From Phytoactinopolyspora mesophila (GTDB lineage Bacteria; Actinomycetota; Actinomycetes; Jiangellales; Jiangellaceae), in NCBI RefSeq assembly GCF_010122465.1, contig NZ_WLZY01000006.1, positions 338,419 to 402,418 of the forward strand: a stretch of 64,000 nucleotides of DNA. Reading direction: 5' to 3'. The notes beneath the pieces were generated by a model, which searched no databases, had not been told where the DNA came from, and was given only the letters and a program-made list of their open reading frames with translations. This document shows, in pieces, positions 1-64,000 of the stretch. Both the position numbers and the translations under genes were made by a program. Each line of letters starts with the position of its first letter. Within the stretch, counting starts at the first letter, position 1.

Positions 1-459
1 ACGCGGACGTGGATGCTGATGTTGACGCGGACGTGGATGCTGATGTTGACGCGGACGTGGATGCTGATGTTGACGCGGACGTGGATGCTGATGTTGACGC
101 GGACGTGGATGCTGATGTTGACGCGGATGTCGATGCTGATGTTGACGCGGACGTGGATGCTGATGTTGACGCGGATGTCGATGCTGATGTTGACGCGGAC
201 GTGGATGCTGATGTTGACGCGGATGTCGATGCTGATGTTGACGCGGACGCGGACGCGGACGCTGATGTTGACGCGGACGTCGATGCTGATGTTGACGCGG
301 ACGTCGATGCTGATGTTGACGCGGACGCGGACGCGGACGCTGATGTTGACGCGGACGTCGATGCTGATGTTGACGCGGATGTCGATGCTGATGTTGACGC
401 GGACGTGGATGCTGATGTTGACGCGGATGTCGATGCTGATGTTGACGCGGACGCGGACG
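1..459 (+). repeat. 12/24-bp tandem repeat array encoding VDAD (array 1)
   Basis: A degenerate 12-bp unit encodes Val-Asp-Ala-Asp. Pairs of units form a 24-bp higher-order repeat (GTTGACGCGGAC then GTGGATGCTGAT) with GTC/GTG, GAC/GAT and GCG/GCT exchanges. About 38 units are in the window and the array runs off the left edge. The same 24-bp variants occur in array 2 (4405-4668). The array is open in several frames and on the other strand, which produces false ORFs. Confidence 0.95.
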
Positions 460-620
460 GCGACAAAGACGCCAACGGCGACAAGGACGCCAACGGTGAT
501 GACCTGCCTGACACCGGTGTAGGCAGCATGGTTCTCATCACCATGCTTGTCGCATTGCTGCTCGGAGCCGGTGTGATCGCATACACCGCGAGCAACAGGC
601 GCCAGGCAACGATCGAGTAG
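3..620 (+). CDS. LPXTG-anchored surface protein with Val-Asp-Ala-Asp repeats (5' end outside window)
   Basis: The reading frame is open from the window edge, so this is the C-terminal part of a larger protein. About 150 residues are VDAD-type repeats with occasional ADAD variants. A short GDKDANGD spacer follows, then the sorting signal LPDTG (about 35 residues from the end), a hydrophobic segment ([18 protein letters not shown]) and a basic tail (SNRRQ). This is a classical sortase substrate, so the repeat is expected to be a surface stalk on the cell wall. The acidic repeat should bind divalent cations, but this is inference. The complete protein at 2996-4792 ends the same way and is followed by the same two genes, so this is probably its paralogue. 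ATG/GTG codons inside the repeat are not real starts. Confidence 0.85.
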
Positions 621-646
621 ACGATCCGTCTATCCGACGAACGGAC

Positions 647-684
647 CGGTGGGTCCGCACCGAATGGCCGGTGTGGACCCACCG
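647..684 (+). terminator. Stem-loop terminator after the first surface-protein gene
   Basis: A 14-bp stem (CGGTGGGTCCGCAC with GTGTGGACCCACCG, one mismatch) closes a 10-nt loop, 27 bp after the stop codon. No U-tract follows, as is common in actinobacteria. It lies between the structural gene and the DUF5819-HTTM pair, so it may lower downstream expression. Confidence 0.7.
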
Positions 685-777
685 ATTCTCGTGATACCTC
701 TACTTGAGGCAGCACAGACAGTGCGGGCATGAAGCTCGGGAGCAGGCTGGTGGACCTGCGGGGTTAGGGGCAAGTGG

Positions 778-1512
778 ATGCAGCAAACGAGGCCGGTCTG
801 GCTCAAGTTCCTGGCTGGCATAGCTGGCTTAGCTGTCGCGGCACATTTGGCTGTGACCGCGTTATTCGTGGGTCCTGACAACGCTGCGAAGGACGCGTTG
901 AAGGAGCCGATGAACGCGTACATGCTCCCGATGTTTCAGCAGAACTGGAGCCTCTTCGCGCCGAACCCCATAGGAACCGAACGATCGTTGCTGGTGCGGG
1001 CTTGGTTCGACGACCAACGCCACACCGAGTGGGTGGATGTGACGGAACTGGAAATCGACGCCGCGGTTTTGCACAACCTGACGCCCTCGAGAGTTGGGAT
1101 TGTCACCCGGCGAGTCGCTACCCGGATCGGCCAGCAGCACGGGCGCATGACCACCGAGGAACGGCGCGCGCTGGCCAGTCACTATCACGACGATGCGTGG
1201 AACCGGCTTAATGCCCGGTTGATGCGAGAGGAAGACCGCTCGCCGGCAAGCCGCATCGCTTACGTGCTCAGATACGATCGCGCGATCACCGCCTATGCGA
1301 CCCAGTTTGCCTACGCCTGGTGGGGCGAGGATGCCGGAATCAAGTACGTGCAGTTCAAGACCGAAGAAGAACGAGCCATCAGCTTCGCCGACCGGCATCG
1401 CGATCTAGACCCAAGAGTGACCACCCGCGAATTCGGACGCCGGCCGCTACTGGAGCACGACGGGCAGGACCGTGAGGCGTTCGCCGCCGCCATTGAGAGG
1501 TTCGCCAAATGA
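778..1512 (+). CDS. DUF5819 family protein, copy 1
   Basis: A 244-residue protein of unknown function. One N-terminal membrane segment (about residues 8-31) precedes a predicted extracytoplasmic domain. It shares with its paralogue at 4911-5705 the block FQQNWSLFAPNP (about residues 59-70), a TEWVDVTELE-type strand, a WNRLN segment, a YATQ.A.A.WGE block and a C-terminal FG.RPLLEHDGQD segment. The ATG follows a purine-rich GGGGCAAG. The stop overlaps the start of the HTTM gene as ATGA, so the two are translationally coupled. From general knowledge DUF5819 genes often adjoin HTTM genes, which suggests a subunit or partner of that membrane enzyme. Confidence 0.75.
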   Translation: MQQTRPVWLKFLAGIAGLAVAAHLAVTALFVGPDNAAKDALKEPMNAYMLPMFQQNWSLFAPNPIGTERSLLVRAWFDDQRHTEWVDVTELEIDAAVLHNLTPSRVGIVTRRVATRIGQQHGRMTTEERRALASHYHDDAWNRLNARLMREEDRSPASRIAYVLRYDRAITAYATQFAYAWWGEDAGIKYVQFKTEEERAISFADRHRDLDPRVTTREFGRRPLLEHDGQDREAFAAAIERFAK

Positions 1513-2609
1513 GTGCGCCAGCTCCGCCGCTGTGGAATGAACATGTGTCGCCGAAGCTGCGCTTCGGTGAGGAATGGCTGCTGGGCGCGAAACGCGCCAC
1601 CTACGGTATCGCCCTTGTCCGGATCTTGTTTGGCTTGACTGCTCTGGGATTCCTGGCTGCGAACTGGCTGAATCGACATTATCTCTGGGGCGACGCCGCG
1701 CGCTGGCTGGAGCCGATCGATGACAACGGTGGCTTCACCTGGCCGTTTACGTTCTTCCACGGTGGTGGTAGTCAGCTCGAGCTGAATCTGAAGCTTGGCC
1801 TGGTGGCCGTGCTCCTGGTGTTGCTCGTGCTCGGGTGGCGCACCAGAATGCTTGCGCCGATCATCCTCCTGCTCTGGGTGAGCTTGATCGAGGCACAGCC
1901 GATCTATGGCGACCAAAGCGACAACATCTTCCGGATCCTCTTCTTTTACATGTGCTTTGCTGATACATCCGGGCGATGGTCGCTTGACGCCCGCCGGCGA
2001 GCCAAACAGGCCGCCGGCCAATGGCAGAGCCCCATACAGCTGAAGATCTCACCCGAGCTACGTTCGAACGCGTCGATGGTCGCCATTTTGTTTCATAATC
2101 TGGCGATCCTGGCCGTCGGCGCACAGATCTGTATCATTTATGTCGCTTCAGGTCTGTACAAGGTTCAGGGTGAATTCTGGCAGGACGGCACGGCGGTCTA
2201 TTACCCCATGCAGGTTGGCCAGTACGCCCCATGGCCGGCGCTCAACGATTTCCTGGGTTCAAGTGCCCTCGGCGTGATGGTCATCACGTATTTCTCCGTG
2301 CTGATCCAGATCTTCTTCCCGTTGATGCTCCTGCGGCGCACGACGCGCGTACTGGCTCTGATCAGCGTGGCGGGCATGCATCTTGGAATTGCCGTGATCA
2401 TGGGCCTGCCGTTCTTCTCCTTGTTCATCTTGGCCGGCGACATGGTATTTATCCGGGACTCCACGTACGTCAGCATCCAGCGCTGGGCTCGTGGTAGATG
2501 GCGGCAACGGCGTGACCAGCGTGAGAGCAAGAAGGCGGCTGAGCTGAAACCCGGGCTGGAGTCCGAGCAGGAGCCGGTGTCCGTGTCTTCCGCGGCTCGC
2601 GCCGGCTGA
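1509..2609 (+). CDS. HTTM domain membrane protein (vitamin K-dependent carboxylase-like), copy 1
   Basis: A 366-residue polytopic membrane protein of the HTTM family, which is homologous to the membrane part of gamma-glutamyl carboxylase. Hydrophobic segments lie near residues 33-55, 95-135, 140-155, 195-220, 255-280 and 285-310. Family motifs are F.D.SGRWSLDARRR (about 150-163) and SGLYKVQGEFWQDG with Lys218. By remembered alignment this lysine matches the carboxylase's catalytic lysine, while the position of its second key residue, a histidine, is Ile140 here (SDNIF). The charged C-terminal tail is cytoplasmic by inference. The start overlaps the DUF5819 stop and a terminator follows. True carboxylase activity is not established for this family. 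Confidence 0.8.
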   Translation: MSAPAPPLWNEHVSPKLRFGEEWLLGAKRATYGIALVRILFGLTALGFLAANWLNRHYLWGDAARWLEPIDDNGGFTWPFTFFHGGGSQLELNLKLGLVAVLLVLLVLGWRTRMLAPIILLLWVSLIEAQPIYGDQSDNIFRILFFYMCFADTSGRWSLDARRRAKQAAGQWQSPIQLKISPELRSNASMVAILFHNLAILAVGAQICIIYVASGLYKVQGEFWQDGTAVYYPMQVGQYAPWPALNDFLGSSALGVMVITYFSVLIQIFFPLMLLRRTTRVLALISVAGMHLGIAVIMGLPFFSLFILAGDMVFIRDSTYVSIQRWARGRWRQRRDQRESKKAAELKPGLESEQEPVSVSSAARAG

Positions 2610-2630
2610 CTCGGGCGGCAAAAGATCATC

Positions 2631-2658
2631 GGCCGGCCCTTGTGTCCGAGGGCCGGCC
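2631..2658 (+). terminator. Stem-loop terminator after HTTM copy 1
   Basis: A perfect 10-bp stem, GGCCGGCCCT with AGGGCCGGCC, and an 8-nt loop lie 21 bp after the HTTM stop. It separates the first module from the second. Confidence 0.75.
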
Positions 2659-2995
2659 GAGGCGCGTCCTGGAGTGCTGCCGCGAGCCTGGTGGCCGGGA
2701 GTGGCGAGCCACGATATGCGGCTTATGGCTTCATCTATGACTCATAGTAGTGGGATGGAAAATCATGCCGTGGGCACCGTCGGACTATATGCCCGATTTG
2801 GGCAACTTACCCCTCGTGTATTCAATTGATACATACGCGCCTGCCTAGCGCCTGGACGGTCACAAATTATGTCCAAACGTATGATCGTTCTGCCTACGAC
2901 AAGCGAACTTCATGCCGATAGTGTCGGGGTCACGTCGCAGAGCGAATTAGTAGTGCCTGCGACAACCACTTTGGTACTGCCGTAGGGGAGAAGGC
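2659..2995 (+). promoter_or_regulatory. Intergenic promoter region of the second surface-protein gene
   Basis: This stretch holds no gene. It is more AT-rich than its surroundings and contains small palindromes: CTATGA-C-TCATAG (2735-2747), GCCC-GATTT-GGGC (2791-2803) and a GTAT/ATAC pair around CAATTG (2818-2832). A strong ribosome-binding site, GGGGAGAAGG, ends just before the ATG at 2996. I could not assign a firm -35/-10 pair. The palindromes may be operators. Confidence 0.4.
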
Positions 2996-4792
2996 ATGAC
3001 GTTTGACAGTAGAAAGCGCCGACAGCTGCTTAGCAGCAGCGTCGCCGCAGGGGCCGTAGCGGCCCTGACGTCGACGGCGCTGGCGATGCCAGCGTCGGCG
3101 GCAGAGGGAGATTACTCGCGGGCGGAAGCCCGATTCCTGGCGGGCGAGGTCCTCGGTGTGGACCTCGACGAAATCGTCGAGCTGGCCGGCGTCGAGGTCG
3201 AGAACTTCGGCACCGAGGAGCCAGTCACCGAGGCTAACCCGCTGGACATCACCATCCTCGACACCATCGACATCGACATCCCGGGCGGCATCCAGCTGCC
3301 GCTGAGCGACATCATCGAACTCGGTGCGGTCAACCAGTGGGCGGACGCCAGGGACAACGGTACGTCGAGCGCGGCTACCGGCGCTGTCGCCGACAACGGC
3401 GGCGTCGGCACCGGTGTGGACGCCGGTTTCCCGGGTAACGCCAACTTCAACCTCACCAACCTGCTCGGTGAGAACTTCACCGACCTGATCGCCGATCTCG
3501 AGCTCGAACTCGGCGCGATCTCGTCGGAGGCGCATCTGGTTGGTCCTACCGACTTGGAGTTGCAGGACACCGAGGATGTCGGTGACGGCTTCACCCTCAC
3601 TCGCGACTACGAGATCGCCGGTGGCTACCTGAAGCTTGAACTTCCGCTGCTGGGTGGTCTGCTGCCGGACATTCTCAACAGCGTCGGCGAGGTCGACGAC
3701 GAGGTCAACGCGTCGCTGAGCGAGCAGGGTCTGACCAACTCGCTCGGATCGCTGGGCTCGAACGATGACGAGGTCGCCAGCGATGCCCGGGGCGCGGTCG
3801 CAGAGATGCTCAGTGAGCCGGTGGCCAAGTCGGCGATCGAGCTGGACCTGGGCGCGGGCACTCTGATCATCGATCTCAACGAGCTGCTCGACGGCGGCCT
3901 GAACGGTCAGCCGCCGAACACCGAACTGCTCAGCTCCGCAGTGCTGGGAGGTCTCCTTGGCAACCTGACGGACCTGCTGGACGACCTGCTGGGTGACATC
4001 CTGGGCCTGGTGCAGGAGTCCGTCGAGCAGACTGTTGAGCAGGCCCAGGCCGACGACGCCGCGGCTGATGAGGCGCTCGAGGCCGCTATTGGCCTCGGTG
4101 ACATCCTCGATGGCCTGCTGGGCCTGCTGAACCTCGACGAGCTGATCGACGATCTCGGTGACGTCCTAGCCAAGGTGATCTCCATCAAGCTGAACTACCA
4201 GCCCGATCAGCCGATGAACAACAGCGCCCAGGCCGAGATGCTGCGCAGCATCCCGCTCGCGGGCGCCGACACGGCCGACCTCGAGTCCGGAGGCCCGTTC
4301 CGGGTGTCGGCTCTCTACATCGACGTGCTGCCGGCCGACAGCCTGGCAGTTGTCGACCTGGCTCGCTCCGAGGTCGGACCGAACCTGGCCCAGGAGCAAG
4401 AGGTCGAGGTCGACGTCGACGCGGATGTCGATGCTGATGTTGACGCGGACGTGGATGCTGATGTTGACGCGGATGTCGATGCTGATGTTGACGCGGATGT
4501 CGATGCGGACGTGGATGCTGATGTTGACGCGGATGTCGATGCTGATGTCGATGCGGACGTGGATGCTGATGTTGACGCGGATGTCGATGCGGACGTGGAT
4601 GCTGATGTTGACGCGGACGTGGATGCCGACGCTGACGCGGAGGTCGACGCCGACGCTGACGCCGACGGTAATGGCCTGCCCGACACCGGTTCGAACATCC
4701 TGTGGCTGCTTCTTGTGGTCGGCCTGCTGGCTGCCGGTGGCTACACGATGTACATGACGAGCCGCAACCGCAAGGCGGCGGCACAGGGGTAA
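2996..4792 (+). CDS. LPXTG surface protein, choice-of-anchor G-like, with Asp-rich VDAD repeat
   Basis: A 598-residue secreted protein. The signal peptide has a basic start (SRKRR), a hydrophobic core and likely cleavage after ASA near residue 36. The body (about 37-470) is acidic and rich in Ile/Leu/Asp segments, including IDIDIPGG and many LLDDLL-like stretches. It resembles the actinobacterial choice-of-anchor G family, moderately sure. A VDAD array follows (about 470-560), then LPDTG, a hydrophobic segment and the tail SRNRK, so a sortase should attach it to peptidoglycan. A strong RBS precedes the ATG. DUF5819 and HTTM genes follow after a terminator, repeating the order at 1-2609. Confidence 0.8.
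4405..4668 (+). repeat. 12/24-bp tandem repeat array encoding VDAD (array 2)
   Basis: About 21 units of the same degenerate 12-bp repeat as array 1, with the same 24-bp variants. It is shorter than array 1, which fits slippage or recombination changing copy number. The last units drift to [13 protein letters not shown] before the sorting signal. Confidence 0.95.
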
Positions 4793-4830
4793 CTACGTAC
4801 TCCCCTTAACTAGGTCTCGTGCCTAGCCAG

Positions 4831-4866
4831 GTGGGCCGGCGCCACACGGCGCCGGCCCACCGTTTT
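4831..4866 (+). terminator. Strong rho-independent terminator after the second surface-protein gene
   Basis: A perfect 13-bp GC-rich stem (4831-4843 with 4848-4860), the tetraloop ACAC, and a short T-run (CGTTTTG). It stands between the surface-protein gene and the DUF5819-HTTM pair, as in the first module. Confidence 0.9.
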
Positions 4867-4910
4867 GTCGTCGGCAGACGCGAGCCGGTGCGGTCGTCTA
4901 ATCTTGCGGG

Positions 4911-5705
4911 GTGTCCGACAAGCAGGACGAGCAACGCTCAGACTACGTACCACCTATCGCCCGGGGGATAGCCTTCTTCCTCGTAGGGCTCCTTGGCATC
5001 CATTTCGCGGCCACCTTCTTGTGGAATGCACCGGACAATCCGATCAAGGACTCCGTCCGGGACGAGATGCGCAGCTATATCCAGCCGTTCTTTCAGCAGA
5101 ACTGGAGCCTGTTCGCGCCGAATCCGGTGAGCAGTGAAGGGGAGGTGCTGCTGCGGGCGCGGACTGAAGACCCGGTCACCGGTGATGTCCGGACCACGGA
5201 ATGGATCTCGCCCACTGAACTCGAGTGGAGCGTGGTGCGGGACAACCCGGCGCCGTCACGCGTCAGCCGCCTCTCGTCCAATCTTCATCGGCGGCTCAAC
5301 ACGGCGTGGAACCGGCTGAACGATGAACAGAAGGACATCGTGGCTGACGACTACGACGACATGACCGTCTGGTCGCCACTCGCTGACGACCTGATCGAAG
5401 CGCAGGGTGGTGAGACATCGTCGCGGGTGGCCAACCTGGTGCGTGCCGACCGGGTGCTGACCGGCTACGCCACCCAGGTGGCTCGGGCAATGTGGGGCGA
5501 GAACATCGTGGCCGTCCAGTTCCAGTTGCAACGCACGCCGGTGCCCCGATGGGAAGATCGCATGGAGCCGGAGCCGGACAACCCCGACCGGACATATCGC
5601 CACTTCGGCTGGCGCCCGGTGCTGGTCAACGACGGCCAGGATGACGATGCGTTCGCGCGGACATTGCTGCGCCTGCGTGACCAGGTTCGGGGAGTGGCGT
5701 CATGA
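4911..5705 (+). CDS. DUF5819 family protein, copy 2
   Basis: A 264-residue paralogue of the protein at 778-1512, with a GTG start. One membrane segment lies at about residues 19-40 (ARGIAFFLVGLLGIHFAATF); the rest is predicted outside the cell. Shared blocks are FQQNWSLFAPNP, TEWISPTELEW, AWNRLN, YATQVARAMWGE and FGWRPVLVNDGQD. Function is unknown. The stop overlaps the ATG of the next HTTM gene by ATGA. Divergence from copy 1 is large outside these blocks, so the duplication is not recent at this gene, although the repeat arrays remain alike. Confidence 0.75.
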   Translation: MSDKQDEQRSDYVPPIARGIAFFLVGLLGIHFAATFLWNAPDNPIKDSVRDEMRSYIQPFFQQNWSLFAPNPVSSEGEVLLRARTEDPVTGDVRTTEWISPTELEWSVVRDNPAPSRVSRLSSNLHRRLNTAWNRLNDEQKDIVADDYDDMTVWSPLADDLIEAQGGETSSRVANLVRADRVLTGYATQVARAMWGENIVAVQFQLQRTPVPRWEDRMEPEPDNPDRTYRHFGWRPVLVNDGQDDDAFARTLLRLRDQVRGVAS

Positions 5706-6748
5706 TCGGCTCGCTGGCCCGTGACCTCTTCCGGCTGGTCGCATCCACTGCCGGAAGAGTGATCGATCAGGGCGAGCGCTGGCTGTTCGATCGCAAGAAA
5801 GCCACGTACGGCCTGTCGGTGATGCGAATGTGCCTCGGCGTCGCAATCGTCGGCTCGCTCACGGTCAACTTCGTCGATCGCTATTACGTATGGGGCCCTG
5901 GTGCCCGCTGGCTGCAGCCTTGGCTGGTGATCGACGACTGGGGGTTCCCGTTCACCGTCATCTTCACCCCGGACGACTCAACAGTGATGTTCACGGTGAA
6001 GTACCTCTGCCTGGGCGTTGTCGCCGTACTCTTCACGCTTGGCTGGCGCACTCGCGTGATCACTCCGCTGCTGCTGCTGATGCTCGCCAGCCTGATGCGG
6101 CTGAACCCGGTGGCAACCGATGCTGGTGACAACCTGACCAGAATCATGTTGCTCTTCATGTGCTTCGCCGATGTCAGCGCCCGATGGTCGCTAGACGCCC
6201 GGCGTCGTGCCGCCGCCGGGCCGCCGCGCCGCCGTATTCCGGCTTGGCCCGGCGTGCTGTTCCACAACGTTGCCTTGATCGCGATCGCCGGCCAGGTGTT
6301 CGTCGTCTATGTCGTGTCCGGGTTGTCGAAGGTGCAGGGGTCGATGTGGCAAGAAGGAGTCGGCCTCTACTATCCCTTGCGGATCGCCCAGTACGAGGCC
6401 TGGCCGGCGTTGAATGAACTGGTTTACTCCAGCGCGTTCTTCGTCACGGTCGGCAGTTATGTCACGGTCTTCGTTCAGGTCTTCTTCCCGTTGCTGTTGC
6501 TCCGGCGCGGCACCCGGATCATGGCGCTCGTGCTCGTCTTCTTCATGCATGTCGGCATCGCCGTGACCATGGCGCTGCCGTGGTTCTCGTTGGCGATTCT
6601 GGCCGCCGATGCCATCTTCATCCGCGACGATTCCTATCGGGCGGCGATGCGATGGCTGAGCCGTGCGAGGCGGGCCGATCCGGGCGGACTCGGCCCGGCT
6701 GAGCCGGTGCCTGTCGTCAGGCCCGAGGAGCAGCTGCGGCCGCTGTGA
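5702..6748 (+). CDS. HTTM domain membrane protein (vitamin K-dependent carboxylase-like), copy 2
   Basis: A 348-residue paralogue of the protein at 1509-2609. It keeps the YYVWGPGARWL block near the second membrane segment, F.DVSARWSLDARRR, and SGLSKVQGSMWQEG with Lys210 in the lysine position discussed for copy 1. The residue after the GDN motif is Leu, again not His. Several hydrophobic segments end in a basic and acidic cytoplasmic tail. No clear terminator follows. The whole module may modify, export or maintain the Asp-rich surface protein. This is inferred only from context. Confidence 0.8.
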   Translation: MIGSLARDLFRLVASTAGRVIDQGERWLFDRKKATYGLSVMRMCLGVAIVGSLTVNFVDRYYVWGPGARWLQPWLVIDDWGFPFTVIFTPDDSTVMFTVKYLCLGVVAVLFTLGWRTRVITPLLLLMLASLMRLNPVATDAGDNLTRIMLLFMCFADVSARWSLDARRRAAAGPPRRRIPAWPGVLFHNVALIAIAGQVFVVYVVSGLSKVQGSMWQEGVGLYYPLRIAQYEAWPALNELVYSSAFFVTVGSYVTVFVQVFFPLLLLRRGTRIMALVLVFFMHVGIAVTMALPWFSLAILAADAIFIRDDSYRAAMRWLSRARRADPGGLGPAEPVPVVRPEEQLRPL

Positions 6749-6780
6749 GATGTTGCATTGTGAAGAACCGCACTCCAGGT

Positions 6781-6796
6781 GTTACTCGCCAGTAAC
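6781..6796 (+). promoter_or_regulatory. Palindromic operator upstream of etfBA
   Basis: GTTACT-CGCC-AGTAAC is a perfect 6-bp inverted repeat with a 4-bp spacer. A -10-like TACGAT at 6803-6808 and a -35-like TGTTAC at 6780-6785 place it over the -35 region. The form suits a TetR-type repressor such as those controlling fatty-acid oxidation genes. The regulator itself is not identified here. Confidence 0.5.
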
Positions 6797-6890
6797 AAGA
6801 GGTACGATCGGTGCGTTCAGTAGAGGTGAGGCCAACTCTGGCTGATCCTCTTGACGGGCCGTATAACGCACAGGAGGTCGTCGCCCGGTC

Positions 6891-7670
6891 ATGAAAATCA
6901 TCGCCCTGGTGAAACACGTGCCGGACGCTGCCGCGGATCGGACGTTCAACGACGCTGACAACACCACGGACCGAGTTGGTGTGGACGGAATCTTGTCCGA
7001 ACTCGACGAGTATGCCGTTGAAGCAGCGCTGAAGATCGCTGAATCCGGAGACGCCGAGGTCATCGCGGTCACAATGGGTCCAGAAGGCGCCGTCGATGCT
7101 GTCAAGCGCGCGCTTCAGATGGGCGCCCACTCGGGTGTTCACATCGTCGACGACGCCTTGCACGGTTCGGACGCGCTGGCGACGTCGCGAGTGCTGGCGA
7201 CGGCCATCGAGAAGGTAGGTGACGTCGACCTCGTGCTGTCGGGCATGGCCTCGACCGACGGCGGTATGAGCGTGGTCCCGGCCATGGTCGCCGAACGGCT
7301 CGGGCTGGCACATGTCGGGTTCGTCGGTGAGCTGACGCTGAATGGCGCCACCGTGACGGCGCGCCGCGACGCGGATGTGACCGAGACCGTCGAGGCATCG
7401 CTGCCGGCCGTCGTCTCGGTGACCGACCAGATCAACGAGCCGCGTTACCCCTCGTTCAAGGGCATCATGGCGGCGAAGAAGAAGCCGGTCGAGACCTGGT
7501 CTCTGGCCGACCTCGGTATCGAGTCCGAGGCAGTGGGCCTCTCTGCCGCGTGGTCCGTGGTCGACGCCATTGATCAGCGCCCCGAGCGCACTCAGGGTGA
7601 GATCGTCACCGACGAAGGCGACGGCGGCGTCAAACTCGCCGAGTACCTTGCCAGCCAGAAATTCGTCTGA
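6891..7670 (+). CDS. etfB: Electron transfer flavoprotein, beta subunit
   Basis: A 259-residue FixA/EtfB protein. With EtfA it carries electrons from acyl-CoA and other flavin dehydrogenases to the respiratory chain through ETF-quinone oxidoreductase. The N-terminus MKIIALVKHVPD, the ELDEYAVEAALKI segment and the DLVLSGMASTDGG region are typical of the AMP-binding Rossmann-like fold. AGGAGG precedes the ATG by about 15 bp. etfA follows after 28 bp. A palindromic site lies about 100 bp upstream. Confidence 0.95.
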   Translation: MKIIALVKHVPDAAADRTFNDADNTTDRVGVDGILSELDEYAVEAALKIAESGDAEVIAVTMGPEGAVDAVKRALQMGAHSGVHIVDDALHGSDALATSRVLATAIEKVGDVDLVLSGMASTDGGMSVVPAMVAERLGLAHVGFVGELTLNGATVTARRDADVTETVEASLPAVVSVTDQINEPRYPSFKGIMAAKKKPVETWSLADLGIESEAVGLSAAWSVVDAIDQRPERTQGEIVTDEGDGGVKLAEYLASQKFV

Positions 7671-7698
7671 CGCGTGCGTGTCCCTAGGGAGAGAAGAT

Positions 7699-8646
7699 AT
7701 GACTGAGATCCTCGTCCTCGTCGACCACGCTGACGGCGCGGTACGCAAGACCACGACCGAACTGCTGACCATCGCTCGCCGGGCCGGCGAGCCCTCGGCG
7801 GTCTTCCTCGGTTCGGGCTATGAAGCTGCCAAAGAGACGTTGAGCGCGTTCGGCGCCGAGAAGGTATATGTGGCCGACGCTCCGGAGCTGGACGACTATC
7901 TGGTGGCGCCCAAGGCGGAAGTCCTGGCGCAGATCGCCGCCAACGTCAACCCAGCGGCGGTGCTGATCGCTTCCAACCCGGATGGCAAAGAGATCGCGGC
8001 GCGGCTGGCGGTCAAGCTCGAGTCCGGCATCATCACCGACGCGGTGGACGTCGGGGCTGACCTGACGACCACCCAGTCGGCCTTCGCCGCCAGCTACAGC
8101 GTGACCGCGCGGGTCACCCACGGCACACCGGTCATCACCGTCAAGCCGAACTCCGCGACACCGGAGCAGGCTGCCACCACGCCGGTCGAGGAGAAGGTCG
8201 CCGCGTCGGTGTCCGATACCTCGAAGGCCGCGAGGATCGTCTCCCGGAGTGCGCGCGAGGCGACCGGGCGGCCGGAACTCACCGAGGCTGCCATCGTCGT
8301 GTCCGGAGGGCGCGGCACCGGCGGCAACTTCGCCCCGGTAGAAGCCCTGGCCGACGCCCTGGGCGGCGCAGTCGGCGCTTCGCGCGCCGCGGTCGACTCC
8401 GGCTGGTACCCGCACAGCCACCAGGTGGGCCAGACCGGCCAGACCGTGTCGCCGCAGCTGTACATCGCGGCCGGCATCTCCGGAGCTATCCAGCACCGTG
8501 CCGGTATGCAGACCTCGAAGACGATCGTCGCGGTCGACAAAGACCCGGAGGCGCCGATCTTCTCGATGGTGGACTTCGGCGTCGTCGGCGATCTGCACAC
8601 CATCCTGCCGCAGGCGACCGAGGAGATCCTGAAGCGTAAGGGCTGA
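7699..8646 (+). CDS. etfA: Electron transfer flavoprotein, alpha subunit
   Basis: A 315-residue FixB/EtfA protein that binds FAD and forms the ETF heterodimer with EtfB. The ATG at 7699 has the RBS GGGAGAGAAG; an upstream in-frame ATG lies inside etfB and is rejected. The C-terminal FAD-binding domain is clear: SGGRGTGG (about 190), SRAAVDSGW, QVGQTGQTVSP (about 240), then SGAIQHRAGM, VAVDKDPEAPIF and DFGVVGD. In mycobacteria fixA-fixB precede iscS and trmU. Here a sugar island of about 9 kb intervenes. Confidence 0.95.
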   Translation: MTEILVLVDHADGAVRKTTTELLTIARRAGEPSAVFLGSGYEAAKETLSAFGAEKVYVADAPELDDYLVAPKAEVLAQIAANVNPAAVLIASNPDGKEIAARLAVKLESGIITDAVDVGADLTTTQSAFAASYSVTARVTHGTPVITVKPNSATPEQAATTPVEEKVAASVSDTSKAARIVSRSAREATGRPELTEAAIVVSGGRGTGGNFAPVEALADALGGAVGASRAAVDSGWYPHSHQVGQTGQTVSPQLYIAAGISGAIQHRAGMQTSKTIVAVDKDPEAPIFSMVDFGVVGDLHTILPQATEEILKRKG

Positions 8647-8652
8647 TCGCCG

Positions 8653-8843
8653 AGCACTAATGCTCCGGCAAATGAGGTCTCTCCTCGCCCAGCAGACTCG
8701 GTCGGAGGGAGGCTGCGCCATTGTCCTCCCTCACCAGCTGATGGTCGCGCTTGCCGGCTCCCTCGTGCCTCGTCCGCCGGCTCGCCGCTCGACATGCCCG
8801 CCACACCATGGAGAGACCTCATGTGCCGGAGTGCTTCAGTGCT
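8653..8843. repeat. Long inverted-repeat element between convergent etfA and M20 genes
   Basis: Imperfect arms of 32 and 34 nt (8653-8684 and 8810-8843) form an inverted repeat that includes a perfect 13-bp core, ATGAGGTCTCTCC with GGAGAGACCTCAT. The interior contains a further 8-bp hairpin, GAGGGAGG/CCTCCCTC (8705-8712 with 8725-8732). The right arm reaches into the end of the M20 gene. It could act as a bidirectional terminator or be a decayed MITE-like element. I see no coding capacity inside. Confidence 0.6.
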
Positions 8844-9933
8844 GTGCGCAGGCCTTGTCTAGCAGGCTTGTGTAAACGTCACATGCGGCGTAGATGTTCT
8901 CGACCCGGCACCGCTCGTCGGTGACGTGTGCCTGCTCGGGCTCGCCCGGGCCGAGGATCAGCGCGGGCCCGCCGAGTACGGCGGCGTCGGTGAAGTAGGT
9001 CGCGCCCGGCAATGGGTCGTCGGTCAGGCCGAGCTCACGGAGCACGGCACGCATGCTCTCGGCCGCCGGATGGGCAGGGTCGGTGAGTACAGGCGCCAGG
9101 TCCAGCATCGGTGTGACGTCCACGTGGGCGCCGGCAGCCGTGCCCACGGCGCGGGCCAGCGCCGCGTGCTGCACACCAGGCACGGATCGGATGTCGAGGC
9201 CCGCTTCGGCGTGGTGAGGCACGAGGTTCACCTGCTGGCCGGCGTGGAAGGTGCCGACGTTGACGGTGCTCGCGCCGAGTTGTGGGTGGGTCGGCCAGAT
9301 GTCCGCGGCGACGACGTCCTGCACCGCCCGGGCCAGGCGCAGAGCAGCGTTGTCCCCGAGCTCGGGCCGGGAGCCATGTGCTGCCCGGCCGTGTGCGCTC
9401 AGCCGCAACCACAACGCGCCCTTGTGGCCGAGCACCAGCCGGTTGGCGGTGGGCTCGGCGACGATCACCGCCCACGGGTCCGCAGGCATGGCGTCGGCGA
9501 GCTGGCGCGCGCCCTCGCAGCCCGTCTCCTCGGCAGCGGTGAGCAGGAGATGGACCCCGCGGCAGCGATGCGGGCGGCTGGCGTGGGTGATGAAGGCGAC
9601 GGTGAGGGCGGCGACGCCAGCCTTCATGTCGCTGCTGCCACGGCCGTAAACCCAGCCGTCGGTGACGTCCGCGCCCCATGGATCGGCCGTCCAGGAACCG
9701 GTGTCGACGGCGACGGTGTCGAGGTGCCCGGTTAGTATGACCGGCCGGTTGGTTCCGTCCAGGTCGCCGCCGTGCCGGGCGATCAGCTGATGCCGGCCGG
9801 ACCGCCATTCGAGCACCGTTGTGGCGGTCCCCGAAGCCTCCAGGCGCCTGGCGATGAGAGCCGCCGCGGCGGCCTCTCCGTCCAGAGCGGTATTCAGCCG
9901 GATTAGTTCGCGGGTCAGCGTCAGGGCGTCCAT
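8836..9933 (-). CDS. M20 family metallopeptidase / deacylase (ArgE/DapE type)
   Basis: A 365-residue cytosolic dinuclear zinc hydrolase related to acetylornithine deacetylase and succinyl-diaminopimelate desuccinylase. Metal and catalytic motifs are LTGHLDTV (about residue 66, His and Asp), GRGSSDMKAG (about 98, bridging Asp) and AAEETG (about 133, catalytic and metal Glu). The dimerisation domain follows in the middle, and a late metal His should lie in the C-terminal EQAHVTDE. It starts 4 bp after the LacI stop, so it is cotranscribed with the repressor. The substrate is unknown; context suggests a small amide in the same catabolic route. Confidence 0.85.
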   Translation of the reverse strand: MDALTLTRELIRLNTALDGEAAAAALIARRLEASGTATTVLEWRSGRHQLIARHGGDLDGTNRPVILTGHLDTVAVDTGSWTADPWGADVTDGWVYGRGSSDMKAGVAALTVAFITHASRPHRCRGVHLLLTAAEETGCEGARQLADAMPADPWAVIVAEPTANRLVLGHKGALWLRLSAHGRAAHGSRPELGDNAALRLARAVQDVVAADIWPTHPQLGASTVNVGTFHAGQQVNLVPHHAEAGLDIRSVPGVQHAALARAVGTAAGAHVDVTPMLDLAPVLTDPAHPAAESMRAVLRELGLTDDPLPGATYFTDAAVLGGPALILGPGEPEQAHVTDERCRVENIYAACDVYTSLLDKACAQH

Positions 9934-9937
9934 TGGT

Positions 9938-10948
9938 TCACTCCGGTTCGGCGCTGGACACGGTGCTCTCCCGGACGACGAGTTCGGGTTCCAGCGCCAG
10001 CTTGCGCACCGGAAGGTCGGTGTCGGCCAGGCGGGCGTCGAGCAGCCGCACGGCTTCGGTGGCGATCGCCTCGCGTGGCTGCCGCAGCGTAGTCAGTGCG
10101 GGTTCGACGTAGCTGGCGATGAAGATGTCGTCGAACCCAGTGATCATCACCTGCTCCGGAATGGCCACACCGTGCCTGCGTAGCTCGCGGATCGCTCCCA
10201 CGGCGATCTCGTCGTTGCCGCACACCAGAGCGTCCGGCAGTTCGCCGCCGGCGAGGAGCTGTCGAGCGGCCGACTCGCCCCATTCGATGCTGAACTCTCC
10301 GAGCAGTTCGACGCACTCGGTGATCCCGGCGGAGGCGGTGGCACGCCGCAGCGCGTCCAGCCGGTCCCGGCCGCTCGAACTCTGCTGTCCGGCGCTGACC
10401 AGGACGATGCGCTGGGCGCCGAGTTCGCGGACATGGTTCACCACGTGCGCCATTCCAGCTTCGTCGTCGACACCTACCCAGTCCAACCGGACCTGGTCGG
10501 CATACCGGTCGAGCTGGACGACGGGAGTGTGCCGCATGGCTTCGCGCAGGCCCTCGGCGCTTGCCTGGGAGTCGACCGGACTGATCAGCAGGCCGTCCAC
10601 CTGCCGGCCGAGCAGCGCATGGATGCGCCGCCGCTCGACATCCGCGGACAGCCGGGCGTCGCACAGCATCAGCTCGCGGTCGGACTCCTGAAGTGTGCGC
10701 TCGACGGCCTCGACGATGGCTGGGAAGAACGGATTGCTGATCTCCGGGACGATCATCCCGATGACGCCTGTGCGTTGTGCCCGCAGGGCTCGCGCCACGG
10801 CATTGTGCCGGTAGCCGACCAGGCGAGCGGCCTCGTGCACACGCTCGGCCACCTCCGGCCCGACCCGCCGGGCACCAGACAGTGCACGCGAGACTGTGGA
10901 GACCGATACCCCCGCCTCCCGGGCGACGTCGTGGATGGTGACAGCCAC
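9938..10948 (-). CDS. LacI family transcriptional repressor
   Basis: A 336-residue regulator. The GTG at 10948 has the RBS AGGGAGGAAC; a longer upstream frame runs through the divergent promoter and is rejected. The N-terminal helix-turn-helix is VTIHDVAREAGVSVSTVSRA (residues 3-22) and the hinge is near RALRAQRTGVIG. A periplasmic-binding-protein-like sensor domain follows, with the family signature ITGFDDI near the C-terminus. It is divergent from the sugar ABC operon at 11129, and two palindromic sites lie between them. It most likely represses both operons and is released by the sugar or nucleoside imported by its neighbour. Confidence 0.9.
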   Translation of the reverse strand: MAVTIHDVAREAGVSVSTVSRALSGARRVGPEVAERVHEAARLVGYRHNAVARALRAQRTGVIGMIVPEISNPFFPAIVEAVERTLQESDRELMLCDARLSADVERRRIHALLGRQVDGLLISPVDSQASAEGLREAMRHTPVVQLDRYADQVRLDWVGVDDEAGMAHVVNHVRELGAQRIVLVSAGQQSSSGRDRLDALRRATASAGITECVELLGEFSIEWGESAARQLLAGGELPDALVCGNDEIAVGAIRELRRHGVAIPEQVMITGFDDIFIASYVEPALTTLRQPREAIATEAVRLLDARLADTDLPVRKLALEPELVVRESTVSSAEPE

Positions 10949-10963
10949 CAGTTCCTCCCTAAA

Positions 10964-10983
10964 TCGGCCAAACGTTTTCCCGA
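10964..10983. promoter_or_regulatory. LacI-type operator next to the lacI-like gene
   Basis: TCGGCCAAACGTTTTCCCGA has the central AAACGTTT typical of LacI-family sites, with matching TCGG/CCGA ends and two mismatched pairs. It abuts the repressor RBS, so it fits autoregulation. Confidence 0.6.
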
Positions 10984-11086
10984 TTCTAGCCCACCAAGCA
11001 TGTGCATGATCCAGTGTTTCACTACGGTTAATCTCTGATTCGACCCTTGACCGCCTCCTGGAGTCGGCGTAACTTTGCTCGGCAAT

Positions 11087-11102
11087 GGGCAATCGTTTGC
11101 CC
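11087..11102. promoter_or_regulatory. LacI-type operator before the sugar-binding lipoprotein gene
   Basis: GGGCAATCGTTTGCCC is a palindrome centred on CG with one mismatched pair, 26 bp before the ATG. It would block transcription into the ABC operon. Confidence 0.6.
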
Positions 11103-11128
11103 GCCATGGACCGTTTGAAGGAGATGCG

Positions 11129-12103
11129 ATGACCCACGTCAGGGCGGCCCGTACGGGCATGGCCGTTGCGCTTGCAGGCTCCATGCTGGCGCTCGCCGCT
11201 TGCGGCGGCAATGGCGACGACGGTGGTAACGACGGCGACGGGGACGGCGACATCAAGATCGGCCTCGTCCAGATCAACCAGCAAGCTTTGTTCTTCAACG
11301 AGATGAACGCAGGCGCCGAGGAAGCTGCCGAGGACGAGGGCGTCGACCTGACGATCTTCAATGCCAACGACGACGCCTCCACCCAGAACGAGGCCATCGC
11401 CAATATGGTGACCCAAGGGTTCGACGCGCTGATCGTCGTGGCGATCGACGTCGAAGGAATCAAGCCGGCGCTGGCTGAGGCCAAGGACGCCGGCATGGCC
11501 GTGATAGCCGTCGATGCGATCGTCGACGACCCGAACGTCGACGTGCAGGTGGGCGTGGACAACGACGAGGCGGGCCGGCAGATCGGTGAGTACGTCAACT
11601 CCTGGATCGAGGAGAACGGCGCTGACTCCAATATTGGCGTGGTCGGTGCGCTGAACTCGTTCATCCAGAACATCCGCATGGATAGCTTCGTCGAGACCGT
11701 CGAAGCCGCGGGTGGCGTCATCACCCAGACCGTCGACGGTGAGAATCGCCAAGAGGCGGCCATGGCGGCGGCCGAGAACATGGTGACGGCGCAGGACGAG
11801 ACCTCGATCGTCTACGCCACCGGTGAGCCGGCCTTGCTGGGAACGGTTGCCGCGGTGCGCTCACAGAACGCCGCGGATCGGATCCGGGTCTTCGGGTGGG
11901 ATCTCACCGCGGAGGCGATCTCCGGGATTGACGAAGGATTCGTCGAGGCGGTCGTCCAGCAGGATCCCCGCGCGGAAGGTGTCGTGGCCGTGCAGGCGGC
12001 GAAGACCTTGGTCGAGGGCGGTGCGGTGGAGTCACCGATCGACGTGCCGGTCGCCATTGTGACCAGTGACAACGTCGACGAGTTCCGCTCGATCTTCGAG
12101 TAG
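11129..12103 (+). CDS. Sugar/nucleoside ABC transporter, substrate-binding lipoprotein (RbsB-like)
   Basis: A 324-residue lipoprotein of the ribose/xylose binding-protein family. The signal peptide ends in the lipobox LAAC with Cys25, followed by a flexible Asp/Gly linker. The sequence IKIGLVQINQQALFFNEMNAGAEEAA starts the first lobe in the usual way, and FNANDDASTQNEAI and DALIVVAID are typical. The ATG has RBS GAAGGAGA. An alternative upstream ATG crosses the operator and is rejected. It delivers the ligand to the permease and ATPase encoded next. The downstream nucleoside hydrolase suggests a nucleoside or ribose-like ligand. Confidence 0.9.
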   Translation: MTHVRAARTGMAVALAGSMLALAACGGNGDDGGNDGDGDGDIKIGLVQINQQALFFNEMNAGAEEAAEDEGVDLTIFNANDDASTQNEAIANMVTQGFDALIVVAIDVEGIKPALAEAKDAGMAVIAVDAIVDDPNVDVQVGVDNDEAGRQIGEYVNSWIEENGADSNIGVVGALNSFIQNIRMDSFVETVEAAGGVITQTVDGENRQEAAMAAAENMVTAQDETSIVYATGEPALLGTVAAVRSQNAADRIRVFGWDLTAEAISGIDEGFVEAVVQQDPRAEGVVAVQAAKTLVEGGAVESPIDVPVAIVTSDNVDEFRSIFE

Positions 12104-12117
12104 GGGGACAGCCGACG

Positions 12118-12876
12118 ATGTCGCAACGGGAGAGCACGCCAGACCGGATCGTCATGCGGGACATCCGCAAGCGTTACGGCATGGTGGACGCGCTGCGCGG
12201 GGTCACCCTCCGCCTTGGCGCCGGCGAGGTCATGGGTCTGGTGGGCGATAACGCCGCCGGAAAGTCGACGCTGATGAAGATCCTGGCCGGTGCCGTCTTG
12301 CCCGATTCCGGGGAGATCCAGGTCGACGGCGCCGTGACGCGCTACGCCTCGCCAAAGGAGGCACATGACCTCGGGATCGAGATGGTCTACCAGGATCTGG
12401 CGCTCTGCGACGACATCGACGTCGCCGGCAACCTCTTTCTGGGGCGCGAGCCGCGTAGGGGCGGCGGGCTGATGCTCGACGAACGGGCCATGCACGCGCG
12501 TGCCCGCGAACATCTCGACGCGCTACGGATCCGGATTCCACTCACCAACCTGCCGGTGCGGGCGCTGTCCGGCGGTCAGCGACAGGCAGTGGCCATCGCC
12601 CGTGCGGTCACCTTCGGCCCGCGGGTACTGATCATGGATGAGCCCACCGCGGCGCTCGCGGTCAGCGAGGTGCGAACGGTTCTCGAACTGATTCGCACGG
12701 TGGCCACCCGCGGCGTAAGCGTCATCCTCATCACGCACCGGCTGCAAGACCTATTCGAAGTGTGTGACCGCCTGTGCGTCATGTACGAGGGAACGCTGCG
12801 CGCTGACCTCGATGCCCGCACTACATCGCTGGAATCGCTGGTCGAGGAGATCGTCGGAAGGGGACACGCGGCATGA
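12118..12876 (+). CDS. Sugar ABC transporter ATP-binding protein (single domain)
   Basis: A 252-residue ATPase. Walker A is GDNAAGKST (residues 43-51), the Q-loop is in VYQDLAL, the signature is LSGGQRQ (150-156) and Walker B is LIMDEPT (171-177); the switch His is in LITHRL. It corresponds to one half of the usual two-domain RbsA, so it should work as a homodimer. This short form is known for FrcA-like transporters. The stop overlaps the permease start by ATGA. Confidence 0.9.
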   Translation: MSQRESTPDRIVMRDIRKRYGMVDALRGVTLRLGAGEVMGLVGDNAAGKSTLMKILAGAVLPDSGEIQVDGAVTRYASPKEAHDLGIEMVYQDLALCDDIDVAGNLFLGREPRRGGGLMLDERAMHARAREHLDALRIRIPLTNLPVRALSGGQRQAVAIARAVTFGPRVLIMDEPTAALAVSEVRTVLELIRTVATRGVSVILITHRLQDLFEVCDRLCVMYEGTLRADLDARTTSLESLVEEIVGRGHAA

Positions 12877-13892
12877 ACACCCCGCTCGCTACCGAATCCG
12901 CCCCCAATGAGCGTCTGGTGGTGACCCGGCAGACTCGGTTGACCGCGAAACTCACCACCCATGTGCAGACCGTCGCCGTTGGCGGGGTCCTGCTGGTGCT
13001 GTTGCTGGTCTTCGCCTTCTCAGCAGATCAGTTCCTCACCGTCAACAACATCCTGAACATGCTCCGGCAGATCGCTCCCACCATGATCGTGGCGGTGGCG
13101 ATGACCTTCGTCATCACCTCCGGAGGCATCGACCTGTCGGTCGGATCGACGGTGGCGCTGTCGGGATCGTTGCTCGCCATCGCCATCTCCGCGGGCTGGG
13201 ACCCGACGCTGGCGCTGGCCGCCGTGGTGTTGCTGGGCGCGGTGATCGGCTTCGTCAACGGCTGGTTCAGCGCCTATCACGGCATACCGGCATTCATCGT
13301 GACGCTCGCGATGCTGTCGATCCTCCGGGGCACCGCATTACGCGCCACAGAGGGGTATTCGACGCCGATCTCGCGCGACACGTGGGTGGTTACGCTCGGC
13401 CAGGGCCGGCTGCTGGGTATCCCGTTGCCAGCGATCATCGCGCTCGTCGTTGCCGTGGCCGGGTGGTTCGTCTTCGCCAAGACACCGTTCGGGCGCTACG
13501 TTGTCGGCCTGGGATCGAACGGTGAGTCGCTGCGCCGCAGCGGCGTCGCAGTCCGGCGAGTTGGGCTGAGTGTGTTCGTGCTGACCAGCACGGCAGCCGC
13601 GATGGCCGGTGTGCTGGTGGCCACCCGGCTGGCATCAGGATCGGCGAACGCCGGGGTGATGTTCGAGCTGGAGGTGATCACCGCCGTTGTGCTCGGCGGC
13701 ACGAGCCTCTTTGGCGGGCGGGGCAGCATCGTCGGCACCGTGCTGGGTGCGCTGGTACTGGGCGTGATCGCCAACGGACTAGTGCTCATGCACGTCTCGC
13801 CGTTCTACATCCAGATCCTGCAGGGCGCGATCCTGCTGCTCGCGATCTTCTTGAACCAGAAGATCTTCAGCCGGTTCGCGACCAGGGCTTAG
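12873..13892 (+). CDS. Sugar ABC transporter permease (RbsC-like)
   Basis: A 339-residue inner-membrane permease of the ribose/xylose/galactoside family with about eight to ten hydrophobic segments. The sequences VITSGGIDLSVGSTVALSG, GLGSNGESLRRSGV (the ATPase-contact loop) and VVLGGTSLFGGRGSIVGT are family hallmarks. Only one permease is encoded, so it should form a homodimer with two copies of the ATPase. Confidence 0.92.
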   Translation: MNTPLATESAPNERLVVTRQTRLTAKLTTHVQTVAVGGVLLVLLLVFAFSADQFLTVNNILNMLRQIAPTMIVAVAMTFVITSGGIDLSVGSTVALSGSLLAIAISAGWDPTLALAAVVLLGAVIGFVNGWFSAYHGIPAFIVTLAMLSILRGTALRATEGYSTPISRDTWVVTLGQGRLLGIPLPAIIALVVAVAGWFVFAKTPFGRYVVGLGSNGESLRRSGVAVRRVGLSVFVLTSTAAAMAGVLVATRLASGSANAGVMFELEVITAVVLGGTSLFGGRGSIVGTVLGALVLGVIANGLVLMHVSPFYIQILQGAILLLAIFLNQKIFSRFATRA

Positions 13893-13902
13893 CGGACCAC
13901 CC

Positions 13903-14949
13903 GTGACTGACGTCATCACTGTCACCGGCCCGGTCGACTCGGCCGAGCTGGGCCCCACCCTGTTCCATGAACATCTGATCAACAACAATGCGAGCGCGTG
14001 GCGGCGCCCGGGACCAGATGAAGCCGCGGCATGGCAACTGGTCGATGTCCCGGTGACGGCCGCGTTGCGCGAGAAGCTGCGCACCGACCCTTACGTCTGC
14101 AAGGACAACTGCTCGCTGGACGACGTCGACGTCGCGGTCGCCGAACTGGACTTGTACACCGGGCGAGGTGGTCGCACCGTCGTCGAGCAGACCACCGACG
14201 GGATCGGCCGGAACCCCCGGGCGCTGCGTGAGATCAGCCTGCGCAGCGGGGTGTGGATCGTCATGGGCTGCGGCTACTACCTCGAGCGCAGCCATCCGGC
14301 TTTCGTGGCCGGGGCGAGTGTGGCCCAGTTGGCTGACCGGCTGGTGGCTGAGTTGACCGAGGGAATCGACGGGGTGCGGCCCGGGCTGATCGGCGAGATC
14401 GGGATCGGCCCAGACTTCACGATGGCCGAGGAGAAGGTGTTGCGCGCGGCCGCCCGGGCGCAGCTCGTGGCCGGGGTGCCGCTGTCGGTCCATCTCCCGG
14501 GGTGGCAGCGGCTCGGGCAGCGGGTGCTCGACGTCGCCGCCGAAGAGGGCTGCCCGGCGTCGAGCGTCGTCTTGTCGCATCTCAACCCCGCATGCGACGA
14601 CGCCGGCTACCTCGAGCGGCTGGCTGCCCGCGGCGCATGGCTGTCCTTCGACATGATCGGGATGGATCACCGCTTTCCCGGTGAGGGGGCTGCGCCGGCC
14701 GACGATCATGTGGCGGCGGCGATCGCGCAGCTGGCCAAGGACGGACGGGCCGGGCAGGTGCTGCTCTCACACGACATCTTCATCAAGACGCTGCTGGCGG
14801 CGTACGGCGGGCCCGGCTACGGCCACGTTCAGGCGTCGTTCCTTCCGATGCTCACCCGGCACGGCCTCACCCATGTCCAGGCGGCATCACTGCTTATCGA
14901 CAACCCCCGTGCCGTCTTCGAGGCGGCCGCGAAAGGAGATTCCGGATGA
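13903..14949 (+). CDS. Phosphotriesterase-like (PTE/PHP family) metal hydrolase
   Basis: A 348-residue TIM-barrel amidohydrolase with a GTG start. Metal ligands are visible: HEH (residues 22 and 24), GEIGIG (about 164, Glu where true phosphotriesterase has carboxylated Lys), LSVHLPG (about 196), LSHLNP (about 224) and DMIGMD (about 249-254). This set matches E. coli PHP-type and lactonase-like members rather than organophosphate hydrolases. It sits in the transporter operon and overlaps the next gene by ATGA. A likely role is hydrolysis of a lactone or similar ring made from the imported compound; this is inference. Confidence 0.85.
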   Translation: MTDVITVTGPVDSAELGPTLFHEHLINNNASAWRRPGPDEAAAWQLVDVPVTAALREKLRTDPYVCKDNCSLDDVDVAVAELDLYTGRGGRTVVEQTTDGIGRNPRALREISLRSGVWIVMGCGYYLERSHPAFVAGASVAQLADRLVAELTEGIDGVRPGLIGEIGIGPDFTMAEEKVLRAAARAQLVAGVPLSVHLPGWQRLGQRVLDVAAEEGCPASSVVLSHLNPACDDAGYLERLAARGAWLSFDMIGMDHRFPGEGAAPADDHVAAAIAQLAKDGRAGQVLLSHDIFIKTLLAAYGGPGYGHVQASFLPMLTRHGLTHVQAASLLIDNPRAVFEAAAKGDSG

Positions 14950-15692
14950 CGCGCGTGCTCATCGCTGGCGAGTCGTGGGTGAGTGAGTCCACTCACTACA
15001 AGGGCTACGACGCCTTCACTACGGTGACCTTCCACACCGGCGTCGACCCGTTGCGTAACGCGCTACGCGCCGAAGGCATCGACGTGGACTACATCCCCGC
15101 GCACGAGGTTCCTGAGCGGTTTCCCGCGACCGAGGCCGATTTGGCCGGAGTCGACGTGGTGATCCTTTCCGACATCGGAGCCAACAGCGTCCTGCTGCAC
15201 CCGGATACCTGGCTGCATGGCAAGCGCACGCCCAACCGGCTGGCCATGCTGGCGGAATGGGTGCGCGGTGGCGGCGGGCTGATGATGGCCGGTGGGTATC
15301 TAAGCTTCCAGGGCTTCGAAGGCAAGGCGATGTGGCGCGGTACCGCGGTGGAGTCCGTGCTGCCCAGTCTGATCTCGCCGTACGACGACCGGGTGGAGAC
15401 TCCGGAAGGGATCATGCCGGTGGCCGGCGTCGACCATCCGGTCACGGCCGGGCTGGACGGTTCCTGGCCGGCGCTGCTCGGATACAACCGATTCGCTACC
15501 ACCGACGACGCCACCGTGCTGGCGCGGGTCGGCGACGATCCGCTGCTGGCGGTCCGGACGGTCGATGCCGGGCGGACCCTTGCATGGGCATCTGACATCG
15601 CGCCGCACTGGTGCCCGGAAGAATTCCTCGGCTGGCACGGTTATCGATCACTCTTCGGGCAGGCTGTGACCTGGCTGGCCAAAGGGGAGTGA
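14946..15692 (+). CDS. Class I glutamine amidotransferase-like protein (ThuA/DUF1355-like)
   Basis: A 248-residue cytosolic protein with a flavodoxin-like GATase fold. MTRVLIAGESW opens the sheet, then VDVVILSDIGANS, WVRGGGGLMMAGGYLSF in the nucleophile-elbow region and a C-terminal TLAWASDIAPHW segment. No canonical nucleophile Cys is present in the GGG-LMMAGG elbow, so classical glutamine hydrolysis is unlikely. It starts inside the phosphotriesterase-like stop and ends 2 bp before the nucleoside hydrolase start, so it is cotranscribed. I recognise the family but not the reaction. Confidence 0.65.
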   Translation: MTRVLIAGESWVSESTHYKGYDAFTTVTFHTGVDPLRNALRAEGIDVDYIPAHEVPERFPATEADLAGVDVVILSDIGANSVLLHPDTWLHGKRTPNRLAMLAEWVRGGGGLMMAGGYLSFQGFEGKAMWRGTAVESVLPSLISPYDDRVETPEGIMPVAGVDHPVTAGLDGSWPALLGYNRFATTDDATVLARVGDDPLLAVRTVDAGRTLAWASDIAPHWCPEEFLGWHGYRSLFGQAVTWLAKGE

Positions 15693-15694
15693 GC

Positions 15695-16639
15695 ATGCCG
15701 ACACCGGTGATCCTTGACGTCGATCCTGGCCACGACGACGCTATGGCGATTCTCCTGGCGCGGGCCGACCCGCGCGTCGACCTGCTGGCTCTCACTGTGG
15801 TCGCCGGCAACCAGACGCTCGACAAGTGCGCACTCAACGCCCGGCGCGTTTGCACCATCGCTGGCATCGACGACGTTCCGATCGCTGCCGGCGCTGATGG
15901 TCCTCTGGCCCGGTCGCTGCGTATCGCTGACGACGTGCACGGGGCGTCCGGCCTCGACGGTCCGCAGTTCGGCAAGCCCGAGGTGGACCTCGATGACCGG
16001 CACGCGGTTGAGCTCATCTACGACACCCTGCGTGCCCATCCCGAGCCGGTCACTCTGATCCCCACCGGCCCGTTGACCAATATCGCGCTGCTGTTGCGCG
16101 AGCACCCGGACGTGCGGGGCCGGATTCACGAGATCGTGCTCATGGGCGGCTCCACCGGGCGCGGCAACGTCACCCCGTACGCGGAGGCGAATATCTACGT
16201 CGACCCGGAGGCCGCGGCCGAGGTCTTCGAGTCTGGTCTGGATATCACCATGGTGGGCCTCAATGTCACTCACCAGGCCCTGGTCACCGGCGATGTGGTG
16301 GCCCGGCTGCGGGAGATCGGCACGCCGTTGGCCGACACCTGCGTGCAGATGATGACCTTTTTCGGGTCGACCTACCGGGAGTTGTGGGGCATGCCGGCAC
16401 CCCCGTTGCACGACCCGGTCGCGGTGGCCCGAGTGATCGACCCATCACTGGTGCGGTGTGTGGACGCCCCGGTGCGGATCGAGACACGCGGTGAGTACAC
16501 CGCTGGTGCCACCGTGACCGACCTGCACCATCTGTCCGGACGTCCGGACAACGCGCGGGTGGCTGTCGAACTCGATCAGCCGCGGTTCTGGGACCTGATG
16601 ATCGACGCGGTCGCCGACTATCCCGCAAATTTGGCCTAG
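15695..16639 (+). CDS. Inosine-uridine preferring nucleoside hydrolase
   Basis: A 314-residue enzyme that splits N-glycosidic bonds of ribonucleosides to base and ribose. The calcium-binding motif DVDPGHDD (residues 8-15) is intact. Further family segments are VAGNQTLDKC, IPTGPLTNIALLL, EIVLMGGSTGRGNV, EANIYVDPEAAAEVF (substrate loop) and PLHDPVAV with the catalytic Asp/His area. The ATG at 15695 is preceded by GGGGAG. It is the last gene of the LacI-controlled operon and the main reason to suspect a nucleoside-like substrate. Confidence 0.92.
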   Translation: MPTPVILDVDPGHDDAMAILLARADPRVDLLALTVVAGNQTLDKCALNARRVCTIAGIDDVPIAAGADGPLARSLRIADDVHGASGLDGPQFGKPEVDLDDRHAVELIYDTLRAHPEPVTLIPTGPLTNIALLLREHPDVRGRIHEIVLMGGSTGRGNVTPYAEANIYVDPEAAAEVFESGLDITMVGLNVTHQALVTGDVVARLREIGTPLADTCVQMMTFFGSTYRELWGMPAPPLHDPVAVARVIDPSLVRCVDAPVRIETRGEYTAGATVTDLHHLSGRPDNARVAVELDQPRFWDLMIDAVADYPANLA

Positions 16640-16657
16640 ACCACTTTGGCCTAGACC
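16630..16657 (+). repeat. 15-bp-period tandem duplication at the nucleoside hydrolase stop
   Basis: TTTGGCCTAGACC occurs twice (16630-16642 and 16645-16657). The first copy contains the TAG stop. It is probably a replication-slippage duplication. Confidence 0.7.
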
Positions 16658-16765
16658 GGTACACTCCAGGGCACGTTGATCAACTGCCCGCCCACGACGT
16701 CCTCCGGCGCTCGCTTGAGTTCCAGGTGCGCAAGAGACGTTCATGACTGGTTGGAGTGAGTGCGA

Positions 16766-18019
16766 ATGACGATTCCTCGAGGGCTGCGGCGCAACGTGCG
16801 TGCGGCGGTGGCGGTGTCGGCCGGTGCGTTGCTCGTGGCGGGCCTCGCCGCGACCGGCGCCCAGGCCGCGGACCCGGCCGTGGGTCACAGCGGACCGGAG
16901 TTCCAGGAGACGCGCCCGATAGCGCCCGGCGTACAACACCAGCGCTTCGAGATGTTCGACGCGGCGGGAGACCGGGTCGAGGGAAACCTGCTGAAGGTGA
17001 ACCTCAAGAACCCCAATGTCACCCTCGATCTGCTGTATCCAGGTGTCGTCTCCGCCCGCCAGCCGTTGACGACGCTGGCCGGGAATCAGGGCGCGGTGGC
17101 CGGGGTGAACGGCGACTTCTTCGACGTGGGCGGCACCTCGGAGACCGACGGCAGCAACGCTCCGGTCGGAGCGGCAATGGCCGCCGGGCAGGACCTCACC
17201 GGTGCGGTTCCGCTGGGTCAGCGATGGGGCCCGCCGCTCGCCCCCGAGACCACACATGTGAAAACCGTCTTCGGTGTCAGCGAACATGGTGGGCAGGTCG
17301 CTGAACTCTCCTTGGAAGGGAAGCTGACCACCCCTGCCGGCGTTCGGGAGCTCGACGCGCTCAACCAGTACGCGATCAAGGTAGGCGGCGTCGGAGTCTT
17401 CACGCCGGTTTGGGGTGTGGCCGATCGCCGGCGGGCGACGTGTGGCACGGACACCGTCCGGAACGCTCCGTGCAGTGAAGAGACCATCGAGGTCGTGGTC
17501 ACGGACAATGTCGTCACCGAGGTGCACGATGAGCCTCGGGCCGGCGCGATCGCCGAGAACAGCTTCGTCCTGGTGGGGCGTGAGGCAGGCGCCGGAAGCC
17601 TCGAACACCTGGCGCCGGGCGACCCCGTCGAGATCGAGTACGGACTCGTGCCGAACGTCGAGGCGAGCTTCGACTTCGCCATCGGGGGCACCCCCATCCT
17701 CCGCGAAGGACAACCCCTCGCCGGTCTGCAAACCGGTGTGCGTGAGCCCCGGACGGCGGCGGGCGCAGCGGCGGACGGCTCCACGATCTATTTGGTCACC
17801 ATCGACGGACGGCAGGATCACAGTGCCGGGATCTCGATTCACGACCTGGCCGTGCTGATGAGCGATCTCGGAGCCGATTCCGCGGTGAACCTCGACGGCG
17901 GTGGCTCCACCACCATGGTGGCGCGAGAGCGGGGCAGCAGTTCGGTCAGCGTGATCAACTCGCCGTCGGGCGGGCAGCAGACGCCGGTACCGAACGGAAT
18001 CGGCATCTTCGCCCGCTGA
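16766..18019 (+). CDS. Secreted phosphodiester glycosidase family protein (NAGPA/DUF2233)
   Basis: A 417-residue exported protein. I choose the ATG at 16766 because GGAG (16753-16756) is spaced correctly for it; the GTG at 16760 is too close. The signal peptide ends AQA near residue 34. The NAGPA-like domain shows AGVNGDFFDVGG (about 112), FAIGGTPIL (about 307), TIYLVTIDGRQ and AVNLDGGGSTTMV (about 375). The family removes N-acetylglucosamine from phosphodiesters; in bacteria some act on wall teichoic or sugar-phosphate polymers. It probably acts on cell-wall glycopolymers. The last codons lie in a large hairpin. Confidence 0.85.
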   Translation: MTIPRGLRRNVRAAVAVSAGALLVAGLAATGAQAADPAVGHSGPEFQETRPIAPGVQHQRFEMFDAAGDRVEGNLLKVNLKNPNVTLDLLYPGVVSARQPLTTLAGNQGAVAGVNGDFFDVGGTSETDGSNAPVGAAMAAGQDLTGAVPLGQRWGPPLAPETTHVKTVFGVSEHGGQVAELSLEGKLTTPAGVRELDALNQYAIKVGGVGVFTPVWGVADRRRATCGTDTVRNAPCSEETIEVVVTDNVVTEVHDEPRAGAIAENSFVLVGREAGAGSLEHLAPGDPVEIEYGLVPNVEASFDFAIGGTPILREGQPLAGLQTGVREPRTAAGAAADGSTIYLVTIDGRQDHSAGISIHDLAVLMSDLGADSAVNLDGGGSTTMVARERGSSSVSVINSPSGGQQTPVPNGIGIFAR

Positions 18020-18066
18020 TCATTGGCTTTTCACCCCCGGATTCGGGGGTGAAAAGCCAATGATCA
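18017..18066. terminator. 23-bp perfect hairpin beginning at the stop codon
   Basis: Arms 18017-18039 and 18044-18066 are fully complementary with a 4-nt loop GATT. The left arm begins with the stop codon TGA (TGATCATTGGCTTTTCACCC...). TTGGCTTTT also gives T/A tracts, so it can terminate in both directions. A near-copy follows vapC at 38622-38679. Confidence 0.85.
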
Positions 18067-18103
18067 CCGGGGTGTGCGGGAGCGCACGTAGACTGGTTGC
18101 GAT

Positions 18104-19294
18104 ATGTCGGAGCGACAGGTTTATCTCGACCATGCAGCGACGAGCCCCATCCTTCCCGAGGTCATCGAGGTCGTCGCGGAGGTGATGGCTACCGTCGGCA
18201 ACCCATCGTCGTTGCACGCTGCTGGGCGTCAGGCTCGCAAGATAGTCGAGGAATCCCGCGAGACCGTGGCCGGTGCGCTGGGCGCGCGGCCGAGCGAGGT
18301 TGTGTTCACCTCCGGGGGCACGGAGGCGGACAACCTCGCCGTCAAGGGGCTGTACTGGTCCAGGCGGGCGGCCGATCCGCGCCGGGTACGCATCCTCGCC
18401 TCGGCGGTCGAACATCACGCCGTGATGGATGCCGTGCAGTGGCTGGGGGAGGCCCAGGGGGCCGAGGTCGAATGGCTGCCGGTCGATGCTCACGGCGCGC
18501 TCGAGGTGGCGGCGCTGCGAGAAGCGGTCGCCCGCGAGCCCGAGTCGGTAGCCCTGATCACGGTGATGTGGGCCAACAACGAGATCGGCACTGTGCAACC
18601 GATCGACCAGATCGTCCCCATCGCAGCCGAGTACGGCATCCCCGTGCATTCCGATGCCGTCCAGGTTGTCGGGCACCTGCCGGTCGACTTCTCGGCCAGC
18701 GGGCTGGACACGCTGACCATCAGTGGGCACAAGATCGGCGGGCCGATCGGTGTCGGCGCGCTTCTGGTGCGCCGCGAGATCGAGTTGACACCCGTACAGC
18801 ATGGCGGCGGCCAGGAACGCGACGTCCGCTCCGGCACGCTGGACGCGCCCTCATTTGCCGGCCTGGCCACCGCGGTGGACGCTGCCGCCGGGAACATCGC
18901 GGCGCGAGCTGAACACCTGGGTCAGTTGCGTGACCTGCTGGCCCAGGGTGTGCTGTCGGCCGTACCGGACGCGGTCCGAAACGGCGTCCCGGACCGGTCG
19001 CTGCCCAGCATTGCGCACTTCTCATTCCCCGGTTGTGATGGCGACTCGCTGCTGCTGTTACTCGACGCCGCGGGGATCCACTGTTCGACGGGCAGCGCAT
19101 GTACGGCAGGCGTGCAGCAGCCGTCGCACGTACTCTTGGCGATGGGCGTCGATCCGGAAGTCGCGCGAGATTCATTGCGTTTCTCTCTGGGGCACACGTC
19201 CACCCGGGCCGACGTCGAGGCCCTGATCGAGTCGATCGGCCCCGCCGTGTCGCGGGCCCGGAAGGCTGGATTGTCAGGTACCAGCAAGCGATGA
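18104..19294 (+). CDS. iscS: Cysteine desulfurase
   Basis: A 396-residue PLP enzyme that takes sulfur from cysteine and hands it to MnmA and other acceptors. [15 protein letters not shown] is the standard N-terminus. The PLP lysine is Lys210 in SGHKIGG. The persulfide cysteine lies in [10 protein letters not shown] (Cys333, with Cys327 nearby). The short active-site loop, GSACTAG directly followed by QPSHVL, and the pairing with mnmA 10 bp downstream fit a tRNA-thiolation sulfur donor. Confidence 0.93.
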
Positions 19295-19304
19295 TGAGGT
19301 AACG

Positions 19305-20396
19305 ATGCGAGTCTTGGCGGCGATGTCCGGCGGCGTGGATTCCGCCGTGGCGGCGGCGCGTATGGTTGATGCCGGACATGACGTGACGGGCGTTCATCTT
19401 GCGCTGTCGTCCAATCCGAAGTCGTTCCGCACCGGCGCCCGGGGTTGCTGCACGCTGGAGGACTCCCGCGACGCACGCCGGGCGGCAGACGTGTTGAACA
19501 TTCCGTTCTACGTCTGGGACCTCGCCGAGCGGTTCCGGGCCGATGTGGTCGACGACTTCGTCGCCGAGTACGCCGCCGGCCGCACCCCCAACCCATGCCT
19601 GCGCTGCAATGAGAAGATCAAGTTCGCCGCGGTCTTGGACCGGGCGTTGGCGCTGGGGTTCGACGCCGTGTGTACCGGCCACTACGCCCGCGTTGTCGAC
19701 GGCCCGGACGGACGCGAGCTACATCGCGCCGTCGATCCGGAGAAAGACCAGTCATACGTGCTGGGAGTCCTGACGGCCGCACAGCTGGCCCATGCCATGT
19801 TCCCGCTGGGCGACACCGAGAAGACCGACGTCCGGGTCGAGGCCGAGCGGCGTGGTCTCGCGGTAGCGAGGAAACCGGACAGTCACGACATCTGCTTCAT
19901 CGCCGACGGCGATACCGCCGGGTTCCTCCGGGGGCAGCTCGGTGAAGCTCCGGGCGAGGTGGTCGACACGTCGGGAGAGGTGGTCGGCAGCCACGACGGA
20001 ACCTACGGCTTCACCATCGGCCAGCGCAAAGGTCTGCGTATCGGCACTCCGGCGCCGGACGGGCGGCCGCGCTATGTGCTGGACATCTCGCCGGTGGACC
20101 GCACGGTCACGGTGGGAGCACGCGAGGAGCTGGCGGTGGATGAGCTGGTAGGCGTATCGCCACGGTGGTGCGGGCCGGCTCCGGACGGTGTCGTCGAATG
20201 TGCCGCTCAGTTCCGTGCTCACGGCGAGGCGGTTCCGGCGCGAGCTGATGTGTCCGACGAAATACTCACGGTTCGTTTCAGCGTGCCGCAAGAAGGTGTG
20301 GCCCCGGGACAGGCCATCGTCCTCTATGACGGTGACCGGGTCATCGGCTCGGCCACGATCGATCGGACGTCGGCGCGGGCGGCGTCACCCGCCTGA
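19305..20396 (+). CDS. mnmA: tRNA-specific 2-thiouridylase
   Basis: A 363-residue enzyme that thiolates U34 of Lys/Glu/Gln tRNAs using ATP and sulfur from the upstream desulfurase. The PP-loop SGGVDS is at residues 8-13. The catalytic pair is Cys98 (NPCLRCNE) and Cys197 (SHDICFI). [12 protein letters not shown] and the C-terminal beta-barrel are as expected, and the length is normal. The ATG is 10 bp after the desulfurase stop, with GAGGT as RBS, so the two form an operon. Confidence 0.95.
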
Positions 20397-20493
20397 CGGC
20401 TCGGGTCGTCGTTCCTCGACCGCGCTTGGCGTCGTAGGTGAATACGCACCACAGCCGAGCCGGCCGGGCCTACGCTGCGGCTAGGATCGCCAG

Positions 20494-21744
20494 ATGATCC
20501 GCTCTGTGGCATTCCCGCGGGTGCCGGCGCCGGTGCAGGATGTGTTGCTCGCGGTGTTCGTCACGGTGATGCAAGTCCAGGGCACCTATCGGGTCTCGGG
20601 GACATCCGAGGTGGTGTCCAGGCCGCTGGCTGACTTCGGTCACCTGGGGCTGGTGCTGCTGGTCCTCAGCGGCGCCGTCCTGGCGGCGCGCCGTCGGTGG
20701 CCGGCAGTCGTGTTTGTGGTCACCGCCTCCATCAGCCTTACGTACTTCGCCATCGGCTTCCCCGACGGGCCCGGATGGCTCAGTCTGTTCATCGCCATCT
20801 ACACGCTGACCGCCTATGGCGACGGCCGCCGCTCACTGCGGATCGCAGCGGGCGGCATTGCCGTGCTGGCTACCGGATGGCTGGTCGCGGCGGCCGACAT
20901 CGAACCTGAAGCGGCAATAGGGTGGGTGTTCTTCCGGATCGGGGCGTCGATCATGGCGGCCGCGCTGGGAGAATCGATCCGGTCGCGGAGGGTCATCGCG
21001 GCTGAGGCCGTGGACCGAGCCGAACGCGCGGAGCGTGGCCGGGAAGAGGAGGCGGTGCGCCGGGTGAACGCGGAGCGGATCCGGATCGCCCGGGAGGTCC
21101 ACGACACCGTTGCTCACGCCATCGCGATCATCAACGTGCAGGCCGGAGTCACGGCGCACGTGTTGGACAAACGGCCTGAGCGAGTTCGCGAGACTCTCTT
21201 GACCATCGAACAGACCAGCGCCCAGGCGCTGCAAGAGATGCGAGCGGTGCTCGGAGTGTTGTGTGACGCCGACGACGCCCGGGCGCCGAAACCTGGACTG
21301 GACCAGGTCGAGGCGCTCACCGCCATGGCCCGGGAGAGCGGCCTCGATCTCAAGCTCGAGATGACCTCGCCGCCGGTGCCGTTGCCCAGTGCCGTCGATT
21401 CCGCCGCCTATCGCATCCTCCAGGAGTCCGTCACCAACGTGATCCGTCATGCCGGAGGCGCGCGGGTGACGATCTCGGTCCGATTCGACGAGGAGTCGCT
21501 CGAACTCCGGGTCACCGACAACGGGCCCGGCGCCGGTGATTGGCCCGGTGGGGGTGTGCGCCACAACCAGCCGGACGGGCTGTCCACGACCGGCCGGGGC
21601 ATCATCGGGATGCGCCAGCGATGCGAACTCCTGGGCGGTCATCTCGACGTGGGGCCGCGCCCCGGTGGCGGATTCGAGGTCCGGGCAAGTCTTCCGCTGA
21701 CCGGGACGGGGATGAACGCCGGTGCCGAGTCGGTGACGCAATGA
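20494..21744 (+). CDS. NarL-type sensor histidine kinase
   Basis: A 416-residue membrane kinase. The N-terminal third has four or five hydrophobic segments with short loops, so the stimulus is probably sensed in the membrane. The HisKA_3 box is REVHDTVAHA with phospho-acceptor His203, followed by a dimerisation helix. The HATPase domain has ESVTNVIRHAGG (N box), VTDNGPG (G1) and GRGIIGMRQR (G2). The stop overlaps the response regulator start by ATGA. From the DesK/NarL family pattern it should phosphorylate the next gene product. Confidence 0.92.
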   Translation: MIRSVAFPRVPAPVQDVLLAVFVTVMQVQGTYRVSGTSEVVSRPLADFGHLGLVLLVLSGAVLAARRRWPAVVFVVTASISLTYFAIGFPDGPGWLSLFIAIYTLTAYGDGRRSLRIAAGGIAVLATGWLVAAADIEPEAAIGWVFFRIGASIMAAALGESIRSRRVIAAEAVDRAERAERGREEEAVRRVNAERIRIAREVHDTVAHAIAIINVQAGVTAHVLDKRPERVRETLLTIEQTSAQALQEMRAVLGVLCDADDARAPKPGLDQVEALTAMARESGLDLKLEMTSPPVPLPSAVDSAAYRILQESVTNVIRHAGGARVTISVRFDEESLELRVTDNGPGAGDWPGGGVRHNQPDGLSTTGRGIIGMRQRCELLGGHLDVGPRPGGGFEVRASLPLTGTGMNAGAESVTQ

Positions 21745-22433
21745 ACGCCTCGCCCCTGCCCGAGCGTGCGCCGATCAAGGTACTCCTGGCGGACGATCAG
21801 GCACTGGTGCGAGCCGGGTTCAAGGTATTGCTCGATGTCGAGGACGAGATCACCGTGGTGGGAGAGGCCGTCAACGGCTCCGAAGCGGTGGAGCTTGCCC
21901 GGGCAACCCGGCCCGATGTGGTCTTGATGGACATTCGGATGCCAGGGCTGGACGGTATCAAAGCCACTGAGCAGATCGCCGGGATACGTGGCCTCGAACA
22001 CGTCAGGGTGCTGATCTTGACGACCTACGACACGGATGCGTATGTATTCGGGGCGCTGCAGGCCGGCGCGAGTGGATTCCTCCTCAAGGACGCCGGGCCC
22101 GCCGAATTGCTACACGCCATCAGGGTGATCGCGGCAGGCGATGCGCTGCTCGCTCCGCGGATCACGCGCCGTCTGATCGGGCAGTTCGCCGCCGTGCGGT
22201 CGGCCAATCGGGTCGCCGAGGAACGCCTTGCGGTGCTGACTCCGCGAGAGCGTGAGGTCCTGATGCTGGTGGGCCAGGGGCTGAACAACGCCGAGATCGC
22301 CGCGGAGTTGCACTTGAGCCCGGCCACCGCGCGTACCCACGTCAGCCACGCGATGGTGAAACTCGGTGCGCGGGACCGGGCTCAACTTGTGGTCATCGCC
22401 TACCGGACAGGGCTGGTCAGCGCGCAACCATAA
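21741..22433 (+). CDS. NarL/LuxR-type response regulator
   Basis: A 230-residue regulator partnered with the overlapping kinase gene. The receiver domain has the acidic pair DDQ near residues 18-19, the phospho-acceptor Asp64 (VLMDIRMPG), the Thr in LTTYD and Lys in FLLKDAG. The LuxR helix-turn-helix is LTPREREVLMLVGQGLNNAE and onward. The ATG at 21741 is coupled to the kinase stop; longer frames inside the kinase gene are rejected. Targets are unknown. Confidence 0.93.
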   Translation: MNASPLPERAPIKVLLADDQALVRAGFKVLLDVEDEITVVGEAVNGSEAVELARATRPDVVLMDIRMPGLDGIKATEQIAGIRGLEHVRVLILTTYDTDAYVFGALQAGASGFLLKDAGPAELLHAIRVIAAGDALLAPRITRRLIGQFAAVRSANRVAEERLAVLTPREREVLMLVGQGLNNAEIAAELHLSPATARTHVSHAMVKLGARDRAQLVVIAYRTGLVSAQP

Positions 22434-22464
22434 CGTGGAAGCGCCATCGGGCCGGCGGCCGGGA

Positions 22465-23799
22465 CTACCGGGTGTTGGTGGACTCGGGAAGGAAATACGT
22501 CCGGATGGTGACCTGGCCGCCCGGTGGCAGCCGGTAGGTGTCCCACCAGATCTCCGAGTCGGTCTGCCAGGACGGGTCGCCCGCCGGTATCCCCTGGACG
22601 TCGACCACCTGGAACGGGTTGCCCTGGACGTGAATCGGGTGCTGGACGTCGTCGTCGTTGACGAATGTCCATTCCTCTACCGTGCCGGCGGTGGCGAGGG
22701 TGCCGAGCCGGTTCTTCTCGACATGCCGGCCGTCGATCACGATGCGAGGTGTCCCCGTGTCGTGCTCGCTGGGCGTGGTTCCGACGCGCAGCGTGCGGCG
22801 GGTCATGATGGGACCGGCCGGAAAGGCCGGCGACTCGACCAGTTGCCTCGGTAGCCGGTTGAAGACCGGTCTACCCTCGACCGTCATCGTGGCCAGCAGG
22901 GCGGTTGGCTGGGCTGATCCGGGGTGGCGGGTGTTGTAGGCCTCGGCGTAGACGCGATACCGTCCCGGCTTGGTGGCGCGGATCAGGAGTTCGGCGCGGT
23001 TGCCCGGGCTGAGCATGATCGACTGTGCCGGGCGGGTGTGTGTGAACGGTATCCCGTCCTGCCCGATCTGGTGGAGTGTGTGTCCCTCGACGTGCAACCA
23101 CATCTCGCGGTGCGGTTCGGCATTGAGGATTCGCCAGCGCTGGATTTCGCCCGGCTGGATGTCGATGTCGGGAAGGACCTGGCCGTTCACGGTAGCGGTG
23201 AGCGCCGTCGGCATGCTCGGCCGGGGAGCCAGTCGATGCGTTCCATCGGCCGGCGGTGGTGGGGGCGGCGGAGCGGTGGCACCGGCGGCCTCGTACGTAG
23301 ATCCGCGCAAGATCATGATTCGGTCGCGCGCGCCGGCGATGCCGGGGACCTGGTCGATATCGCCTTCGACGACCACCACACCCGGCAGGCCCAGCCAGGA
23401 CCTGCGGGTGGAGCTGGCGTGGAAGCGCGGGTGCGGCCAATGCAAGCCGGCCGGATGATCAGCGGGAACTGTATAAGTGTGCTGCTGTCCAGGGCCGGTG
23501 GCGGACGGGGACTCGGCACGCAACCGGACTCGGTCACCACAAGACACCCGGACGATCTGGCTCGGCACAGTGTGCTCCGAGGCACTGATGTCGGTTGGCG
23601 GCAGCGTGTATTCGAGGACGCCACCCATGCTCTGGACCACGGCAATCTCCTGCAGCGGCTGGCCGACGGCCGGGATGCCGGTGTATACCGAGCGGGGGTT
23701 TTCGAGCGCAGTCGCGCCGCTGCGTGGCGGTGGAACGAAGTCCAGCGCCTGGGGCCGCTTGGGCGTGCCGGTGCGACGTGAATTGGTGGTGATCGCCAT
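22465..23799 (-). CDS. Multicopper-oxidase-fold protein lacking most copper motifs
   Basis: A 444-residue three-cupredoxin-domain protein. Domain organisation is recognisable: PSQIVRVSCGDRVRLR, AGLHWPHPRFHASSTRR (where WYHSH-type ligands belong), LPGVVVVEG, then RWRILNAEPHREMWLHVEGH and HPIHVQGNPFQVV. The first HxHG motif is absent, the second is altered, and the chain ends at TIRTYFLPESTNTR, before the HCHxxxH motif that completes the type 1 and trinuclear sites. A poly-Pro linker lies near residue 180. No signal peptide is evident. It is probably not an active oxidase. Confidence 0.75.
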   Translation of the reverse strand: MAITTNSRRTGTPKRPQALDFVPPPRSGATALENPRSVYTGIPAVGQPLQEIAVVQSMGGVLEYTLPPTDISASEHTVPSQIVRVSCGDRVRLRAESPSATGPGQQHTYTVPADHPAGLHWPHPRFHASSTRRSWLGLPGVVVVEGDIDQVPGIAGARDRIMILRGSTYEAAGATAPPPPPPPADGTHRLAPRPSMPTALTATVNGQVLPDIDIQPGEIQRWRILNAEPHREMWLHVEGHTLHQIGQDGIPFTHTRPAQSIMLSPGNRAELLIRATKPGRYRVYAEAYNTRHPGSAQPTALLATMTVEGRPVFNRLPRQLVESPAFPAGPIMTRRTLRVGTTPSEHDTGTPRIVIDGRHVEKNRLGTLATAGTVEEWTFVNDDDVQHPIHVQGNPFQVVDVQGIPAGDPSWQTDSEIWWDTYRLPPGGQVTIRTYFLPESTNTR

Positions 23800-24067
23800 G
23801 GAGTTCCCCTCAGAAATCGTGTCCCTGACGGACGTTAACAGTCATAGGGAAAAGACGTGGTGCTTTTTGCCGATCACGACTGGTGAATGTCGCCTCGGTT
23901 TAGGCGGTTGTCATATGAAATGCGCGGAGCGGCCTTCGGGAGCGCGTTGATTCGCCACTGATGGGCCGCGAAGGTTCCGTCTGCTGGATCCGCTCGGCCC
24001 ACCCGCTATGTTGGTTGACGCGCGGATCAAGCAGGCAGCTGCGTCATGCTGCCGGGAAGGCGAGCCC

Positions 24068-24856
24068 ATGATCGAGTCGAGTTTCTACGTCCCGACCGGC
24101 GAGGGTGGTTTCCGCTCCACCCCGGCCACTACCAGCCCGTGGAGCAAGGACGAACAACACGGCGGTCCGGTCGCGGCTTTGCTGGCCCGCGCGGTTGAGC
24201 AGTGTGAGCCGACCGATCACAAGGTGATCTCCAGAGTCACCGTGGACTTCCTCAGCACGGTCCCACAGGGCGAGGCGGTGGTGTCGGCCCGCGTCGCACG
24301 TCGCGGTCGCCGGGTCGAACTGCTCGAAGCCGACATCGAAGCGGATGGCCGCATCGTGGCCGTTGCCCGTGCTTGGCGCATTGACAGCCGCCCGGAGAGT
24401 ACGCCGCCTATCGGGATAGTGAAGGAGCTGCCCAGCATTCCGCCGGCCGCTCGGCCGCAGGACTTCCCGGGACTCAACCATGAGTGGGGCTATGCAAAGG
24501 CCATCGACTGGCGATTCGTGACCGGCGCGTTCGACCAGCTGGGCGCCGTCTCGGTATGGACACGAGTGGCACCGTCACTGGTGCCCGGTGAGGAACCGAC
24601 CGGGCTGCAGCGAATGATGATCGTCGCGGATTCGGCCAACGGCCTCTCGGCCGAACTCGAGTTCACGAGATGGCTGTTCGTCCCGACGTCGCTCGCGTTG
24701 ACCGTACATCGTCAACTCGAAGGCGAGTGGATGTTGCTCGACGCCCACAGCCGGATCGGCTCGAGCGGTCTGGGCCTGAGCCACGCTGAGATCGCCGACT
24801 CCACGGGCCCGGTGGGTATGGTGACGCAATCGCTGTTCGTCGCGCCGCGTGCATGA
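24068..24856 (+). CDS. Acyl-CoA thioesterase-like protein (double hotdog)
   Basis: A 262-residue cytosolic protein with two hotdog halves. The first half carries the TesB-like segment EQHGGPVAALLARAVEQ, with HGG as the acyl-binding helix start, and ISRVTVDFLSTVPQGEAVVSARVARRGRRVELLEADIEADGR. The ATG at 24068 follows GGGAAGG. The family usually hydrolyses medium- or long-chain acyl-CoA, but catalytic residues are not obvious and actinobacteria have many uncharacterised members. It is convergent with the acyl-CoA synthetase-like gene. Confidence 0.7.
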   Translation: MIESSFYVPTGEGGFRSTPATTSPWSKDEQHGGPVAALLARAVEQCEPTDHKVISRVTVDFLSTVPQGEAVVSARVARRGRRVELLEADIEADGRIVAVARAWRIDSRPESTPPIGIVKELPSIPPAARPQDFPGLNHEWGYAKAIDWRFVTGAFDQLGAVSVWTRVAPSLVPGEEPTGLQRMMIVADSANGLSAELEFTRWLFVPTSLALTVHRQLEGEWMLLDAHSRIGSSGLGLSHAEIADSTGPVGMVTQSLFVAPRA

Positions 24857-24872
24857 CGGGCCGGCTCTTCAC

Positions 24873-26693
24873 CTACTCTTTCGTCGCTACCGACGCGGCC
24901 AGGATCTGTTTCCAGGTCAGGTGCGCGGGTTCCTCGCCGGCGCCGGCGAGGAGAAGCGTCAGCGCTTCCCGGAGCTGGCTCCGGGTGAGCTGGTCTCCGA
25001 AACGGTCGATGAACGCCAGCGCGCGGGGCCGGGCCAATCCGCCGAGCAACTCGCGGACCGTGTCCAGCAACTCGCCGGCTGCCGTGGCGTCGGCCGGCAC
25101 ATCTTCGGTGAGCTCGACTGCCGCCGCCAGCGACCGGCCCAGGCGGGCGTCGGCGCGTTCGAAGACCTCCGCAGCGACCACGAACGGATGCTCGAGCAGC
25201 ACCTGGCGTACTTCGCCGAGTGAGACCAGCTGACCGGAGATGCTCACCACCTCATCCATGCGACCCAGGAACTCCAACGTTCCGTCTTGGCAGCGGCGGG
25301 CGACGTCGTACGTGGAATAGACCCCTTCGCGGTGCCAATGGTAGTTGCGCATGACATCGTCGACGCCGCTGCCTTCCATGGCGCGCAGCGTGCCGGCCCA
25401 CGGCTGTCGCATGACCAGTTCGCCGCCTTGACCGTCGGGTAGTTCCGTGCCGTCGTCGGCGACAATGGCGAATCCGGGGTCTGGCAAGGATTTCGGGTCA
25501 AGCGGTGGTTCGACGCTGACGATGCCGCCCAGCTGGACCTGGCCCCATCCGTCGCCCACCGTGATCCGGCCGTCGCCGACCTCGTCGGCCAGCCACTTGA
25601 CCAGTTCCGGGCCGCTCGGTTCGGCGATCATCACCACGCGGCGCAGTGTGGCGACCGTCTCCGGGTCCGGTGGCCGTTGCGACCAGCCTCGCAGCAGCCG
25701 GATCACCGTAGGCGTGGTGACGAGTGTGGACACGCCGTATCGGCTCACGATGTCCCAGGTGCGATGCCTGGTGGGGACGTCGAGCATGCCCTCGAACATC
25801 ACGGTCGTAGTGCCGGCGAGCAGCGGTCCCAGCACGCCGTGGGCTTGGGCGCCGATCCACGAGACATCACCCGCGCACCAGAAGACACCGCCCTCGGCGA
25901 CCGCATAGCGGTGAATGGCCAGCGACGACGCGGCCAGGTTGGCGGCGCCATGCAGGATCGACACTGGCTGGCCTCGACGGTTGGCCAGGTGGCCGGCGAG
26001 GATCGGGTGCTCCGGGTCGAGAGCCGCGGGTGTGGTGTCGCGTTCAGGGCCGCTCGGCCGCGGCTCCGCAACGAGATCATGTAGCCAGCGATCGCCCTCG
26101 TACCAGGCCACGTCCATCCCGGTGCGCCGGACCACCACGGTGTGCTCGACGCCGCCGACCGCGCCCAGGGCTTCATCGGCCCGGGCCTTCAGCGGCAGGA
26201 TGGTGCCGTGCCGCCAGGCTCCGTCCTGGGTGAACAGCACGCGCGGCTGGAAGTCCTGCAGCCGCAGCGCGAGGGCCTCAGCCGGGAGCGGGGTGGGCAG
26301 GATCGCGACCACCGCGCCGATGCGGGCACAGGCGAGCATGGCCACGACGGTCTCCGGGAGCCAGCCCATGTGCAAGGCGACCCGGTCGCCGGCTTCGACG
26401 CCGAGCCCGCGTAGCGATCCGGCCAGGGCGACGACTTCGGCATGCAACTGCTCGTAGGTGAGTTCGCGGCGGTCTCCGGGTTCTCCTTCCCAGAGGATGA
26501 CCGGTTGCGAACCGCGTGTTCGCAGGTGCCGGTCTACGCAGTTGACCGCGAGATTGAACCGGCCGCCGTCGAACCACCGGCCGTAACGGCCTTTCGGCGT
26601 GTACAACGTGGTCCAGGGGTCATGCCATTCGAGCTCGTCGGCGACCGCGGCCCAGGCATCGAGCCCGGCGGTGTCCCGGTGCTGCTCAGCCAT
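24873..26693 (-). CDS. Acetyl/propionyl-CoA synthetase-like protein without catalytic motifs
   Basis: A 606-residue member of the Acs/PrpE family by its N-terminus (FDGGRFNLAVNCVDRHL) and FWCAGDVSWIGAQAHGVLGP. The ATP-binding A3 loop (TSGSTGKPKG-like) is replaced by AGHLANRRGQPVS. The TE motif is WGQVQLGGI instead of WQTETGG. The TGD motif is TYD. The C-terminal catalytic lysine segment reads LTRSQLREAL with no Lys. It therefore looks like a pseudoenzyme. It overlaps the IclR gene by 8 bp in one operon, divergent from the Liv operon. Confidence 0.8.
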   Translation of the reverse strand: MAEQHRDTAGLDAWAAVADELEWHDPWTTLYTPKGRYGRWFDGGRFNLAVNCVDRHLRTRGSQPVILWEGEPGDRRELTYEQLHAEVVALAGSLRGLGVEAGDRVALHMGWLPETVVAMLACARIGAVVAILPTPLPAEALALRLQDFQPRVLFTQDGAWRHGTILPLKARADEALGAVGGVEHTVVVRRTGMDVAWYEGDRWLHDLVAEPRPSGPERDTTPAALDPEHPILAGHLANRRGQPVSILHGAANLAASSLAIHRYAVAEGGVFWCAGDVSWIGAQAHGVLGPLLAGTTTVMFEGMLDVPTRHRTWDIVSRYGVSTLVTTPTVIRLLRGWSQRPPDPETVATLRRVVMIAEPSGPELVKWLADEVGDGRITVGDGWGQVQLGGIVSVEPPLDPKSLPDPGFAIVADDGTELPDGQGGELVMRQPWAGTLRAMEGSGVDDVMRNYHWHREGVYSTYDVARRCQDGTLEFLGRMDEVVSISGQLVSLGEVRQVLLEHPFVVAAEVFERADARLGRSLAAAVELTEDVPADATAAGELLDTVRELLGGLARPRALAFIDRFGDQLTRSQLREALTLLLAGAGEEPAHLTWKQILAASVATKE

Positions 26694-27429
26694 GGCTCAG
26701 TGTCCTTCCTGCCGCGCGCCCGGCCCGGGAGAGATGGCTGGCGATCTCGGCGAGCTGAGTGTCGGACGTGCTGCCGGGAGGTGTGGCGGCCAAGGCGGCG
26801 ACGGCCCGCCCGGCGCCGTCGACGACCGGCACGGCGATCTCGGTGGGTTCATCCGGTGAGTGGCCGGCGGTGACGAGGTATCCGGCCGTGCGCCATTGCT
26901 CCGCGTTGTTCTCGCAGATCTTCCGCAGCTCGGCCGTGGCGGACTCTAGTACGTGGCGCCAGGTTTCTTCGTCTGCCCGCGCTGCCAGGACGCGGCCCGC
27001 CGCTGTCTCGGCGGCTGGGTGTACCCGGTGAGTGTCGCGGTAGAGACCGCCGTCGGAACCGTCGACCCGGTCGACATAGACGACGTGGCCCCGGGTCAGC
27101 ACGGCGACATGCACGGTATGCCCGATGGTGTCCCGCAGCGGCACCAGGTAAGGCGAGAGCGCACCGAGGATGGGCAGGCGGGCCAGGTAACGCTGCGACA
27201 GCCTGGCGACCTCGGGTCCGAGCCCGTAGCGCGAGGAGTTGCGGTCCTGCTCGACGAGGTCGGCCAGGACCAGGGAGCGCAGCAGCCGGTGCACGGTGGG
27301 CACGGCCAGTCCGGATCTCTCAGCGAGATCGGTCAGCTGCTGGTATGCCGGGCCTTCTGACAGCAGATCCAGCAGCACCACGGCGTTGCGGACCGTTCCG
27401 AGCGTTCCACGGGCCTCCGGCTCAGTCAC
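26686..27429 (-). CDS. IclR family transcriptional regulator
   Basis: A 247-residue regulator with a GTG start. The N-terminal winged helix is AVVLLDLLSEGPAYQQLTDL then SGLAVPTVHRLLRSL (about residues 15-55). The effector-binding GAF-like domain follows, with HVAVLTRGHVVYVDRVDG, AAETAAGRVLAA (the usual H.TA.GKA region) and ITVPVVDGAGRAVAAL. IclR proteins often control aromatic or short acid catabolism. Divergence from livG and a TTCCG-N5-CGGAA palindrome between them support control of the Liv/ligase operon. Confidence 0.9.
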   Translation of the reverse strand: MTEPEARGTLGTVRNAVVLLDLLSEGPAYQQLTDLAERSGLAVPTVHRLLRSLVLADLVEQDRNSSRYGLGPEVARLSQRYLARLPILGALSPYLVPLRDTIGHTVHVAVLTRGHVVYVDRVDGSDGGLYRDTHRVHPAAETAAGRVLAARADEETWRHVLESATAELRKICENNAEQWRTAGYLVTAGHSPDEPTEIAVPVVDGAGRAVAALAATPPGSTSDTQLAEIASHLSRAGRAAGRTLSHG

Positions 27430-27515
27430 ACGCTCCCCCTGTTTCTGACACTCTGTTCCGTTTCGTGTGCAGGGATCACTCTACACGGAGCCAGACTCTG
27501 AAAAGAGGTATTGCC

Positions 27516-27530
27516 TTCCGCATATCGGAA
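27516..27530. promoter_or_regulatory. Candidate IclR operator
   Basis: TTCCG-CATAT-CGGAA is a perfect 5-bp inverted repeat with a 5-bp spacer in the divergent intergenic region. A partial second site, GTTCCGTTTCGTG, lies at 27455-27467. The position suits control of both operons. Confidence 0.5.
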
Positions 27531-27573
27531 ACGTATTGTCTGTCACATCCTGTTAACGAGAGGTGCAGCGGGC

Positions 27574-28419
27574 ATGATCACGCGGGCGTACCGGCATTCC
27601 CTCAACGGCAGTCTCCTGGCGCCAGGGCAGCCGTTGTTGGAGGTCAAGGGCGTCAGCCTGCGGTTCGGCGGGATCTCCGCGCTGGCCGATGTCGGCTTCA
27701 CCGTCACTCAGGGACACATTCATGCGGTGATCGGTCCCAACGGCGCAGGCAAGTCGAGCCTGCTCAACTGCATCAGCGGTCTCTACCGCCCGCAACAAGG
27801 CCAGGTGCTTCTGCACACCGGCGGAGAACAGGGTGGTGAAGCTGATCTGATCCGGATGCGCCCGCACCGGATCGCGCGGCTCGGCGTCGCGCGGTCCTTC
27901 CAGAACATCGAGCTGTTCCGGCACCTCACCGTGCTCGAGAACCTCATGCTCGGACGGCACGTCCACATGCGGCACCGATTGTTCGCCTCGCTGGCCTGGT
28001 TCGGCCCGGCTCGGCGCGAAGAGATCCACCACCGAGGGCTGGTCGAAGAGGTCATCGACCTCTTGCAGATCCAGTCCGTCCGGCACAAACCGGTCGGCGC
28101 CCTCGCCTACGGCTTCCAGAAACGTGTGGAGCTGGGCCGTGCGCTGTGCATGCAGCCTGCGTTGCTGCTGCTCGACGAACCGATGGCGGGAATGAACACC
28201 GAAGAGAAAGAGGACATGGCCCGTTTCGTGCTCGACGTCCATGAGCTTGCCGGCGTCACCGTGGTCCTCATCGAGCACGACATGAACGTCGTGATGGACA
28301 TCTCGGACCGGGTCAGTGTGCTCGATTTCGGCAAACTCATCGCGGACGGCACACCTGGTGATGTCAGTGGCGATCCCGCGGTGATCAACGCCTACCTCGG
28401 CGAGGAGTTGAGCGCATGA
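27574..28419 (+). CDS. Branched-chain amino acid-type ABC transporter ATPase (LivG-like)
   Basis: A 281-residue ATPase. Walker A is GPNGAGKSS (54-62). The LivG-specific insertion and RSFQNIELFRHLTVLENLMLG follow. The signature is degenerate (LAYGFQKRVELGRAL, usual for LivG). Walker B is LLLLDEPMAGMN and the switch is IEHDM. The ATG at 27574 has RBS GAGAGG. The stop overlaps the next start by ATGA. First gene of the operon livG-ligase-livH-livM-livK-livF-ligase. Confidence 0.9.
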   Translation: MITRAYRHSLNGSLLAPGQPLLEVKGVSLRFGGISALADVGFTVTQGHIHAVIGPNGAGKSSLLNCISGLYRPQQGQVLLHTGGEQGGEADLIRMRPHRIARLGVARSFQNIELFRHLTVLENLMLGRHVHMRHRLFASLAWFGPARREEIHHRGLVEEVIDLLQIQSVRHKPVGALAYGFQKRVELGRALCMQPALLLLDEPMAGMNTEEKEDMARFVLDVHELAGVTVVLIEHDMNVVMDISDRVSVLDFGKLIADGTPGDVSGDPAVINAYLGEELSA

Positions 28420-30443
28420 TGCCCTCGGCGTCCGAGCCTTCCGTCGGCCACTCGGCCGGGTCGGCGCGAGCCGGTGAGACCTTCCCCAGGTTGCTGCGCC
28501 GGCTCGCGTCCGACCGGCCGGACGAGGTCGCGCTGCAGGAGAAGCTCTACGGCATCTGGCAGCCGATCACCTGGAGCGGATACGCGCGGCGGGTCGCGGA
28601 CTTCGCCCACGGTCTCGCCGATCTCGGTGTCGAACGCGGACACGTGGTGGCGGTGATCGGAGACAACCGTCCGGAGTGGCTGATCGCCGAACTCGCCGCG
28701 CAGTCGCTCGGCGCTTCGGTGGTCGGGATCTACCCCACCAGTATCGGCGATGAGGTCGTGCACATCCTCGACCTGGCCGGCGTGCGAGTGGTTGTGGCCG
28801 AAGACCAAGAACAGGTCGACAAGATCATCCGGCTGAAGAGTCGGCTGCCTCGGGTCGAAACCGTCGTCTATTACGACCCCCACGGCCTCGAGAACTACGA
28901 TCAGCCTTACCTGCGGGAGTTCGTCCAGGTCGAGTCCGCGGGCCGGCAACGAGGCGCGGAACAGCCCGAGTGGCTTGACCGGCAGCTCGACGCAACGTCG
29001 CCGGATGACATCGCGATCATCTGCACCACGTCCGGCACCACCGCACTGCCCAAACTCGCCGAACTGAGCCACACCAACCTGCTCAGCATGGCCCGTCATC
29101 TCGCCCAGGTGGATCCACTGGTCAAGAGCGACCGGTACGTTAGCTTCCTTCCCCTTGCTTGGATCGGCGAGCAGATGCTCGCGGTGGCATGCGGGCTGTC
29201 TTTCGGCTTGACGCTCAGCTTCCCGGAAGACTCGTCGACTCAGCGCGCAGACCTCCGGGAGATCGGGCCGGATGTCATGTTCAGCCCGCCGCGGATCTGG
29301 GAGTCGATGCTCTCCGACGTCCAGGTCCGGGTCGACGAGGCCGGGAAGCTCAAACGGGCCGTGTTCGGGTGGGGGTACTCCGTTGGAGACCAGATGGCCG
29401 GCCTTCGTGTCCAGGGTCGTCGCCCAGGTGCAAGGTTGCGGGTCAAACACTTGATCGCCGACGCATTGGCCCTGCGGCCGGTACGGGACCAGCTCGGGCT
29501 GGCGCGGCTGAAGCGGGCGTACACCGGTGGCGCGCCACTCGGACCGGACGTTTTCCGGTTCTTTCACGCCATCGGAGTCAACCTCAAACAGATCTACGGC
29601 CAGACCGAGATCTGCGGCATCGCGGTCTTGCACAGTGACGACGACATCCGGTTCCACACCGTCGGCAGGCCGATACCAGGCACTGAGCTGCACATTGCCG
29701 ACGACGGTGAGATCCTGCTGCGCTCAGCCGCTGTTTTCCGCGGCTATCACCGCAACCCGGAGAGCACCTCCGCCGCACTCGACGACCACGGCTGGCTGCA
29801 CACCGGCGACGCCGGCTATCTCGACGACGGCCATCTCGTGGTGATCGACCGTGCCAAGGACGTCCGCCGCGCTCCGGATGGTCAGTTGTTCTCATCGGCC
29901 TTCGTCGAGAACAAGCTGAAGTTCAGCCCGTACGTCGAGGAAGCGGTGGTCTTCGGTGGGGAGCGGGAAGAAGTACGCGAAGACGGCCCGGTGGCGGCCG
30001 ATGTCACCGCGATGATCACCATCGACCCGGCTACCGCCGGCGCGTGGGCTGAGCACCAGCACCTCTCGTACACCACCTACACCGATCTCGCGGCCAAGCC
30101 CGAGATCTACGGGCTCGTCGCCCACGACGTCGCGCGGGCCAATGACGATCTCCCGGAAGCCATCCGGGTCCGCCGGTTCCTGCTGCTGCACAAGCAGCTC
30201 GATCCCGACGATGACGAGATCACCCGTACCCGCAAGGTGCGACGTGGCGTTATCGCCGAGCGTTACGCCGACATCATCTCCGCGCTCGCCCGCGGCGACC
30301 AGGACGTCACCATCAGCAGCACTGTCACTTACCAGGACGGCAGCAGCGTCGAGCGCAAGATCGCGCTGCGGATCTTTGATCTCGCCGGATTGGCCGCACC
30401 CACTGCTGACCTGCGCCGGCCGGTTTGGAGTGGTCGCCGATGA
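28416..30443 (+). CDS. AMP-binding long-chain/aromatic acyl-CoA ligase (FadD-like)
   Basis: A 675-residue adenylate-forming ligase that would activate a carboxylic acid with ATP and CoA. A3 is CTTSGTTALPKLAELSH (about 203-219), A5 is YGQTEICG, A7 is LHTGDAG, A8 is DRAKDVRRAPDG, and the C-terminal Lys is likely in RTRKVRRG, as in large bubblegum-type enzymes. It is intact, unlike the Acs-like protein upstream. It overlaps livG and livH by 4 bp each, so import and activation are cotranslated. The substrate is probably an imported organic acid. Confidence 0.85.
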   Translation: MMPSASEPSVGHSAGSARAGETFPRLLRRLASDRPDEVALQEKLYGIWQPITWSGYARRVADFAHGLADLGVERGHVVAVIGDNRPEWLIAELAAQSLGASVVGIYPTSIGDEVVHILDLAGVRVVVAEDQEQVDKIIRLKSRLPRVETVVYYDPHGLENYDQPYLREFVQVESAGRQRGAEQPEWLDRQLDATSPDDIAIICTTSGTTALPKLAELSHTNLLSMARHLAQVDPLVKSDRYVSFLPLAWIGEQMLAVACGLSFGLTLSFPEDSSTQRADLREIGPDVMFSPPRIWESMLSDVQVRVDEAGKLKRAVFGWGYSVGDQMAGLRVQGRRPGARLRVKHLIADALALRPVRDQLGLARLKRAYTGGAPLGPDVFRFFHAIGVNLKQIYGQTEICGIAVLHSDDDIRFHTVGRPIPGTELHIADDGEILLRSAAVFRGYHRNPESTSAALDDHGWLHTGDAGYLDDGHLVVIDRAKDVRRAPDGQLFSSAFVENKLKFSPYVEEAVVFGGEREEVREDGPVAADVTAMITIDPATAGAWAEHQHLSYTTYTDLAAKPEIYGLVAHDVARANDDLPEAIRVRRFLLLHKQLDPDDDEITRTRKVRRGVIAERYADIISALARGDQDVTISSTVTYQDGSSVERKIALRIFDLAGLAAPTADLRRPVWSGRR

Positions 30444-31312
30444 GCGAATTCCTCCAGCTCACGCTGTTCGGCCTGTCCAACGGTGCGATCCTCGCGCTGG
30501 CCGCACTCGGTTTTGTGCTGATCTACAAAGCCACCGGCGTCATCAACTTCGCCCAGGGCCATTTTCTGCTGATCGGCGCGTACGTGTTCTACGCGGCGAT
30601 GGTGGTGTTCGGATTCCACTGGACACTGAGCATTCTGTTCGGGGTGGTCATCGCCATCGCCCTGGGCGTCGTCGTCGAGCGTTTCGTCCTCCGGCCGATG
30701 ATCGGTGAGGAAGCGATCGCCGTCATCATGGTCACCATCGGGCTCTCCTCGATGTTCGCCGGTGGGGTGCAGTTCATGTTCGGCACCTCGCCGAAGGAGA
30801 CACCCCGGTTCCTGCCGCCTGGTTCCATGGAGCTCGCCGGTGCGACCGTTCCGTGGAGCCGGATCGCCGCGATCGCGATCGCAGCGGTGGTCCTCACCGC
30901 GTTCACGCTGTTCTTCACCCGGTCCCGGCACGGAATCGCCATGCGGGCCGTCGCGGACGACCAGCAGGCCGCGCTCACCATCGGCATCAGCGTCCGCCGG
31001 GTCTTCGCCCTGGCGTGGGCGCTTGCCGCTGCCACCGCGGTCATCGGCGGCATCCTCCTGGCCAACCTCACCGGTGTATCCCCGGCGTTGGCCGGTTTCG
31101 GCCTCGTCGTGTTCCCGGTCGTCATTCTCGGCGGGCTCGACTCGGTACCGGGAACCATCGCCGGTGGCATCATCATCGGGCTGCTGGTGCAGTACACCGC
31201 CGGCTACGTGGGCGGCGGGCTCGAACAGGTCATCCCGTTCATCGTCCTCATCGGCATTTTGATGGTCCGTCCGTACGGACTCTTCGGCCAAGTCCGGATT
31301 GAGAGGGTCTAA
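30440..31312 (+). CDS. Branched-chain amino acid-type ABC permease (LivH-like)
   Basis: A 290-residue inner-membrane permease. GLSNGAILALAALGFVLIYKATGVINFAQGH is the LivH N-terminal hallmark (split here by position: 9-39). The contact loop is MRAVADDQQAALTIGISVRRV, and LGGLDSVPGTIAGGIIIGL is the C-terminal hallmark. The ATG at 30440 lies inside the previous stop (ATGA). It pairs with LivM. Confidence 0.92.
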   Translation: MSEFLQLTLFGLSNGAILALAALGFVLIYKATGVINFAQGHFLLIGAYVFYAAMVVFGFHWTLSILFGVVIAIALGVVVERFVLRPMIGEEAIAVIMVTIGLSSMFAGGVQFMFGTSPKETPRFLPPGSMELAGATVPWSRIAAIAIAAVVLTAFTLFFTRSRHGIAMRAVADDQQAALTIGISVRRVFALAWALAAATAVIGGILLANLTGVSPALAGFGLVVFPVVILGGLDSVPGTIAGGIIIGLLVQYTAGYVGGGLEQVIPFIVLIGILMVRPYGLFGQVRIERV

Positions 31313-32364
31313 TGCCAGCGACCGCCACCGGCATCCACCACCGCAGCTACGCCAGCGAGCTGTCGTTGAGGCACACCCGCGCGGAACGGCTCCGTCTGGT
31401 ACTGATCTTGCTCGCGCTGGTGGCGGTGCCGTTCGTCGTGACGCCGTACTGGCTGACCATCGCCAACCAGATCGGCATCGCCGTCATCGGCGCGATAGGT
31501 CTCAACATCCTGGTCGGCTACACCGGACAGATCAGCCTGGGGCAAGGGGGCTTTCTGGCCGTCGGCGCCTACACTTCGGCGTTGCTGCATATCCGTGCGG
31601 ACCTGCCGGTTCCGGTGTGCATCGCACTAGCGGTGTTGACCACGGCCGCCATCGGGGCCCTGTTCGGGATGCCCGCTTTGCGGCTGAAAGGCTTGTATCT
31701 CGCCATCGCCACGCTGGCATCGCAAGAGATCATCCTGTTCGCCGTCCGCACCTGGGACTGGCTGACCGGCGGTGTCGACGCGATCTCGCTGCCGCGCCTC
31801 GAAGTTGCCGGATTCGTCTTCCGCCGCGACTTCGAGTGGTACTGGATCATCGTGGTCTTCGCCGTCCTGGCGGTATTCACCGGGCGCAACCTGTTCCGCA
31901 CGGGACTGGGGCGTTCGTTCATGGCCGTACGTGACCAAGACATCGCGGCCTCGGCGATGGGCGTCGATGTCACGCGCACCAAGGTGCTGGCGTTCGCGAT
32001 CTCTTCGGCCTACGCCGGTCTAGCCGGTGCTCTGATGGCGCATTACACCGGCATCGTCACGTGGGAGCGCTTCACTCTGGATGTGTCGGTGCTCTACCTG
32101 GCGATCATCATCGTTGGCGGCCTCGGCTCTATCGCGGGCACCGTGTACGGCGCGATCTTCATGATCACTCTGCCGGCTCTGATCACCCGGTTCGGTCAGG
32201 ACTTCCAGTCCGTGTGGCCGCAGGCGGCAGAGAAGGTGCCTGCCGTGCAGGTCATCGTCTTCGGCTTGGTGATCGTCCTCTTCCTGATCTTCGAACCGAG
32301 GGGGCTCAACCGAATATGGCAGCGCATGAAGGACTACGTCAGGTTCTGGCCCTTCCGATACTGA
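31312..32364 (+). CDS. Branched-chain amino acid-type ABC permease (LivM-like)
   Basis: A 350-residue permease with about nine hydrophobic segments. NILVGYTGQISLGQGGFLAVGAY and FMAVRDQDIAASAMGVDVTRTK (contact loop), then IIVGGLGSIAGTVYGA, are LivM hallmarks. The start overlaps the LivH stop by one base (TAATG). The C-terminal tail is short and cytoplasmic. Confidence 0.92.
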   Translation: MPATATGIHHRSYASELSLRHTRAERLRLVLILLALVAVPFVVTPYWLTIANQIGIAVIGAIGLNILVGYTGQISLGQGGFLAVGAYTSALLHIRADLPVPVCIALAVLTTAAIGALFGMPALRLKGLYLAIATLASQEIILFAVRTWDWLTGGVDAISLPRLEVAGFVFRRDFEWYWIIVVFAVLAVFTGRNLFRTGLGRSFMAVRDQDIAASAMGVDVTRTKVLAFAISSAYAGLAGALMAHYTGIVTWERFTLDVSVLYLAIIIVGGLGSIAGTVYGAIFMITLPALITRFGQDFQSVWPQAAEKVPAVQVIVFGLVIVLFLIFEPRGLNRIWQRMKDYVRFWPFRY

Positions 32365-32390
32365 CCGGATCCTCGAAAGGCAGGTCTGCC

Positions 32391-33581
32391 GTGAAAAGAC
32401 ACATACGAACCCGGGCTGTCCTCGCGACAGTGGCTGGATTGGCGCTGGCGACAGCCGGCTGTGGCGGTCCCGGCGGTGACAGTTCGGACGACGGCCCCAT
32501 CTCGATCGGCGTCTTGTCCGATCTGTCCGGAGCCACTTCGGACGTCGGCACACCCTACAGCGAGGGCATGCGGGATTACGTCGAGTGGATCAACACCGAC
32601 GGAGGCATCGAGGGTCGTGAGATCGACCTCAAGCTCAACGACTATGCCTACGACGTCGCCCGAGCCGAGCAGCTGTACTCGCAGTACGTGAACGAGGGCG
32701 TGGTGGCGATCCAGGGCTGGGGTACCGCCGACACCGAAGCGCTGCGGCAGAAGATCGCCGAAGATGAGTTGCCGTTCATGTCCGCCTCTTACGCCGAGAC
32801 GTTGGTCGACCCGGAGGAGACGCCGTACAACTTCGTGGTCGCCGCAACCTACTCCGATCAGATGCGAGTAGCGCTGAAGTGGATCGCCGAAGACTCCGGC
32901 GGCACCGCCGACGTCGCGGTCTTCCATCACGACAGCCCGTTCGGGCAGTCTCCGGTAGCCGATGGCGAGAGCTACATCGAAGAAAACGAGCTCGACCTGG
33001 GGTATCGGGCCTATGCCATGCCCACCGGCGCCACCGACTATGTGGCCCAGCTCGGCCGGGCCGCCTCCCAAGGAGCCGAGTACGTCGTCATCCAGAACGT
33101 GTCCAGTCCGGCCGCGATCGTCGCCAGCAACATCGCCCAGCAGAACCTCGACATGACCATCGTCTGCCTGAACTGGTGTGCGGACGAGCTGTTCATCACC
33201 CTGGCCGGTGACGCCGCCGAAGGACACATCATGGTGCAGCCGTTCGCGCCGCCCACGGTAGAGGCCAGCGGTCAGGAAGTGCCGGCGGCGTTCTTGGAGG
33301 AGAACGGGTCGAGTCTCGAAGCCAAAGGACTGCACTACACCCAGGGCTGGTACACCATGCATGTGATGGCCGAAGGTGTCCGGCACCTGATCTCGAACGA
33401 CGAGGACGTCACGGGAGCCAATCTCAAGAACGCCCTCGAAAGCCTCGGCCCGGTCGACACCGGAGGCGTCACGCCGCCGATCGAGTTCGGCCCCGACAGC
33501 CACAAAGGTGCTGACAGCACCGGAATCTACGAGGTCGAGGGCGGCGAGCTCGTAGAGATCGCCCAGGACGTCCGCCCGTGA
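32391..33581 (+). CDS. ABC transporter substrate-binding lipoprotein (LivK-like)
   Basis: A 396-residue type I binding protein. The GTG at 32391 is preceded by AAAGGCAGG. The signal peptide ends with a lipobox-like TAGC (Cys24). SIGVLSDLSGATSDVGTPYSEGM and YVEWINTDGGIEGREIDLKLNDYAYD are the usual ligand-pocket opening. ABC proteins of this subgroup, coupled to acyl-CoA ligases, often bind aromatic or other organic acids rather than amino acids; this is inference from context. Its stop overlaps the livF start. Confidence 0.9.
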   Translation: MKRHIRTRAVLATVAGLALATAGCGGPGGDSSDDGPISIGVLSDLSGATSDVGTPYSEGMRDYVEWINTDGGIEGREIDLKLNDYAYDVARAEQLYSQYVNEGVVAIQGWGTADTEALRQKIAEDELPFMSASYAETLVDPEETPYNFVVAATYSDQMRVALKWIAEDSGGTADVAVFHHDSPFGQSPVADGESYIEENELDLGYRAYAMPTGATDYVAQLGRAASQGAEYVVIQNVSSPAAIVASNIAQQNLDMTIVCLNWCADELFITLAGDAAEGHIMVQPFAPPTVEASGQEVPAAFLEENGSSLEAKGLHYTQGWYTMHVMAEGVRHLISNDEDVTGANLKNALESLGPVDTGGVTPPIEFGPDSHKGADSTGIYEVEGGELVEIAQDVRP

Positions 33582-34423
33582 CGGCGGCCCCAGACCAGCA
33601 GCGGGCGGCCGGTGTGACCCCCGTGCCCGGCCACCCGCTGCTGACCATCAACAACCTCGAGGTCATCTACAACGAGGTCATCCTGGTGCTGCGGGGCCTG
33701 TCGCTGGTCGTTCCGGAAGGAGCCATCGTGGCCCTGCTCGGCTCCAACGGCGCTGGCAAGTCGACCACGCTGAAGGCCGTGTCCGGCCTTCTGCCGACCG
33801 AACAGGGCGAGGTCACCGACGGGTCGGTGAGCTTCGACGGCCGTGACATCACTCGCGTGGACGCAGCCGACCGCGTACGGCTGGGCATTTCCTTGTGTAT
33901 GGAGGGCCGGCACATCTTCGAGCACCTGACGGTGCACGAGAATCTCATCGCCGGTGCCTACATCCACGGCCGCGCGCCACAAGAAGATCTGGACCTGGTG
34001 TACGAGTATTTCCCGCTGCTGTCCGACCTGCGGGCCCGCACCGCCGGTTTCCTCTCCGGCGGCGAACAGCAGATGCTGGCCATCGGACGCGCGTTGATGG
34101 CCAAGCCGAAACTGCTCATGCTCGACGAACCGTCGCTGGGTTTGGCGCCCAAGCTGGTCCAGGAGATCTTCGGCTACATCGCCCGGCTCAACGCCGAACT
34201 CGGCACCACGGTGCTCGTGGTCGAGCAGAACGCCACCCGGGCGCTGGAAGTGGCTCACCACGGATACGTGATGGAGCAGGGCCGGCTGGTCCTGGACGGC
34301 CCCGCCGCAGAACTTCGCGACAACCCGGACGTCAAGGAGTTCTACCTGGGGCTTGGTGAGGGAGGCACCCGCAAGAGTTACCGCGAAGTCAAACACTACA
34401 AGCGCCGCAAGCGGTGGCTGTGA
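33578..34423 (+). CDS. Branched-chain amino acid-type ABC transporter ATPase (LivF-like)
   Basis: A 281-residue ATPase with a GTG start inside the livK stop. Walker A is GSNGAGKST (about 55), then ISLCMEGRHIFEHLTVHENL, signature LSGGEQQMLAIGRALM, Walker B LLMLDEPSLGLAP and EQNATRALEVAHHGYVMEQGR. A basic C-terminal tail (KSYREVKHYKRRKRWL) extends beyond typical LivF and is of unknown use. Confidence 0.92.
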   Translation: MTAAPDQQRAAGVTPVPGHPLLTINNLEVIYNEVILVLRGLSLVVPEGAIVALLGSNGAGKSTTLKAVSGLLPTEQGEVTDGSVSFDGRDITRVDAADRVRLGISLCMEGRHIFEHLTVHENLIAGAYIHGRAPQEDLDLVYEYFPLLSDLRARTAGFLSGGEQQMLAIGRALMAKPKLLMLDEPSLGLAPKLVQEIFGYIARLNAELGTTVLVVEQNATRALEVAHHGYVMEQGRLVLDGPAAELRDNPDVKEFYLGLGEGGTRKSYREVKHYKRRKRWL

Positions 34424-34438
34424 ACGAGAGGGGACTCC

Positions 34439-35623
34439 ATGCCCGACATGGACGAACTGGTCGCCGGGGTGATCCGCAGCGCTGCGGACCGGGTGCCGGC
34501 TTTCGCCGACCGGCTGCGTGCCGCGGGTATCTCGGCGACGTCAATTCAGGGTGTGCGTGATCTCGATGCCCTGCCGGTGCTGAGCAAGGACGACGTCCTG
34601 GAACTTCAGCGTGAGAGGCCGCCGTTCGGCGGGCTGCTGGATCCCGGCGCCGACGTGCGGCGTGTATTCCAATCCCCGGGTCCCATCTATGAACCGCAGC
34701 TCACCGGCGCCGATCCGTGGCGCTGGGGATCGGCCCTGGCCGCGTGCGGCATCACCAGGTCCGACGTCCTGCTCAATTGCTTCAGTTACCACCTCTCACC
34801 GGCGGGCGCGATGTTCGAGGAAGCCGGGCTGGCGCTGGGCTGCACCGTCCTGCCCGGGGGCGTCGGAAACCTGGATTTGCAGGCCCAGGCGATCGCCGAT
34901 CTGGACGTGACCGCGTACGCCGGCTTGCCGAGTTATCTCAAGTCGCTGGTCGAGCGGTACAACTCCGCCGGACTGGACCCCGCCCGGTGGCAGCTCACCA
35001 AGGCGCTGGTGACGGCCGAGCCCTTGCCCGGCGACCTCCGCGGCTGGCTGGAGCAGCGGGTTCCGGTTGTTCGGATGGCCTACGGCACCGCCGAGACCGG
35101 ACTGCTCGGCTACGAGGTGGAGCCCGGCGCCGGCCTCGTCGTTCCGGACGGCGTGCTCGTCCAGGTGTGCGACCTCGACACCGGCGAGCCACTCGACGAG
35201 GGTGAGGGCCAGATCGTCGTCACTCTGCTGCGCCCGGAGTATCCGCTGGTGCGTTTCGGCACGGGAGACCTGTCCGCATGGCTCCCTGGTCCGGCCGGCG
35301 AGCGGCGGCTGGCCGGTGTGCTCGGCCGGGTAGGCGCCGCGGTCAAGGTACGGGGAATGTTCCTGCATCCGCGGCAGGTCGAGGCCACGATGCGGAGTAT
35401 GGACGGGGTTGCGGCGTATCGGTTCGTCGTCGACCGGGTCGACCACCGCGACACGTTGCGCTGTGAAGTCCTTCCCAGCCCCGGCGCTCATCCCGAGCAG
35501 GTAGGCGCCGAGGTGCGGGATCGGGTGAAGGCCGAGCTCCGGCTGACCACCGAGGTGGAGCTGGTGGAGCACGTCGAAGACACCAGCGTGCTGGTCGACG
35601 TCCGTCTCTGGGACTCGGGATGA
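34439..35623 (+). CDS. Phenylacetate-CoA ligase-like protein (PaaK family)
   Basis: A 394-residue adenylating-enzyme homologue, last gene of the Liv operon, 15 bp after livF with RBS GAGAGGGG. YGTAETGLLGYE (about 218) is the TE-type motif, VRFGTGDLSAW the TGD-type motif, and VLGRVGAAVKVRGMFLHPRQVE the PaaK C-terminal hinge. The N-terminal glycine/threonine loop is replaced by QSPGPIYEPQLTG, a form I associate with PaaK-like genes in Liv clusters. Activity on an aromatic acid is plausible but not shown. Confidence 0.8.
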   Translation: MPDMDELVAGVIRSAADRVPAFADRLRAAGISATSIQGVRDLDALPVLSKDDVLELQRERPPFGGLLDPGADVRRVFQSPGPIYEPQLTGADPWRWGSALAACGITRSDVLLNCFSYHLSPAGAMFEEAGLALGCTVLPGGVGNLDLQAQAIADLDVTAYAGLPSYLKSLVERYNSAGLDPARWQLTKALVTAEPLPGDLRGWLEQRVPVVRMAYGTAETGLLGYEVEPGAGLVVPDGVLVQVCDLDTGEPLDEGEGQIVVTLLRPEYPLVRFGTGDLSAWLPGPAGERRLAGVLGRVGAAVKVRGMFLHPRQVEATMRSMDGVAAYRFVVDRVDHRDTLRCEVLPSPGAHPEQVGAEVRDRVKAELRLTTEVELVEHVEDTSVLVDVRLWDSG

Positions 35624-35635
35624 CGAACCATTGAT

Positions 35636-36067
35636 TCACGCCGCTCCGGCCTGGTGGGCTAGGTGTTCGATGCGCTCCAGCATCACCGCCGATGGCACCA
35701 CCTTGCCTGTCGCGTAGGTGGAGAGCCGCGAAGCTGACGTGCCCAAACGTTCCGCGAACTCCGCCTGTGTGGCGCCCGAGCGCCGGATCGCCTCGCGTAC
35801 CCTTCTGGCCACGCGCTGCCTGGGCGTCTCACGTGCGTGCACGAGCACAGACCGGAGTACCGCTGCACTCGACGTGGATTCGGCCAGTTCAATAGCGACC
35901 GCGAGGTCGTCAGCGACCGATCCGTGCGGGTGCGCGATCACCTCTGCGGCTACACGTTGCCAGTCATCGATCCCGCCGCGATCGATGGCTGCCAGGATTC
36001 CCTCGACACCCCATTCGTTGACTGGACTGTCCGGCGTGATGGTCAGGTTGCGAAATGTCAGCGCCAT
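35636..36067 (-). CDS. XRE-type helix-turn-helix antitoxin
   Basis: A 143-residue protein. The ATG at 36067 has a strong RBS (GGAGGTGAG). The N-terminal 70 residues are of no known fold to me. The C-terminal half holds a classic XRE helix-turn-helix: VREAIRRSGATQAEFAERLG then TSASRLSTYATGKVVPSA (about 92-130). It begins 5 bp after the nucleotidyltransferase gene, so the order is toxin then antitoxin. It probably binds and neutralises the toxin and represses the palindromic promoter at 36829-36848. Confidence 0.75.
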   Translation of the reverse strand: MALTFRNLTITPDSPVNEWGVEGILAAIDRGGIDDWQRVAAEVIAHPHGSVADDLAVAIELAESTSSAAVLRSVLVHARETPRQRVARRVREAIRRSGATQAEFAERLGTSASRLSTYATGKVVPSAVMLERIEHLAHQAGAA

Positions 36068-36072
36068 ACGTC

Positions 36073-36822
36073 TCACCTCCATTCCTTGCTGGTCATACGC
36101 CGTGCTAACTCCTGGCACTCGTCGACGACGTTGTTCCACGAATGCCACCATGAACGTAACGCCTTGTACTCCGCGAGCCTTTCCAGTGTGGATGTGTCGC
36201 GCGGGGATGGGTCTGCCAGTTGCCGTGCTAGCTGTGTTGCGACCCGACGCCCGTCCGCCCGGGTGTCCGCGTAGTAGTGATCGATCCCGCAGAGAACGCG
36301 TGCACTGGGCCCGGCGCCGTAACGTGCGCTCAAAGCGGCGACGTCGAGGTAGTCGCGGACCTGGTTGCGTTTGACGATCAGGAAGGCCTTGACACGCAGA
36401 GTCTCTTCAGCCGTCGGGACAGTGAGCGTCTGGCCTGACGGAAGAGTGATGAGGGTCGTTTCCAGCGGGGTTGTGCGGATTAACTGCCGTATGCCGCTTT
36501 CGATGCCGCCGAGGCTGCCGAGCACAATCTTCCCGGGTGTCGCACGATTGGTGACCCAGTCGCCTTCGCGTTCCAGTGCGTCAAGAATCGCGTCGAATCT
36601 GTGGCGCAGGTCAGTTGCGACATGATCGTGGTCATACGAGGCCCGGTGTCCGGCATACAGCGCCGCGGCCGAACCACCCACCAAGACGGTATCGGGGACA
36701 AGCTCTTGAAGCCGGGCAGCGGAATCAAGCACATCAAGCAGATCTGGATCACGCTCGGCGAGCTCGCCTTCGATCTGCTCGGCCCCAGATTGATGGTGAT
36801 CTGCTGAATCGTGCGCCGACAT
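36073..36822 (-). CDS. AbiEii/AbiGii-like nucleotidyltransferase toxin
   Basis: A 249-residue nucleotidyltransferase-fold protein. The active-site motif is LVGGSAAALYAGHR (Gly49-Gly50-Ser51) followed by DHDH (Asp64, Asp66). KAFLIVKRNQVRDYLDVAAL is the conserved helical segment seen in AbiEii-type proteins. Such toxins transfer nucleotides to tRNA or proteins and can cause abortive infection or growth arrest. The ATG at 36822 is about 7 nt after a -10-like TATAGT on the minus strand, so the transcript is probably leaderless. Confidence 0.75.
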   Translation of the reverse strand: MSAHDSADHHQSGAEQIEGELAERDPDLLDVLDSAARLQELVPDTVLVGGSAAALYAGHRASYDHDHVATDLRHRFDAILDALEREGDWVTNRATPGKIVLGSLGGIESGIRQLIRTTPLETTLITLPSGQTLTVPTAEETLRVKAFLIVKRNQVRDYLDVAALSARYGAGPSARVLCGIDHYYADTRADGRRVATQLARQLADPSPRDTSTLERLAEYKALRSWWHSWNNVVDECQELARRMTSKEWR

Positions 36823-36828
36823 GCATTG

Positions 36829-36848
36829 ACTATATCAGATCTGATAAT
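36829..36848. promoter_or_regulatory. Divergent leaderless promoters sharing a 14-bp palindrome
   Basis: TATCAGATCTGATA (36833-36846) is a perfect palindrome. It overlaps a minus-strand -10 (TATAGT, 36834-36829) serving the toxin ATG at 36822 and a plus-strand -10 (GATAAT, 36843-36848) serving the ATG at 36858. Both ATGs are 6-10 nt from their -10 boxes. The antitoxin is the obvious candidate ligand. Confidence 0.6.
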
Positions 36849-36857
36849 CTGCTTGCT

Positions 36858-37862
36858 ATGGCCCCATATATTTTCCCGGCGGGGAAGCTACCGGCCGATG
36901 TGCTCTCGCGGCTGCTCGATGACTTCGGAGGAGCCCCGGACGACGTCCGCCTCGGGCCCGCGGTCGGTGAAGACGCTTGTGCGCTGAACGTCGGGGACCA
37001 CGTCGTCCTCGCGGCGACCGATCCGATCACCATGACGTCCCGGGACATCGGCCGTTACGCCGTGATCATCAACGCCAACGACATCGCCGTGAGTGGTGCC
37101 CGGCCGCGCTGGTTTCTCGCCACCGTTCTGTTGCCTGTTGGTGCCGACGCCGAGATGGTTGAGAGTGTGTTCGCTGCCATGCGACCGGCACTCGACGAGG
37201 TCGGGGCCGCGCTGGTGGGCGGGCACACCGAGGTCACGAGTGCGGTGAATCAGCCGGTGATCGTCGGACAGATGCTCGGCATCGCCGAAGACGGGCGCTT
37301 CGTGACGACGTCTGGGGCGGTACCCGGGGACGTCGTCGTACAGATCGCAGCCGCACCGGTCGAGGGCGCAGCGGTACTGGCCAGCGAGGCTAGCGACCGG
37401 TTGGGCGCGTTATCGGCTGACGTGCTCGACGACGCCCTGCGGGCCGCGCACGATCCCGGGATCTCCGTGGTGGAGAGCGCACTAATGGCGCGCGATCTTG
37501 GGGCCACGGCGATGCACGATCCCACCGAGGGCGGCCTCGCTGCCGGTCTGCACGAGCTCGCCACCGCTGCCGGAACGGCCATCCGAGTGGACCGGGACCA
37601 GGTTCGATGGTTCGAGCCGGGTCTACAGGTCTGCCGCGCGCTCGGCGCCGATCCCTGGGGCACCCTCGCCTCGGGGTGTCTGCTCGCCACGTTCGCGCCT
37701 GAACAGGCCGAAGCCGCGGTGGACGCGTTCCGCTCCAATGACGTTCCGGCGGCGGCCATCGGCGTCGTCGAATCCGGCGCCGGAGTTCACGACATAGACG
37801 ACGACGCCGTGCCGTGGCCTGAACGAGACGAAGCCCTCCGCGTGATGGGACAGCAACGATAG
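36858..37862 (+). CDS. AIR synthase / HypE-PurM-like protein
   Basis: A 334-residue two-domain ATP-binding protein of the PurM/HypE/SelD superfamily. LGPAVGEDACALNVGDHVVLAATDPIT is the N-terminal nucleotide/metal region (residues 32-58), followed by INANDIAVSGARPRWFL, LVGGHTEVT and the C-terminal DPTEGGLAAGLHELA. No hydrogenase or purine genes are nearby, so HypE or PurM function is not supported; stand-alone HypE-like homologues in archaea and actinobacteria are uncharacterised. Its promoter palindrome is shared with the toxin. I find no RBS. Confidence 0.8.
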   Translation: MAPYIFPAGKLPADVLSRLLDDFGGAPDDVRLGPAVGEDACALNVGDHVVLAATDPITMTSRDIGRYAVIINANDIAVSGARPRWFLATVLLPVGADAEMVESVFAAMRPALDEVGAALVGGHTEVTSAVNQPVIVGQMLGIAEDGRFVTTSGAVPGDVVVQIAAAPVEGAAVLASEASDRLGALSADVLDDALRAAHDPGISVVESALMARDLGATAMHDPTEGGLAAGLHELATAAGTAIRVDRDQVRWFEPGLQVCRALGADPWGTLASGCLLATFAPEQAEAAVDAFRSNDVPAAAIGVVESGAGVHDIDDDAVPWPERDEALRVMGQQR

Positions 37863-37914
37863 GGCGCGAGGTCAATCCGTTTTGAGCGCGGCTCACTACA
37901 ATGTTGATAAGGTG

Positions 37915-37929
37915 TGTATGTTTCATACA
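37915..37929 (+). promoter_or_regulatory. Palindromic operator of the vapBC operon
   Basis: TGTATG-TTT-CATACA is a perfect 6-bp inverted repeat, 25 bp before the vapB start. A VapB-VapC complex would bind here for autoregulation. Confidence 0.55.
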
Positions 37930-37954
37930 TGCTGTTGGCTTAAGGGGTGGCGGG

Positions 37955-38176
37955 ATGTCGGTGACGCAGATCGATCTCGACGATGATGCCCTGGCGGAGG
38001 CGATGCGATTGTCTGGCGCCAAGACGAAGAAGGAAACGGTCAACTTGGCGTTGCGCGAGCTGGCGGCCCGGCACCGTCGGGTCGCCGCGATTGAGCATTA
38101 CGGGTCCCTAGCGGCGCGATGGGACTACGACGGTTGGCAAAAGACACGTGACGCCGAAAAGAACCTGGGCGCGTGA
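37955..38176 (+). CDS. vapB: VapB-type antitoxin
   Basis: A 73-residue antitoxin. MSVTQIDLDDDALAEAMRLSG then KTKKETVNLALRELAARHRR is the VapB (DUF2191) ribbon-helix-helix DNA-binding pattern. The C-terminal tail (YGSLAARWDYDGWQKTRDAEK) is the toxin-binding part. The ATG at 37955 follows a purine-rich AAGGGGTGG; an earlier ATG lies across the operator. It overlaps vapC by 4 bp (GTGA). Confidence 0.9.
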   Translation: MSVTQIDLDDDALAEAMRLSGAKTKKETVNLALRELAARHRRVAAIEHYGSLAARWDYDGWQKTRDAEKNLGA

Positions 38177-38628
38177 TTCGTTACCTCATCGACTCGTCTG
38201 GCTTATGGCGCATTATGCGGGACGAGCGGTTGCGCGCTGCGTGGTCCGAGGTGCTGTCAGTCCAGGCGATCGGATCGTGCCATCCGCAACGTCTTGAGTT
38301 CTGCCGTTCGGCGCGCAACGCCGATGAATACGACGACATGACGCACATGTTCGAGGACCTCTACCCTGATGTCACTGTTCACAAGAGCGCGTGGAGATGG
38401 GCCGATGCAGCTCAGCGTCGCCTGCTCCGGCACGGAGCACACCGGGCGATGTCGGCCGTTGACCTGTTGATCTGCGCAACCGCCGCGCATCACGGTGTGG
38501 TCGTCCTTCATGACAACAACGACTTTGCCACCGCGGCGCGTCACCTACCGGATGTGGCCGAGCGGAGAGTGCGGGATACCCCGCCCGCATCGCCGGACGA
38601 CGGCACCACCATCGTCGTTAACCCATGA
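38173..38628 (+). CDS. vapC: VapC-type PIN-domain ribonuclease toxin
   Basis: A 151-residue PIN-domain RNase with a GTG start within the vapB stop. Acidic metal ligands are Asp7 (LIDSSGLWRI), Glu near residue 42 (RLEF), Asp in SAVDLLICATA (about 97) and the Asp pair in HDNNDF (about 115-119). VapC toxins cut tRNA or rRNA and stop translation until VapB is restored. The stop codon is inside the hairpin at 38622-38679. Confidence 0.9.
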   Translation: MIRYLIDSSGLWRIMRDERLRAAWSEVLSVQAIGSCHPQRLEFCRSARNADEYDDMTHMFEDLYPDVTVHKSAWRWADAAQRRLLRHGAHRAMSAVDLLICATAAHHGVVVLHDNNDFATAARHLPDVAERRVRDTPPASPDDGTTIVVNP

Positions 38629-38679
38629 TCGTTGGCTTTTCACCCCGTGACCAGGGGGTAAAAAGCCAACGATCATGGG
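38622..38679. terminator. 25-bp hairpin at the vapC stop codon
   Basis: Arms 38622-38646 and 38655-38679 pair with one mismatch and an 8-nt loop. The arm contains the vapC stop (TGA) and the core TGATCGTTGGCTTTT, nearly the same as in the hairpin at 18017-18066 (TGATCATTGGCTTTT). Confidence 0.85.
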
Positions 38680-38700
38680 AGGGCGGACTATCGTGATGAC

Positions 38701-39912
38701 ATGGCGCCGTCGCAGGTCTTGGAGGTTTCCGGGCGTGAGGTGACCGTCACCAACCCGGACAAGCCGCTGTTTCCGTTGCTCGGTTACACCAAGCTTGATT
38801 TGGTGCAGTACTACCTGGCGGTTGCCGATGGTGCGCTGCGCGGCGTGGTCGGACGCCCGATGATCCTGAAGCGTTTCGTCAAAGGGATCGAGGAGGAAGC
38901 GTTCTTCCAGAAGCGGGCGCCGTCGAAGCGGCCAGACTGGATCGAGGTGGCGACGCTCCGGTACGCGTCGGGGACCAGCGCCGATGAGGTCGTCATCCGT
39001 GATGCCGCCGCGCTGGCGTGGGTGGTCAATCTCGGCTGTGTCGATCTGAACCCGCATCCGGTGCGGGCAGAGGACCTCAACCGCCCGGACGAACTGCGCA
39101 TCGATCTGGACCCGGTGCCGGGCATCGATTGGAAGCAGATTGTCGACGTTGCGTTCGTGGCGAAAGAGGTGCTGGAGGATCACGGGTTGACGGCATGGCC
39201 CAAGACGTCGGGATCGCGTGGCTTCCACATCTGCACCCGCATCGAGCCGAGCTGGGAATACCGCGAGGTCCGCCTGGCCGCGGAGACGGTCGCGCGGGAG
39301 GTCGAGAACCGCGCGCCGGAGATCGCCACGGCGAGGTGGTGGAAAGAAGAACGCGAAGGTGTGTTCGTCGACTTCAACCAGAATGCCAAGGACCGGACGG
39401 TGGCGTCGGCGTACTCGGTGCGCCCCACCCCGGATGCACGTGTGTCCGCGCCGCTGAGCTGGGACGAGGTCGCCGATTGCCGGCCGGAAGATTACACGCT
39501 GGCCTCGGTTCGGAACCGATTCGCCGAGATCGGTGATCCGTGGGCGGGAATCGACGACGCGCCGGGGTCGCTGGATGCGCTGCTGGGCTTGGCGAAGCAG
39601 CTCGGCCCGGCCGAAAAGCCGCCGAAGGGTGCGGGCCGGAGGCAGCAGACGATGCCGCTCATCGAGATCGCACGGGCCAAGACCAAGAAAGAGGCGCTCG
39701 ACGGCTTGGAGCGGTGGAAAGGCCGGCACCCGGCGGTGGTTCCGCATTTGAAGCCGGCCGACGTGCTGGTCGATGGGATGCGGGGTAGGAGTTCGCTCTG
39801 GTACCGGATCCGGATCAACTTGCATCACGTTCCCGAACCCGAGCGGCCGGAGCAGGAGCCGCTGGAGGTCGACTATGACCCCTGGGCCGGCACCCCTTGG
39901 GGCCGCGAATAG
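38701..39912 (+). CDS. Stand-alone LigD-type polymerase/primase domain protein
   Basis: A 403-residue protein of the archaeo-eukaryotic primase type found in LigD. The metal motif is RIDLDPVPG (about residues 133-141), followed by TSGSRGFHICTRI (about 167-179, nucleotide binding) and EGVFVDFNQNAKDRTVASAYSVR (third metal Asp). No ligase or nuclease domain is attached, and no Ku is in the window. A C-terminal extension past residue 290 ends with VDYDPWAGTPWGRE. It may fill gaps in end joining or excision repair. Confidence 0.88.
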   Translation: MAPSQVLEVSGREVTVTNPDKPLFPLLGYTKLDLVQYYLAVADGALRGVVGRPMILKRFVKGIEEEAFFQKRAPSKRPDWIEVATLRYASGTSADEVVIRDAAALAWVVNLGCVDLNPHPVRAEDLNRPDELRIDLDPVPGIDWKQIVDVAFVAKEVLEDHGLTAWPKTSGSRGFHICTRIEPSWEYREVRLAAETVAREVENRAPEIATARWWKEEREGVFVDFNQNAKDRTVASAYSVRPTPDARVSAPLSWDEVADCRPEDYTLASVRNRFAEIGDPWAGIDDAPGSLDALLGLAKQLGPAEKPPKGAGRRQQTMPLIEIARAKTKKEALDGLERWKGRHPAVVPHLKPADVLVDGMRGRSSLWYRIRINLHHVPEPERPEQEPLEVDYDPWAGTPWGRE

Positions 39913-39933
39913 GGCTGAATCCGGTGCGAACGA

Positions 39934-40695
39934 TCAGTCCGCGGCGGACGGCTCGACGACCCGCCACCGGGCGTACTTCGGGAGGCGGCCGTCGCCCGAG
40001 GAACGCCCGGTGAGTCGGCGACGGATCCACGGGACGACGTAGCGCCGGTAGTACACGGCGTTGGTCATCAGGCTCGGCGGAGAAACCACTCGGGGGACTG
40101 GAGCCAGCCATTCTTGCGGGAACTGTGCCCCCAAGGTTCGCAGCACGTGTGCCGCGGCGCGGTGATGTCCTATGGCGTTCAGGTGCAGCCGGTCGTCGGC
40201 CCAGTAGTCCGCCCGGGCCAGTTCGGTGTCGGCCCACACGTTGACGAACGGGATGTCGTATTCGGCGGTCAGTTCCTTGACCGCGGCGGTGAGGAGGTCG
40301 CCTTTGCGCTGGGTGCGTCGTCCCATCGGCAGGTTGCGGGTGGGGTTTCCGCCGCTCAGAAGCACCGGCCGCACGCCCGCGTCGAGGCAGCGGGTGACTA
40401 CATATTCGGCCTGGCTCCGGATGCGGCGGAGGTCCGCGCCCGGGCGCAGCATGTCGTTGCCACCGCCGTTGAAGGTGAGCAGGGTCGGTTCTAGTGCCAG
40501 CGCCGGCTCCAATTGCTCGGCCACGATCTGTTCCATCAGCTTGCCTCGCACAGCGAGATTGGCGTATTCGATCGGGCCGCCCTGGTCGATGGCCAGACCG
40601 GCGGCCACGATATCCGACCAGCCTCGTATGCTGCCGTCTTGGAGCTCGTCGCCGACGCCTTCGGTGAAGCTGTCTCCCAGGCAAACCAGTCGCAT
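39934..40695 (-). CDS. SGNH/GDSL-type esterase
   Basis: A 253-residue hydrolase. The nucleophile Ser is in CLGDSFTEG (block I, residue about 8). Block II Gly is in LAVRG, block III is FNGGGNDML, and block V is DRLHLNAIGHHRAA with catalytic Asp and His. All four SGNH blocks are present. The ATG at 40695 starts the first strand; longer frames cross the divergent promoter. No signal peptide is visible, so it acts inside the cell on a small ester. It is divergent from the ferredoxin reductase gene. Confidence 0.88.
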   Translation of the reverse strand: MRLVCLGDSFTEGVGDELQDGSIRGWSDIVAAGLAIDQGGPIEYANLAVRGKLMEQIVAEQLEPALALEPTLLTFNGGGNDMLRPGADLRRIRSQAEYVVTRCLDAGVRPVLLSGGNPTRNLPMGRRTQRKGDLLTAAVKELTAEYDIPFVNVWADTELARADYWADDRLHLNAIGHHRAAAHVLRTLGAQFPQEWLAPVPRVVSPPSLMTNAVYYRRYVVPWIRRRLTGRSSGDGRLPKYARWRVVEPSAAD

Positions 40696-40792
40696 TGCCC
40701 CATTATCGGTGCCGGCCGCGCCGGTTGGCGTGGTCCGGGCAATTATGTGTTCCCCGTTGACATGATCGCCGCGATCGGACAGGGTCGGCGAC

Positions 40793-42022
40793 ATGAGTGC
40801 CGAGCGTACCTTCGTGATCGTCGGTGGCGGGCTAGCTGGCGCAAAAGCCGCGGAAACGCTGCGCGCGGAGGGGTTCGACGGTCGAGTGGTGTTGTTCGCC
40901 GCGGAGACAGAGCCGCCGTACGAGCGTCCGCCGTTGTCCAAGGGTTATCTGCTCGGCAGCGATGAGCGGGCGTCGGCGTTCGTGCATCCGTCCGAGTGGT
41001 ACTCCGAGCATGGGATCGACCTGCAGCTGGGCTCACCGGTAGAGGCTGTGCACCCGGCGGAACACGTGGTCGAGATCGCCGGAGGTGAACGGGTCGGCTA
41101 CGAGAAGCTGCTGCTGGCCACCGGTTCGCAGCCGCGACGGCTGGAGGTGCCCGGCGCCGAGCTGGATGACGTCCGCTACTTGCGCGAGCTTTCCGACGCC
41201 GATCACCTGCTCGATCAGCTGGACGTCGGGCACCGGGTGGTCGTTGTCGGTGGTGGCTGGATCGGCTTGGAGGTCGCCGCCGCCGCGCGTACTCACGGCG
41301 CCGACGTGGATCTGATCGAGATCGCCGACCAGCCGCTGCACGACGTCATGGGCGCCGAGGTCGCGGCCGTTTTCGCCGACCTGCATCGTGAGAATGGAGT
41401 GGATCTGCACTTGGGCACCGGCGTCCGTGAGGTGATCGGCGACGCCGGCCGGGTGGTCGCCGTGATCACCACCCGGGGCGAGGAGATCATGGCAGACACG
41501 GTGGTGGTGGGCGTCGGGGCGCGTCCGCTCGTTGATCTCGCCGCCGCCGCTGGGTTGACCGTCGACGACGGCGTGCTGGTGGATGCGGCGCTGCGGACCT
41601 CCGACCCGGACATCTATGCTGCCGGAGACATCGCCGGCATCGAGCACCCGCTGCTCGGCACGCGGATCCGGGTGGAGCATTGGTCGAACGCCGCTGACAC
41701 CGGCACCGCCGCGGCCCGCTCCATGCTCGGGCACGACGTCAGCTACGACCGTCTCCCGTTCTTCTTCACCGACCAGTACGACCTCGGTATGGAATACGTC
41801 GGGCACGCGCCGCCCGGTGCCTACGGTGACGTCGTCCTCCGCGGCGACGTTCCAGGCCGGGCTTTCCAGGCGTTCTGGACAGATGACAACCGCGTGCTCG
41901 CCGGCATGCACGTCAACCTGTGGGACACCGGCATCGGCCCCATCGAGGAGCTGATCCGTTCTGGACGAGCGGTCGATGCCGCCCGCCTCGCCGATCCGGC
42001 CGTCCCGTTGGAAGAGGTGTGA
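40793..42022 (+). CDS. FAD-dependent ferredoxin/rubredoxin reductase
   Basis: A 409-residue NAD(P)H oxidoreductase. The first dinucleotide fold is FVIVGGGLAGAKAAETL (7-23, FAD), then PYERPPLSKGYL, the second fold is VVVVGGGWIGLEVAAAAR (about 144-161, NADH), then DIYAAGDIAGI (FAD) and the Reductase_C tail with RVEHWSNAADTG. It would pass electrons to a ferredoxin, often for a cytochrome P450 or dioxygenase. No such partner is encoded nearby. Confidence 0.9.
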   Translation: MSAERTFVIVGGGLAGAKAAETLRAEGFDGRVVLFAAETEPPYERPPLSKGYLLGSDERASAFVHPSEWYSEHGIDLQLGSPVEAVHPAEHVVEIAGGERVGYEKLLLATGSQPRRLEVPGAELDDVRYLRELSDADHLLDQLDVGHRVVVVGGGWIGLEVAAAARTHGADVDLIEIADQPLHDVMGAEVAAVFADLHRENGVDLHLGTGVREVIGDAGRVVAVITTRGEEIMADTVVVGVGARPLVDLAAAAGLTVDDGVLVDAALRTSDPDIYAAGDIAGIEHPLLGTRIRVEHWSNAADTGTAAARSMLGHDVSYDRLPFFFTDQYDLGMEYVGHAPPGAYGDVVLRGDVPGRAFQAFWTDDNRVLAGMHVNLWDTGIGPIEELIRSGRAVDAARLADPAVPLEEV

Positions 42023-42356
42023 GGCCGGCGGAGCGTACCTGAGCTCTTAGCCATGATCGTGATACGCGCCGCCGGGCGCCCGGCCACGGTGGCGGAGAGC
42101 CAGGGTGATCGTGCCGGCGATCAGCAGCCCAGCCGACGAGCCCCCGCGCCTGCGGTAGCGTCATGGCCAGTGCGGCTGGGCGGGTAGACGATCCGGAGCA
42201 GCGGCATGTCTTCCGATTGTTGCAGGCCAGGCAGCGCGTTGTGGTGCTCATCGTCATTCCGGTGGGTCGAAGGGCCCTCCACTTCGGGATGAACGTCCTG
42301 GTCACAGTGGCCGTTGGGCTAGAGGCAATCGTGTGCGGCGAGTTTAGGCTGGGTCC
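42023..42356. other. Intergenic region without a supported gene
   Basis: Short open frames exist on both strands but none shows a convincing start, RBS and family match. On the minus strand near 42056-42150 one frame (SSAGLLIAGTITLALRHRG) resembles the end of a membrane protein but has no start, so it may be a gene remnant. No terminator or promoter could be fixed. Confidence 0.4.
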
Positions 42357-42773
42357 ATGTTCACCCATCCGAAGACCGGCATGACGGTCCTCTCCGAGGG
42401 AGAGTGCTGGGAGTTGCTCGGCGGTGCGCACGTCGCGCGGCTGGCCGCCGTAGTAGGTGACGAACTGGAAGTCTTTCCGATCAACGTGGTGGTAGACGGC
42501 CACACCGTTGTCTTCCGCACAGCTGAGGGGACGAAGCTCGCCGCCGCGACGATGGCCAGGCAGGTCGTCATCGAAGCCGATGATCATGACCGTGGCACGG
42601 GTCTAGCGTGGAGCGTCGTCCTCAAGGGCGTGGCAGAACGCGTTGACGACTTCAACCGGATCTACCAACTGGAGGAGCTGGCGCTGGTTCCGTGGGACGA
42701 ACGCCCGAAGCAGTGGTTCGTCCAGGTGACGCCGCGGCAGATCAGCGGGCGCCGGTTTGCCGCGGCGGTCTGA
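42357..42773 (+). CDS. Pyridoxamine 5'-phosphate oxidase family (split-barrel flavin) protein
   Basis: A 138-residue split-barrel protein that would bind FMN or F420. CWELLGGAHVARLAAVVGDELEVFPINVVVDGHTVVFRTAEGTKLAAA is the standard first half (residues 17-64), followed by VVIEADD and WSVVLKGVAERVDD. RISGRRF near the end is typical. The ATG has only a weak RBS. Family members reduce or sequester various small molecules; this one's substrate is unknown. Confidence 0.85.
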   Translation: MFTHPKTGMTVLSEGECWELLGGAHVARLAAVVGDELEVFPINVVVDGHTVVFRTAEGTKLAAATMARQVVIEADDHDRGTGLAWSVVLKGVAERVDDFNRIYQLEELALVPWDERPKQWFVQVTPRQISGRRFAAAV

Positions 42774-42797
42774 GCATCTCGTCGTAGTGATCGGCTG

Positions 42798-43574
42798 TCA
42801 CAGTTCGATGTCGACGGTCAAGGCTGCGTGGTCACTGACCGGAAGCCGGTGTGCGGTCACCGCCCGTACTGACTCGTGGCCGGCGCCGTGGGTGATCACG
42901 TGGTCCCACTGCACACGTGGACGCCACGCGGGATAGGTCCCCACGCGGGCGAGCTGGTTCCAGCCGGTGACGAGGTGCGGCACCCGGCCCGGCAGGTTGA
43001 AGTCGCCCAACAGAATCTGCGGTGCCGGCATCGCCGACAGCCACCGGGTGATGGTCCTGAGCTGGCGGATGTTCCAGCCCGGTACGAATGACAGATGCGC
43101 GGCCGCCACGGTGAACGGCCCCGCCGGCCCGATCGCGATGGCGGCGAGCGCTACGCGGGGGTGGTCTTTCACCGGCACTAGTCCACGCCGGCCTGGCACC
43201 TGCAGCGGGACCCGGACGGGCGAAGCGGGAAACCAGCGTGCTGACCACGTCAGAACGGGCAACCGGGAGAGCAGCGCGACACCATAGGCCGGGCCGTCGG
43301 GCTGAACCAGCGGATCGGCGGGTTCCCAACGGCCGGCTGGGTCGCCGGTGAGTGCTGGCGCGAAACGCCACCAATCAGCGCCCGCGGCCTCGGCGGCGAT
43401 GGCCGCCTGGTTGGTCTCGCCGCTACGGCGTTGGTCGTAGTCCACTTCCTGAAGTGCCAGCACGTCGGCCTCGAGGGAGGATACGGCCGCGGCAAGGGTG
43501 CCTTCGCGGACTGTCCCGGAGGTGATGATGAGACCGTTCAACAAGTTGTACGTGCCGAATCGCAACTGCTCCAC
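42798..43574 (-). CDS. Endonuclease/exonuclease/phosphatase family protein
   Basis: A protein of about 258 residues with the EEP fold (DNase I/sphingomyelinase-like). Catalytic segments are FGTYNLLNG (Asn), DVLALQEVDYD (metal Glu), FTVAAAHLSF (His), ILLGDFNLPG (Asp, Asn) and LPVSDHAALTVDIEL (Asp-His). No signal peptide appears. The start is uncertain: GTG at 43574 or 43586 begins the conserved domain, and no clear RBS exists. The divergent ArsR-type operators lie about 85 bp upstream and may control it. Confidence 0.8.
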   Translation of the reverse strand: MEQLRFGTYNLLNGLIITSGTVREGTLAAAVSSLEADVLALQEVDYDQRRSGETNQAAIAAEAAGADWWRFAPALTGDPAGRWEPADPLVQPDGPAYGVALLSRLPVLTWSARWFPASPVRVPLQVPGRRGLVPVKDHPRVALAAIAIGPAGPFTVAAAHLSFVPGWNIRQLRTITRWLSAMPAPQILLGDFNLPGRVPHLVTGWNQLARVGTYPAWRPRVQWDHVITHGAGHESVRAVTAHRLPVSDHAALTVDIEL

Positions 43575-43658
43575 ACTGCCGCACACTAGTGCAGGAACCA
43601 ACCTCGGCGATTGCGGTGCTGGGCATATGACGGCCCGGTGGAAAGCAAGCGCCAAGAA

Positions 43659-43705
43659 GCCAAAGATATCTTTGACATTCTGCCGATGTCAAAGATATCT
43701 TTGGC
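43659..43705. promoter_or_regulatory. Twin-palindrome operator and promoter of the ArsR-type gene
   Basis: GCCAAAGATATCTTTGACAT (43659-43678) and its exact complement (43686-43705) are separated by 7 bp. Each arm contains the palindrome CAAAGATATCTTTG. A -35 TTGACA (43672-43677) and a -10-like TATCTT (43696-43701, 18-bp spacer) place a start at or next to the ATG at 43708, so the mRNA is probably leaderless. Both palindromes cover promoter elements. Confidence 0.8.
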
Positions 43706-43707
43706 AT

Positions 43708-44265
43708 ATGCGGCTGACCGATCCCACCACCATCCGGGCGCTCGCGCACCCGTTGCGGCTCAGTCTGATCGAGCTTCTCGGCACAGTTGGGCCGGCCACC
43801 GCCGCGCAATGCGCCCGCCACCTCGACAGCACACAGGCGAACTGCTCTTTTCACCTGCGACAGCTGGCGAAATATGGGTTTGTCGAGAAGGCTCCCTCGA
43901 GCGGCGACGGCCGGGAGAATCCGTGGCAGCTCACCGATCTGGAGCAGAGCTGGTCGTCCGGCGACGGCGGGCCGGCCACCCGGGAGCTGGAGCGGGTCTT
44001 CATCCAGCGCGAGGCCGAGCGGATGCTCTCGTGGCGGGCGGGAGTGGACCAGCAGCCGGAGTCTTGGCGGGATGCGTCGTTCCTCAGCGGCGCGACCATT
44101 CCGATGACCACTGAGGAGCTGAGCAGTGTTGCCGTTCAGCTCAGAGCGGTGCTCGAACCCTACATCCAGCGGCTTTCCGAGCGCTCTGACTGGCCGGAAG
44201 ACTGCCGGTTCGTGCGGGTCTTGCTGGCCGGCACACCGGTCGCGAACCTCGACGAAGAGCGGTGA
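43708..44265 (+). CDS. ArsR-type winged-helix repressor
   Basis: A 185-residue regulator. The DNA-binding domain is TIRALAHPLRLSLIELLGTVGPATAAQCARHL then STQANCSFHLRQLAKYGFV (about residues 8-58). It lacks a clear metal-binding CxC in the recognition helix. The C-terminal 110 residues are helical and may sense a ligand. No RBS precedes the ATG, in line with a leaderless transcript. The next gene, an alpha/beta hydrolase, overlaps by 4 bp and is its likely target along with itself. Confidence 0.88.
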   Translation: MRLTDPTTIRALAHPLRLSLIELLGTVGPATAAQCARHLDSTQANCSFHLRQLAKYGFVEKAPSSGDGRENPWQLTDLEQSWSSGDGGPATRELERVFIQREAERMLSWRAGVDQQPESWRDASFLSGATIPMTTEELSSVAVQLRAVLEPYIQRLSERSDWPEDCRFVRVLLAGTPVANLDEER

Positions 44266-45218
44266 GTGAAATGGCTGTCGAGCAGGAGACCAGCGTCCCG
44301 AGTGCGGCCGGAGCGCTGAATGCCGTGGTCCGCGTGCCTGAGCTGACCGGTCCATTGCCTGGCGTCGTGCTGGTCGACGGCGCCGGTGATGGTGACCGCT
44401 GGGACTGGGGCGGTTGGCCGGAGTGGATCAGCGAGGCTGGGGCGGTGGTTCTACGGCACGACAAACCTGGGTGCGGGGGCTCACCCGGGCACTGGACCGA
44501 ACAAACCTTGCACGACCGGGCCCAGGAGACACTGGCCGCCGTCGAGGTGCTTCGCGGTCATCCAGCGGTATCGGGAGAGCCGGTCGGGCTCTACGGCATC
44601 AGTCAGGGCGGGTGGGTCGCGCTGCTTGCGGCCGTGTTGGGTGAGGGGCAGGTGGATTTCGTCGTCAGCCACTCCGGGCCAGGGGTTACCCCGGCCGCCC
44701 AGGAGCGGATCAGGCTCGAGCGGGACCTTGCGGCGGCAGGTCATTCCCCGGACGTGATCGCCGAGGCCATGAGCTGGGTCGATGAGCGAGCCGCCCGCCT
44801 GATCAGTGGCGAGGCGCCGGAGACGATCCTGGCCGACCAGTCACGCCACTCCGATCGGTCGTGGTACCCGGCGATCGCTTCCGGCGCGTACGACGCCGCC
44901 GCGGTATTGGCATTTGCCGGCCGTATCTTCGACTTCGATCCGGTGACCGTGCTGCCCAAGGTGAGCTGCCCGGTCCTCGCTCTCTTCGGCGGCAGCGACG
45001 AACTCATTCCGGTCGAGGCCAGCGTGGCGGCGTTCGCGGCCAATCTGCCCGAGCGGCCAGGCCGCCACGGTTTGGCGGTGTTTCCGCGTGGTGATCATGG
45101 CCTGTACACGGCGGAGCCGGACCCGAGCGTGCCCCGCCGCGCCCAGCTCGCTTCAGGCTACGAGGAGATGCTGGCGGCGTTTCTGCGGGACCAGCGGCAG
45201 GCCGGCGTCCGGCTCTAG
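44262..45218 (+). CDS. Alpha/beta hydrolase (acyl-CoA thioester hydrolase-like)
   Basis: A 318-residue serine hydrolase. The nucleophile elbow is YGISQGG (about residues 105-111), the oxyanion region is LVDGAGDGDRWDW, the acid is in FGGSDELIP, and the His is in RGDHGLY. The GTG start lies within the repressor stop (GTGA); ATG 44271 is an alternative. The substrate is unknown. Co-expression with an ArsR-type repressor suggests detoxification or processing of the repressor's ligand. Confidence 0.8.
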   Translation: MSEMAVEQETSVPSAAGALNAVVRVPELTGPLPGVVLVDGAGDGDRWDWGGWPEWISEAGAVVLRHDKPGCGGSPGHWTEQTLHDRAQETLAAVEVLRGHPAVSGEPVGLYGISQGGWVALLAAVLGEGQVDFVVSHSGPGVTPAAQERIRLERDLAAAGHSPDVIAEAMSWVDERAARLISGEAPETILADQSRHSDRSWYPAIASGAYDAAAVLAFAGRIFDFDPVTVLPKVSCPVLALFGGSDELIPVEASVAAFAANLPERPGRHGLAVFPRGDHGLYTAEPDPSVPRRAQLASGYEEMLAAFLRDQRQAGVRL

Positions 45219-45323
45219 GGCTTCCCGGGTCCTGCGCTCTCGCCGGCTGCTGGCGATGTGTCCTGAGCGGTCGCTTTGCCGATTCGGTGGTCCGGGCCAC
45301 GACCGCTTTGTATCGTGTCGCGT

Positions 45324-47018
45324 ATGCGCCGGGCAGCATGGGCATGGACGCTGGCGGTAGTCGCCGTCTTCGGTGTTGTGTCTCTGACCACGGGATTCCC
45401 GCGCGACCTCTCCAGCCACGGAATGCTCGGAACCGTTGAGCTGCCGGCGCAGCTGATTCTGCTGGGTGTCGCGTTGGCGGGCCTGATTCTGTCGCGATGG
45501 AGCGAGGCAGCCACGGCCGTGATTCTCGTCCTCGCGGGCGCCGGGCTGGCCGGGCTGTCGAGTAGGTTGCACTCGCCGGTCTTCGTCGCACTCATTGTCG
45601 TGGTTTTCGTCGTGCCCGCGGTCGCGTTCTGGGTGCTGTGGGCGCGCGGCCGCGACCGCCGGGCCGTCGTGCGTCATGGCGTCGTGGCGGGTTTGGCGCT
45701 GGCGGTCTGGAGCGCGGGCGCGGGCGTTGCCTATCACCAGCTGGCCGGGGCCACTCACCCCGAGTCGGAAGCTCTCCATCTGCCCGTCGACCGAGTCAAC
45801 TGGATCTGGAGCGGGGCGGTGACCGACACGTCGTTCCGGGTGACCGCAAAAATCGACGACGCCGCTGCCGAGCAGGCGACGTTGGTGGTCGAGCATGCTC
45901 GAACGTCGCCGCAGCGAGCCGCCCTGCCGGCGCCGGTGGACGCCGTCGGGCCGGATCCGGTGCCCGACAGCGGAGTGGTCACATGGACCGTCGACGGCTT
46001 GGAGCCCGACACGTCGTACGAGTACACCGTCATAGTGGACGATCACGCCGACACCACTCGGGGTCGAGGCGAGGTGAGTACCTTCCCGGACGGGCCGGCG
46101 TCGTTCACCGTCGCCGTCGGAGCCTGCGCCCGCACCGGCTCGAACGGTGCGGTTTTCGACGCCATCCGGGCTGTTGACCCGTCGTTGTTCATCCACACCG
46201 GCGACTTTCACTACGGCAACATCGACTTCGACGACGTCGACATGTTCCGCGCCCGCTACACCGACGCGCTCGGCTCTCCAGGACAGAGCGCGTTGTATCG
46301 CAGCGTGCCCACCGCATACGTCTGGGACGATCACGACTACGGCGCCAACGACGCCGACGCGCACTCTCCGAGCCGGTCCGCCGCCCGGGCCGCGTACCGC
46401 GAGAACGTGCCGCATTACGAGCTGCCGGCCGGTGCGCAGGACGGCGCGATCTACCACGCGTTCACCGCCGGGCGAGTGCGCTTCATCCTGACCGACGTCC
46501 GATCGGAACGCACCGCCGACTCCATGCTTGGCACGCGGCAGCTGGAGTGGTTCGAGGGGGAGATGCTCGGCGCGGCCGATGACCACGCGCTGATCGTGTG
46601 GGTCAACGCCGTGCCCTGGATCGGACCCGAGGGTGAGTCCCGTGACAACTGGACCGGCTACCCCGAGGAACGCCAGCGGGTGGCCGAAATCATCGAGGAA
46701 GCCGGGGTCGAGAACGTCGTCATGCTGGCCGGTGACGCCCATATGGTCGCGATCGACGACGGCAGCAATAGTGGCTACGGGCCTTCCGGCGAGGGCTTCC
46801 CGGTGCTGCATGCCGCCGCCCTTGACCGGGGCGGATCGGTCAAGGGCGATCCCTACAGCCATGGAACCGAACCGGGTGGTGGGCAATTCGGCACTCTCAC
46901 CGTCGAAGATGACGGAAGTGGCCACCTGGCCGTCGTACTAGCCGGCTACGACTGGACCGGTGCCGAACTGATGTCTCATACCTTCACCGTCGCTGCTCCT
47001 GCAGTGGATGGAGGATAG
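45324..47018 (+). CDS. Membrane-anchored PhoD-like alkaline phosphatase/phosphodiesterase
   Basis: A 564-residue protein. About four or five hydrophobic segments occupy the first 130 residues. A fibronectin-like strand domain (TDTSFRVTAKIDD to YEYTVIVDD) precedes the PhoD metallophosphatase domain, with metal motifs FIHTGDFHYG, YVWDDHDYGAND and VMLAGDAHMVAID. PhoD enzymes cut phosphodiesters such as teichoic acid outside the cell using Fe and Ca. The multi-pass anchor in place of a Tat signal is unusual. The ATG at 45324 is chosen over an upstream frame start. Confidence 0.85.
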   Translation: MRRAAWAWTLAVVAVFGVVSLTTGFPRDLSSHGMLGTVELPAQLILLGVALAGLILSRWSEAATAVILVLAGAGLAGLSSRLHSPVFVALIVVVFVVPAVAFWVLWARGRDRRAVVRHGVVAGLALAVWSAGAGVAYHQLAGATHPESEALHLPVDRVNWIWSGAVTDTSFRVTAKIDDAAAEQATLVVEHARTSPQRAALPAPVDAVGPDPVPDSGVVTWTVDGLEPDTSYEYTVIVDDHADTTRGRGEVSTFPDGPASFTVAVGACARTGSNGAVFDAIRAVDPSLFIHTGDFHYGNIDFDDVDMFRARYTDALGSPGQSALYRSVPTAYVWDDHDYGANDADAHSPSRSAARAAYRENVPHYELPAGAQDGAIYHAFTAGRVRFILTDVRSERTADSMLGTRQLEWFEGEMLGAADDHALIVWVNAVPWIGPEGESRDNWTGYPEERQRVAEIIEEAGVENVVMLAGDAHMVAIDDGSNSGYGPSGEGFPVLHAAALDRGGSVKGDPYSHGTEPGGGQFGTLTVEDDGSGHLAVVLAGYDWTGAELMSHTFTVAAPAVDGG

Positions 47019-47095
47019 GCAGGGAGCAAGTGGTGCCCACCCGGCGCCGCCATGGCCGATCGGGCACCGCTTCATGAACGTGCGGTCGTGGAGTC

Positions 47096-47665
47096 TTAGT
47101 CGGTGTCGAGCTCGCAAGCCGCGTCCAGCTTGTCGAAGTAGCTGTCCCACGCCGCTTGGTACTCGTCGCTGAGCAAGGGGTGGTCCGGGTCAGCCCAGCT
47201 GTGGTCCCGCGACTCGTTGATGATGTCGAGGACGAACAGCAGCTCCGGATGGAACTCGTCCGGTAGGTCGTTGATGATCTCGGTGACTTCGGCGTTGATC
47301 TCGGCATAGTCGACCTCTTCCTCCTCACCGAACATGGTGAGCGGAAGGCTAGCGACAGCCATGGCGGCGCCGCTGAGTTCCATGCATCGGGAGAACTCGA
47401 ATCCGAGACCCGACAAGGCGTCCCAATCGACCTCGCCGAAGAGGTCGTCCGGGGCGGCGTCAGGTGCGTCGTCATCGTCGGCGGTCGTGTCCAGGTCTGG
47501 GTCGCCGGCGTCGTCTTCATCGTCGGCGTCGTCGACTGTCTCTTCGATGACGGGAGCGTCGTCGTCGGACGTCGCGGCGGTATCGGCGTCGTCCCCTCCG
47601 CACGCGGCGACGGCGAGCGCGACGGCGGCGAAGACGGCCGCCAGGCGGCGGTCAAGCGTGATCAT
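47096..47665 (-). CDS. Lipoprotein with Asp-rich linker, unknown function
   Basis: A 189-residue protein. The ATG has RBS GAGGGGGA. The signal peptide LAAVFAAVALAVAACGG has the lipobox VAAC. A very acidic low-complexity stretch follows (about residues 24-75), then a small helical domain with two cysteines (CMELSG and AACELD) that could form a disulfide. I do not recognise the domain. It is convergent with the PhoD-like gene and divergent from the NTF2-like gene. Confidence 0.75.
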   Translation of the reverse strand: MITLDRRLAAVFAAVALAVAACGGDDADTAATSDDDAPVIEETVDDADDEDDAGDPDLDTTADDDDAPDAAPDDLFGEVDWDALSGLGFEFSRCMELSGAAMAVASLPLTMFGEEEEVDYAEINAEVTEIINDLPDEFHPELLFVLDIINESRDHSWADPDHPLLSDEYQAAWDSYFDKLDAACELDTD

Positions 47666-47746
47666 GGTGTCCCCCTCGAGTAAGTGCGGGCCCCCAGCCC
47701 GCGGCCGACTGATCATACGACAGGCTTGTCAGTGCCGGGAGGCAAG

Positions 47747-48175
47747 ATGGGCGATACGCCAGAAAATGATGCTGACGCCGTTGTCCGGACGTTCTGGGAG
47801 TACATCGACGCGCGGGCGTGGGATGCTCTCGGGGCCATCCTCGACGCCGACCTGGTTGTGGAGTACACGCATACCGGTGAAACCCTCGACCGCTCGTCCT
47901 TCGTGCGGCTCAACCGGGAGTATCCCGGTCAATGGCGTGCGGATGTGCTTGACCTCGTCTGCCAAGGCGAACGCGCGGCTGCGCACGTCCGGGTCAGCGA
48001 TGGGCGGCAGGAGTACAGGGTGGCCTCGTTCGCCACCGCGCGCGGTGGCCGGATCGTCGCGCTGACCGAGTTGTGGACCGAAGTGGGGTTGGAGGTGCCG
48101 GCGGAGCGACGTCCCGCGCAGGACGGGACTGAGATCTCCGCAGCTCCTGGTGCGTCACCCGGTCGAGAGGGCTGA
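47747..48175 (+). CDS. SnoaL/NTF2-like protein
   Basis: A 142-residue cone-fold protein. ADAVVRTFWEYIDARAWDALGAILDADLVVEYTHTGE is the typical opening helix and strand (residues 8-44), and RIVALTELWTEVG the closing strands. These proteins may be isomerases, hydrolases or simple binders. The ATG at 47747 has RBS GGGAGG. The C-terminal 25 residues are disordered. Confidence 0.75.
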   Translation: MGDTPENDADAVVRTFWEYIDARAWDALGAILDADLVVEYTHTGETLDRSSFVRLNREYPGQWRADVLDLVCQGERAAAHVRVSDGRQEYRVASFATARGGRIVALTELWTEVGLEVPAERRPAQDGTEISAAPGASPGREG

Positions 48176-48190
48176 GTTACGCTGCTGGCC

Positions 48191-48760
48191 ATGGCAGAGA
48201 GATCCACGGACATCAACCACGCGTCGCTGACCGGCGAAAAGGTGCGGCTTCGAGCATTGCGCGACGACGACCTTCCGGATCTGTGCCGGTGGTGGTCGGA
48301 TCCCGCCCAGGCGGTCTATCAGACGACGCATGCTCCCACGCCGCGTCCCTCGGCGGACCTGATCGAGATGTTCCGCGGATGGAGCAAGAACGACGGCAGC
48401 CGCTGGGGATTCTCGGTGGAGGCGAAGGGTGACGCCGCCTTCGTGGGCCATGTGACTTTGTTCGGTGCCAACATCAAAGACCGATGCGCCGAGTTCGCCA
48501 TCATCATCGGCACCGAACACCAGGACCGCGGTTACGGCACCGATGCCACTCGGCTGATGGTCTCCTACGGCTTCGCCGAGCTCGGTCTGCACCGGATCGA
48601 ACTGGGTGTCTTCGGTTTCAATGAGCGAGCGATCGCCGCCTATGCGAGGGCTGGATTCGTCGAAGAAGGCCGGCGCCGTGCTGCCGTTTACCGCAGTGGA
48701 GTCTGGCACGACGACGTGTATATGGGCCTGCTGCGCCATGAATGGGAACGGTTGCGCTGA
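48191..48760 (+). CDS. GNAT family N-acetyltransferase (RimJ/RimL-like)
   Basis: A 189-residue acetyltransferase. VRLRALRDDDLPDLCRWWSDP is motif C/D, FAIIIGTEHQDRGYGTDATRLMVSYGF is motif A with the acetyl-CoA loop (QDRGYGT), and LGVFGFNERAIAAYARAGFVEEGRRR is motif B. It resembles enzymes that acetylate protein N-termini or antibiotics; the target cannot be stated. It starts 15 bp after the NTF2-like gene and may be cotranscribed. Confidence 0.9.
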   Translation: MAERSTDINHASLTGEKVRLRALRDDDLPDLCRWWSDPAQAVYQTTHAPTPRPSADLIEMFRGWSKNDGSRWGFSVEAKGDAAFVGHVTLFGANIKDRCAEFAIIIGTEHQDRGYGTDATRLMVSYGFAELGLHRIELGVFGFNERAIAAYARAGFVEEGRRRAAVYRSGVWHDDVYMGLLRHEWERLR

Positions 48761-48796
48761 TCGCATAGCGCCTGGAGACCGAATGTGTGGCCGCGG

Positions 48797-48829
48797 TTGA
48801 CGGAGCTGGATGGCTCAATCATCATTGAG
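48797..48829 (+). promoter_or_regulatory. Promoter and operator of the ArsR-reductase fusion gene
   Basis: TTGACG (48797-48802) and CATCAT (48820-48825) are spaced by 17 bp. CTCAAT-CATC-ATTGAG (48814-48829) is a perfect 6-bp inverted repeat over the -10. The ATG at 48833 is 7 nt past the -10, so the transcript is probably leaderless. Confidence 0.55.
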
Positions 48830-48832
48830 TCA

Positions 48833-49579
48833 ATGAGTATTGAGCTATCGGTCGAGCGTCGTGCCGCGATTCACGCCGCACTTGGTGATCCCGGCCGGCT
48901 GGCTGTGGTCGACGCTCTGCTGGTCGGTGACGCTGCGCCCGGGGAGCTCGCGCGCCGGCTCGGAATCCCCTCGAATCTGCTGGCGCACCACATCAACGTG
49001 CTGCAGAGTTCGGGGCTGGTGCGCCGGATCCGCTCGGAAGCGGACCGCCGGCGTTCCTACGTCACCCTCGAGCCGGACGCATACGACGCGATCACCGCTG
49101 CCGGTCCGGTTGAACCGGACCTGAGCGCGAGCCGGGTCCTGTTCGTCTGCACCCGGAACTCGGCCCGGTCTCAGATCGCCGCGGCGCTGTGGGGGAGATG
49201 CAGCACGTTGCCGGTGGGCTCGGCTGGAACCCATCCTGCGGACCGGGTGCATCCCGGTGCCGTCGCCGCGGCCCGCCGGCACGGCATGCCCTTCCGGCCC
49301 GGGAGGCCCCGCGACGTGTCCCGAGTGGCGCGTGCCGACGACCTCCTGGTGACCGTCTGTGATGCGGCGGGCGAGGAGCTAGGCGAACTGCGCCACGTGC
49401 ATTGGTCGGTCCGCGACCCGGTGTGTACCGGTACGGATGCGGCCTTCGACGAGACTCTCAGCGTCTTGGCCGGGCGAGTGGCCCGGCTGGCCGGAATACT
49501 CCAGCCGCACGGATCCGGCCGGTCCGGCAGCGGCTTGGAAGCCACGTCAGGACGTCAAGCTGGAGGAGATCATGACTGA
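48833..49579 (+). CDS. ArsR regulator fused to low-molecular-weight phosphatase/arsenate reductase
   Basis: A 248-residue fusion. Residues 1-95 are an ArsR-type winged helix (AIHAALGDPGRLAVVDALLVGDAAPGELARRLG, SNLLAHHINVLQSSGLV). Residues 100-235 are a low-molecular-weight phosphatase domain with the CX5R loop CTRNSARS (about 108-115) and an aspartate-containing DPVCTG segment (general acid candidate). Such fusions are known in actinobacteria and couple arsenic response to arsenate reduction. The C-terminal tail is Gly/Ser-rich. It overlaps the next reductase gene by 8 bp. Confidence 0.88.
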   Translation: MSIELSVERRAAIHAALGDPGRLAVVDALLVGDAAPGELARRLGIPSNLLAHHINVLQSSGLVRRIRSEADRRRSYVTLEPDAYDAITAAGPVEPDLSASRVLFVCTRNSARSQIAAALWGRCSTLPVGSAGTHPADRVHPGAVAAARRHGMPFRPGRPRDVSRVARADDLLVTVCDAAGEELGELRHVHWSVRDPVCTGTDAAFDETLSVLAGRVARLAGILQPHGSGRSGSGLEATSGRQAGGDHD

Positions 49580-50036
49580 TACGCCGCCCGGATCAGGAGA
49601 TTCCCAAGTGGCCCCCGGGGGCACGCCGACGGTGCTGTTCCTGTGCGTGCACAACGCGGGTCGCTCGCAGATGGCCTTGGGATTTTTCGAGCACTTGGCC
49701 GATGGTCGCGCTGTTGCACGCTCCGGCGGCTCCGAGCCCGCCGCGGAGGTCAACCCGATGGCGGTAGCGGCCATGGCCGAGCGTGGGATCGATATCTCGC
49801 GTGAGTTCCCGAAGCCGTGGACCGACGAGATCGTCCGGGAGGCCGACGTCGTCGTCACCATGGGGTGCGGCGACGCCTGTCCGGTGTTCCCGGGGAAGCG
49901 CTACGAGGATTGGGCGCTGGCCGATCCTGCTGGGCAGGACCTGCCGGCCGTGCGCCCGATCCGCGACGAGATCGAACGGCGAGTCCGCGGCCTGCTCGAC
50001 AGCCTCGGCGTCCCCGCCGCTTCCCCCGCCAGCTAG
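49572..50036 (+). CDS. arsC: Low-molecular-weight phosphatase-type arsenate reductase
   Basis: A 154-residue enzyme. The P-loop is CVHNAGRS (about residues 26-33), followed by GSEPAAEVNPMAVAAMAERGIDIS and VVVTMGCGDACPVFPGKRYEDWALADPAGQDL, with Cys residues for thiol-dependent reduction of arsenate, as in ArsC of the mycothiol/thioredoxin class. The ATG has RBS TGGAGGAG. No arsenite exporter is in the window. The stop lies in a perfect 23-bp inverted repeat. Confidence 0.9.
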   Translation: MTDTPPGSGDSQVAPGGTPTVLFLCVHNAGRSQMALGFFEHLADGRAVARSGGSEPAAEVNPMAVAAMAERGIDISREFPKPWTDEIVREADVVVTMGCGDACPVFPGKRYEDWALADPAGQDLPAVRPIRDEIERRVRGLLDSLGVPAASPAS

Positions 50037-50124
50037 ATGATCATGTTTGGTGGGTTTCCCCGAGCATCAACAGGACTGCAGGCATGGTGACGCCCGAGAA
50101 GACCCACCAAACATGATCATCTAG
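50033..50124. terminator. 23-bp perfect inverted repeat spanning two convergent stop codons
   Basis: Arms 50033-50055 and 50102-50124 (CTAGATGATCATGTTTGGTG...) pair perfectly around a 46-nt interior. The arms contain the TAG of arsC and the TGA of the minus-strand hydrolase. They share TGATCAT with the hairpins at 18017 and 38622, but not the TTGGCTTTT part. Confidence 0.8.
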
Positions 50125-51028
50125 GCGGCGACGTGAGGTAGTCGGCGGTGAGCTTGACGACGTCGTTGTCGATGAGGATGCGCTGGTGGCCGAGGCCTTC
50201 GGTGGTCACCATCTCCGACTCCGGCCAGACTTCCGCCAGCCGTACCCCGCCCTTGTAGGGCAGCCTCTTGTCGTCACGGTCGTGAATGATCAAGGCTGGC
50301 GGAACCACCTCGTCACTGCCGATCCTGAGAGCGTTGAAGTCGTCCAGCGGGCGGGCGGCCAGCCGGGCTAGGCGCTCGTAGAGGAACTGCCGCGATCGGG
50401 GGCCGTATCCGAGCAGCTGCTCGACTTGTTCGACGGTGCTGATCGGGTTGGCCTCGGGGGCTATGAACACGACGCGCTTGGCGGGTAGTCCATCGCGAAC
50501 TGCCAGTGCGGTGGCGGCAGAGCCCATGGAATGCGCGACTATGCCGGCCGGTTCGCCATGCTGGGTGACGACTCCGGTCAGTGCGTCGCTGAAGTCCAGG
50601 GCCGTTGCCCGGCCGCGGCCGATCATGCCGGCCGGGGAATCGCCGTGGCTCGGCACATCGAAGGCGATGACACGGCAACCGGCGTTCAGCAATGGCTCGA
50701 CGAATGCGCCTAGCTGGCCGCGCCAGCCGCCCCAGCCGTGGATCAAATAGATCGTCCTGGCGGCTGAATCGTTGGTGGGGGTCCAGGTTTCGACGGCGAT
50801 CTCGCGTCCGTCGCCCAGGCGGACGGCGGATCTGGTGCCCGGGAACGGCCGGTTGTCCTGGCGGCGTCCGGATGTGTCGGGCAGCGTGCACCAGAGCCGG
50901 AAAGCCCATCGGCCAGCTAGTCGTGGCGCCGTTCGGTCCAGCACCGTGAAGGCTGCCCGCAGTGCCGACAGCCGCATACTAACAGAACGAACGGTCGTGC
51001 TTTTCGTGGTCGTGGAGGAGGTCGACAT
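50117..51028 (-). CDS. Alpha/beta hydrolase
   Basis: A 303-residue serine hydrolase. The oxyanion region is LIHGWGGWRG (about residues 92-101), the nucleophile elbow is AHSMGSAA (about 165), the acid lies in IHDRDDKRLP and the His in GLGHQRIL. The ATG at 51028 has RBS AAAGGAC and is 27 bp after the TetR stop, so the two form an operon. The first 17 residues are Ser/Thr-rich and unusual; ATG 50977 (MRLSALRAAF) begins the conserved part and is a possible alternative start. Confidence 0.82.
   Translation of the reverse strand: MSTSSTTTKSTTVRSVSMRLSALRAAFTVLDRTAPRLAGRWAFRLWCTLPDTSGRRQDNRPFPGTRSAVRLGDGREIAVETWTPTNDSAARTIYLIHGWGGWRGQLGAFVEPLLNAGCRVIAFDVPSHGDSPAGMIGRGRATALDFSDALTGVVTQHGEPAGIVAHSMGSAATALAVRDGLPAKRVVFIAPEANPISTVEQVEQLLGYGPRSRQFLYERLARLAARPLDDFNALRIGSDEVVPPALIIHDRDDKRLPYKGGVRLAEVWPESEMVTTEGLGHQRILIDNDVVKLTADYLTSPPR
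50987..50998. promoter_or_regulatory. Second copy of the TetR-type operator
   Basis: ACGAACGGTCGT is an imperfect palindrome. With its flank it matches, on the other strand, AGCACGACCGTNCG at 51693-51705 upstream of the tetR gene. It lies just upstream of ATG 50977 and inside the coding frame if ATG 51028 is used. Confidence 0.45.
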
Positions 51029-51055
51029 CTGTGGTCCTTTCGCGGTGGTGCCGAG

Positions 51056-51679
51056 TCAGTCGGAGGCGGAATGAGGTGGGGTGGCTCGATCGGGGGCTCG
51101 CGCGGCGTCGAGCAGGGCTTCGAACGCGCGCCGTGCCCGGGGCTGCGCCGCGGTGTCGTCGAGCAGGCGGTGGGCATGGTAGAAGCCGAGCATCACGCCG
51201 TTGAGATCGTGCGCGAACTGCTCGGCGTCGGCGTCCTCGCGGAACTGGCCCTCGGTGATGCCGGTGCGAAAGACCTGGGCAATGGTGTCGAGCAGGTCTC
51301 GGTGGTCCTGGACCAATTGGTCGCGAACGGGGCCGGGCTGCTCGTCCAGCTCGGTTGCGGCCTTCACGAACAGGCAGCCGCCCGGCATCCGGAACAGCCC
51401 GCAGTCGAGCCACCGGTCGAACAGTTCGCGCACGCGGGGCTCGCCTCGGGGCGCCGCGAGGGCGGGGCGGATGACGGAGTCGATGAACTCGGCGCGCGAC
51501 TCGGCCAGGACGGCCAGCTGCAGAGCCTCCTTCGACTGGAAGTGGGCAAACAGTCCACTCTTGGACATGCCCGTAGATGACGCCAGGTTGCCGATGGTCA
51601 ACCCGCCGAGGCCAACTTGATAGGCCGTCTGCACACCACGGCGGAGGATGATCCGCCGGGTGTCGGCACCCTTGCTCAT
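51056..51679 (-). CDS. TetR family transcriptional regulator
   Basis: A 207-residue repressor. The N-terminal helix-turn-helix is TRRIILRRGVQTAYQVGLGGLTIGNLA then STGMSKSGLFAHFQSKEALQ (about residues 7-52). The ligand-binding domain contains RELFDRWLDCGLFRMPGGCLFV, the TetR_C pattern of the AefR-like group. The ATG at 51679 is about 7 nt beyond a -10-like TATTCT and no RBS is seen, so it is likely leaderless. It probably controls itself and the downstream hydrolase. Confidence 0.9.
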   Translation of the reverse strand: MSKGADTRRIILRRGVQTAYQVGLGGLTIGNLASSTGMSKSGLFAHFQSKEALQLAVLAESRAEFIDSVIRPALAAPRGEPRVRELFDRWLDCGLFRMPGGCLFVKAATELDEQPGPVRDQLVQDHRDLLDTIAQVFRTGITEGQFREDADAEQFAHDLNGVMLGFYHAHRLLDDTAAQPRARRAFEALLDAARAPDRATPPHSASD

Positions 51680-51686
51680 AGTGGGG

Positions 51687-51706
51687 AGAATAGCACGACC
51701 GTACGC
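51687..51706 (-). promoter_or_regulatory. TetR promoter and operator
   Basis: On the minus strand the operator-like CGTACGGTCGTGC is followed at once by the -10 TATTCT (51692-51687) and 7 nt later by the ATG. The operator has a second copy at 50987-50998. Confidence 0.5.
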
Positions 51707-51802
51707 TTCGTCGCGGCATGTGTAGACCCGGGGATCACGGGCCGAATGCAGGAGTCATGCCGGGGCAGCGGCGAAGAGACGGCTGGTCGTAGTCTCTGGA
51801 GC

Positions 51803-55161
<3,359 letters not shown>

Positions 55162-55237
55162 ACGCCACTCAATCACCGCCGCCGGTGTTCATGAGCACCC
55201 GCGGCAGGATACTGCGCGAGCGTCCTACCGTGGTGTT

Positions 55238-56365
55238 GTGGGCGAGCCAGACCTGACCGTGTTTCTCAGCGGCGATGTGATGCTGGGCCGTGGTATCGAC
55301 CAGATATTGCCCAACGCTGGTGATCCGCGACTGGCCGAGCCTTTCGTGCGCGACGCCCGGGCCTATGTCGACCTCGCCGAGAAGGTGAACGGTCCGATTC
55401 CGCGCCCTGCCGAGTTCGAGTGGCCGTGGGGCGAGGCGTTGCCGGTGCTGGTGGAGTTGGGGCCCGATGTGCGCATTGTCAACCTCGAGACGAGCGTCAC
55501 CACTAGCTCCGAGTTCGATCCCAGCAAGTCCGTGCACTATCGGATGAGCCCGGGCAACGTCGCGAGTCTGGTCGCCGGCAAGCCGGACGTGTGTGCGCTG
55601 GCCAACAACCACACGCTGGATTTCGGCCGCTCCGGCCTGGTGGAGACGCTGGAGGTGCTGGCCGCGTCCGGGCTGCACTCGGCCGGGGCCGGGCGCGACG
55701 CCCGGGAGGCGAGCAGGCCCGCCGTCGTGCGCACTTCAGGTGGCCGGCGAGTGACAGTCTTCTCGTTCGGCAGCCAGACCAGCGGTATACCAGCCGGTTG
55801 GCGCGCCGGCACCGATCACCCGGGCATTGCGATGGGGGAGCTCGACGATGCCAGCGACGTCCCTCGCGAGCGGATCGGAGCGGCCAAGAACTCCGGCGAT
55901 ATCGTCGTCGTCTCCGTGCACTGGGGCGGCAACTGGGGATACGAGATAGAACCAGAGCACATTGAGCTGGCTCATCGGCTGATCGATGCGGGGGCCGACG
56001 TGGTGCATGGGCACTCGTCGCACCATCCACGCCCGATCGAGGTCTACCGGGACAGACTCATCCTGTATGGCTGCGGCGACCTGATCAATGACTACGAGGG
56101 CATCGCCGGCCGGGACGAATACCGCGACGACCTCCGGCCCCTGTACCTCGCCGCGCTCGATCCGGAAACTGGAGCACTGCGCACGTTACGGATGATCATC
56201 ATGCAGGCACGCAAGATGCGGCTGGAACACGCCGCTGCCGTGGACACGGCATGGCTCGCCGCGACTCTCGGCGAGCTCAGCGCCGCTCATGGTGTGGACG
56301 TACGCGTGATCTCGCTGGAAATGGCGGTAGGCGCGCTTCCTGCGTTGGACGTCGTCACCCGATGA
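55238..56365 (+). CDS. CapA family (poly-gamma-glutamate synthesis-like) protein
   Basis: A 375-residue metallophosphatase-fold protein of the PGA_cap/CapA family. FLSGDVMLGRGIDQIL (about 10-25), VRIVNLETSVT, DVCALANNHTLDFGRSGL, VSVHWGGNWGY, VVHGHSSHHPRPIEVY and GCGDLINDYEG are conserved segments with metal-binding residues. CapA in Bacillus is a membrane protein of capsule export; this one has no signal peptide, so a cytosolic phosphatase-like role is likelier. The GTG start follows a noncoding gap after ligA. Confidence 0.85.
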   Translation: MGEPDLTVFLSGDVMLGRGIDQILPNAGDPRLAEPFVRDARAYVDLAEKVNGPIPRPAEFEWPWGEALPVLVELGPDVRIVNLETSVTTSSEFDPSKSVHYRMSPGNVASLVAGKPDVCALANNHTLDFGRSGLVETLEVLAASGLHSAGAGRDAREASRPAVVRTSGGRRVTVFSFGSQTSGIPAGWRAGTDHPGIAMGELDDASDVPRERIGAAKNSGDIVVVSVHWGGNWGYEIEPEHIELAHRLIDAGADVVHGHSSHHPRPIEVYRDRLILYGCGDLINDYEGIAGRDEYRDDLRPLYLAALDPETGALRTLRMIIMQARKMRLEHAAAVDTAWLAATLGELSAAHGVDVRVISLEMAVGALPALDVVTR

Positions 56366-56456
56366 GTCTGGCGTCGCGCACCTGATTGTTCTCATGGTCA
56401 TGTGCTGTCGGTGCCGTGCGCTACGGTCGCTTGGAACGGCGACGGAATGGAAGAAC

Positions 56457-58562
56457 ATGGATCTCAAAGACGAGGCCGAGGCCCTTCTGCGGCGGCTGGT
56501 CGGTAACCCCGCCGCGGCGTTCCGCGACGGCCAGTGGGAGGCCGTCCGCGATCTCGTGGATCATCAGCGTCGTGTGCTTGTCGTGCAGCGCACCGGCTGG
56601 GGCAAGTCTGCCGTGTACTTCGTCGCTACCGGCCTGCTGCGGGCTCGTGGACGCGGCCCGACGGTGATCGTATCGCCGCTGCTCGCGCTGATGCGAGACC
56701 AGATAGCTGCTGCTGAGAAGGCTGGCGTCCGAGCGGTCACCATCAACTCCGCGAACGCCGATCAATGGGGCGAAGTCGCCCAACAGCTTGCCGACGACGC
56801 CGTGGACGTTCTACTGGTCAGTCCGGAACGGCTGAACAATCCGCGGTTCCGGGAGGAGCAGCTCCCGGCGCTGGCCAGCGGCGCCGGGCTGGTCGTCGTC
56901 GACGAGGCCCATTGCGTGTCGGACTGGGGACACGATTTCCGGCCGGACTACCGGCGCATCCGCGACCTCCTGGATTCTCTGCCGGGCGGTACACCGGTAC
57001 TGGCCACCACAGCGACGGCCAACGCTCGAGTGGTCACCGACGTCGCCGAGCAGCTCGGTAGTGGCGGGGCAGAGGTGCGGACTGTTCGCGGTTCGCTGGC
57101 TCGCGACAGCTTGCGGTTGGGAGTGCTCACGCTGCCGTCGTCCGACGAGCGCCTGGGCTGGCTTCTGGCCCACCTGAATGAGCTGCCGGGCAGCGGGATC
57201 ATCTACGCGCTCACCGTCTCAGCCGCCGAAGACACCGCGGCGTTGCTGCACGATGCCGGACATCGGGTCCTGGCCTACACCGGCCGGACCGACCCCGCGG
57301 ACCGGATCGATGCCGAGCGGGCGCTGTTGCACAACGAGGTCAAGGCGCTGGTCGCCACCAGCGCGCTCGGTATGGGCTTCGACAAGCCGGACCTCGGTTT
57401 TGTCGTGCACCTGGGCGCGCCCCCATCGCCGGTGGCGTACTACCAGCAGGTGGGCCGGGCAGGCCGGGCCACCGAGCGGGCCGACGTGCTGCTGCTCCCG
57501 GGCGCGCAGGACAAGGACATCTGGCACTACTTCGCGACGGTCTCGATGCCGCAGCCCGAACAGGCCGAAGCGGTGATCTCGGCCCTGACCGATGCCGGCC
57601 AGCCCATGTCCACGGCGGCCCTGGAGACCGTTGCCGACGTCCGGCGGACCCGCCTGGAACTGTTGCTGAAGGTGCTCGACGTAGACGGCGCGGTACGCCG
57701 GGTCCGTGGTGGCTGGGAGGCTACCGGCCGGCCTTGGGTCTATGACGCCGAGCGCTACGCGCGGGTGGCGGCAACGCGCACCGACGAGGCCCAGATGATG
57801 CTGACCTATCAGCGTGGTGATCGATGCCGCATGGCGTTCCTGCAGGAGGTGCTCGACGACCCAGCTGCTGCCGAGTGCGGGCGCTGCGATGTCTGTGCAG
57901 GCGCCTGGTACTCGGGGACAGTCCCCGATGACGCCCGGGCGAGCGCGCGCAACACCCTTGACCGGGCGGGGATTGCCGTCGAACCACGTGCTCAATGGCC
58001 GTCGGGAATGGGCCGGCTCGGCGTCGAGGTTCGCGGCAAAATCCCCGACACCGAACGGGTGGAGCCAGGCAGGGCGGTCGCACGCCTCACCGATCTCGGG
58101 TGGGGGCAGCGTCTGCGAGAGGTATTGGGCGAACCTGACGCGCCGGCCGGCGACGCTCTACTCACGGCATGTGTGGACGTTCTGCGCGATTGGGACTGGG
58201 AACACCGCCCGCACGCAGTGGCCTGGATGCCGTCATACTCTCGGCCGAAACTGATTCAGTCGGTGGCGCAGCATCTCGCCGGGATCGGCCGGCTGAGAGA
58301 ACTTGGGCCGCTGGAGTCTCTCCCGGGACCGCCGCCGGGTGAGCCGGGTGGCAACAGCGCCTTCAGGCTGGCCGGAGTATGGGGGAGGTGGCAAGCTGGG
58401 GAGTCGATGCGCGCTTCACTCGCCGAGCTTGGCAGCGACCCTGTCGTGTTACTCGTCGACGACCTGATCGACTCCCGTTGGACCATCACCGTTGCCGGTC
58501 AGACCCTGCGTCAAGCCGGAGCCGGTCAGGTGCTGCCGTTTGCCCTGGCCGTCGCCGCGTGA
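56457..58562 (+). CDS. RecQ-type helicase fused to a phosphoribosyltransferase-like domain
   Basis: A 701-residue protein. Helicase motifs: FRDGQWEAV (motif 0), TGWGKS (47-52, motif I, Trp in place of the usual Ser-Gly), VVVDEAHCVSDWGHDFRPDY (motif II, aromatic loop), LATTATAN (III), ATSALGMGFDKPD (V) and QQVGRAGR (VI). CGRCDVC marks the zinc-binding region. Residues about 570-701 form a phosphoribosyltransferase-like domain, with VVLLVDDLIDSRWT as the PRPP loop. I take this as a known actinobacterial architecture. It may couple repair to nucleotide metabolism. The last 114 bp overlap the convergent ACT gene. Confidence 0.9.
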   Translation: MDLKDEAEALLRRLVGNPAAAFRDGQWEAVRDLVDHQRRVLVVQRTGWGKSAVYFVATGLLRARGRGPTVIVSPLLALMRDQIAAAEKAGVRAVTINSANADQWGEVAQQLADDAVDVLLVSPERLNNPRFREEQLPALASGAGLVVVDEAHCVSDWGHDFRPDYRRIRDLLDSLPGGTPVLATTATANARVVTDVAEQLGSGGAEVRTVRGSLARDSLRLGVLTLPSSDERLGWLLAHLNELPGSGIIYALTVSAAEDTAALLHDAGHRVLAYTGRTDPADRIDAERALLHNEVKALVATSALGMGFDKPDLGFVVHLGAPPSPVAYYQQVGRAGRATERADVLLLPGAQDKDIWHYFATVSMPQPEQAEAVISALTDAGQPMSTAALETVADVRRTRLELLLKVLDVDGAVRRVRGGWEATGRPWVYDAERYARVAATRTDEAQMMLTYQRGDRCRMAFLQEVLDDPAAAECGRCDVCAGAWYSGTVPDDARASARNTLDRAGIAVEPRAQWPSGMGRLGVEVRGKIPDTERVEPGRAVARLTDLGWGQRLREVLGEPDAPAGDALLTACVDVLRDWDWEHRPHAVAWMPSYSRPKLIQSVAQHLAGIGRLRELGPLESLPGPPPGEPGGNSAFRLAGVWGRWQAGESMRASLAELGSDPVVLLVDDLIDSRWTITVAGQTLRQAGAGQVLPFALAVAA

Positions 58563-59213
58563 GTCATCCTGGCCGATCACCCCGGCCAGGGCCGTGAGGT
58601 GGGTCAGGCGCGCCAGTTCGGAGGCGAGGATCTCCGGGCCCCCGTCGCGCCCGAGCACAATGGCCCGCACAGGCGAGTCGACGGGAGTGCCAACAGCCAC
58701 GACATCCTGCCACGACTCCGGCGCCCAATCACCATCGGTGGAGATCCGCACGGGTGCTGGCATGGGAAGCCATGGCACAGTCAAGCCCGCGGCTTGAGGG
58801 GCTCCGGATGCTGAACGCTCCACCACCAGCCGTCCCTCTTCGAGCTTGACCAGCAGGGCCCAGCCGGATCGAAAGACGCCGGGTATCAAATCCACCAGGA
58901 TCTCCGCGGCCCGGCTGGGCTCGGAGGTCATCGCCTCGACGGCTTCGAGATCACGGTGCAGGTGACCACCCGGGCTGTAGTGGCCGATGAATTCCACCTC
59001 GACGCCGTCGACCAAGCCGCAGGCGCTGACCAGGGAGTCCGGCAGCCTGCCCGGAGGAAGATCCACCAGGAAATCGTCCACGGCGCGACCGTCACCGCGG
59101 TGCTCCACTACATCGATGCCGACGATGTCCCCACCGGCGTCGCCGATGGCAGACGCGATAGCCCCGAGTGTGCCGGGCTCGTCGGGGAGCAGCACGCGCA
59201 GCAGATAGGACAC
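58449..59213 (-). CDS. ACT-domain amino-acid-binding protein
   Basis: A 254-residue protein with a GTG start. The ACT fold is clear: LLRVLLPDEPGTLGAIASAIGDAGGDIVGIDVVEHRGD (residues 3-41). A second domain (about 90-220) of unknown role follows. In mycobacteria an ACT gene (Rv3013) sits on the strand opposite ligA, as here; CapA and RecQ genes separate them in this genome. The last 38 residues are antisense to the RecQ C-terminus and look like a non-conserved read-through extension. Confidence 0.85.
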   Translation of the reverse strand: MSYLLRVLLPDEPGTLGAIASAIGDAGGDIVGIDVVEHRGDGRAVDDFLVDLPPGRLPDSLVSACGLVDGVEVEFIGHYSPGGHLHRDLEAVEAMTSEPSRAAEILVDLIPGVFRSGWALLVKLEEGRLVVERSASGAPQAAGLTVPWLPMPAPVRISTDGDWAPESWQDVVAVGTPVDSPVRAIVLGRDGGPEILASELARLTHLTALAGVIGQDDSRGDGQGKRQHLTGSGLTQGLTGNGDGPTGVDQVVDE

Positions 59214-59412
59214 CAGAACAATCCTGTCACTCGATGATGAAGGCTATGTTTCTGCCCGGCTTTGGCCTGGGCGGTTCGTCAAGGGCGGGTCGCCAGGCGC
59301 CAGGCGCCAAGAAGAATGTACCGGCCGGCACCCGCACTCGGGTGGAGTTTTCGATCAGAGAACCCGGTCGGTCCGGCCGCTGACGCGGCAAGGGCGCGGT
59401 GATCGTCCGGCG

Positions 59413-60060
59413 TCAGTGACCGGCCTTGAGCCAGGCCAGGACCGCCAGCACTCTGCGGTGCCCGTCGTCGGAAGGATGCAGGTCCAGCTTGGTGAGGATG
59501 GAGGAGATGTGTTTCTCCACGGCACCCTCGGTAACGACCATCGCTCGGGCGATGGCGGAGTTGGTCCGGCCCTCGGCCATCAGACCCAGCACGTCGCGTT
59601 CGCGCGGAGTGAGTTGCTCCAGCGGGTCGCGCCGTCGCTGGGCGAAAAGCTGAGCCACCACTTCCGGGTCGAGCACCGTGCCGCCCGAGGCGACGCGCTC
59701 CAGAGCATCGGACAGCTCGTTGAGGTTCGAGACGCGGTCCTTGAGGAGGTATCCCACCCCGCCGGCACCGTCGGCCAGGAGGTCGGAGGCGTAGGACTCC
59801 TCGACATACTGGGACAAGACGAGCACGCCGGTCCCGGGTACCTGTTTGCGGGCCTCGATGGCCGCCCGCAGGCCTTCATCGGTGTAGCTCGGCGGCATCC
59901 GGACGTCGACGATCGCGAGGTCAGGTTTGTGCTCGAGTACCGCTCGCACCAGTTCGGTGCCGTCGCCGACTCCTTCGACGACGTCCGCTCCGGCCTCCCC
60001 GAGCAGGCGCACCAAACCCTCACGGAGCAGCAACGAGTCTTCGGCCAGCACTATTCGCAC
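59413..60060 (-). CDS. LuxR-type response regulator
   Basis: A 215-residue regulator. GTG 60060 begins the receiver (VRIVLAEDSLLLREGLVRLL). The acidic residues are Glu7-Asp8, the phospho-acceptor is Asp52 (IVDVRMPP), then LSQY and Lys in YLLKDRV. The LuxR helix-turn-helix is LTPRERDVLGLMAEGRTNSAIARAM. Regulators of this type usually follow directly after the PF13796-type kinase found here at 61535-62899, but a repeat-flanked gene separates them. Confidence 0.9.
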   Translation of the reverse strand: MRIVLAEDSLLLREGLVRLLGEAGADVVEGVGDGTELVRAVLEHKPDLAIVDVRMPPSYTDEGLRAAIEARKQVPGTGVLVLSQYVEESYASDLLADGAGGVGYLLKDRVSNLNELSDALERVASGGTVLDPEVVAQLFAQRRRDPLEQLTPRERDVLGLMAEGRTNSAIARAMVVTEGAVEKHISSILTKLDLHPSDDGHRRVLAVLAWLKAGH

Positions 60061-60085
60061 AGGGCAAGCTTGCCACTCTCTGCCC

Positions 60086-60184
60086 ACTTCAATACCGCCA
60101 GGTCGTGTCCAGGCCCGAAAACCGGGTATGACCCAACCTGGCGGTATTGAAGTCGGCCTCAACGGCACCTGGCGGTATTGAAGT
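60086..60184. repeat. 99-bp three-motif repeat, copy 1
   Basis: The 18-mer ACTTCAATACCGCCAGGT (60086-60103) is followed by its complement ACCTGGCGGTATTGAAGT at 60136-60153 and 60167-60184. The first two can form an 18-bp hairpin. Copy 2 at 61419-61517 has the same motifs at the same offsets (0, 50, 81) and a related interior. Confidence 0.95.
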
Positions 60185-60194
60185 CGGCATGACA

Positions 60195-61274
60195 TCAGCG
60201 GCCATCCCGCCACCAGTCCGGTGGGAGGATGATCGAAGTGGGATGCGGCGACGGCCAGTCGGCCGGCCCGGGATCTACCGGGCCGACGCCGGGGACGTGC
60301 TTCCACCAGCGAATGGGCACGGAGCGGGGCGGATTGTCGCGCAACAGCCGACCGAATCTGCGGATCATCTCGTCTCGGCGAAAGGCTGCCATCCCGAAGT
60401 CGTAACGCACGATGTCGAGGCCGAGGCGTCGCAGCCGCCATTCCCGTTCTTTCTCCTTGGCGACAATCGCCGCCGCATCCGGGCGGTTATTGTACTTCCC
60501 TGCGCCGTCCGCTTCGTGCGCGGCGAAGTGGTACGGCCACAGCCCGTCGAGGCGGAACTCGGGCTCGTCGGCTCCTACCCAGGCATTGGAGACCGGCATA
60601 GGCAAACCACCGGCGATGACGCCGAACCGGCCGAGAGTCTCGATCGGGCTTTCCGACAGCGGGTCAGCGTTCTGGGCCACCCATCGGGCACGGGTGACGC
60701 CGGGCCACCGAGACATGAAGCGGGTGGCGTCGCCGATGTCGAGCCCTTGCCGGACGACTGCGTCTGCGACCACCAGCGCAGCTGGTATGTCGGTGGTCAG
60801 GGCGATGGTGGCGGCTGCCCATTCCTGGCTGACCAGCCGTACCCGCCTCGTCTGGGAGTGGTGTTCCGGCGGCACGCGGTGCGTCAGGATACGCCCGTAG
60901 GCACTTTGCTTCGGCCCTCTGCCGCGGCGTTTGGGGCGTACGACCACGGGGCGCTCGGGTGGGCGGCCGAGCGTCGGCAGCTGCCACACCGTGACCGCCG
61001 ACCAGCCGGTAAGCAGGGCGTCCACATTGCTGGAGATGGCGAAGGCACGAGCTGACAGCTCGTGCAACTGCCAGCCTTCCGACCTCGCCACCGCTGCCGC
61101 CGACGCATAGACGCCGTCGGCCATCCGGACGAGCAAGCCCGCGCGCTCGAGCTCTGCCAGCCGCTGCGGGCGGACACCGACGTTGCGGGCCAGCCCCACA
61201 TCGATCAAGCCCTCGCACTGGCGGAGAAGCGTTCTGATGTTGGACGGCAGTTGTGTCAGTCGGCGGCCGCTCAT
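60195..61274 (-). CDS. AbiEi-like N-domain with C-terminal PD-(D/E)XK (DUF559-like) nuclease domain
   Basis: A 359-residue protein. The N-terminal winged-helix segment (IRTLLRQCEGLIDVGLARNVGVRPQRLAELERAGLLVRMADGVYA) matches the AbiEi antitoxin start. The C-terminal part has SPIETLGRFGVIAGGLPMPVSNAWV, EFRLDGLWP and AAHEADGAGKYNN, the core of a Vsr/DUF559-type PD-(D/E)XK nuclease (Glu, Asp, Glu-x-Asp). Such two-domain proteins are common in actinobacteria; function is not established. It lies between two 99-bp repeats and splits a kinase/regulator pair, so it may be an inserted cassette. Confidence 0.78.
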   Translation of the reverse strand: MSGRRLTQLPSNIRTLLRQCEGLIDVGLARNVGVRPQRLAELERAGLLVRMADGVYASAAAVARSEGWQLHELSARAFAISSNVDALLTGWSAVTVWQLPTLGRPPERPVVVRPKRRGRGPKQSAYGRILTHRVPPEHHSQTRRVRLVSQEWAAATIALTTDIPAALVVADAVVRQGLDIGDATRFMSRWPGVTRARWVAQNADPLSESPIETLGRFGVIAGGLPMPVSNAWVGADEPEFRLDGLWPYHFAAHEADGAGKYNNRPDAAAIVAKEKEREWRLRRLGLDIVRYDFGMAAFRRDEMIRRFGRLLRDNPPRSVPIRWWKHVPGVGPVDPGPADWPSPHPTSIILPPDWWRDGR

Positions 61275-61418
61275 GGCGATCTACGATGACCGACGACGGA
61301 CCGGGTTGCGCCCCGTCGTCGGCGAATTGTGGACAACCAGGCCCGTCGAGCAGCGCTCGCCTGTGGAAAACGCGCATCTTTCGTTCGCGCGGAACCAAGC
61401 CAAGCAACGCCACGCTCG

Positions 61419-61517
61419 ACTTCAATACCGCCAGGTCGCGTTCAGGCCTGATAACAGGAGATGACGCAACCTGGCGGTATTGAAGTCGGTGTCAATGGCA
61501 CCTGGCGGTATTGAAGT
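61419..61517. repeat. 99-bp three-motif repeat, copy 2
   Basis: The same three 18-mers as copy 1 lie at 61419-61436, 61469-61486 and 61500-61517, in the same orientation and spacing. It follows the stop of the sensor kinase and precedes the AbiEi-like gene. No other gene is seen between 61275 and 61534. Confidence 0.95.
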
Positions 61518-61534
61518 CGAGCGCTAGCGCAGGG

Positions 61535-62899
61535 TCATCTGACCGGGATGTCCGCGTTGACAACAGTGCCGGCGGAGTAGGGACTGTCGAGGGACAGCTC
61601 ACCATCGACACCCGCGAGCCGGTCGGCGAGCCCGGCCAGCCCGTGCCCCTTGCCGATATGCGCGCCGCCGCGACCGTTGTCGGCGACCCGGATACACAGC
61701 AGGTCCCCAGCGGTGAAGACCGATACTTCGCAGCTGGTCGCGCCGCTGTGTTTGGCGACGTTGGTCAGCGACTCGGTGACGACGAAATACGCTGCGTTCT
61801 CGACGGCTGTCGGGAGCCGTTCGTCGGCGTCTAACTGGATGTCGAGGGTCGTCGGAACCGGGCAGCGGGCAGCCGCCGCGGCGAGCGCGGCCGCGAGTCC
61901 CCGGTCGGTCAGGATCGGCGGTGCGATCCCGCGGGACAACGCTCGCAGCTCGGCAAGGGCTTCCTGGGTCTGCTGAAGCGCGCCTTTGACGAGCGGTGCC
62001 GCGGCTTCGGGGTCGTCGTCGAGCCGGCGCTGGGCCGATTGAAGGTCCATGGTCAACCGCACCAGCCGTTGCTGGGGGCCGTCGTGGATGTCGCGCTCGA
62101 CCTTGCGCAGTGTGTCCGCCTCGGCCTGGACGACGGCCTGCCTGCTCCGGGTGAGTTCGTCGGCGCGTGCCCGCAAGGCGGCGTTCTCGTTGGTCAGGAT
62201 GGTCCAGGCGAGGGCCGACTCGATGGCGGCGAGGCCGCGCACAATGTAGGGCAGGGTTATGGCGAATACGACGCCGATGACGGTGTTGACGGTCACGTCG
62301 GCGGCGAACGAGTCCCAGCCCAGCACAAGGTCGGCCAGTCCGCGCTGCTCGTCATCGTCGTGCGGCAGCGACCAAGCCCACAGTGGGTAGGTGATCATCA
62401 ACGACGCGGCGGTCCACGCGATGGTGAAAGACCAGGTGAACACCCGGACCGGAAGGATGATGATGCCGTGGAAGAAGTCCCGCCACAGTTGCGGATCGCG
62501 CAAGTAGCCGAGAATGCGTGAGAAACCCGACTCCTCCGGGTGCCGGTAGTAAGCGGGTCCGACCCTCCTGCCCTCGAGCAGACTGACGCGGCTTCGCTCC
62601 GCCGCCGCGAATCCACGGGCGGTCATCAAGGTGACCAGTAAGACCACGAGACCGACCAGGGCGAGCGGGATCAGCCCGACGCCGAGCCAGAAGCCGGTGA
62701 CCATGAGGGTGAAGGACGCGATGGCGATCGGCAGACCGGGCAGCAGGTACAGCAGGTCGCTGCCTGCCTGGCGCCAGCCGGCCCGTGGCCGCGGCGGGCG
62801 AGACGCCCGATCGGGTCCGTGCGAGGCCTGGGGGGTGGCACCTGGGGTGCCAGGGGAGTAACCGTAGCCGGCTCCTGCGGGGTCTGTGGACCCATACAT
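61535..62899 (-). CDS. Sensor histidine kinase with PF13796-like membrane sensor
   Basis: A kinase of about 454 residues. The N-terminus is Pro/Gly-rich. Hydrophobic segments at about 50-95 and 135-210 form the putative sensor domain. The phospho-acceptor His is in KVERDIHDGPQQRLVRL (about residue 270). The ATPase domain has ESLTNVAKHSGA, VADNGRGG and GHGLAGLADRLAG. ATG 62899 suits the RBS GGAG better than the GTG at 62908. The GTG would overlap the upstream acyltransferase stop. Its likely partner is the regulator at 59413-60060. Confidence 0.9.
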   Translation of the reverse strand: MYGSTDPAGAGYGYSPGTPGATPQASHGPDRASRPPRPRAGWRQAGSDLLYLLPGLPIAIASFTLMVTGFWLGVGLIPLALVGLVVLLVTLMTARGFAAAERSRVSLLEGRRVGPAYYRHPEESGFSRILGYLRDPQLWRDFFHGIIILPVRVFTWSFTIAWTAASLMITYPLWAWSLPHDDDEQRGLADLVLGWDSFAADVTVNTVIGVVFAITLPYIVRGLAAIESALAWTILTNENAALRARADELTRSRQAVVQAEADTLRKVERDIHDGPQQRLVRLTMDLQSAQRRLDDDPEAAAPLVKGALQQTQEALAELRALSRGIAPPILTDRGLAAALAAAAARCPVPTTLDIQLDADERLPTAVENAAYFVVTESLTNVAKHSGATSCEVSVFTAGDLLCIRVADNGRGGAHIGKGHGLAGLADRLAGVDGELSLDSPYSAGTVVNADIPVR

Positions 62900-62904
62900 C
62901 GTGT

Positions 62905-64000
62905 TCACACTCCTACCTTCTCGCGTTCCGGCTGGCCTTGCGAGCCGGTCAACTGGTGAATAGTTGGTGGGGCTACCCCCACTCCGGGCCCGACGCGGGC
63001 TGGGGCCGCGACTGGGCGAGGGCGTGGAACCGCAGGCCGTGCGGTAGGCCGCGATTTCCGGTTGATCAAGAGCAGACCGACCCCGGTGACGACGCCCAGG
63101 CTCGCGCCTACCGGTCCGAGCGGGTGCGTAGCGAGTGCTGGGGAGAATCCGTTCACCGCGAACATCAGTAAGCCCAGTCCTATGAGTACGGTCGCGACGC
63201 CGACCGGCCAGCTGTGCCGGGGCGGTACCGTTCGCACCGAGCGTTCAACGCGAGAACACAGCCGGACGAATACGGCCAACACGAATGACAGGCTCACCAG
63301 CCATAGCGGCATGACCTGCCGCCATTCGGCGCTCAACAGCGCGGGCGTCGCCCATCCGAATCCGACGACGCTGACGCCGCCGACGACGATCAGCGCGGGC
63401 ATGTGCCAGACGTAGATGGTCATCAGGCGGGCGGAGAGCCAATCGATCCCACGAGCTACCGGCGGGTAGGCTGCCCACCTCTCGAGCGCCGGCCGTAGGG
63501 CCAGGGCCAGACCAAGCTGCAGCGCGGTAACGGTCAGCAGTGCGAATGTAGGCGGGTTCATGTTGGACACCGGCTCGCCGGGCATTCCGATCATGCTGCC
63601 CGGGTATGGCCCGGCGGCTACCGCGAGCGTGGTTGCGAACAGACCGAGCCCGGCGACGACGAGCGCCCTCCAGCCGCTCATCCAGCGCAGCCTTCCCGAG
63701 GAGTAGGCGATGCCCAGCTGGTAGCAGGCGATCCAGACGAACGCGACATTGGCGTAGCCAACGATGCCGGTACCGCCGGCGAACCCGAAGCGGACGACGT
63801 CGACCAGTAGCGCACCAACGGCCAACAGCACGATCTCAGCTCCGCGGAGCCTCTGGTGCAGCTGTAACAGCGTGGGTGTCAAGGCGGTGATCAGCACATA
63901 GAGCGCCAGGAACCACAGCAGACGGCCGGCCAGCGCGGAGCCGGTCTCCACTGGATCCGCGGGTACACCGAGTGCCAGCAGCAGATGCGGAAGTGGCAGC
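62905..64000 (-). CDS. Acyltransferase-3-like membrane protein (5' end outside window)
   Basis: The frame is open to the window edge, giving more than 360 residues. It has about nine or ten hydrophobic segments with short loops, including IYVWHMPALIVVGG and WRALVVAGLGLFATTLAVAAG, in the style of acyltransferase family 3 membrane proteins that O-acylate surface sugars. The catalytic His/Arg near the N-terminus is not in the window, so the call is tentative. The C-terminal tail is Pro/Arg-rich and cytoplasmic. It is just upstream of the sensor kinase gene in the same direction. Confidence 0.6.
   Translation of the reverse strand, partial: LPLPHLLLALGVPADPVETGSALAGRLLWFLALYVLITALTPTLLQLHQRLRGAEIVLLAVGALLVDVVRFGFAGGTGIVGYANVAFVWIACYQLGIAYSSGRLRWMSGWRALVVAGLGLFATTLAVAAGPYPGSMIGMPGEPVSNMNPPTFALLTVTALQLGLALALRPALERWAAYPPVARGIDWLSARLMTIYVWHMPALIVVGGVSVVGFGWATPALLSAEWRQVMPLWLVSLSFVLAVFVRLCSRVERSVRTVPPRHSWPVGVATVLIGLGLLMFAVNGFSPALATHPLGPVGASLGVVTGVGLLLINRKSRPTARPAVPRPRPVAAPARVGPGVGVAPPTIHQLTGSQGQPEREKVGV

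What the first reader, a model, noticed from the sequence alone, without database searches (positions are those of the whole stretch)
1..6748. Tandemly duplicated module: Asp-rich LPXTG protein, DUF5819 protein, HTTM membrane protein
The order surface protein with VDAD repeat, DUF5819, HTTM occurs twice in a row. DUF5819 and HTTM overlap by ATGA in both copies. Repeated linkage to the same kind of surface protein argues that the DUF5819-HTTM pair acts on, or for, that protein. I propose a membrane-embedded modification system for the acidic stalk (for example carboxylation or oxidation of Asp residues, or quinone-linked folding). The function of the pair is not known to me.
Basis: partly seen in the sequence, partly recalled or inferred. 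Interest (0 to 1): 0.85.

Follow-up and report, generated by a model that had tools for sequence, protein, structure and literature searches.

The report
Adhesin locus with membrane-enzyme-like gene pairs
Next to genes for long cell-surface proteins, this actinobacterium carries two old, different copies of a two-gene membrane unit that resembles both the helper pair that matures a Bacillus toxin and the vitamin K enzyme of animals, so the unit probably matures the neighbouring surface protein, though not specifically its acidic tail.

Summary
Twice in a row a choice-of-anchor G (CAG) LPXTG protein with a VDAD stalk is followed by DUF5819 and HTTM, overlapping by ATGA. It is not a recently duplicated module. 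The two DUF5819-HTTM pairs are ancient paralogues (39% and 45% identical), both kept in 20 of 20 near-complete relatives; Jiangella and Haloactinopolyspora have them side by side after two CAG genes. CAG duplications are separate. The linkage reaches other actinobacterial families. The acidic stalk is not what is conserved: linked CAG proteins carry VDAD, EVDGT, QADA, ASAT or NANAP stalks, and Streptomyces pairs follow an ice-binding-like protein or no surface protein. HTTM's only PDB relative is human gamma-glutamyl carboxylase (E ~1e-16). The quinol base Lys218 is kept in 74 of 75 pair HTTMs, but His160, needed for Glu carboxylation, in none. Gene order and membrane anatomy match SdpC-SdpA-SdpB, although SdpA/SdpB family cut-offs are not met. 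Best reading: an SdpAB-like, GGCX-related two-subunit membrane enzyme that matures the upstream secreted adhesin. Asp-stalk modification and disulfide folding are disfavoured. The chemistry and the modified residue are unknown.

The parts
1..620 (+). C-terminal part of choice-of-anchor G protein 2: VDAD stalk, LPDTG sorting signal
   Evidence: ORF continues upstream into L034 7480-10038, NF033766 252.9 bits; LPDTG + hydrophobic segment + basic tail
778..1512 (+). DUF5819 protein A: one N-terminal TM helix, extracytoplasmic domain (orientation inferred)
   Evidence: PF19136 E 8.4e-29
934..969 (+). FQQNWSLFAPNP motif of DUF5819-A
   Evidence: most conserved block of alignment A3
1509..2609 (+). 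HTTM protein A, overlaps DUF5819-A by ATGA
   Evidence: PF05090 E 2.9e-9; TIGR04033 SdpB 47 bits, below its cut-off
2160..2162 (+). codon of Lys218 of HTTM-A, at the position of the GGCX catalytic base Lys218
   Evidence: alignment A2 and profile alignment to GGCX
2996..4792 (+). choice-of-anchor G protein 3: signal peptide, CAG domain, VDAD stalk, LPDTG
   Evidence: NF033766 225 bits over a cut-off of 45
4911..5705 (+). DUF5819 protein B (GTG start)
   Evidence: PF19136 E 1.4e-35; model pLDDT 86 with one N-terminal long helix plus alpha/beta domain
5091..5126 (+). FQQNWSLFAPNP motif of DUF5819-B
   Evidence: alignment A3
5702..6748 (+). HTTM protein B, overlaps DUF5819-B by ATGA
   Evidence: PF05090 E 3.2e-12; TIGR04033 44 bits; family profile A2 hits only GGCX in the PDB, E ~1e-16
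6329..6331 (+). codon of Lys210 of HTTM-B, aligned to GGCX Lys218
   Evidence: Lys in 74 of 75 related HTTMs

Best explanation
Each DUF5819-HTTM pair is a two-subunit membrane maturation enzyme that works like SdpA-SdpB and is built on the gamma-glutamyl carboxylase (GGCX) membrane core. Shown here by sequence: the linkage, the overlapping genes, the GGCX-type core with the Lys218/Trp223/His287/Phe299 positions kept and the His160 position replaced, the single predicted TM helix plus conserved FxQNWxLFAPxP motif of DUF5819, and the gene order secreted protein - small TM protein - HTTM as in SdpC-SdpA-SdpB. Inferred: the protein made upstream (here a choice-of-anchor G adhesin) is exported by Sec and handed to DUF5819 at the outer face of the membrane; HTTM binds a reduced quinone and uses its Lys-based carbanion-type chemistry, or a related base-catalysed step, to mature the adhesin before or during sortase anchoring. 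The target is not specifically the Asp of the stalk. The two pairs A and B are old, probably non-redundant paralogues, perhaps for different CAG proteins or different steps.
For: HTTM profile against the PDB: all 8 matches are human GGCX, E 8e-17 to 4e-15, with Lys218 aligned. In 75 related HTTMs: K 74, W 75, H287 position 72, F299 position 71; His160 position has 0 His. K218 is the base that deprotonates the hydroquinone and H160A impairs Glu carboxylation (PMC12589487). HTTM against an authentic SdpB: hhalign E 2.5e-14, probability 98%. An authentic SdpC-SdpA-SdpB operon in a Streptomyces-like genome has the same order and topology. SdpA and SdpB are required to process SdpC (PMC6818787). 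Both pairs present in 20 of 20 near-complete order members. Outside the home family, 9 of 14 CAG-bearing genomes have DUF5819; in 7 the pair directly follows the CAG gene and in an eighth (G338) a contig break lies in the stalk. In f8 the CAG gene is again flanked by two pairs. Streptomyces type-2 pairs directly follow an ice-binding-like secreted protein in 2 of 3.
Against: DUF5819 is not a member of SdpA by family models and its likeness to SdpA is only the motif (hhalign probability 4%). Its model has no PDB match, so homology to the GGCX lumenal domain is not shown. Streptomyces type-1 pairs have no surface-protein neighbour. Five of 14 non-home CAG genomes lack the pair, so CAG can work without it. 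No modification or activity is demonstrated.
Confidence: 0.55

Rival explanations
1. The pair covalently modifies the acidic stalk (carboxylation or oxidation of Asp).
For: VDAD/DADA/EVDGT stalks occur in nearly all linked CAG proteins of the home family, also in G608 and G680; CAG proteins of genomes without the pair lack acidic stalks.
Against: Linked CAG proteins of G685 (NANAP), G741 (ASAT), G279/G338 (Ala/Ser rich) and one of Haloactinopolyspora (GGAVGG) have neutral stalks, while the pair's HTTM in G685, G741, G279 and G338 keeps the Lys motif. Streptomyces type-1 pairs have no such neighbour. Stalk composition drifts between acidic and neutral types while the CAG domain and the pair stay.
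Confidence: 0.08
2. The pair is a split gamma-glutamyl carboxylase that makes Gla residues in the CAG domain, DUF5819 standing in for the lumenal domain.
For: GGCX-type membrane core with Lys218, Trp223, His287, Phe299 positions kept. The DUF5819 motif NWxLF resembles the GGCX linker WDMM next to the quinone pocket (sequence resemblance, inference).
Against: His160 of the Glu pocket is replaced in all 75, whereas the same genome has a single-chain VKGC that keeps Asn-His there. No sequence or fold match of DUF5819 to GGCX or VKGC. No Glu is invariant in CAG (A4).
Confidence: 0.1
3. The pair is not catalytic but is a membrane chaperone or export and anchoring factor for long surface proteins.
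For: Partners vary widely in fold and stalk (CAG, ice-binding-like, other LPXTG proteins) and share only export to the surface. No obviously modifiable residue is conserved in CAG.
Against: Near-invariance of the catalytic-type Lys, Trp and His over 75 sequences argues for chemistry.
Confidence: 0.2
4. Neighbourhood only: CAG genes and the pairs are both carried in a conserved region and are functionally unrelated.
For: CAG genes exist without the pair and pairs without CAG.
Against: Direct CAG-DUF5819-HTTM adjacency in four unrelated family groups (f1, f8, f9, f112), with CAG flanked by two pairs in both Phytoactinopolyspora and family f8.
Confidence: 0.05
5. Quinone-linked disulfide formation (DsbB/VKOR-like) for folding of the surface protein.
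For: HTTM is related to a quinol enzyme.
Against: Most CAG ectodomains have no Cys.
Confidence: 0.02

Closest known systems
SdpC-SdpA-SdpB (Bacillus subtilis sporulation-delaying protein system; TIGR04032/04034/04033)
   Same: Order secreted protein, one-TM small protein, HTTM protein as in the Streptomyces-like operon L156; overlapping genes for the membrane pair; HTTM homologous to SdpB; QxWxxFxxxP-type motif after the TM helix in both small proteins.
   Different: HTTM scores 44-47 bits against the SdpB cut-off of 178; DUF5819 is not hit by SdpA models and is larger; the cargo is a sortase-anchored adhesin-like protein, not a 42-residue toxin; an SdpI immunity gene was not noticed (not searched for).
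Gamma-glutamyl carboxylase / bacterial VKGC (PF05090 + PF22777)
   Same: Membrane core with the catalytic Lys218, Trp223, His287, Phe299 positions.
   Different: No fused lumenal domain; His160 position not kept; DUF5819 does not match the lumenal domain.
Linaridin HTTM proteins such as CrdG of corynaridin
   Same: HTTM protein thought to take part in maturing a ribosomally made peptide (PMC9927463).
   Different: Partner is an alpha/beta hydrolase, substrate a small peptide; mechanism unclear.
Choice-of-anchor G family (NF033766)
   Same: All three surface proteins of the locus are members over the cut-off.
   Different: Nothing found in the held literature on the family or on DUF5819.

Membership tests
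SdpAB maturation system | SdpB family score over the curated cut-off (178.4 bits) | tested here: not met
   47.0 and 44.3 bits; homology itself is clear
SdpAB maturation system | SdpA family match next to SdpB | tested here: not met
   No TIGR04034 or PF17418 match in the genome; hhalign probability 4%
SdpAB maturation system | Secreted precursor gene next to the pair | tested here: met
   CAG gene directly upstream of each pair; compare SdpC upstream in L156
SdpAB maturation system | Pair required to process the precursor | not testable with these tools
   needs mutants
Gamma-glutamyl carboxylase (VKGC/GGCX) | HTTM-type membrane core with catalytic Lys218 | tested here: met
Gamma-glutamyl carboxylase (VKGC/GGCX) | His160 of the Glu pocket | tested here: not met
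   Gly/Ser (one Ala) in 75 of 75
Gamma-glutamyl carboxylase (VKGC/GGCX) | Lumenal propeptide-binding domain (PF22777) in the same chain | tested here: not met
   HTTM-A and HTTM-B end after the membrane core; DUF5819 does not match PF22777 or the GGCX fold
DUF5819 (PF19136) | score over the gathering cut-off of 27.1 | tested here: met
   101.7 and 123.8 bits
HTTM (PF05090) | score over the gathering cut-off of 27.7 | tested here: met
   37.3 and 47.0 bits
Choice-of-anchor G (NF033766) | score over the curated cut-off of 45 | tested here: met
   252.9, 228.3 and 198.2 bits

The most novel reading that the evidence does not exclude
A two-subunit, quinol-dependent membrane enzyme of the GGCX superfamily, lacking the Glu-carboxylation histidine, installs an as yet unknown post-translational modification on sortase-anchored or secreted adhesins of actinobacteria, with different paralogous pairs for different partners.
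Probability: 0.3. Interest if true: 0.8.

Novelty: new variant of a known kind. Interest (0 to 1): 0.55.

Why it matters
The chemistry of SdpB and other stand-alone bacterial HTTM proteins is open. This locus gives a conserved, vertically inherited pair next to a large surface protein, so the question whether bacterial HTTM proteins modify proteins, and how, can be put to a mass spectrometer. It would extend the vitamin K carboxylase superfamily from blood clotting and peptide toxins to bacterial cell-surface adhesins.

Tried and rejected
DUF5819 as the split lumenal domain of GGCX: profile search of the PDB, Foldseek on a good model and hhalign against the genome's own VKGC gave nothing; only a short motif resemblance remains. 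DUF5819 as SdpA: family models negative, motif only. Fold of the CAG ectodomain: model pLDDT 80, no PDB match. A residue conserved in linked but not in unlinked CAG proteins: none seen by eye in A4 (not tested statistically). Literature on DUF5819, HTTM with SdpB, choice-of-anchor G, Jiangella LPXTG: nothing in the held library. The genome-contig scan was started from a narrow alignment (own three proteins) and so returned only the home family.
Full report
Observation. The six features are present at the coordinates given. Window 1-620 is the stalk and LPDTG end of a choice-of-anchor G (CAG) protein that begins upstream (L034 7480-10038). 778-1512 and 4911-5705 are DUF5819; 1509-2609 and 5702-6748 are HTTM; 2996-4792 is another CAG protein. 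DUF5819 and HTTM overlap by ATGA in both pairs. The genus is probably Phytoactinopolyspora: named genome contigs of the same lengths as those of the same-genus genomes carry that name.

What is duplicated. The two pairs are 39% (DUF5819) and 45% (HTTM) identical. All 20 near-complete genomes of the order have DUF5819 at least twice. In the HTTM tree, copies A and B form separate clades, each spanning Phytoactinopolyspora-type, Jiangella-type and Haloactinopolyspora-type genomes, so the duplication is older than these genera. In Jiangella and Haloactinopolyspora the order is CAG, CAG, DUF5819-A, HTTM-A, DUF5819-B, HTTM-B, without a CAG gene in between. The CAG tree shows separate, lineage-specific CAG duplications. 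So this is two ancient, retained enzyme-like pairs among several CAG genes, not one module copied twice.

Linkage beyond the family. In an even sample of 397 genomes of the phylum, CAG was over its cut-off in 5 and DUF5819 in 17. Together with a class sample, 14 genomes outside the home family have CAG; 9 of them have DUF5819. In 7 of the 9 the pair directly follows the CAG gene (G236, G279, G608, G680, G685, G709, G741). In G338 a contig break lies inside the stalk; in G711 the genes are on different contigs. In G236, G685 and G709 the CAG gene is again flanked by two different pairs, as in the window. The five without the pair are three genomes of one genus, G577 and G052. Conversely, in the phylum sample most DUF5819 genomes are of one genus code (g8), taken here to be Streptomyces from genome size and gene content (inference), without CAG. 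The pair examined there as type 1 has no surface-protein neighbour; type 2 directly follows an ice-binding-like secreted protein in two of three cases. One G236 pair follows a different LPNTG protein with a GTDNS repeat.

The stalk is not the constant part. The lowest-entropy 60 residues between CAG domain and sorting signal are VDAD or DADA in Phytoactinopolyspora, EVDGT in Jiangella, ETEV in G021, VEVDG in G608, DADT in G680, QADA in G236/G709, Ala/Ser-rich with little Asp in G279/G338, ASAT in G741, NANAP in G685, and GGAVGG in one Haloactinopolyspora protein. The pair's HTTM in G685, G741, G279 and G338 has the Lys motif. This speaks against Asp of the stalk as the conserved substrate. The counterpoint is fair: acidic stalks were found only in CAG proteins of lineages that have the pair; CAG proteins of genomes without the pair have Pro/Thr, TIG-like or no stalks. 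Most CAG ectodomains have no cysteine, which makes disulfide formation unlikely.

What HTTM is. A profile of 20 linked HTTMs finds only human GGCX in the PDB (E 8e-17 to 4e-15). In that alignment the GGCX base Lys218 falls on Lys210 of HTTM-B, Trp223 on Trp216, His287 on His283 and Phe299 on Phe295 (numbering from the offset between chain and full-length numbering; inference). In 75 distinct HTTMs these are kept in 74, 75, 72 and 71; the His160 position is Gly or Ser (one Ala) in all, never His. In GGCX, Lys218 deprotonates the hydroquinone, Trp223 and Phe299 line the ring, and His160 helps carboxylate Glu (PMC12589487). The genome also has a single-chain VKGC that keeps Asn-His at that place (L155 3868-5454). 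So the pair's HTTM keeps the quinol/base centre and lacks the Glu-carboxylation residue.

What the pair is like. NCBIfam scores both HTTMs as distant SdpB (47 and 44 bits; cut-off 178). hhalign against an authentic SdpB gives E 2.5e-14. That SdpB lies in a Streptomyces-like operon SdpC-SdpA-SdpB (TIGR04034 and TIGR04033 over their cut-offs, TIGR04032 at 92.5 bits just under its 99.2), with the order and topology of CAG-DUF5819-HTTM. [quoted passage not shown] DUF5819 has one predicted TM helix, a conserved FxQNWxLFAPxP motif after it and an alpha/beta domain; SdpA has QGWAFFTKSP at the equivalent place. Full homology is not shown: SdpA models do not hit, and the DUF5819 model has no PDB match. 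Hence it works like SdpAB but is not filed as a member.

Mechanism. I commit to an SdpAB-like maturation enzyme acting on the exported protein encoded upstream (0.55). Shown: linkage, overlapping genes, conserved catalytic-type residues, relation to GGCX and SdpB. Inferred: outer-face action, quinol dependence, substrate handing by DUF5819, identity of the substrate. Unknown: the modified residue and the chemical outcome. That A and B are both always kept suggests different tasks.

Limits. The 20/20 count is of one order and mostly two genera. The home-family loci are not independent. Gene calls in the Streptomyces neighbourhoods come from a simple GC-position caller of my own. Both trees are quick ones without bootstrap, and several long branches are unsure. 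Homology and adjacency do not show function.

Noticed in passing
L155:3868-5454 (G000:C6:115867-117453), outside the window: The genome also carries a single-chain vitamin K-dependent gamma-carboxylase homologue (HTTM E 1e-76, VKGC_lumenal_dom E 2e-31) that keeps the Asn-His of the Glu pocket.
   Followed up: partly
L034:9409-9418, directly before window position 1: A run of 10 N inside the VDAD repeat of CAG protein 2, probably an assembly gap, so stalk length is unreliable.
   Followed up: yes
L034:4687-6435: A third CAG protein with a short VDAD tail and no LPXTG (ends AERVIRG); similar anchorless CAG proteins occur in G019 (L067) and G020 (L149).
   Followed up: partly
L083:9738-11123 and L091:9943-11517: In two Streptomyces-like genomes a secreted ice-binding-like (PF11999) protein with a low-complexity tail sits directly upstream of DUF5819-HTTM.
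   Followed up: partly
L067:14635-16797: A non-CAG LPDTG protein with a DADA stalk stands in the place of the CAG gene before pair A in one relative.
   Followed up: no
L086:6785-8020 and L089:9220-10536: Shorter DUF5819-like/HTTM pairs of distant actinobacteria also lie beside LARTG and LPTTG surface proteins, the latter with a DDDGT repeat.
   Followed up: no
L074:10473-11386: DUF5819-B of G018 is split over two reading frames: pseudogene or sequencing error.
   Followed up: no
window 2-730, minus strand: Long antisense open frame (SASTSAST...) over the repeat, probably a by-product of the codon pattern.
   Followed up: no

Follow-up and report, generated by a model that had tools for sequence, protein, structure and literature searches.

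A gene for a predicted nuclease in Phytoactinopolyspora mesophila and a short palindrome dispersed through the same genome form a conserved, sequence-specific pair that diverges together, a conclusion that we regard as nearly certain. On balance, we consider it likely that gene and repeats constitute a two-part system resembling REPIN and RAYT, in which an unrelated enzyme has taken the place of the transposase.

The window analysed here is a stretch of 64,000 nucleotides of the P. mesophila genome. The gene, its two flanking repeats and the neighbouring host genes are located as follows.

59413-60060, minus strand: LuxR-type response regulator, a flanking host gene (Pfam Response_reg and GerE; syntenic in relatives)
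60086-60186, plus strand: copy 1 of the palindromic element, lying downstream of the nuclease gene (hairpin fold; dispersed in its own genome)
60086-60103 (plus), 60136-60153 (minus) and 60167-60184 (minus): the arms of copy 1
60195-61274, minus strand: gene of 359 aa with AbiEi-like and Vsr-like PD-(D/E)XK domains, the proposed partner of the repeat (alignment, AlphaFold, Foldseek, PADLOC)
61419-61519, plus strand: copy 2 of the palindromic element, lying upstream of the nuclease gene (hairpin fold)
61419-61436 (plus), 61469-61486 (minus) and 61500-61517 (minus): the arms of copy 2
61535-62908, minus strand: sensor histidine kinase, a flanking host gene (Pfam Sensor, HisKA_3 and HATPase_c)

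The two elements are direct repeats of 101 nt with 89% identity and a spacing of 1333 nt. As an earlier sequence-only reading of this DNA had described, both contain the 18-mer ACTTCAATACCGCCAGGT at offsets 0, 50 and 81, and they bracket a single gene between kinase and regulator, in agreement with the coordinates and Pfam domains. Arms 2 and 3 of each copy are reverse complements of the arm 1 sequence, each copy being made up of an inverted pair of 18-nt arms 50 nt apart and a third inverted arm, a point that the sequence-only reading did not make. Within the window, 6 matches to the 18-mer were found with up to 3 mismatches, compared with 0 in 100 shuffles. The region had no match in PLSDB, and a plasmid origin was set aside.

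Across the 6.5 Mb genome of P. mesophila, the 18-mer of this element (type a) had 70 matches with up to 2 mismatches, whereas the reversed pattern, used as a control, had 1. About 40 places carry the inverted pair, and in the 36 complete pairs that were read the arm spacing was 50 nt (32 pairs) or 51 nt (4 pairs). Over these 36 pairs, the arms are 95% conserved compared with 56% for the 32-nt middle and 46% for the outer flanks, and conservation ends abruptly at the arm edges. According to an ORF heuristic, at least 33 pairs are intergenic, the genes on either side being in tandem in 19 cases, convergent in 10 and divergent in 4; among the remaining three, one is intergenic with gene order not assigned and two overlap a predicted ORF. 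Given this number of places, the conserved arms with a variable middle and the mostly intergenic location, the inverted pair is a REPIN-like element, REP-like and intergenic. The three-armed form was met in the genome survey only at the nuclease gene. As a further control, the genome was searched with 11 other intergenic segments of the window, and 10 of them proved to be single-copy. Another intergenic stretch of the window, at 8702-8781 (TCGGAGGGAGGCTGCGCC...CCCTCACCAGCTGATGGTC), recurs at about 9 further genome places and is possibly an element of another system of like kind.

A search of the genome for the Y1/RAYT transposase (PF01797) gave no match, and a RAYT as the mobiliser was set aside; the type-a consensus contains neither GTAG nor CGTC as a conserved tag. 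In Rfam, no family reached the gathering score and the matches were far below it, and a known RNA family was likewise set aside. It is exceedingly improbable that the elements are merely transcription terminators or RNA hairpins: the copies do fold as stable hairpins (z -6.1 and -7.3 for copies 1 and 2) and lie at gene ends, but the lack of an Rfam family argues against this, as does the fact that the arm sequence itself is conserved and specific to the partner protein of each genome.

The product of the gene is predicted to join an AbiEi-like domain, which would bind DNA, to a nuclease domain of the Vsr fold. The N-terminal part matched PADLOC AbiEi models (E 1e-6) and, below the cut-off, the Pfam family PF13338 (E 0.05). 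With the AlphaFold model of the 359-aa protein, which is confident (pLDDT 89, pTM 0.87), Foldseek matched the N-terminal part to AbiEi (6y8q, E 7e-5) and Rv2827c (1zel, E 7e-4), and the C-terminal part weakly to Vsr and I-Bth0305I (TM 0.72 over the target, E-value 1.5). A sequence search of solved structures returned weak AbiEi-type matches alone, the NCBIfam search of the protein gave no match, and no recognised transposase domain was found in it. Residues E208, E212, D243, E254, D256 and K260 are invariant in an alignment of 18 homologues. Their counterparts (one E in addition to E, D, E, D and K) are kept in nine distant homologues, the putative catalytic E, E, D, E, D and K being invariant down to 24-29% identity. 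Conservation is higher in the C-terminal part (0.73-0.83) than in the N-terminal part (0.59-0.60), as expected for a constant catalytic domain joined to a variable recognition domain.

Of 148 genomes sampled from the class, 109 have homologues (E <= 1e-20). Most of the homologues examined, in P. mesophila and across Actinomycetes, have a palindromic element of their own at their flanks; it varies in sequence between homologues and is dispersed chiefly in the genome with the matching gene, a specificity that the sequence-only reading had overlooked. Elements flank the homologue on both sides in P. limicola, Haloactinopolyspora alba, P. halophila, P. halotolerans and genome G002, as well as at paralogues b and c of P. 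mesophila. The P. limicola homologue is flanked by pairs of ACTTCGCTACCGCCAGAT, that of H. alba by ACTTCGATACCGCCAGGT, and those of P. halotolerans and G002 by GTGTCACCATCCGT and CTTTCTGTACCGG. Within P. mesophila, a second copy (C6:428529, 68% identical) is flanked by pairs of CTTCGATACCA, and a clade B copy (C1:1340825, 39% identical) has GCTTCGTGGCCT pairs on both sides. Homologues of 27-34% identity in P. mesophila and P. limicola likewise have matching flanks; for some Jiangella homologues, the scan detected an element on one side or none. A dyad score of at least 16 on at least one side was obtained for 15 of 22 homologues compared with 2 of 198 control windows. Outside Jiangellaceae, flanks matched with a score of at least 17 at 14 of 19 loci, of which two (L308 and L312) could be low-complexity matches, compared with 2.3% of permuted pairs; this null is given as the fraction at that score because L316 has long stretches of flank in common with four other loci. 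Inverted flanks that resemble transposon ends occur in several lineages, and at L283, L303 and L305 inverted terminal repeats of about 50-90 nt enclose the gene.

At L283 (G000:C10:53100-57100), a distant homologue in P. mesophila, the inverted repeats are near-perfect (match score 59, tag GATCATG) and recur at several dozen places in the genome, often as overlapping matches on opposite strands. Two Phytoactinopolyspora species have orthologous homologues (L282 and L286) that precede a RimO-like gene and differ in their flanking palindromes. In Hoyosella altamirensis, a member of another order, the homologue (L180) apparently lacks the N-terminal part and has matching palindromes on both sides; it was likely acquired by horizontal transfer.

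The pairing was tested by searching concatenated flank elements against whole genomes. In the first set (eight elements, six genomes), the elements occurred at 10, 10, 14, 10, 23, 1, 7 and 9 places in their own genomes, and a single weak match (E 0.003) was found off the diagonal. The second (eight elements, seven genomes) and third sets (twelve elements, eleven genomes) gave a similar picture, with most elements dispersed at copy numbers that are lower bounds. The pairing is nearly exclusive; Jiangella species share element types, and the type of the H. alba clade B gene matches J. muralis. For several cognate elements, one copy or a small number was found (G011b, Hoyosella, G082 and the L286 type of P. 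limicola). The type-a arm is common in P. mesophila, P. limicola and H. alba, all of which have a close gene, and has few copies in G002. Related arms group on the protein tree. For arms chosen by eye, arm distance correlated with protein distance (Mantel r 0.51, 0 of 2000 permutations), also within clades (0.28, 5 of 2000; 0.41, 1 of 2000).

These results bear on the defence-related family in which the sequence-only reading had placed the gene. PADLOC and the fold uphold the AbiEi assignment, Pfam being weak. A defence role found no support, as no AbiEii partner is present: kinase, regulator, ACT-domain and acyltransferase genes surround the gene, with no AbiEii/DUF1814 nucleotidyltransferase toxin gene among them. 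That an ordinary AbiE-like defence gene lies by chance between two unrelated REP-like repeats, as its PADLOC matches might suggest, is very improbable, considering the missing toxin partner, the mostly single-copy control flanks and the different repeat that every homologue has of its own; the pairing across genomes contradicts it. The defence-cassette reading is therefore largely replaced by one in which the gene is the partner of the repeat.

We compared the kinase-regulator junction in six relatives. The gene and both elements are missing in four of them (P. alkaliphila, G009, P. halotolerans and P. halophila) and present in two. In P. limicola they occupy the identical place, and in H. alba they adjoin the regulator, with other genes separating them from the kinases; at L105:6500-10950, the stretch from the second kinase gene to the nuclease gene holds TetR, MFS transporter and phosphoesterase genes. 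In P. alkaliphila, G009 and P. halotolerans, two kinase genes are followed by the regulator with no nuclease gene there, just about 45 nt separating the genes in the first two and about 1.3 kb of other genes also lying between kinases and regulator in P. halotolerans. The gap in P. halophila measures 122 nt and holds no nuclease gene. Two tandem paralogous kinases precede the regulator in most relatives, and one does so in P. mesophila, P. limicola and P. halophila.

The sequence-only reading had offered two alternatives, namely that the cassette came in together with its repeats, or that the repeats are REP-like and mark the ends of genes. The junctions bear out the first and the genome survey the second, and the two belong together. 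That reading would have yielded to a repeat widespread next to unrelated genes combined with a gene present here in all relatives; the repeat is indeed widespread at gene ends, but the gene is not at this junction in all relatives. Its expectation of an empty site with one repeat copy failed: direct reading of the P. halophila junction revealed no element, a type-a pattern search found no pair at the junction in any of the four gene-less relatives, and a single leftover repeat, the scar that deletion would leave, was looked for and found in none of them. Recombination between the direct repeats may be able to remove the gene, a possibility that no such site bears out. The history of the gene at this site may be one of vertical inheritance with losses or of repeated insertion.

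The same junctions help to weigh a homing-type selfish gene, in which the nuclease would cut solo elements and repair from the element-gene-element cassette would spread the gene, solo elements being targets and scars of gene loss. We consider this quite unlikely. It would account for the position of the gene between two direct copies of its own element, the homogenised arms and the kinase-regulator region occupied alike in P. mesophila, P. limicola and H. alba, and the putative Vsr-type fold is shared, by a match with a weak E-value of 1.5, with the homing endonuclease I-Bth0305I. However, each gene type occurred once in the genomes searched, where element sites number in the dozens, and the empty junctions carry no element and therefore no homing target.

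About five element positions are orthologous between P. mesophila and P. limicola (four compared directly and the gene's own site), and many copies are therefore old rather than freshly inserted. The arms of these orthologous elements follow the consensus of each species. At two of the four directly compared sites, P. limicola instead has the element embedded in a mosaic repeat several hundred nt long. Many element copies of this species (L142-L160) lie within the mosaic repeat, together with GATCAGATGC-type palindromes and repeated ACAAGGAGGCTTACTG, and several of its contigs end inside it. In P. mesophila, a type-c arm is found about 50 nt from a type-a element at C1:1204842-1204978, forming a BIME-like mosaic. 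The site of one P. mesophila element (L024) is empty in P. limicola, with sequence aligned on both sides and no apparent target-site duplication; for the solo elements L127, L134 and L135, the gene order beyond the element differs and the comparison is uninformative. Copies of type c are concentrated near their gene (12 of 28 within 182 kb, or 2.8% of the genome; P 4e-12), and types a and b show no clustering near theirs.

Based on these data, we propose the protein as a single-copy partner of the palindromic element. By analogy with AbiEi antitoxins, which read 23-bp inverted repeats (PMC7319586), we infer that the AbiEi-like N-terminal domain recognises the 18-nt arm, and two inverted arms 50 nt apart would position two protomers. 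The C-terminal Vsr-like PD-(D/E)XK domain would then nick or cut within or beside the element, and repair would copy the element to new intergenic sites and homogenise existing copies to the current arm sequence of the lineage. The gene itself would be carried between two element copies. The protein probably mobilises or converts the elements in this or a variant manner. The same kinds of argument linked RAYTs to REPs (PMC2817692, PMC3116915).

Alternatively, the protein could be a host DNA-binding protein and the palindromes its genome-wide sites, kept by selection rather than mobility, with roles in gene-end regulation, supercoiling, chromosome maintenance or autoregulation. Arms far more conserved than loops (95% and 56%) and elements at gene ends would fit such operators, as would the element located 145-245 nt upstream of the gene start, given that AbiEi proteins autoregulate through inverted repeats (PMC7319586). 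We nevertheless judge it unlikely, as the invariant nuclease residues, the type-c clustering, the empty site in P. limicola and the transposon-like inverted ends in other lineages speak against it; in addition, sister species keep sites while element sequences turn over.

The proposed repeat-partner system shares much with the REP/REPIN-RAYT systems (REPtrons) of Proteobacteria (PMC2817692, PMC3116915, PMC3733652): palindromic intergenic repeats in inverted pairs with conserved arms and a variable middle, a cognate gene flanked by repeats specific to the gene-bearing genome, several pairs per genome and mosaic arrangements. It differs in that the partner is a predicted AbiEi-like/Vsr-like nuclease instead of an HUH/Y1 tyrosine transposase, that type a has no conserved GTAG/CGTC tag, and that the flanks are often in direct orientation. 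As the defining transposase is absent from the genome, it is not a member of the REP-RAYT family, though it would function in the manner of one. The N-terminal winged-helix fold is shared with AbiEi of the AbiE type IV toxin-antitoxin system and with Rv2827c, and the inverted arm pairs recall the paired 23-bp inverted repeats bound by AbiEi proteins; unlike AbiE, there is no neighbouring toxin gene, the predicted C-terminal fold is that of a nuclease and the sites are dispersed. With Vsr-like (EDxHD) homing endonucleases such as I-Bth0305I it may have in common the PD-(D/E)XK catalytic domain, by a weak fold match and by the conserved acidic residues and lysine, but the protein has an extra AbiEi-like domain, and the gene lies outside any intron or conserved protein gene and is flanked by dispersed palindromes. 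MITEs and insertion sequences are likewise short and dispersed, and inverted terminal repeats occur at three of the loci examined; however, there is no recognised transposase domain, the gene is largely single-copy per type, and no target-site duplication was apparent at the one empty site.

We therefore think it fairly likely that AbiEi/Vsr-type nucleases across Actinomycetes are a hitherto unrecognised repeat-associated class that generates palindromic interspersed repeats and also maintains them. They would be a counterpart of REPIN/RAYT of independent origin, with genomes able to contain several pairs, each evolving its own recognition sequence. We call it a new kind because the enzyme is unrelated; if any pair of repeat and partner gene counts as one kind, it is a variant. 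The open-access papers searched contain no description of the pairing, and an earlier one may exist elsewhere. If true, the proposal would name a candidate source of interspersed palindromic repeats for a phylum in which the homologues are common, and would bear on the question of repeat families without a dedicated transposase (PMC3733652). Annotations as lone AbiEi antitoxins or DUF559 proteins would have to be revised for many genes, and nature would supply a large collection of protein-DNA pairs from which to learn how the recognition domain reads its arm. The REPIN/RAYT arrangement would then have arisen more than once, with unrelated enzymes.
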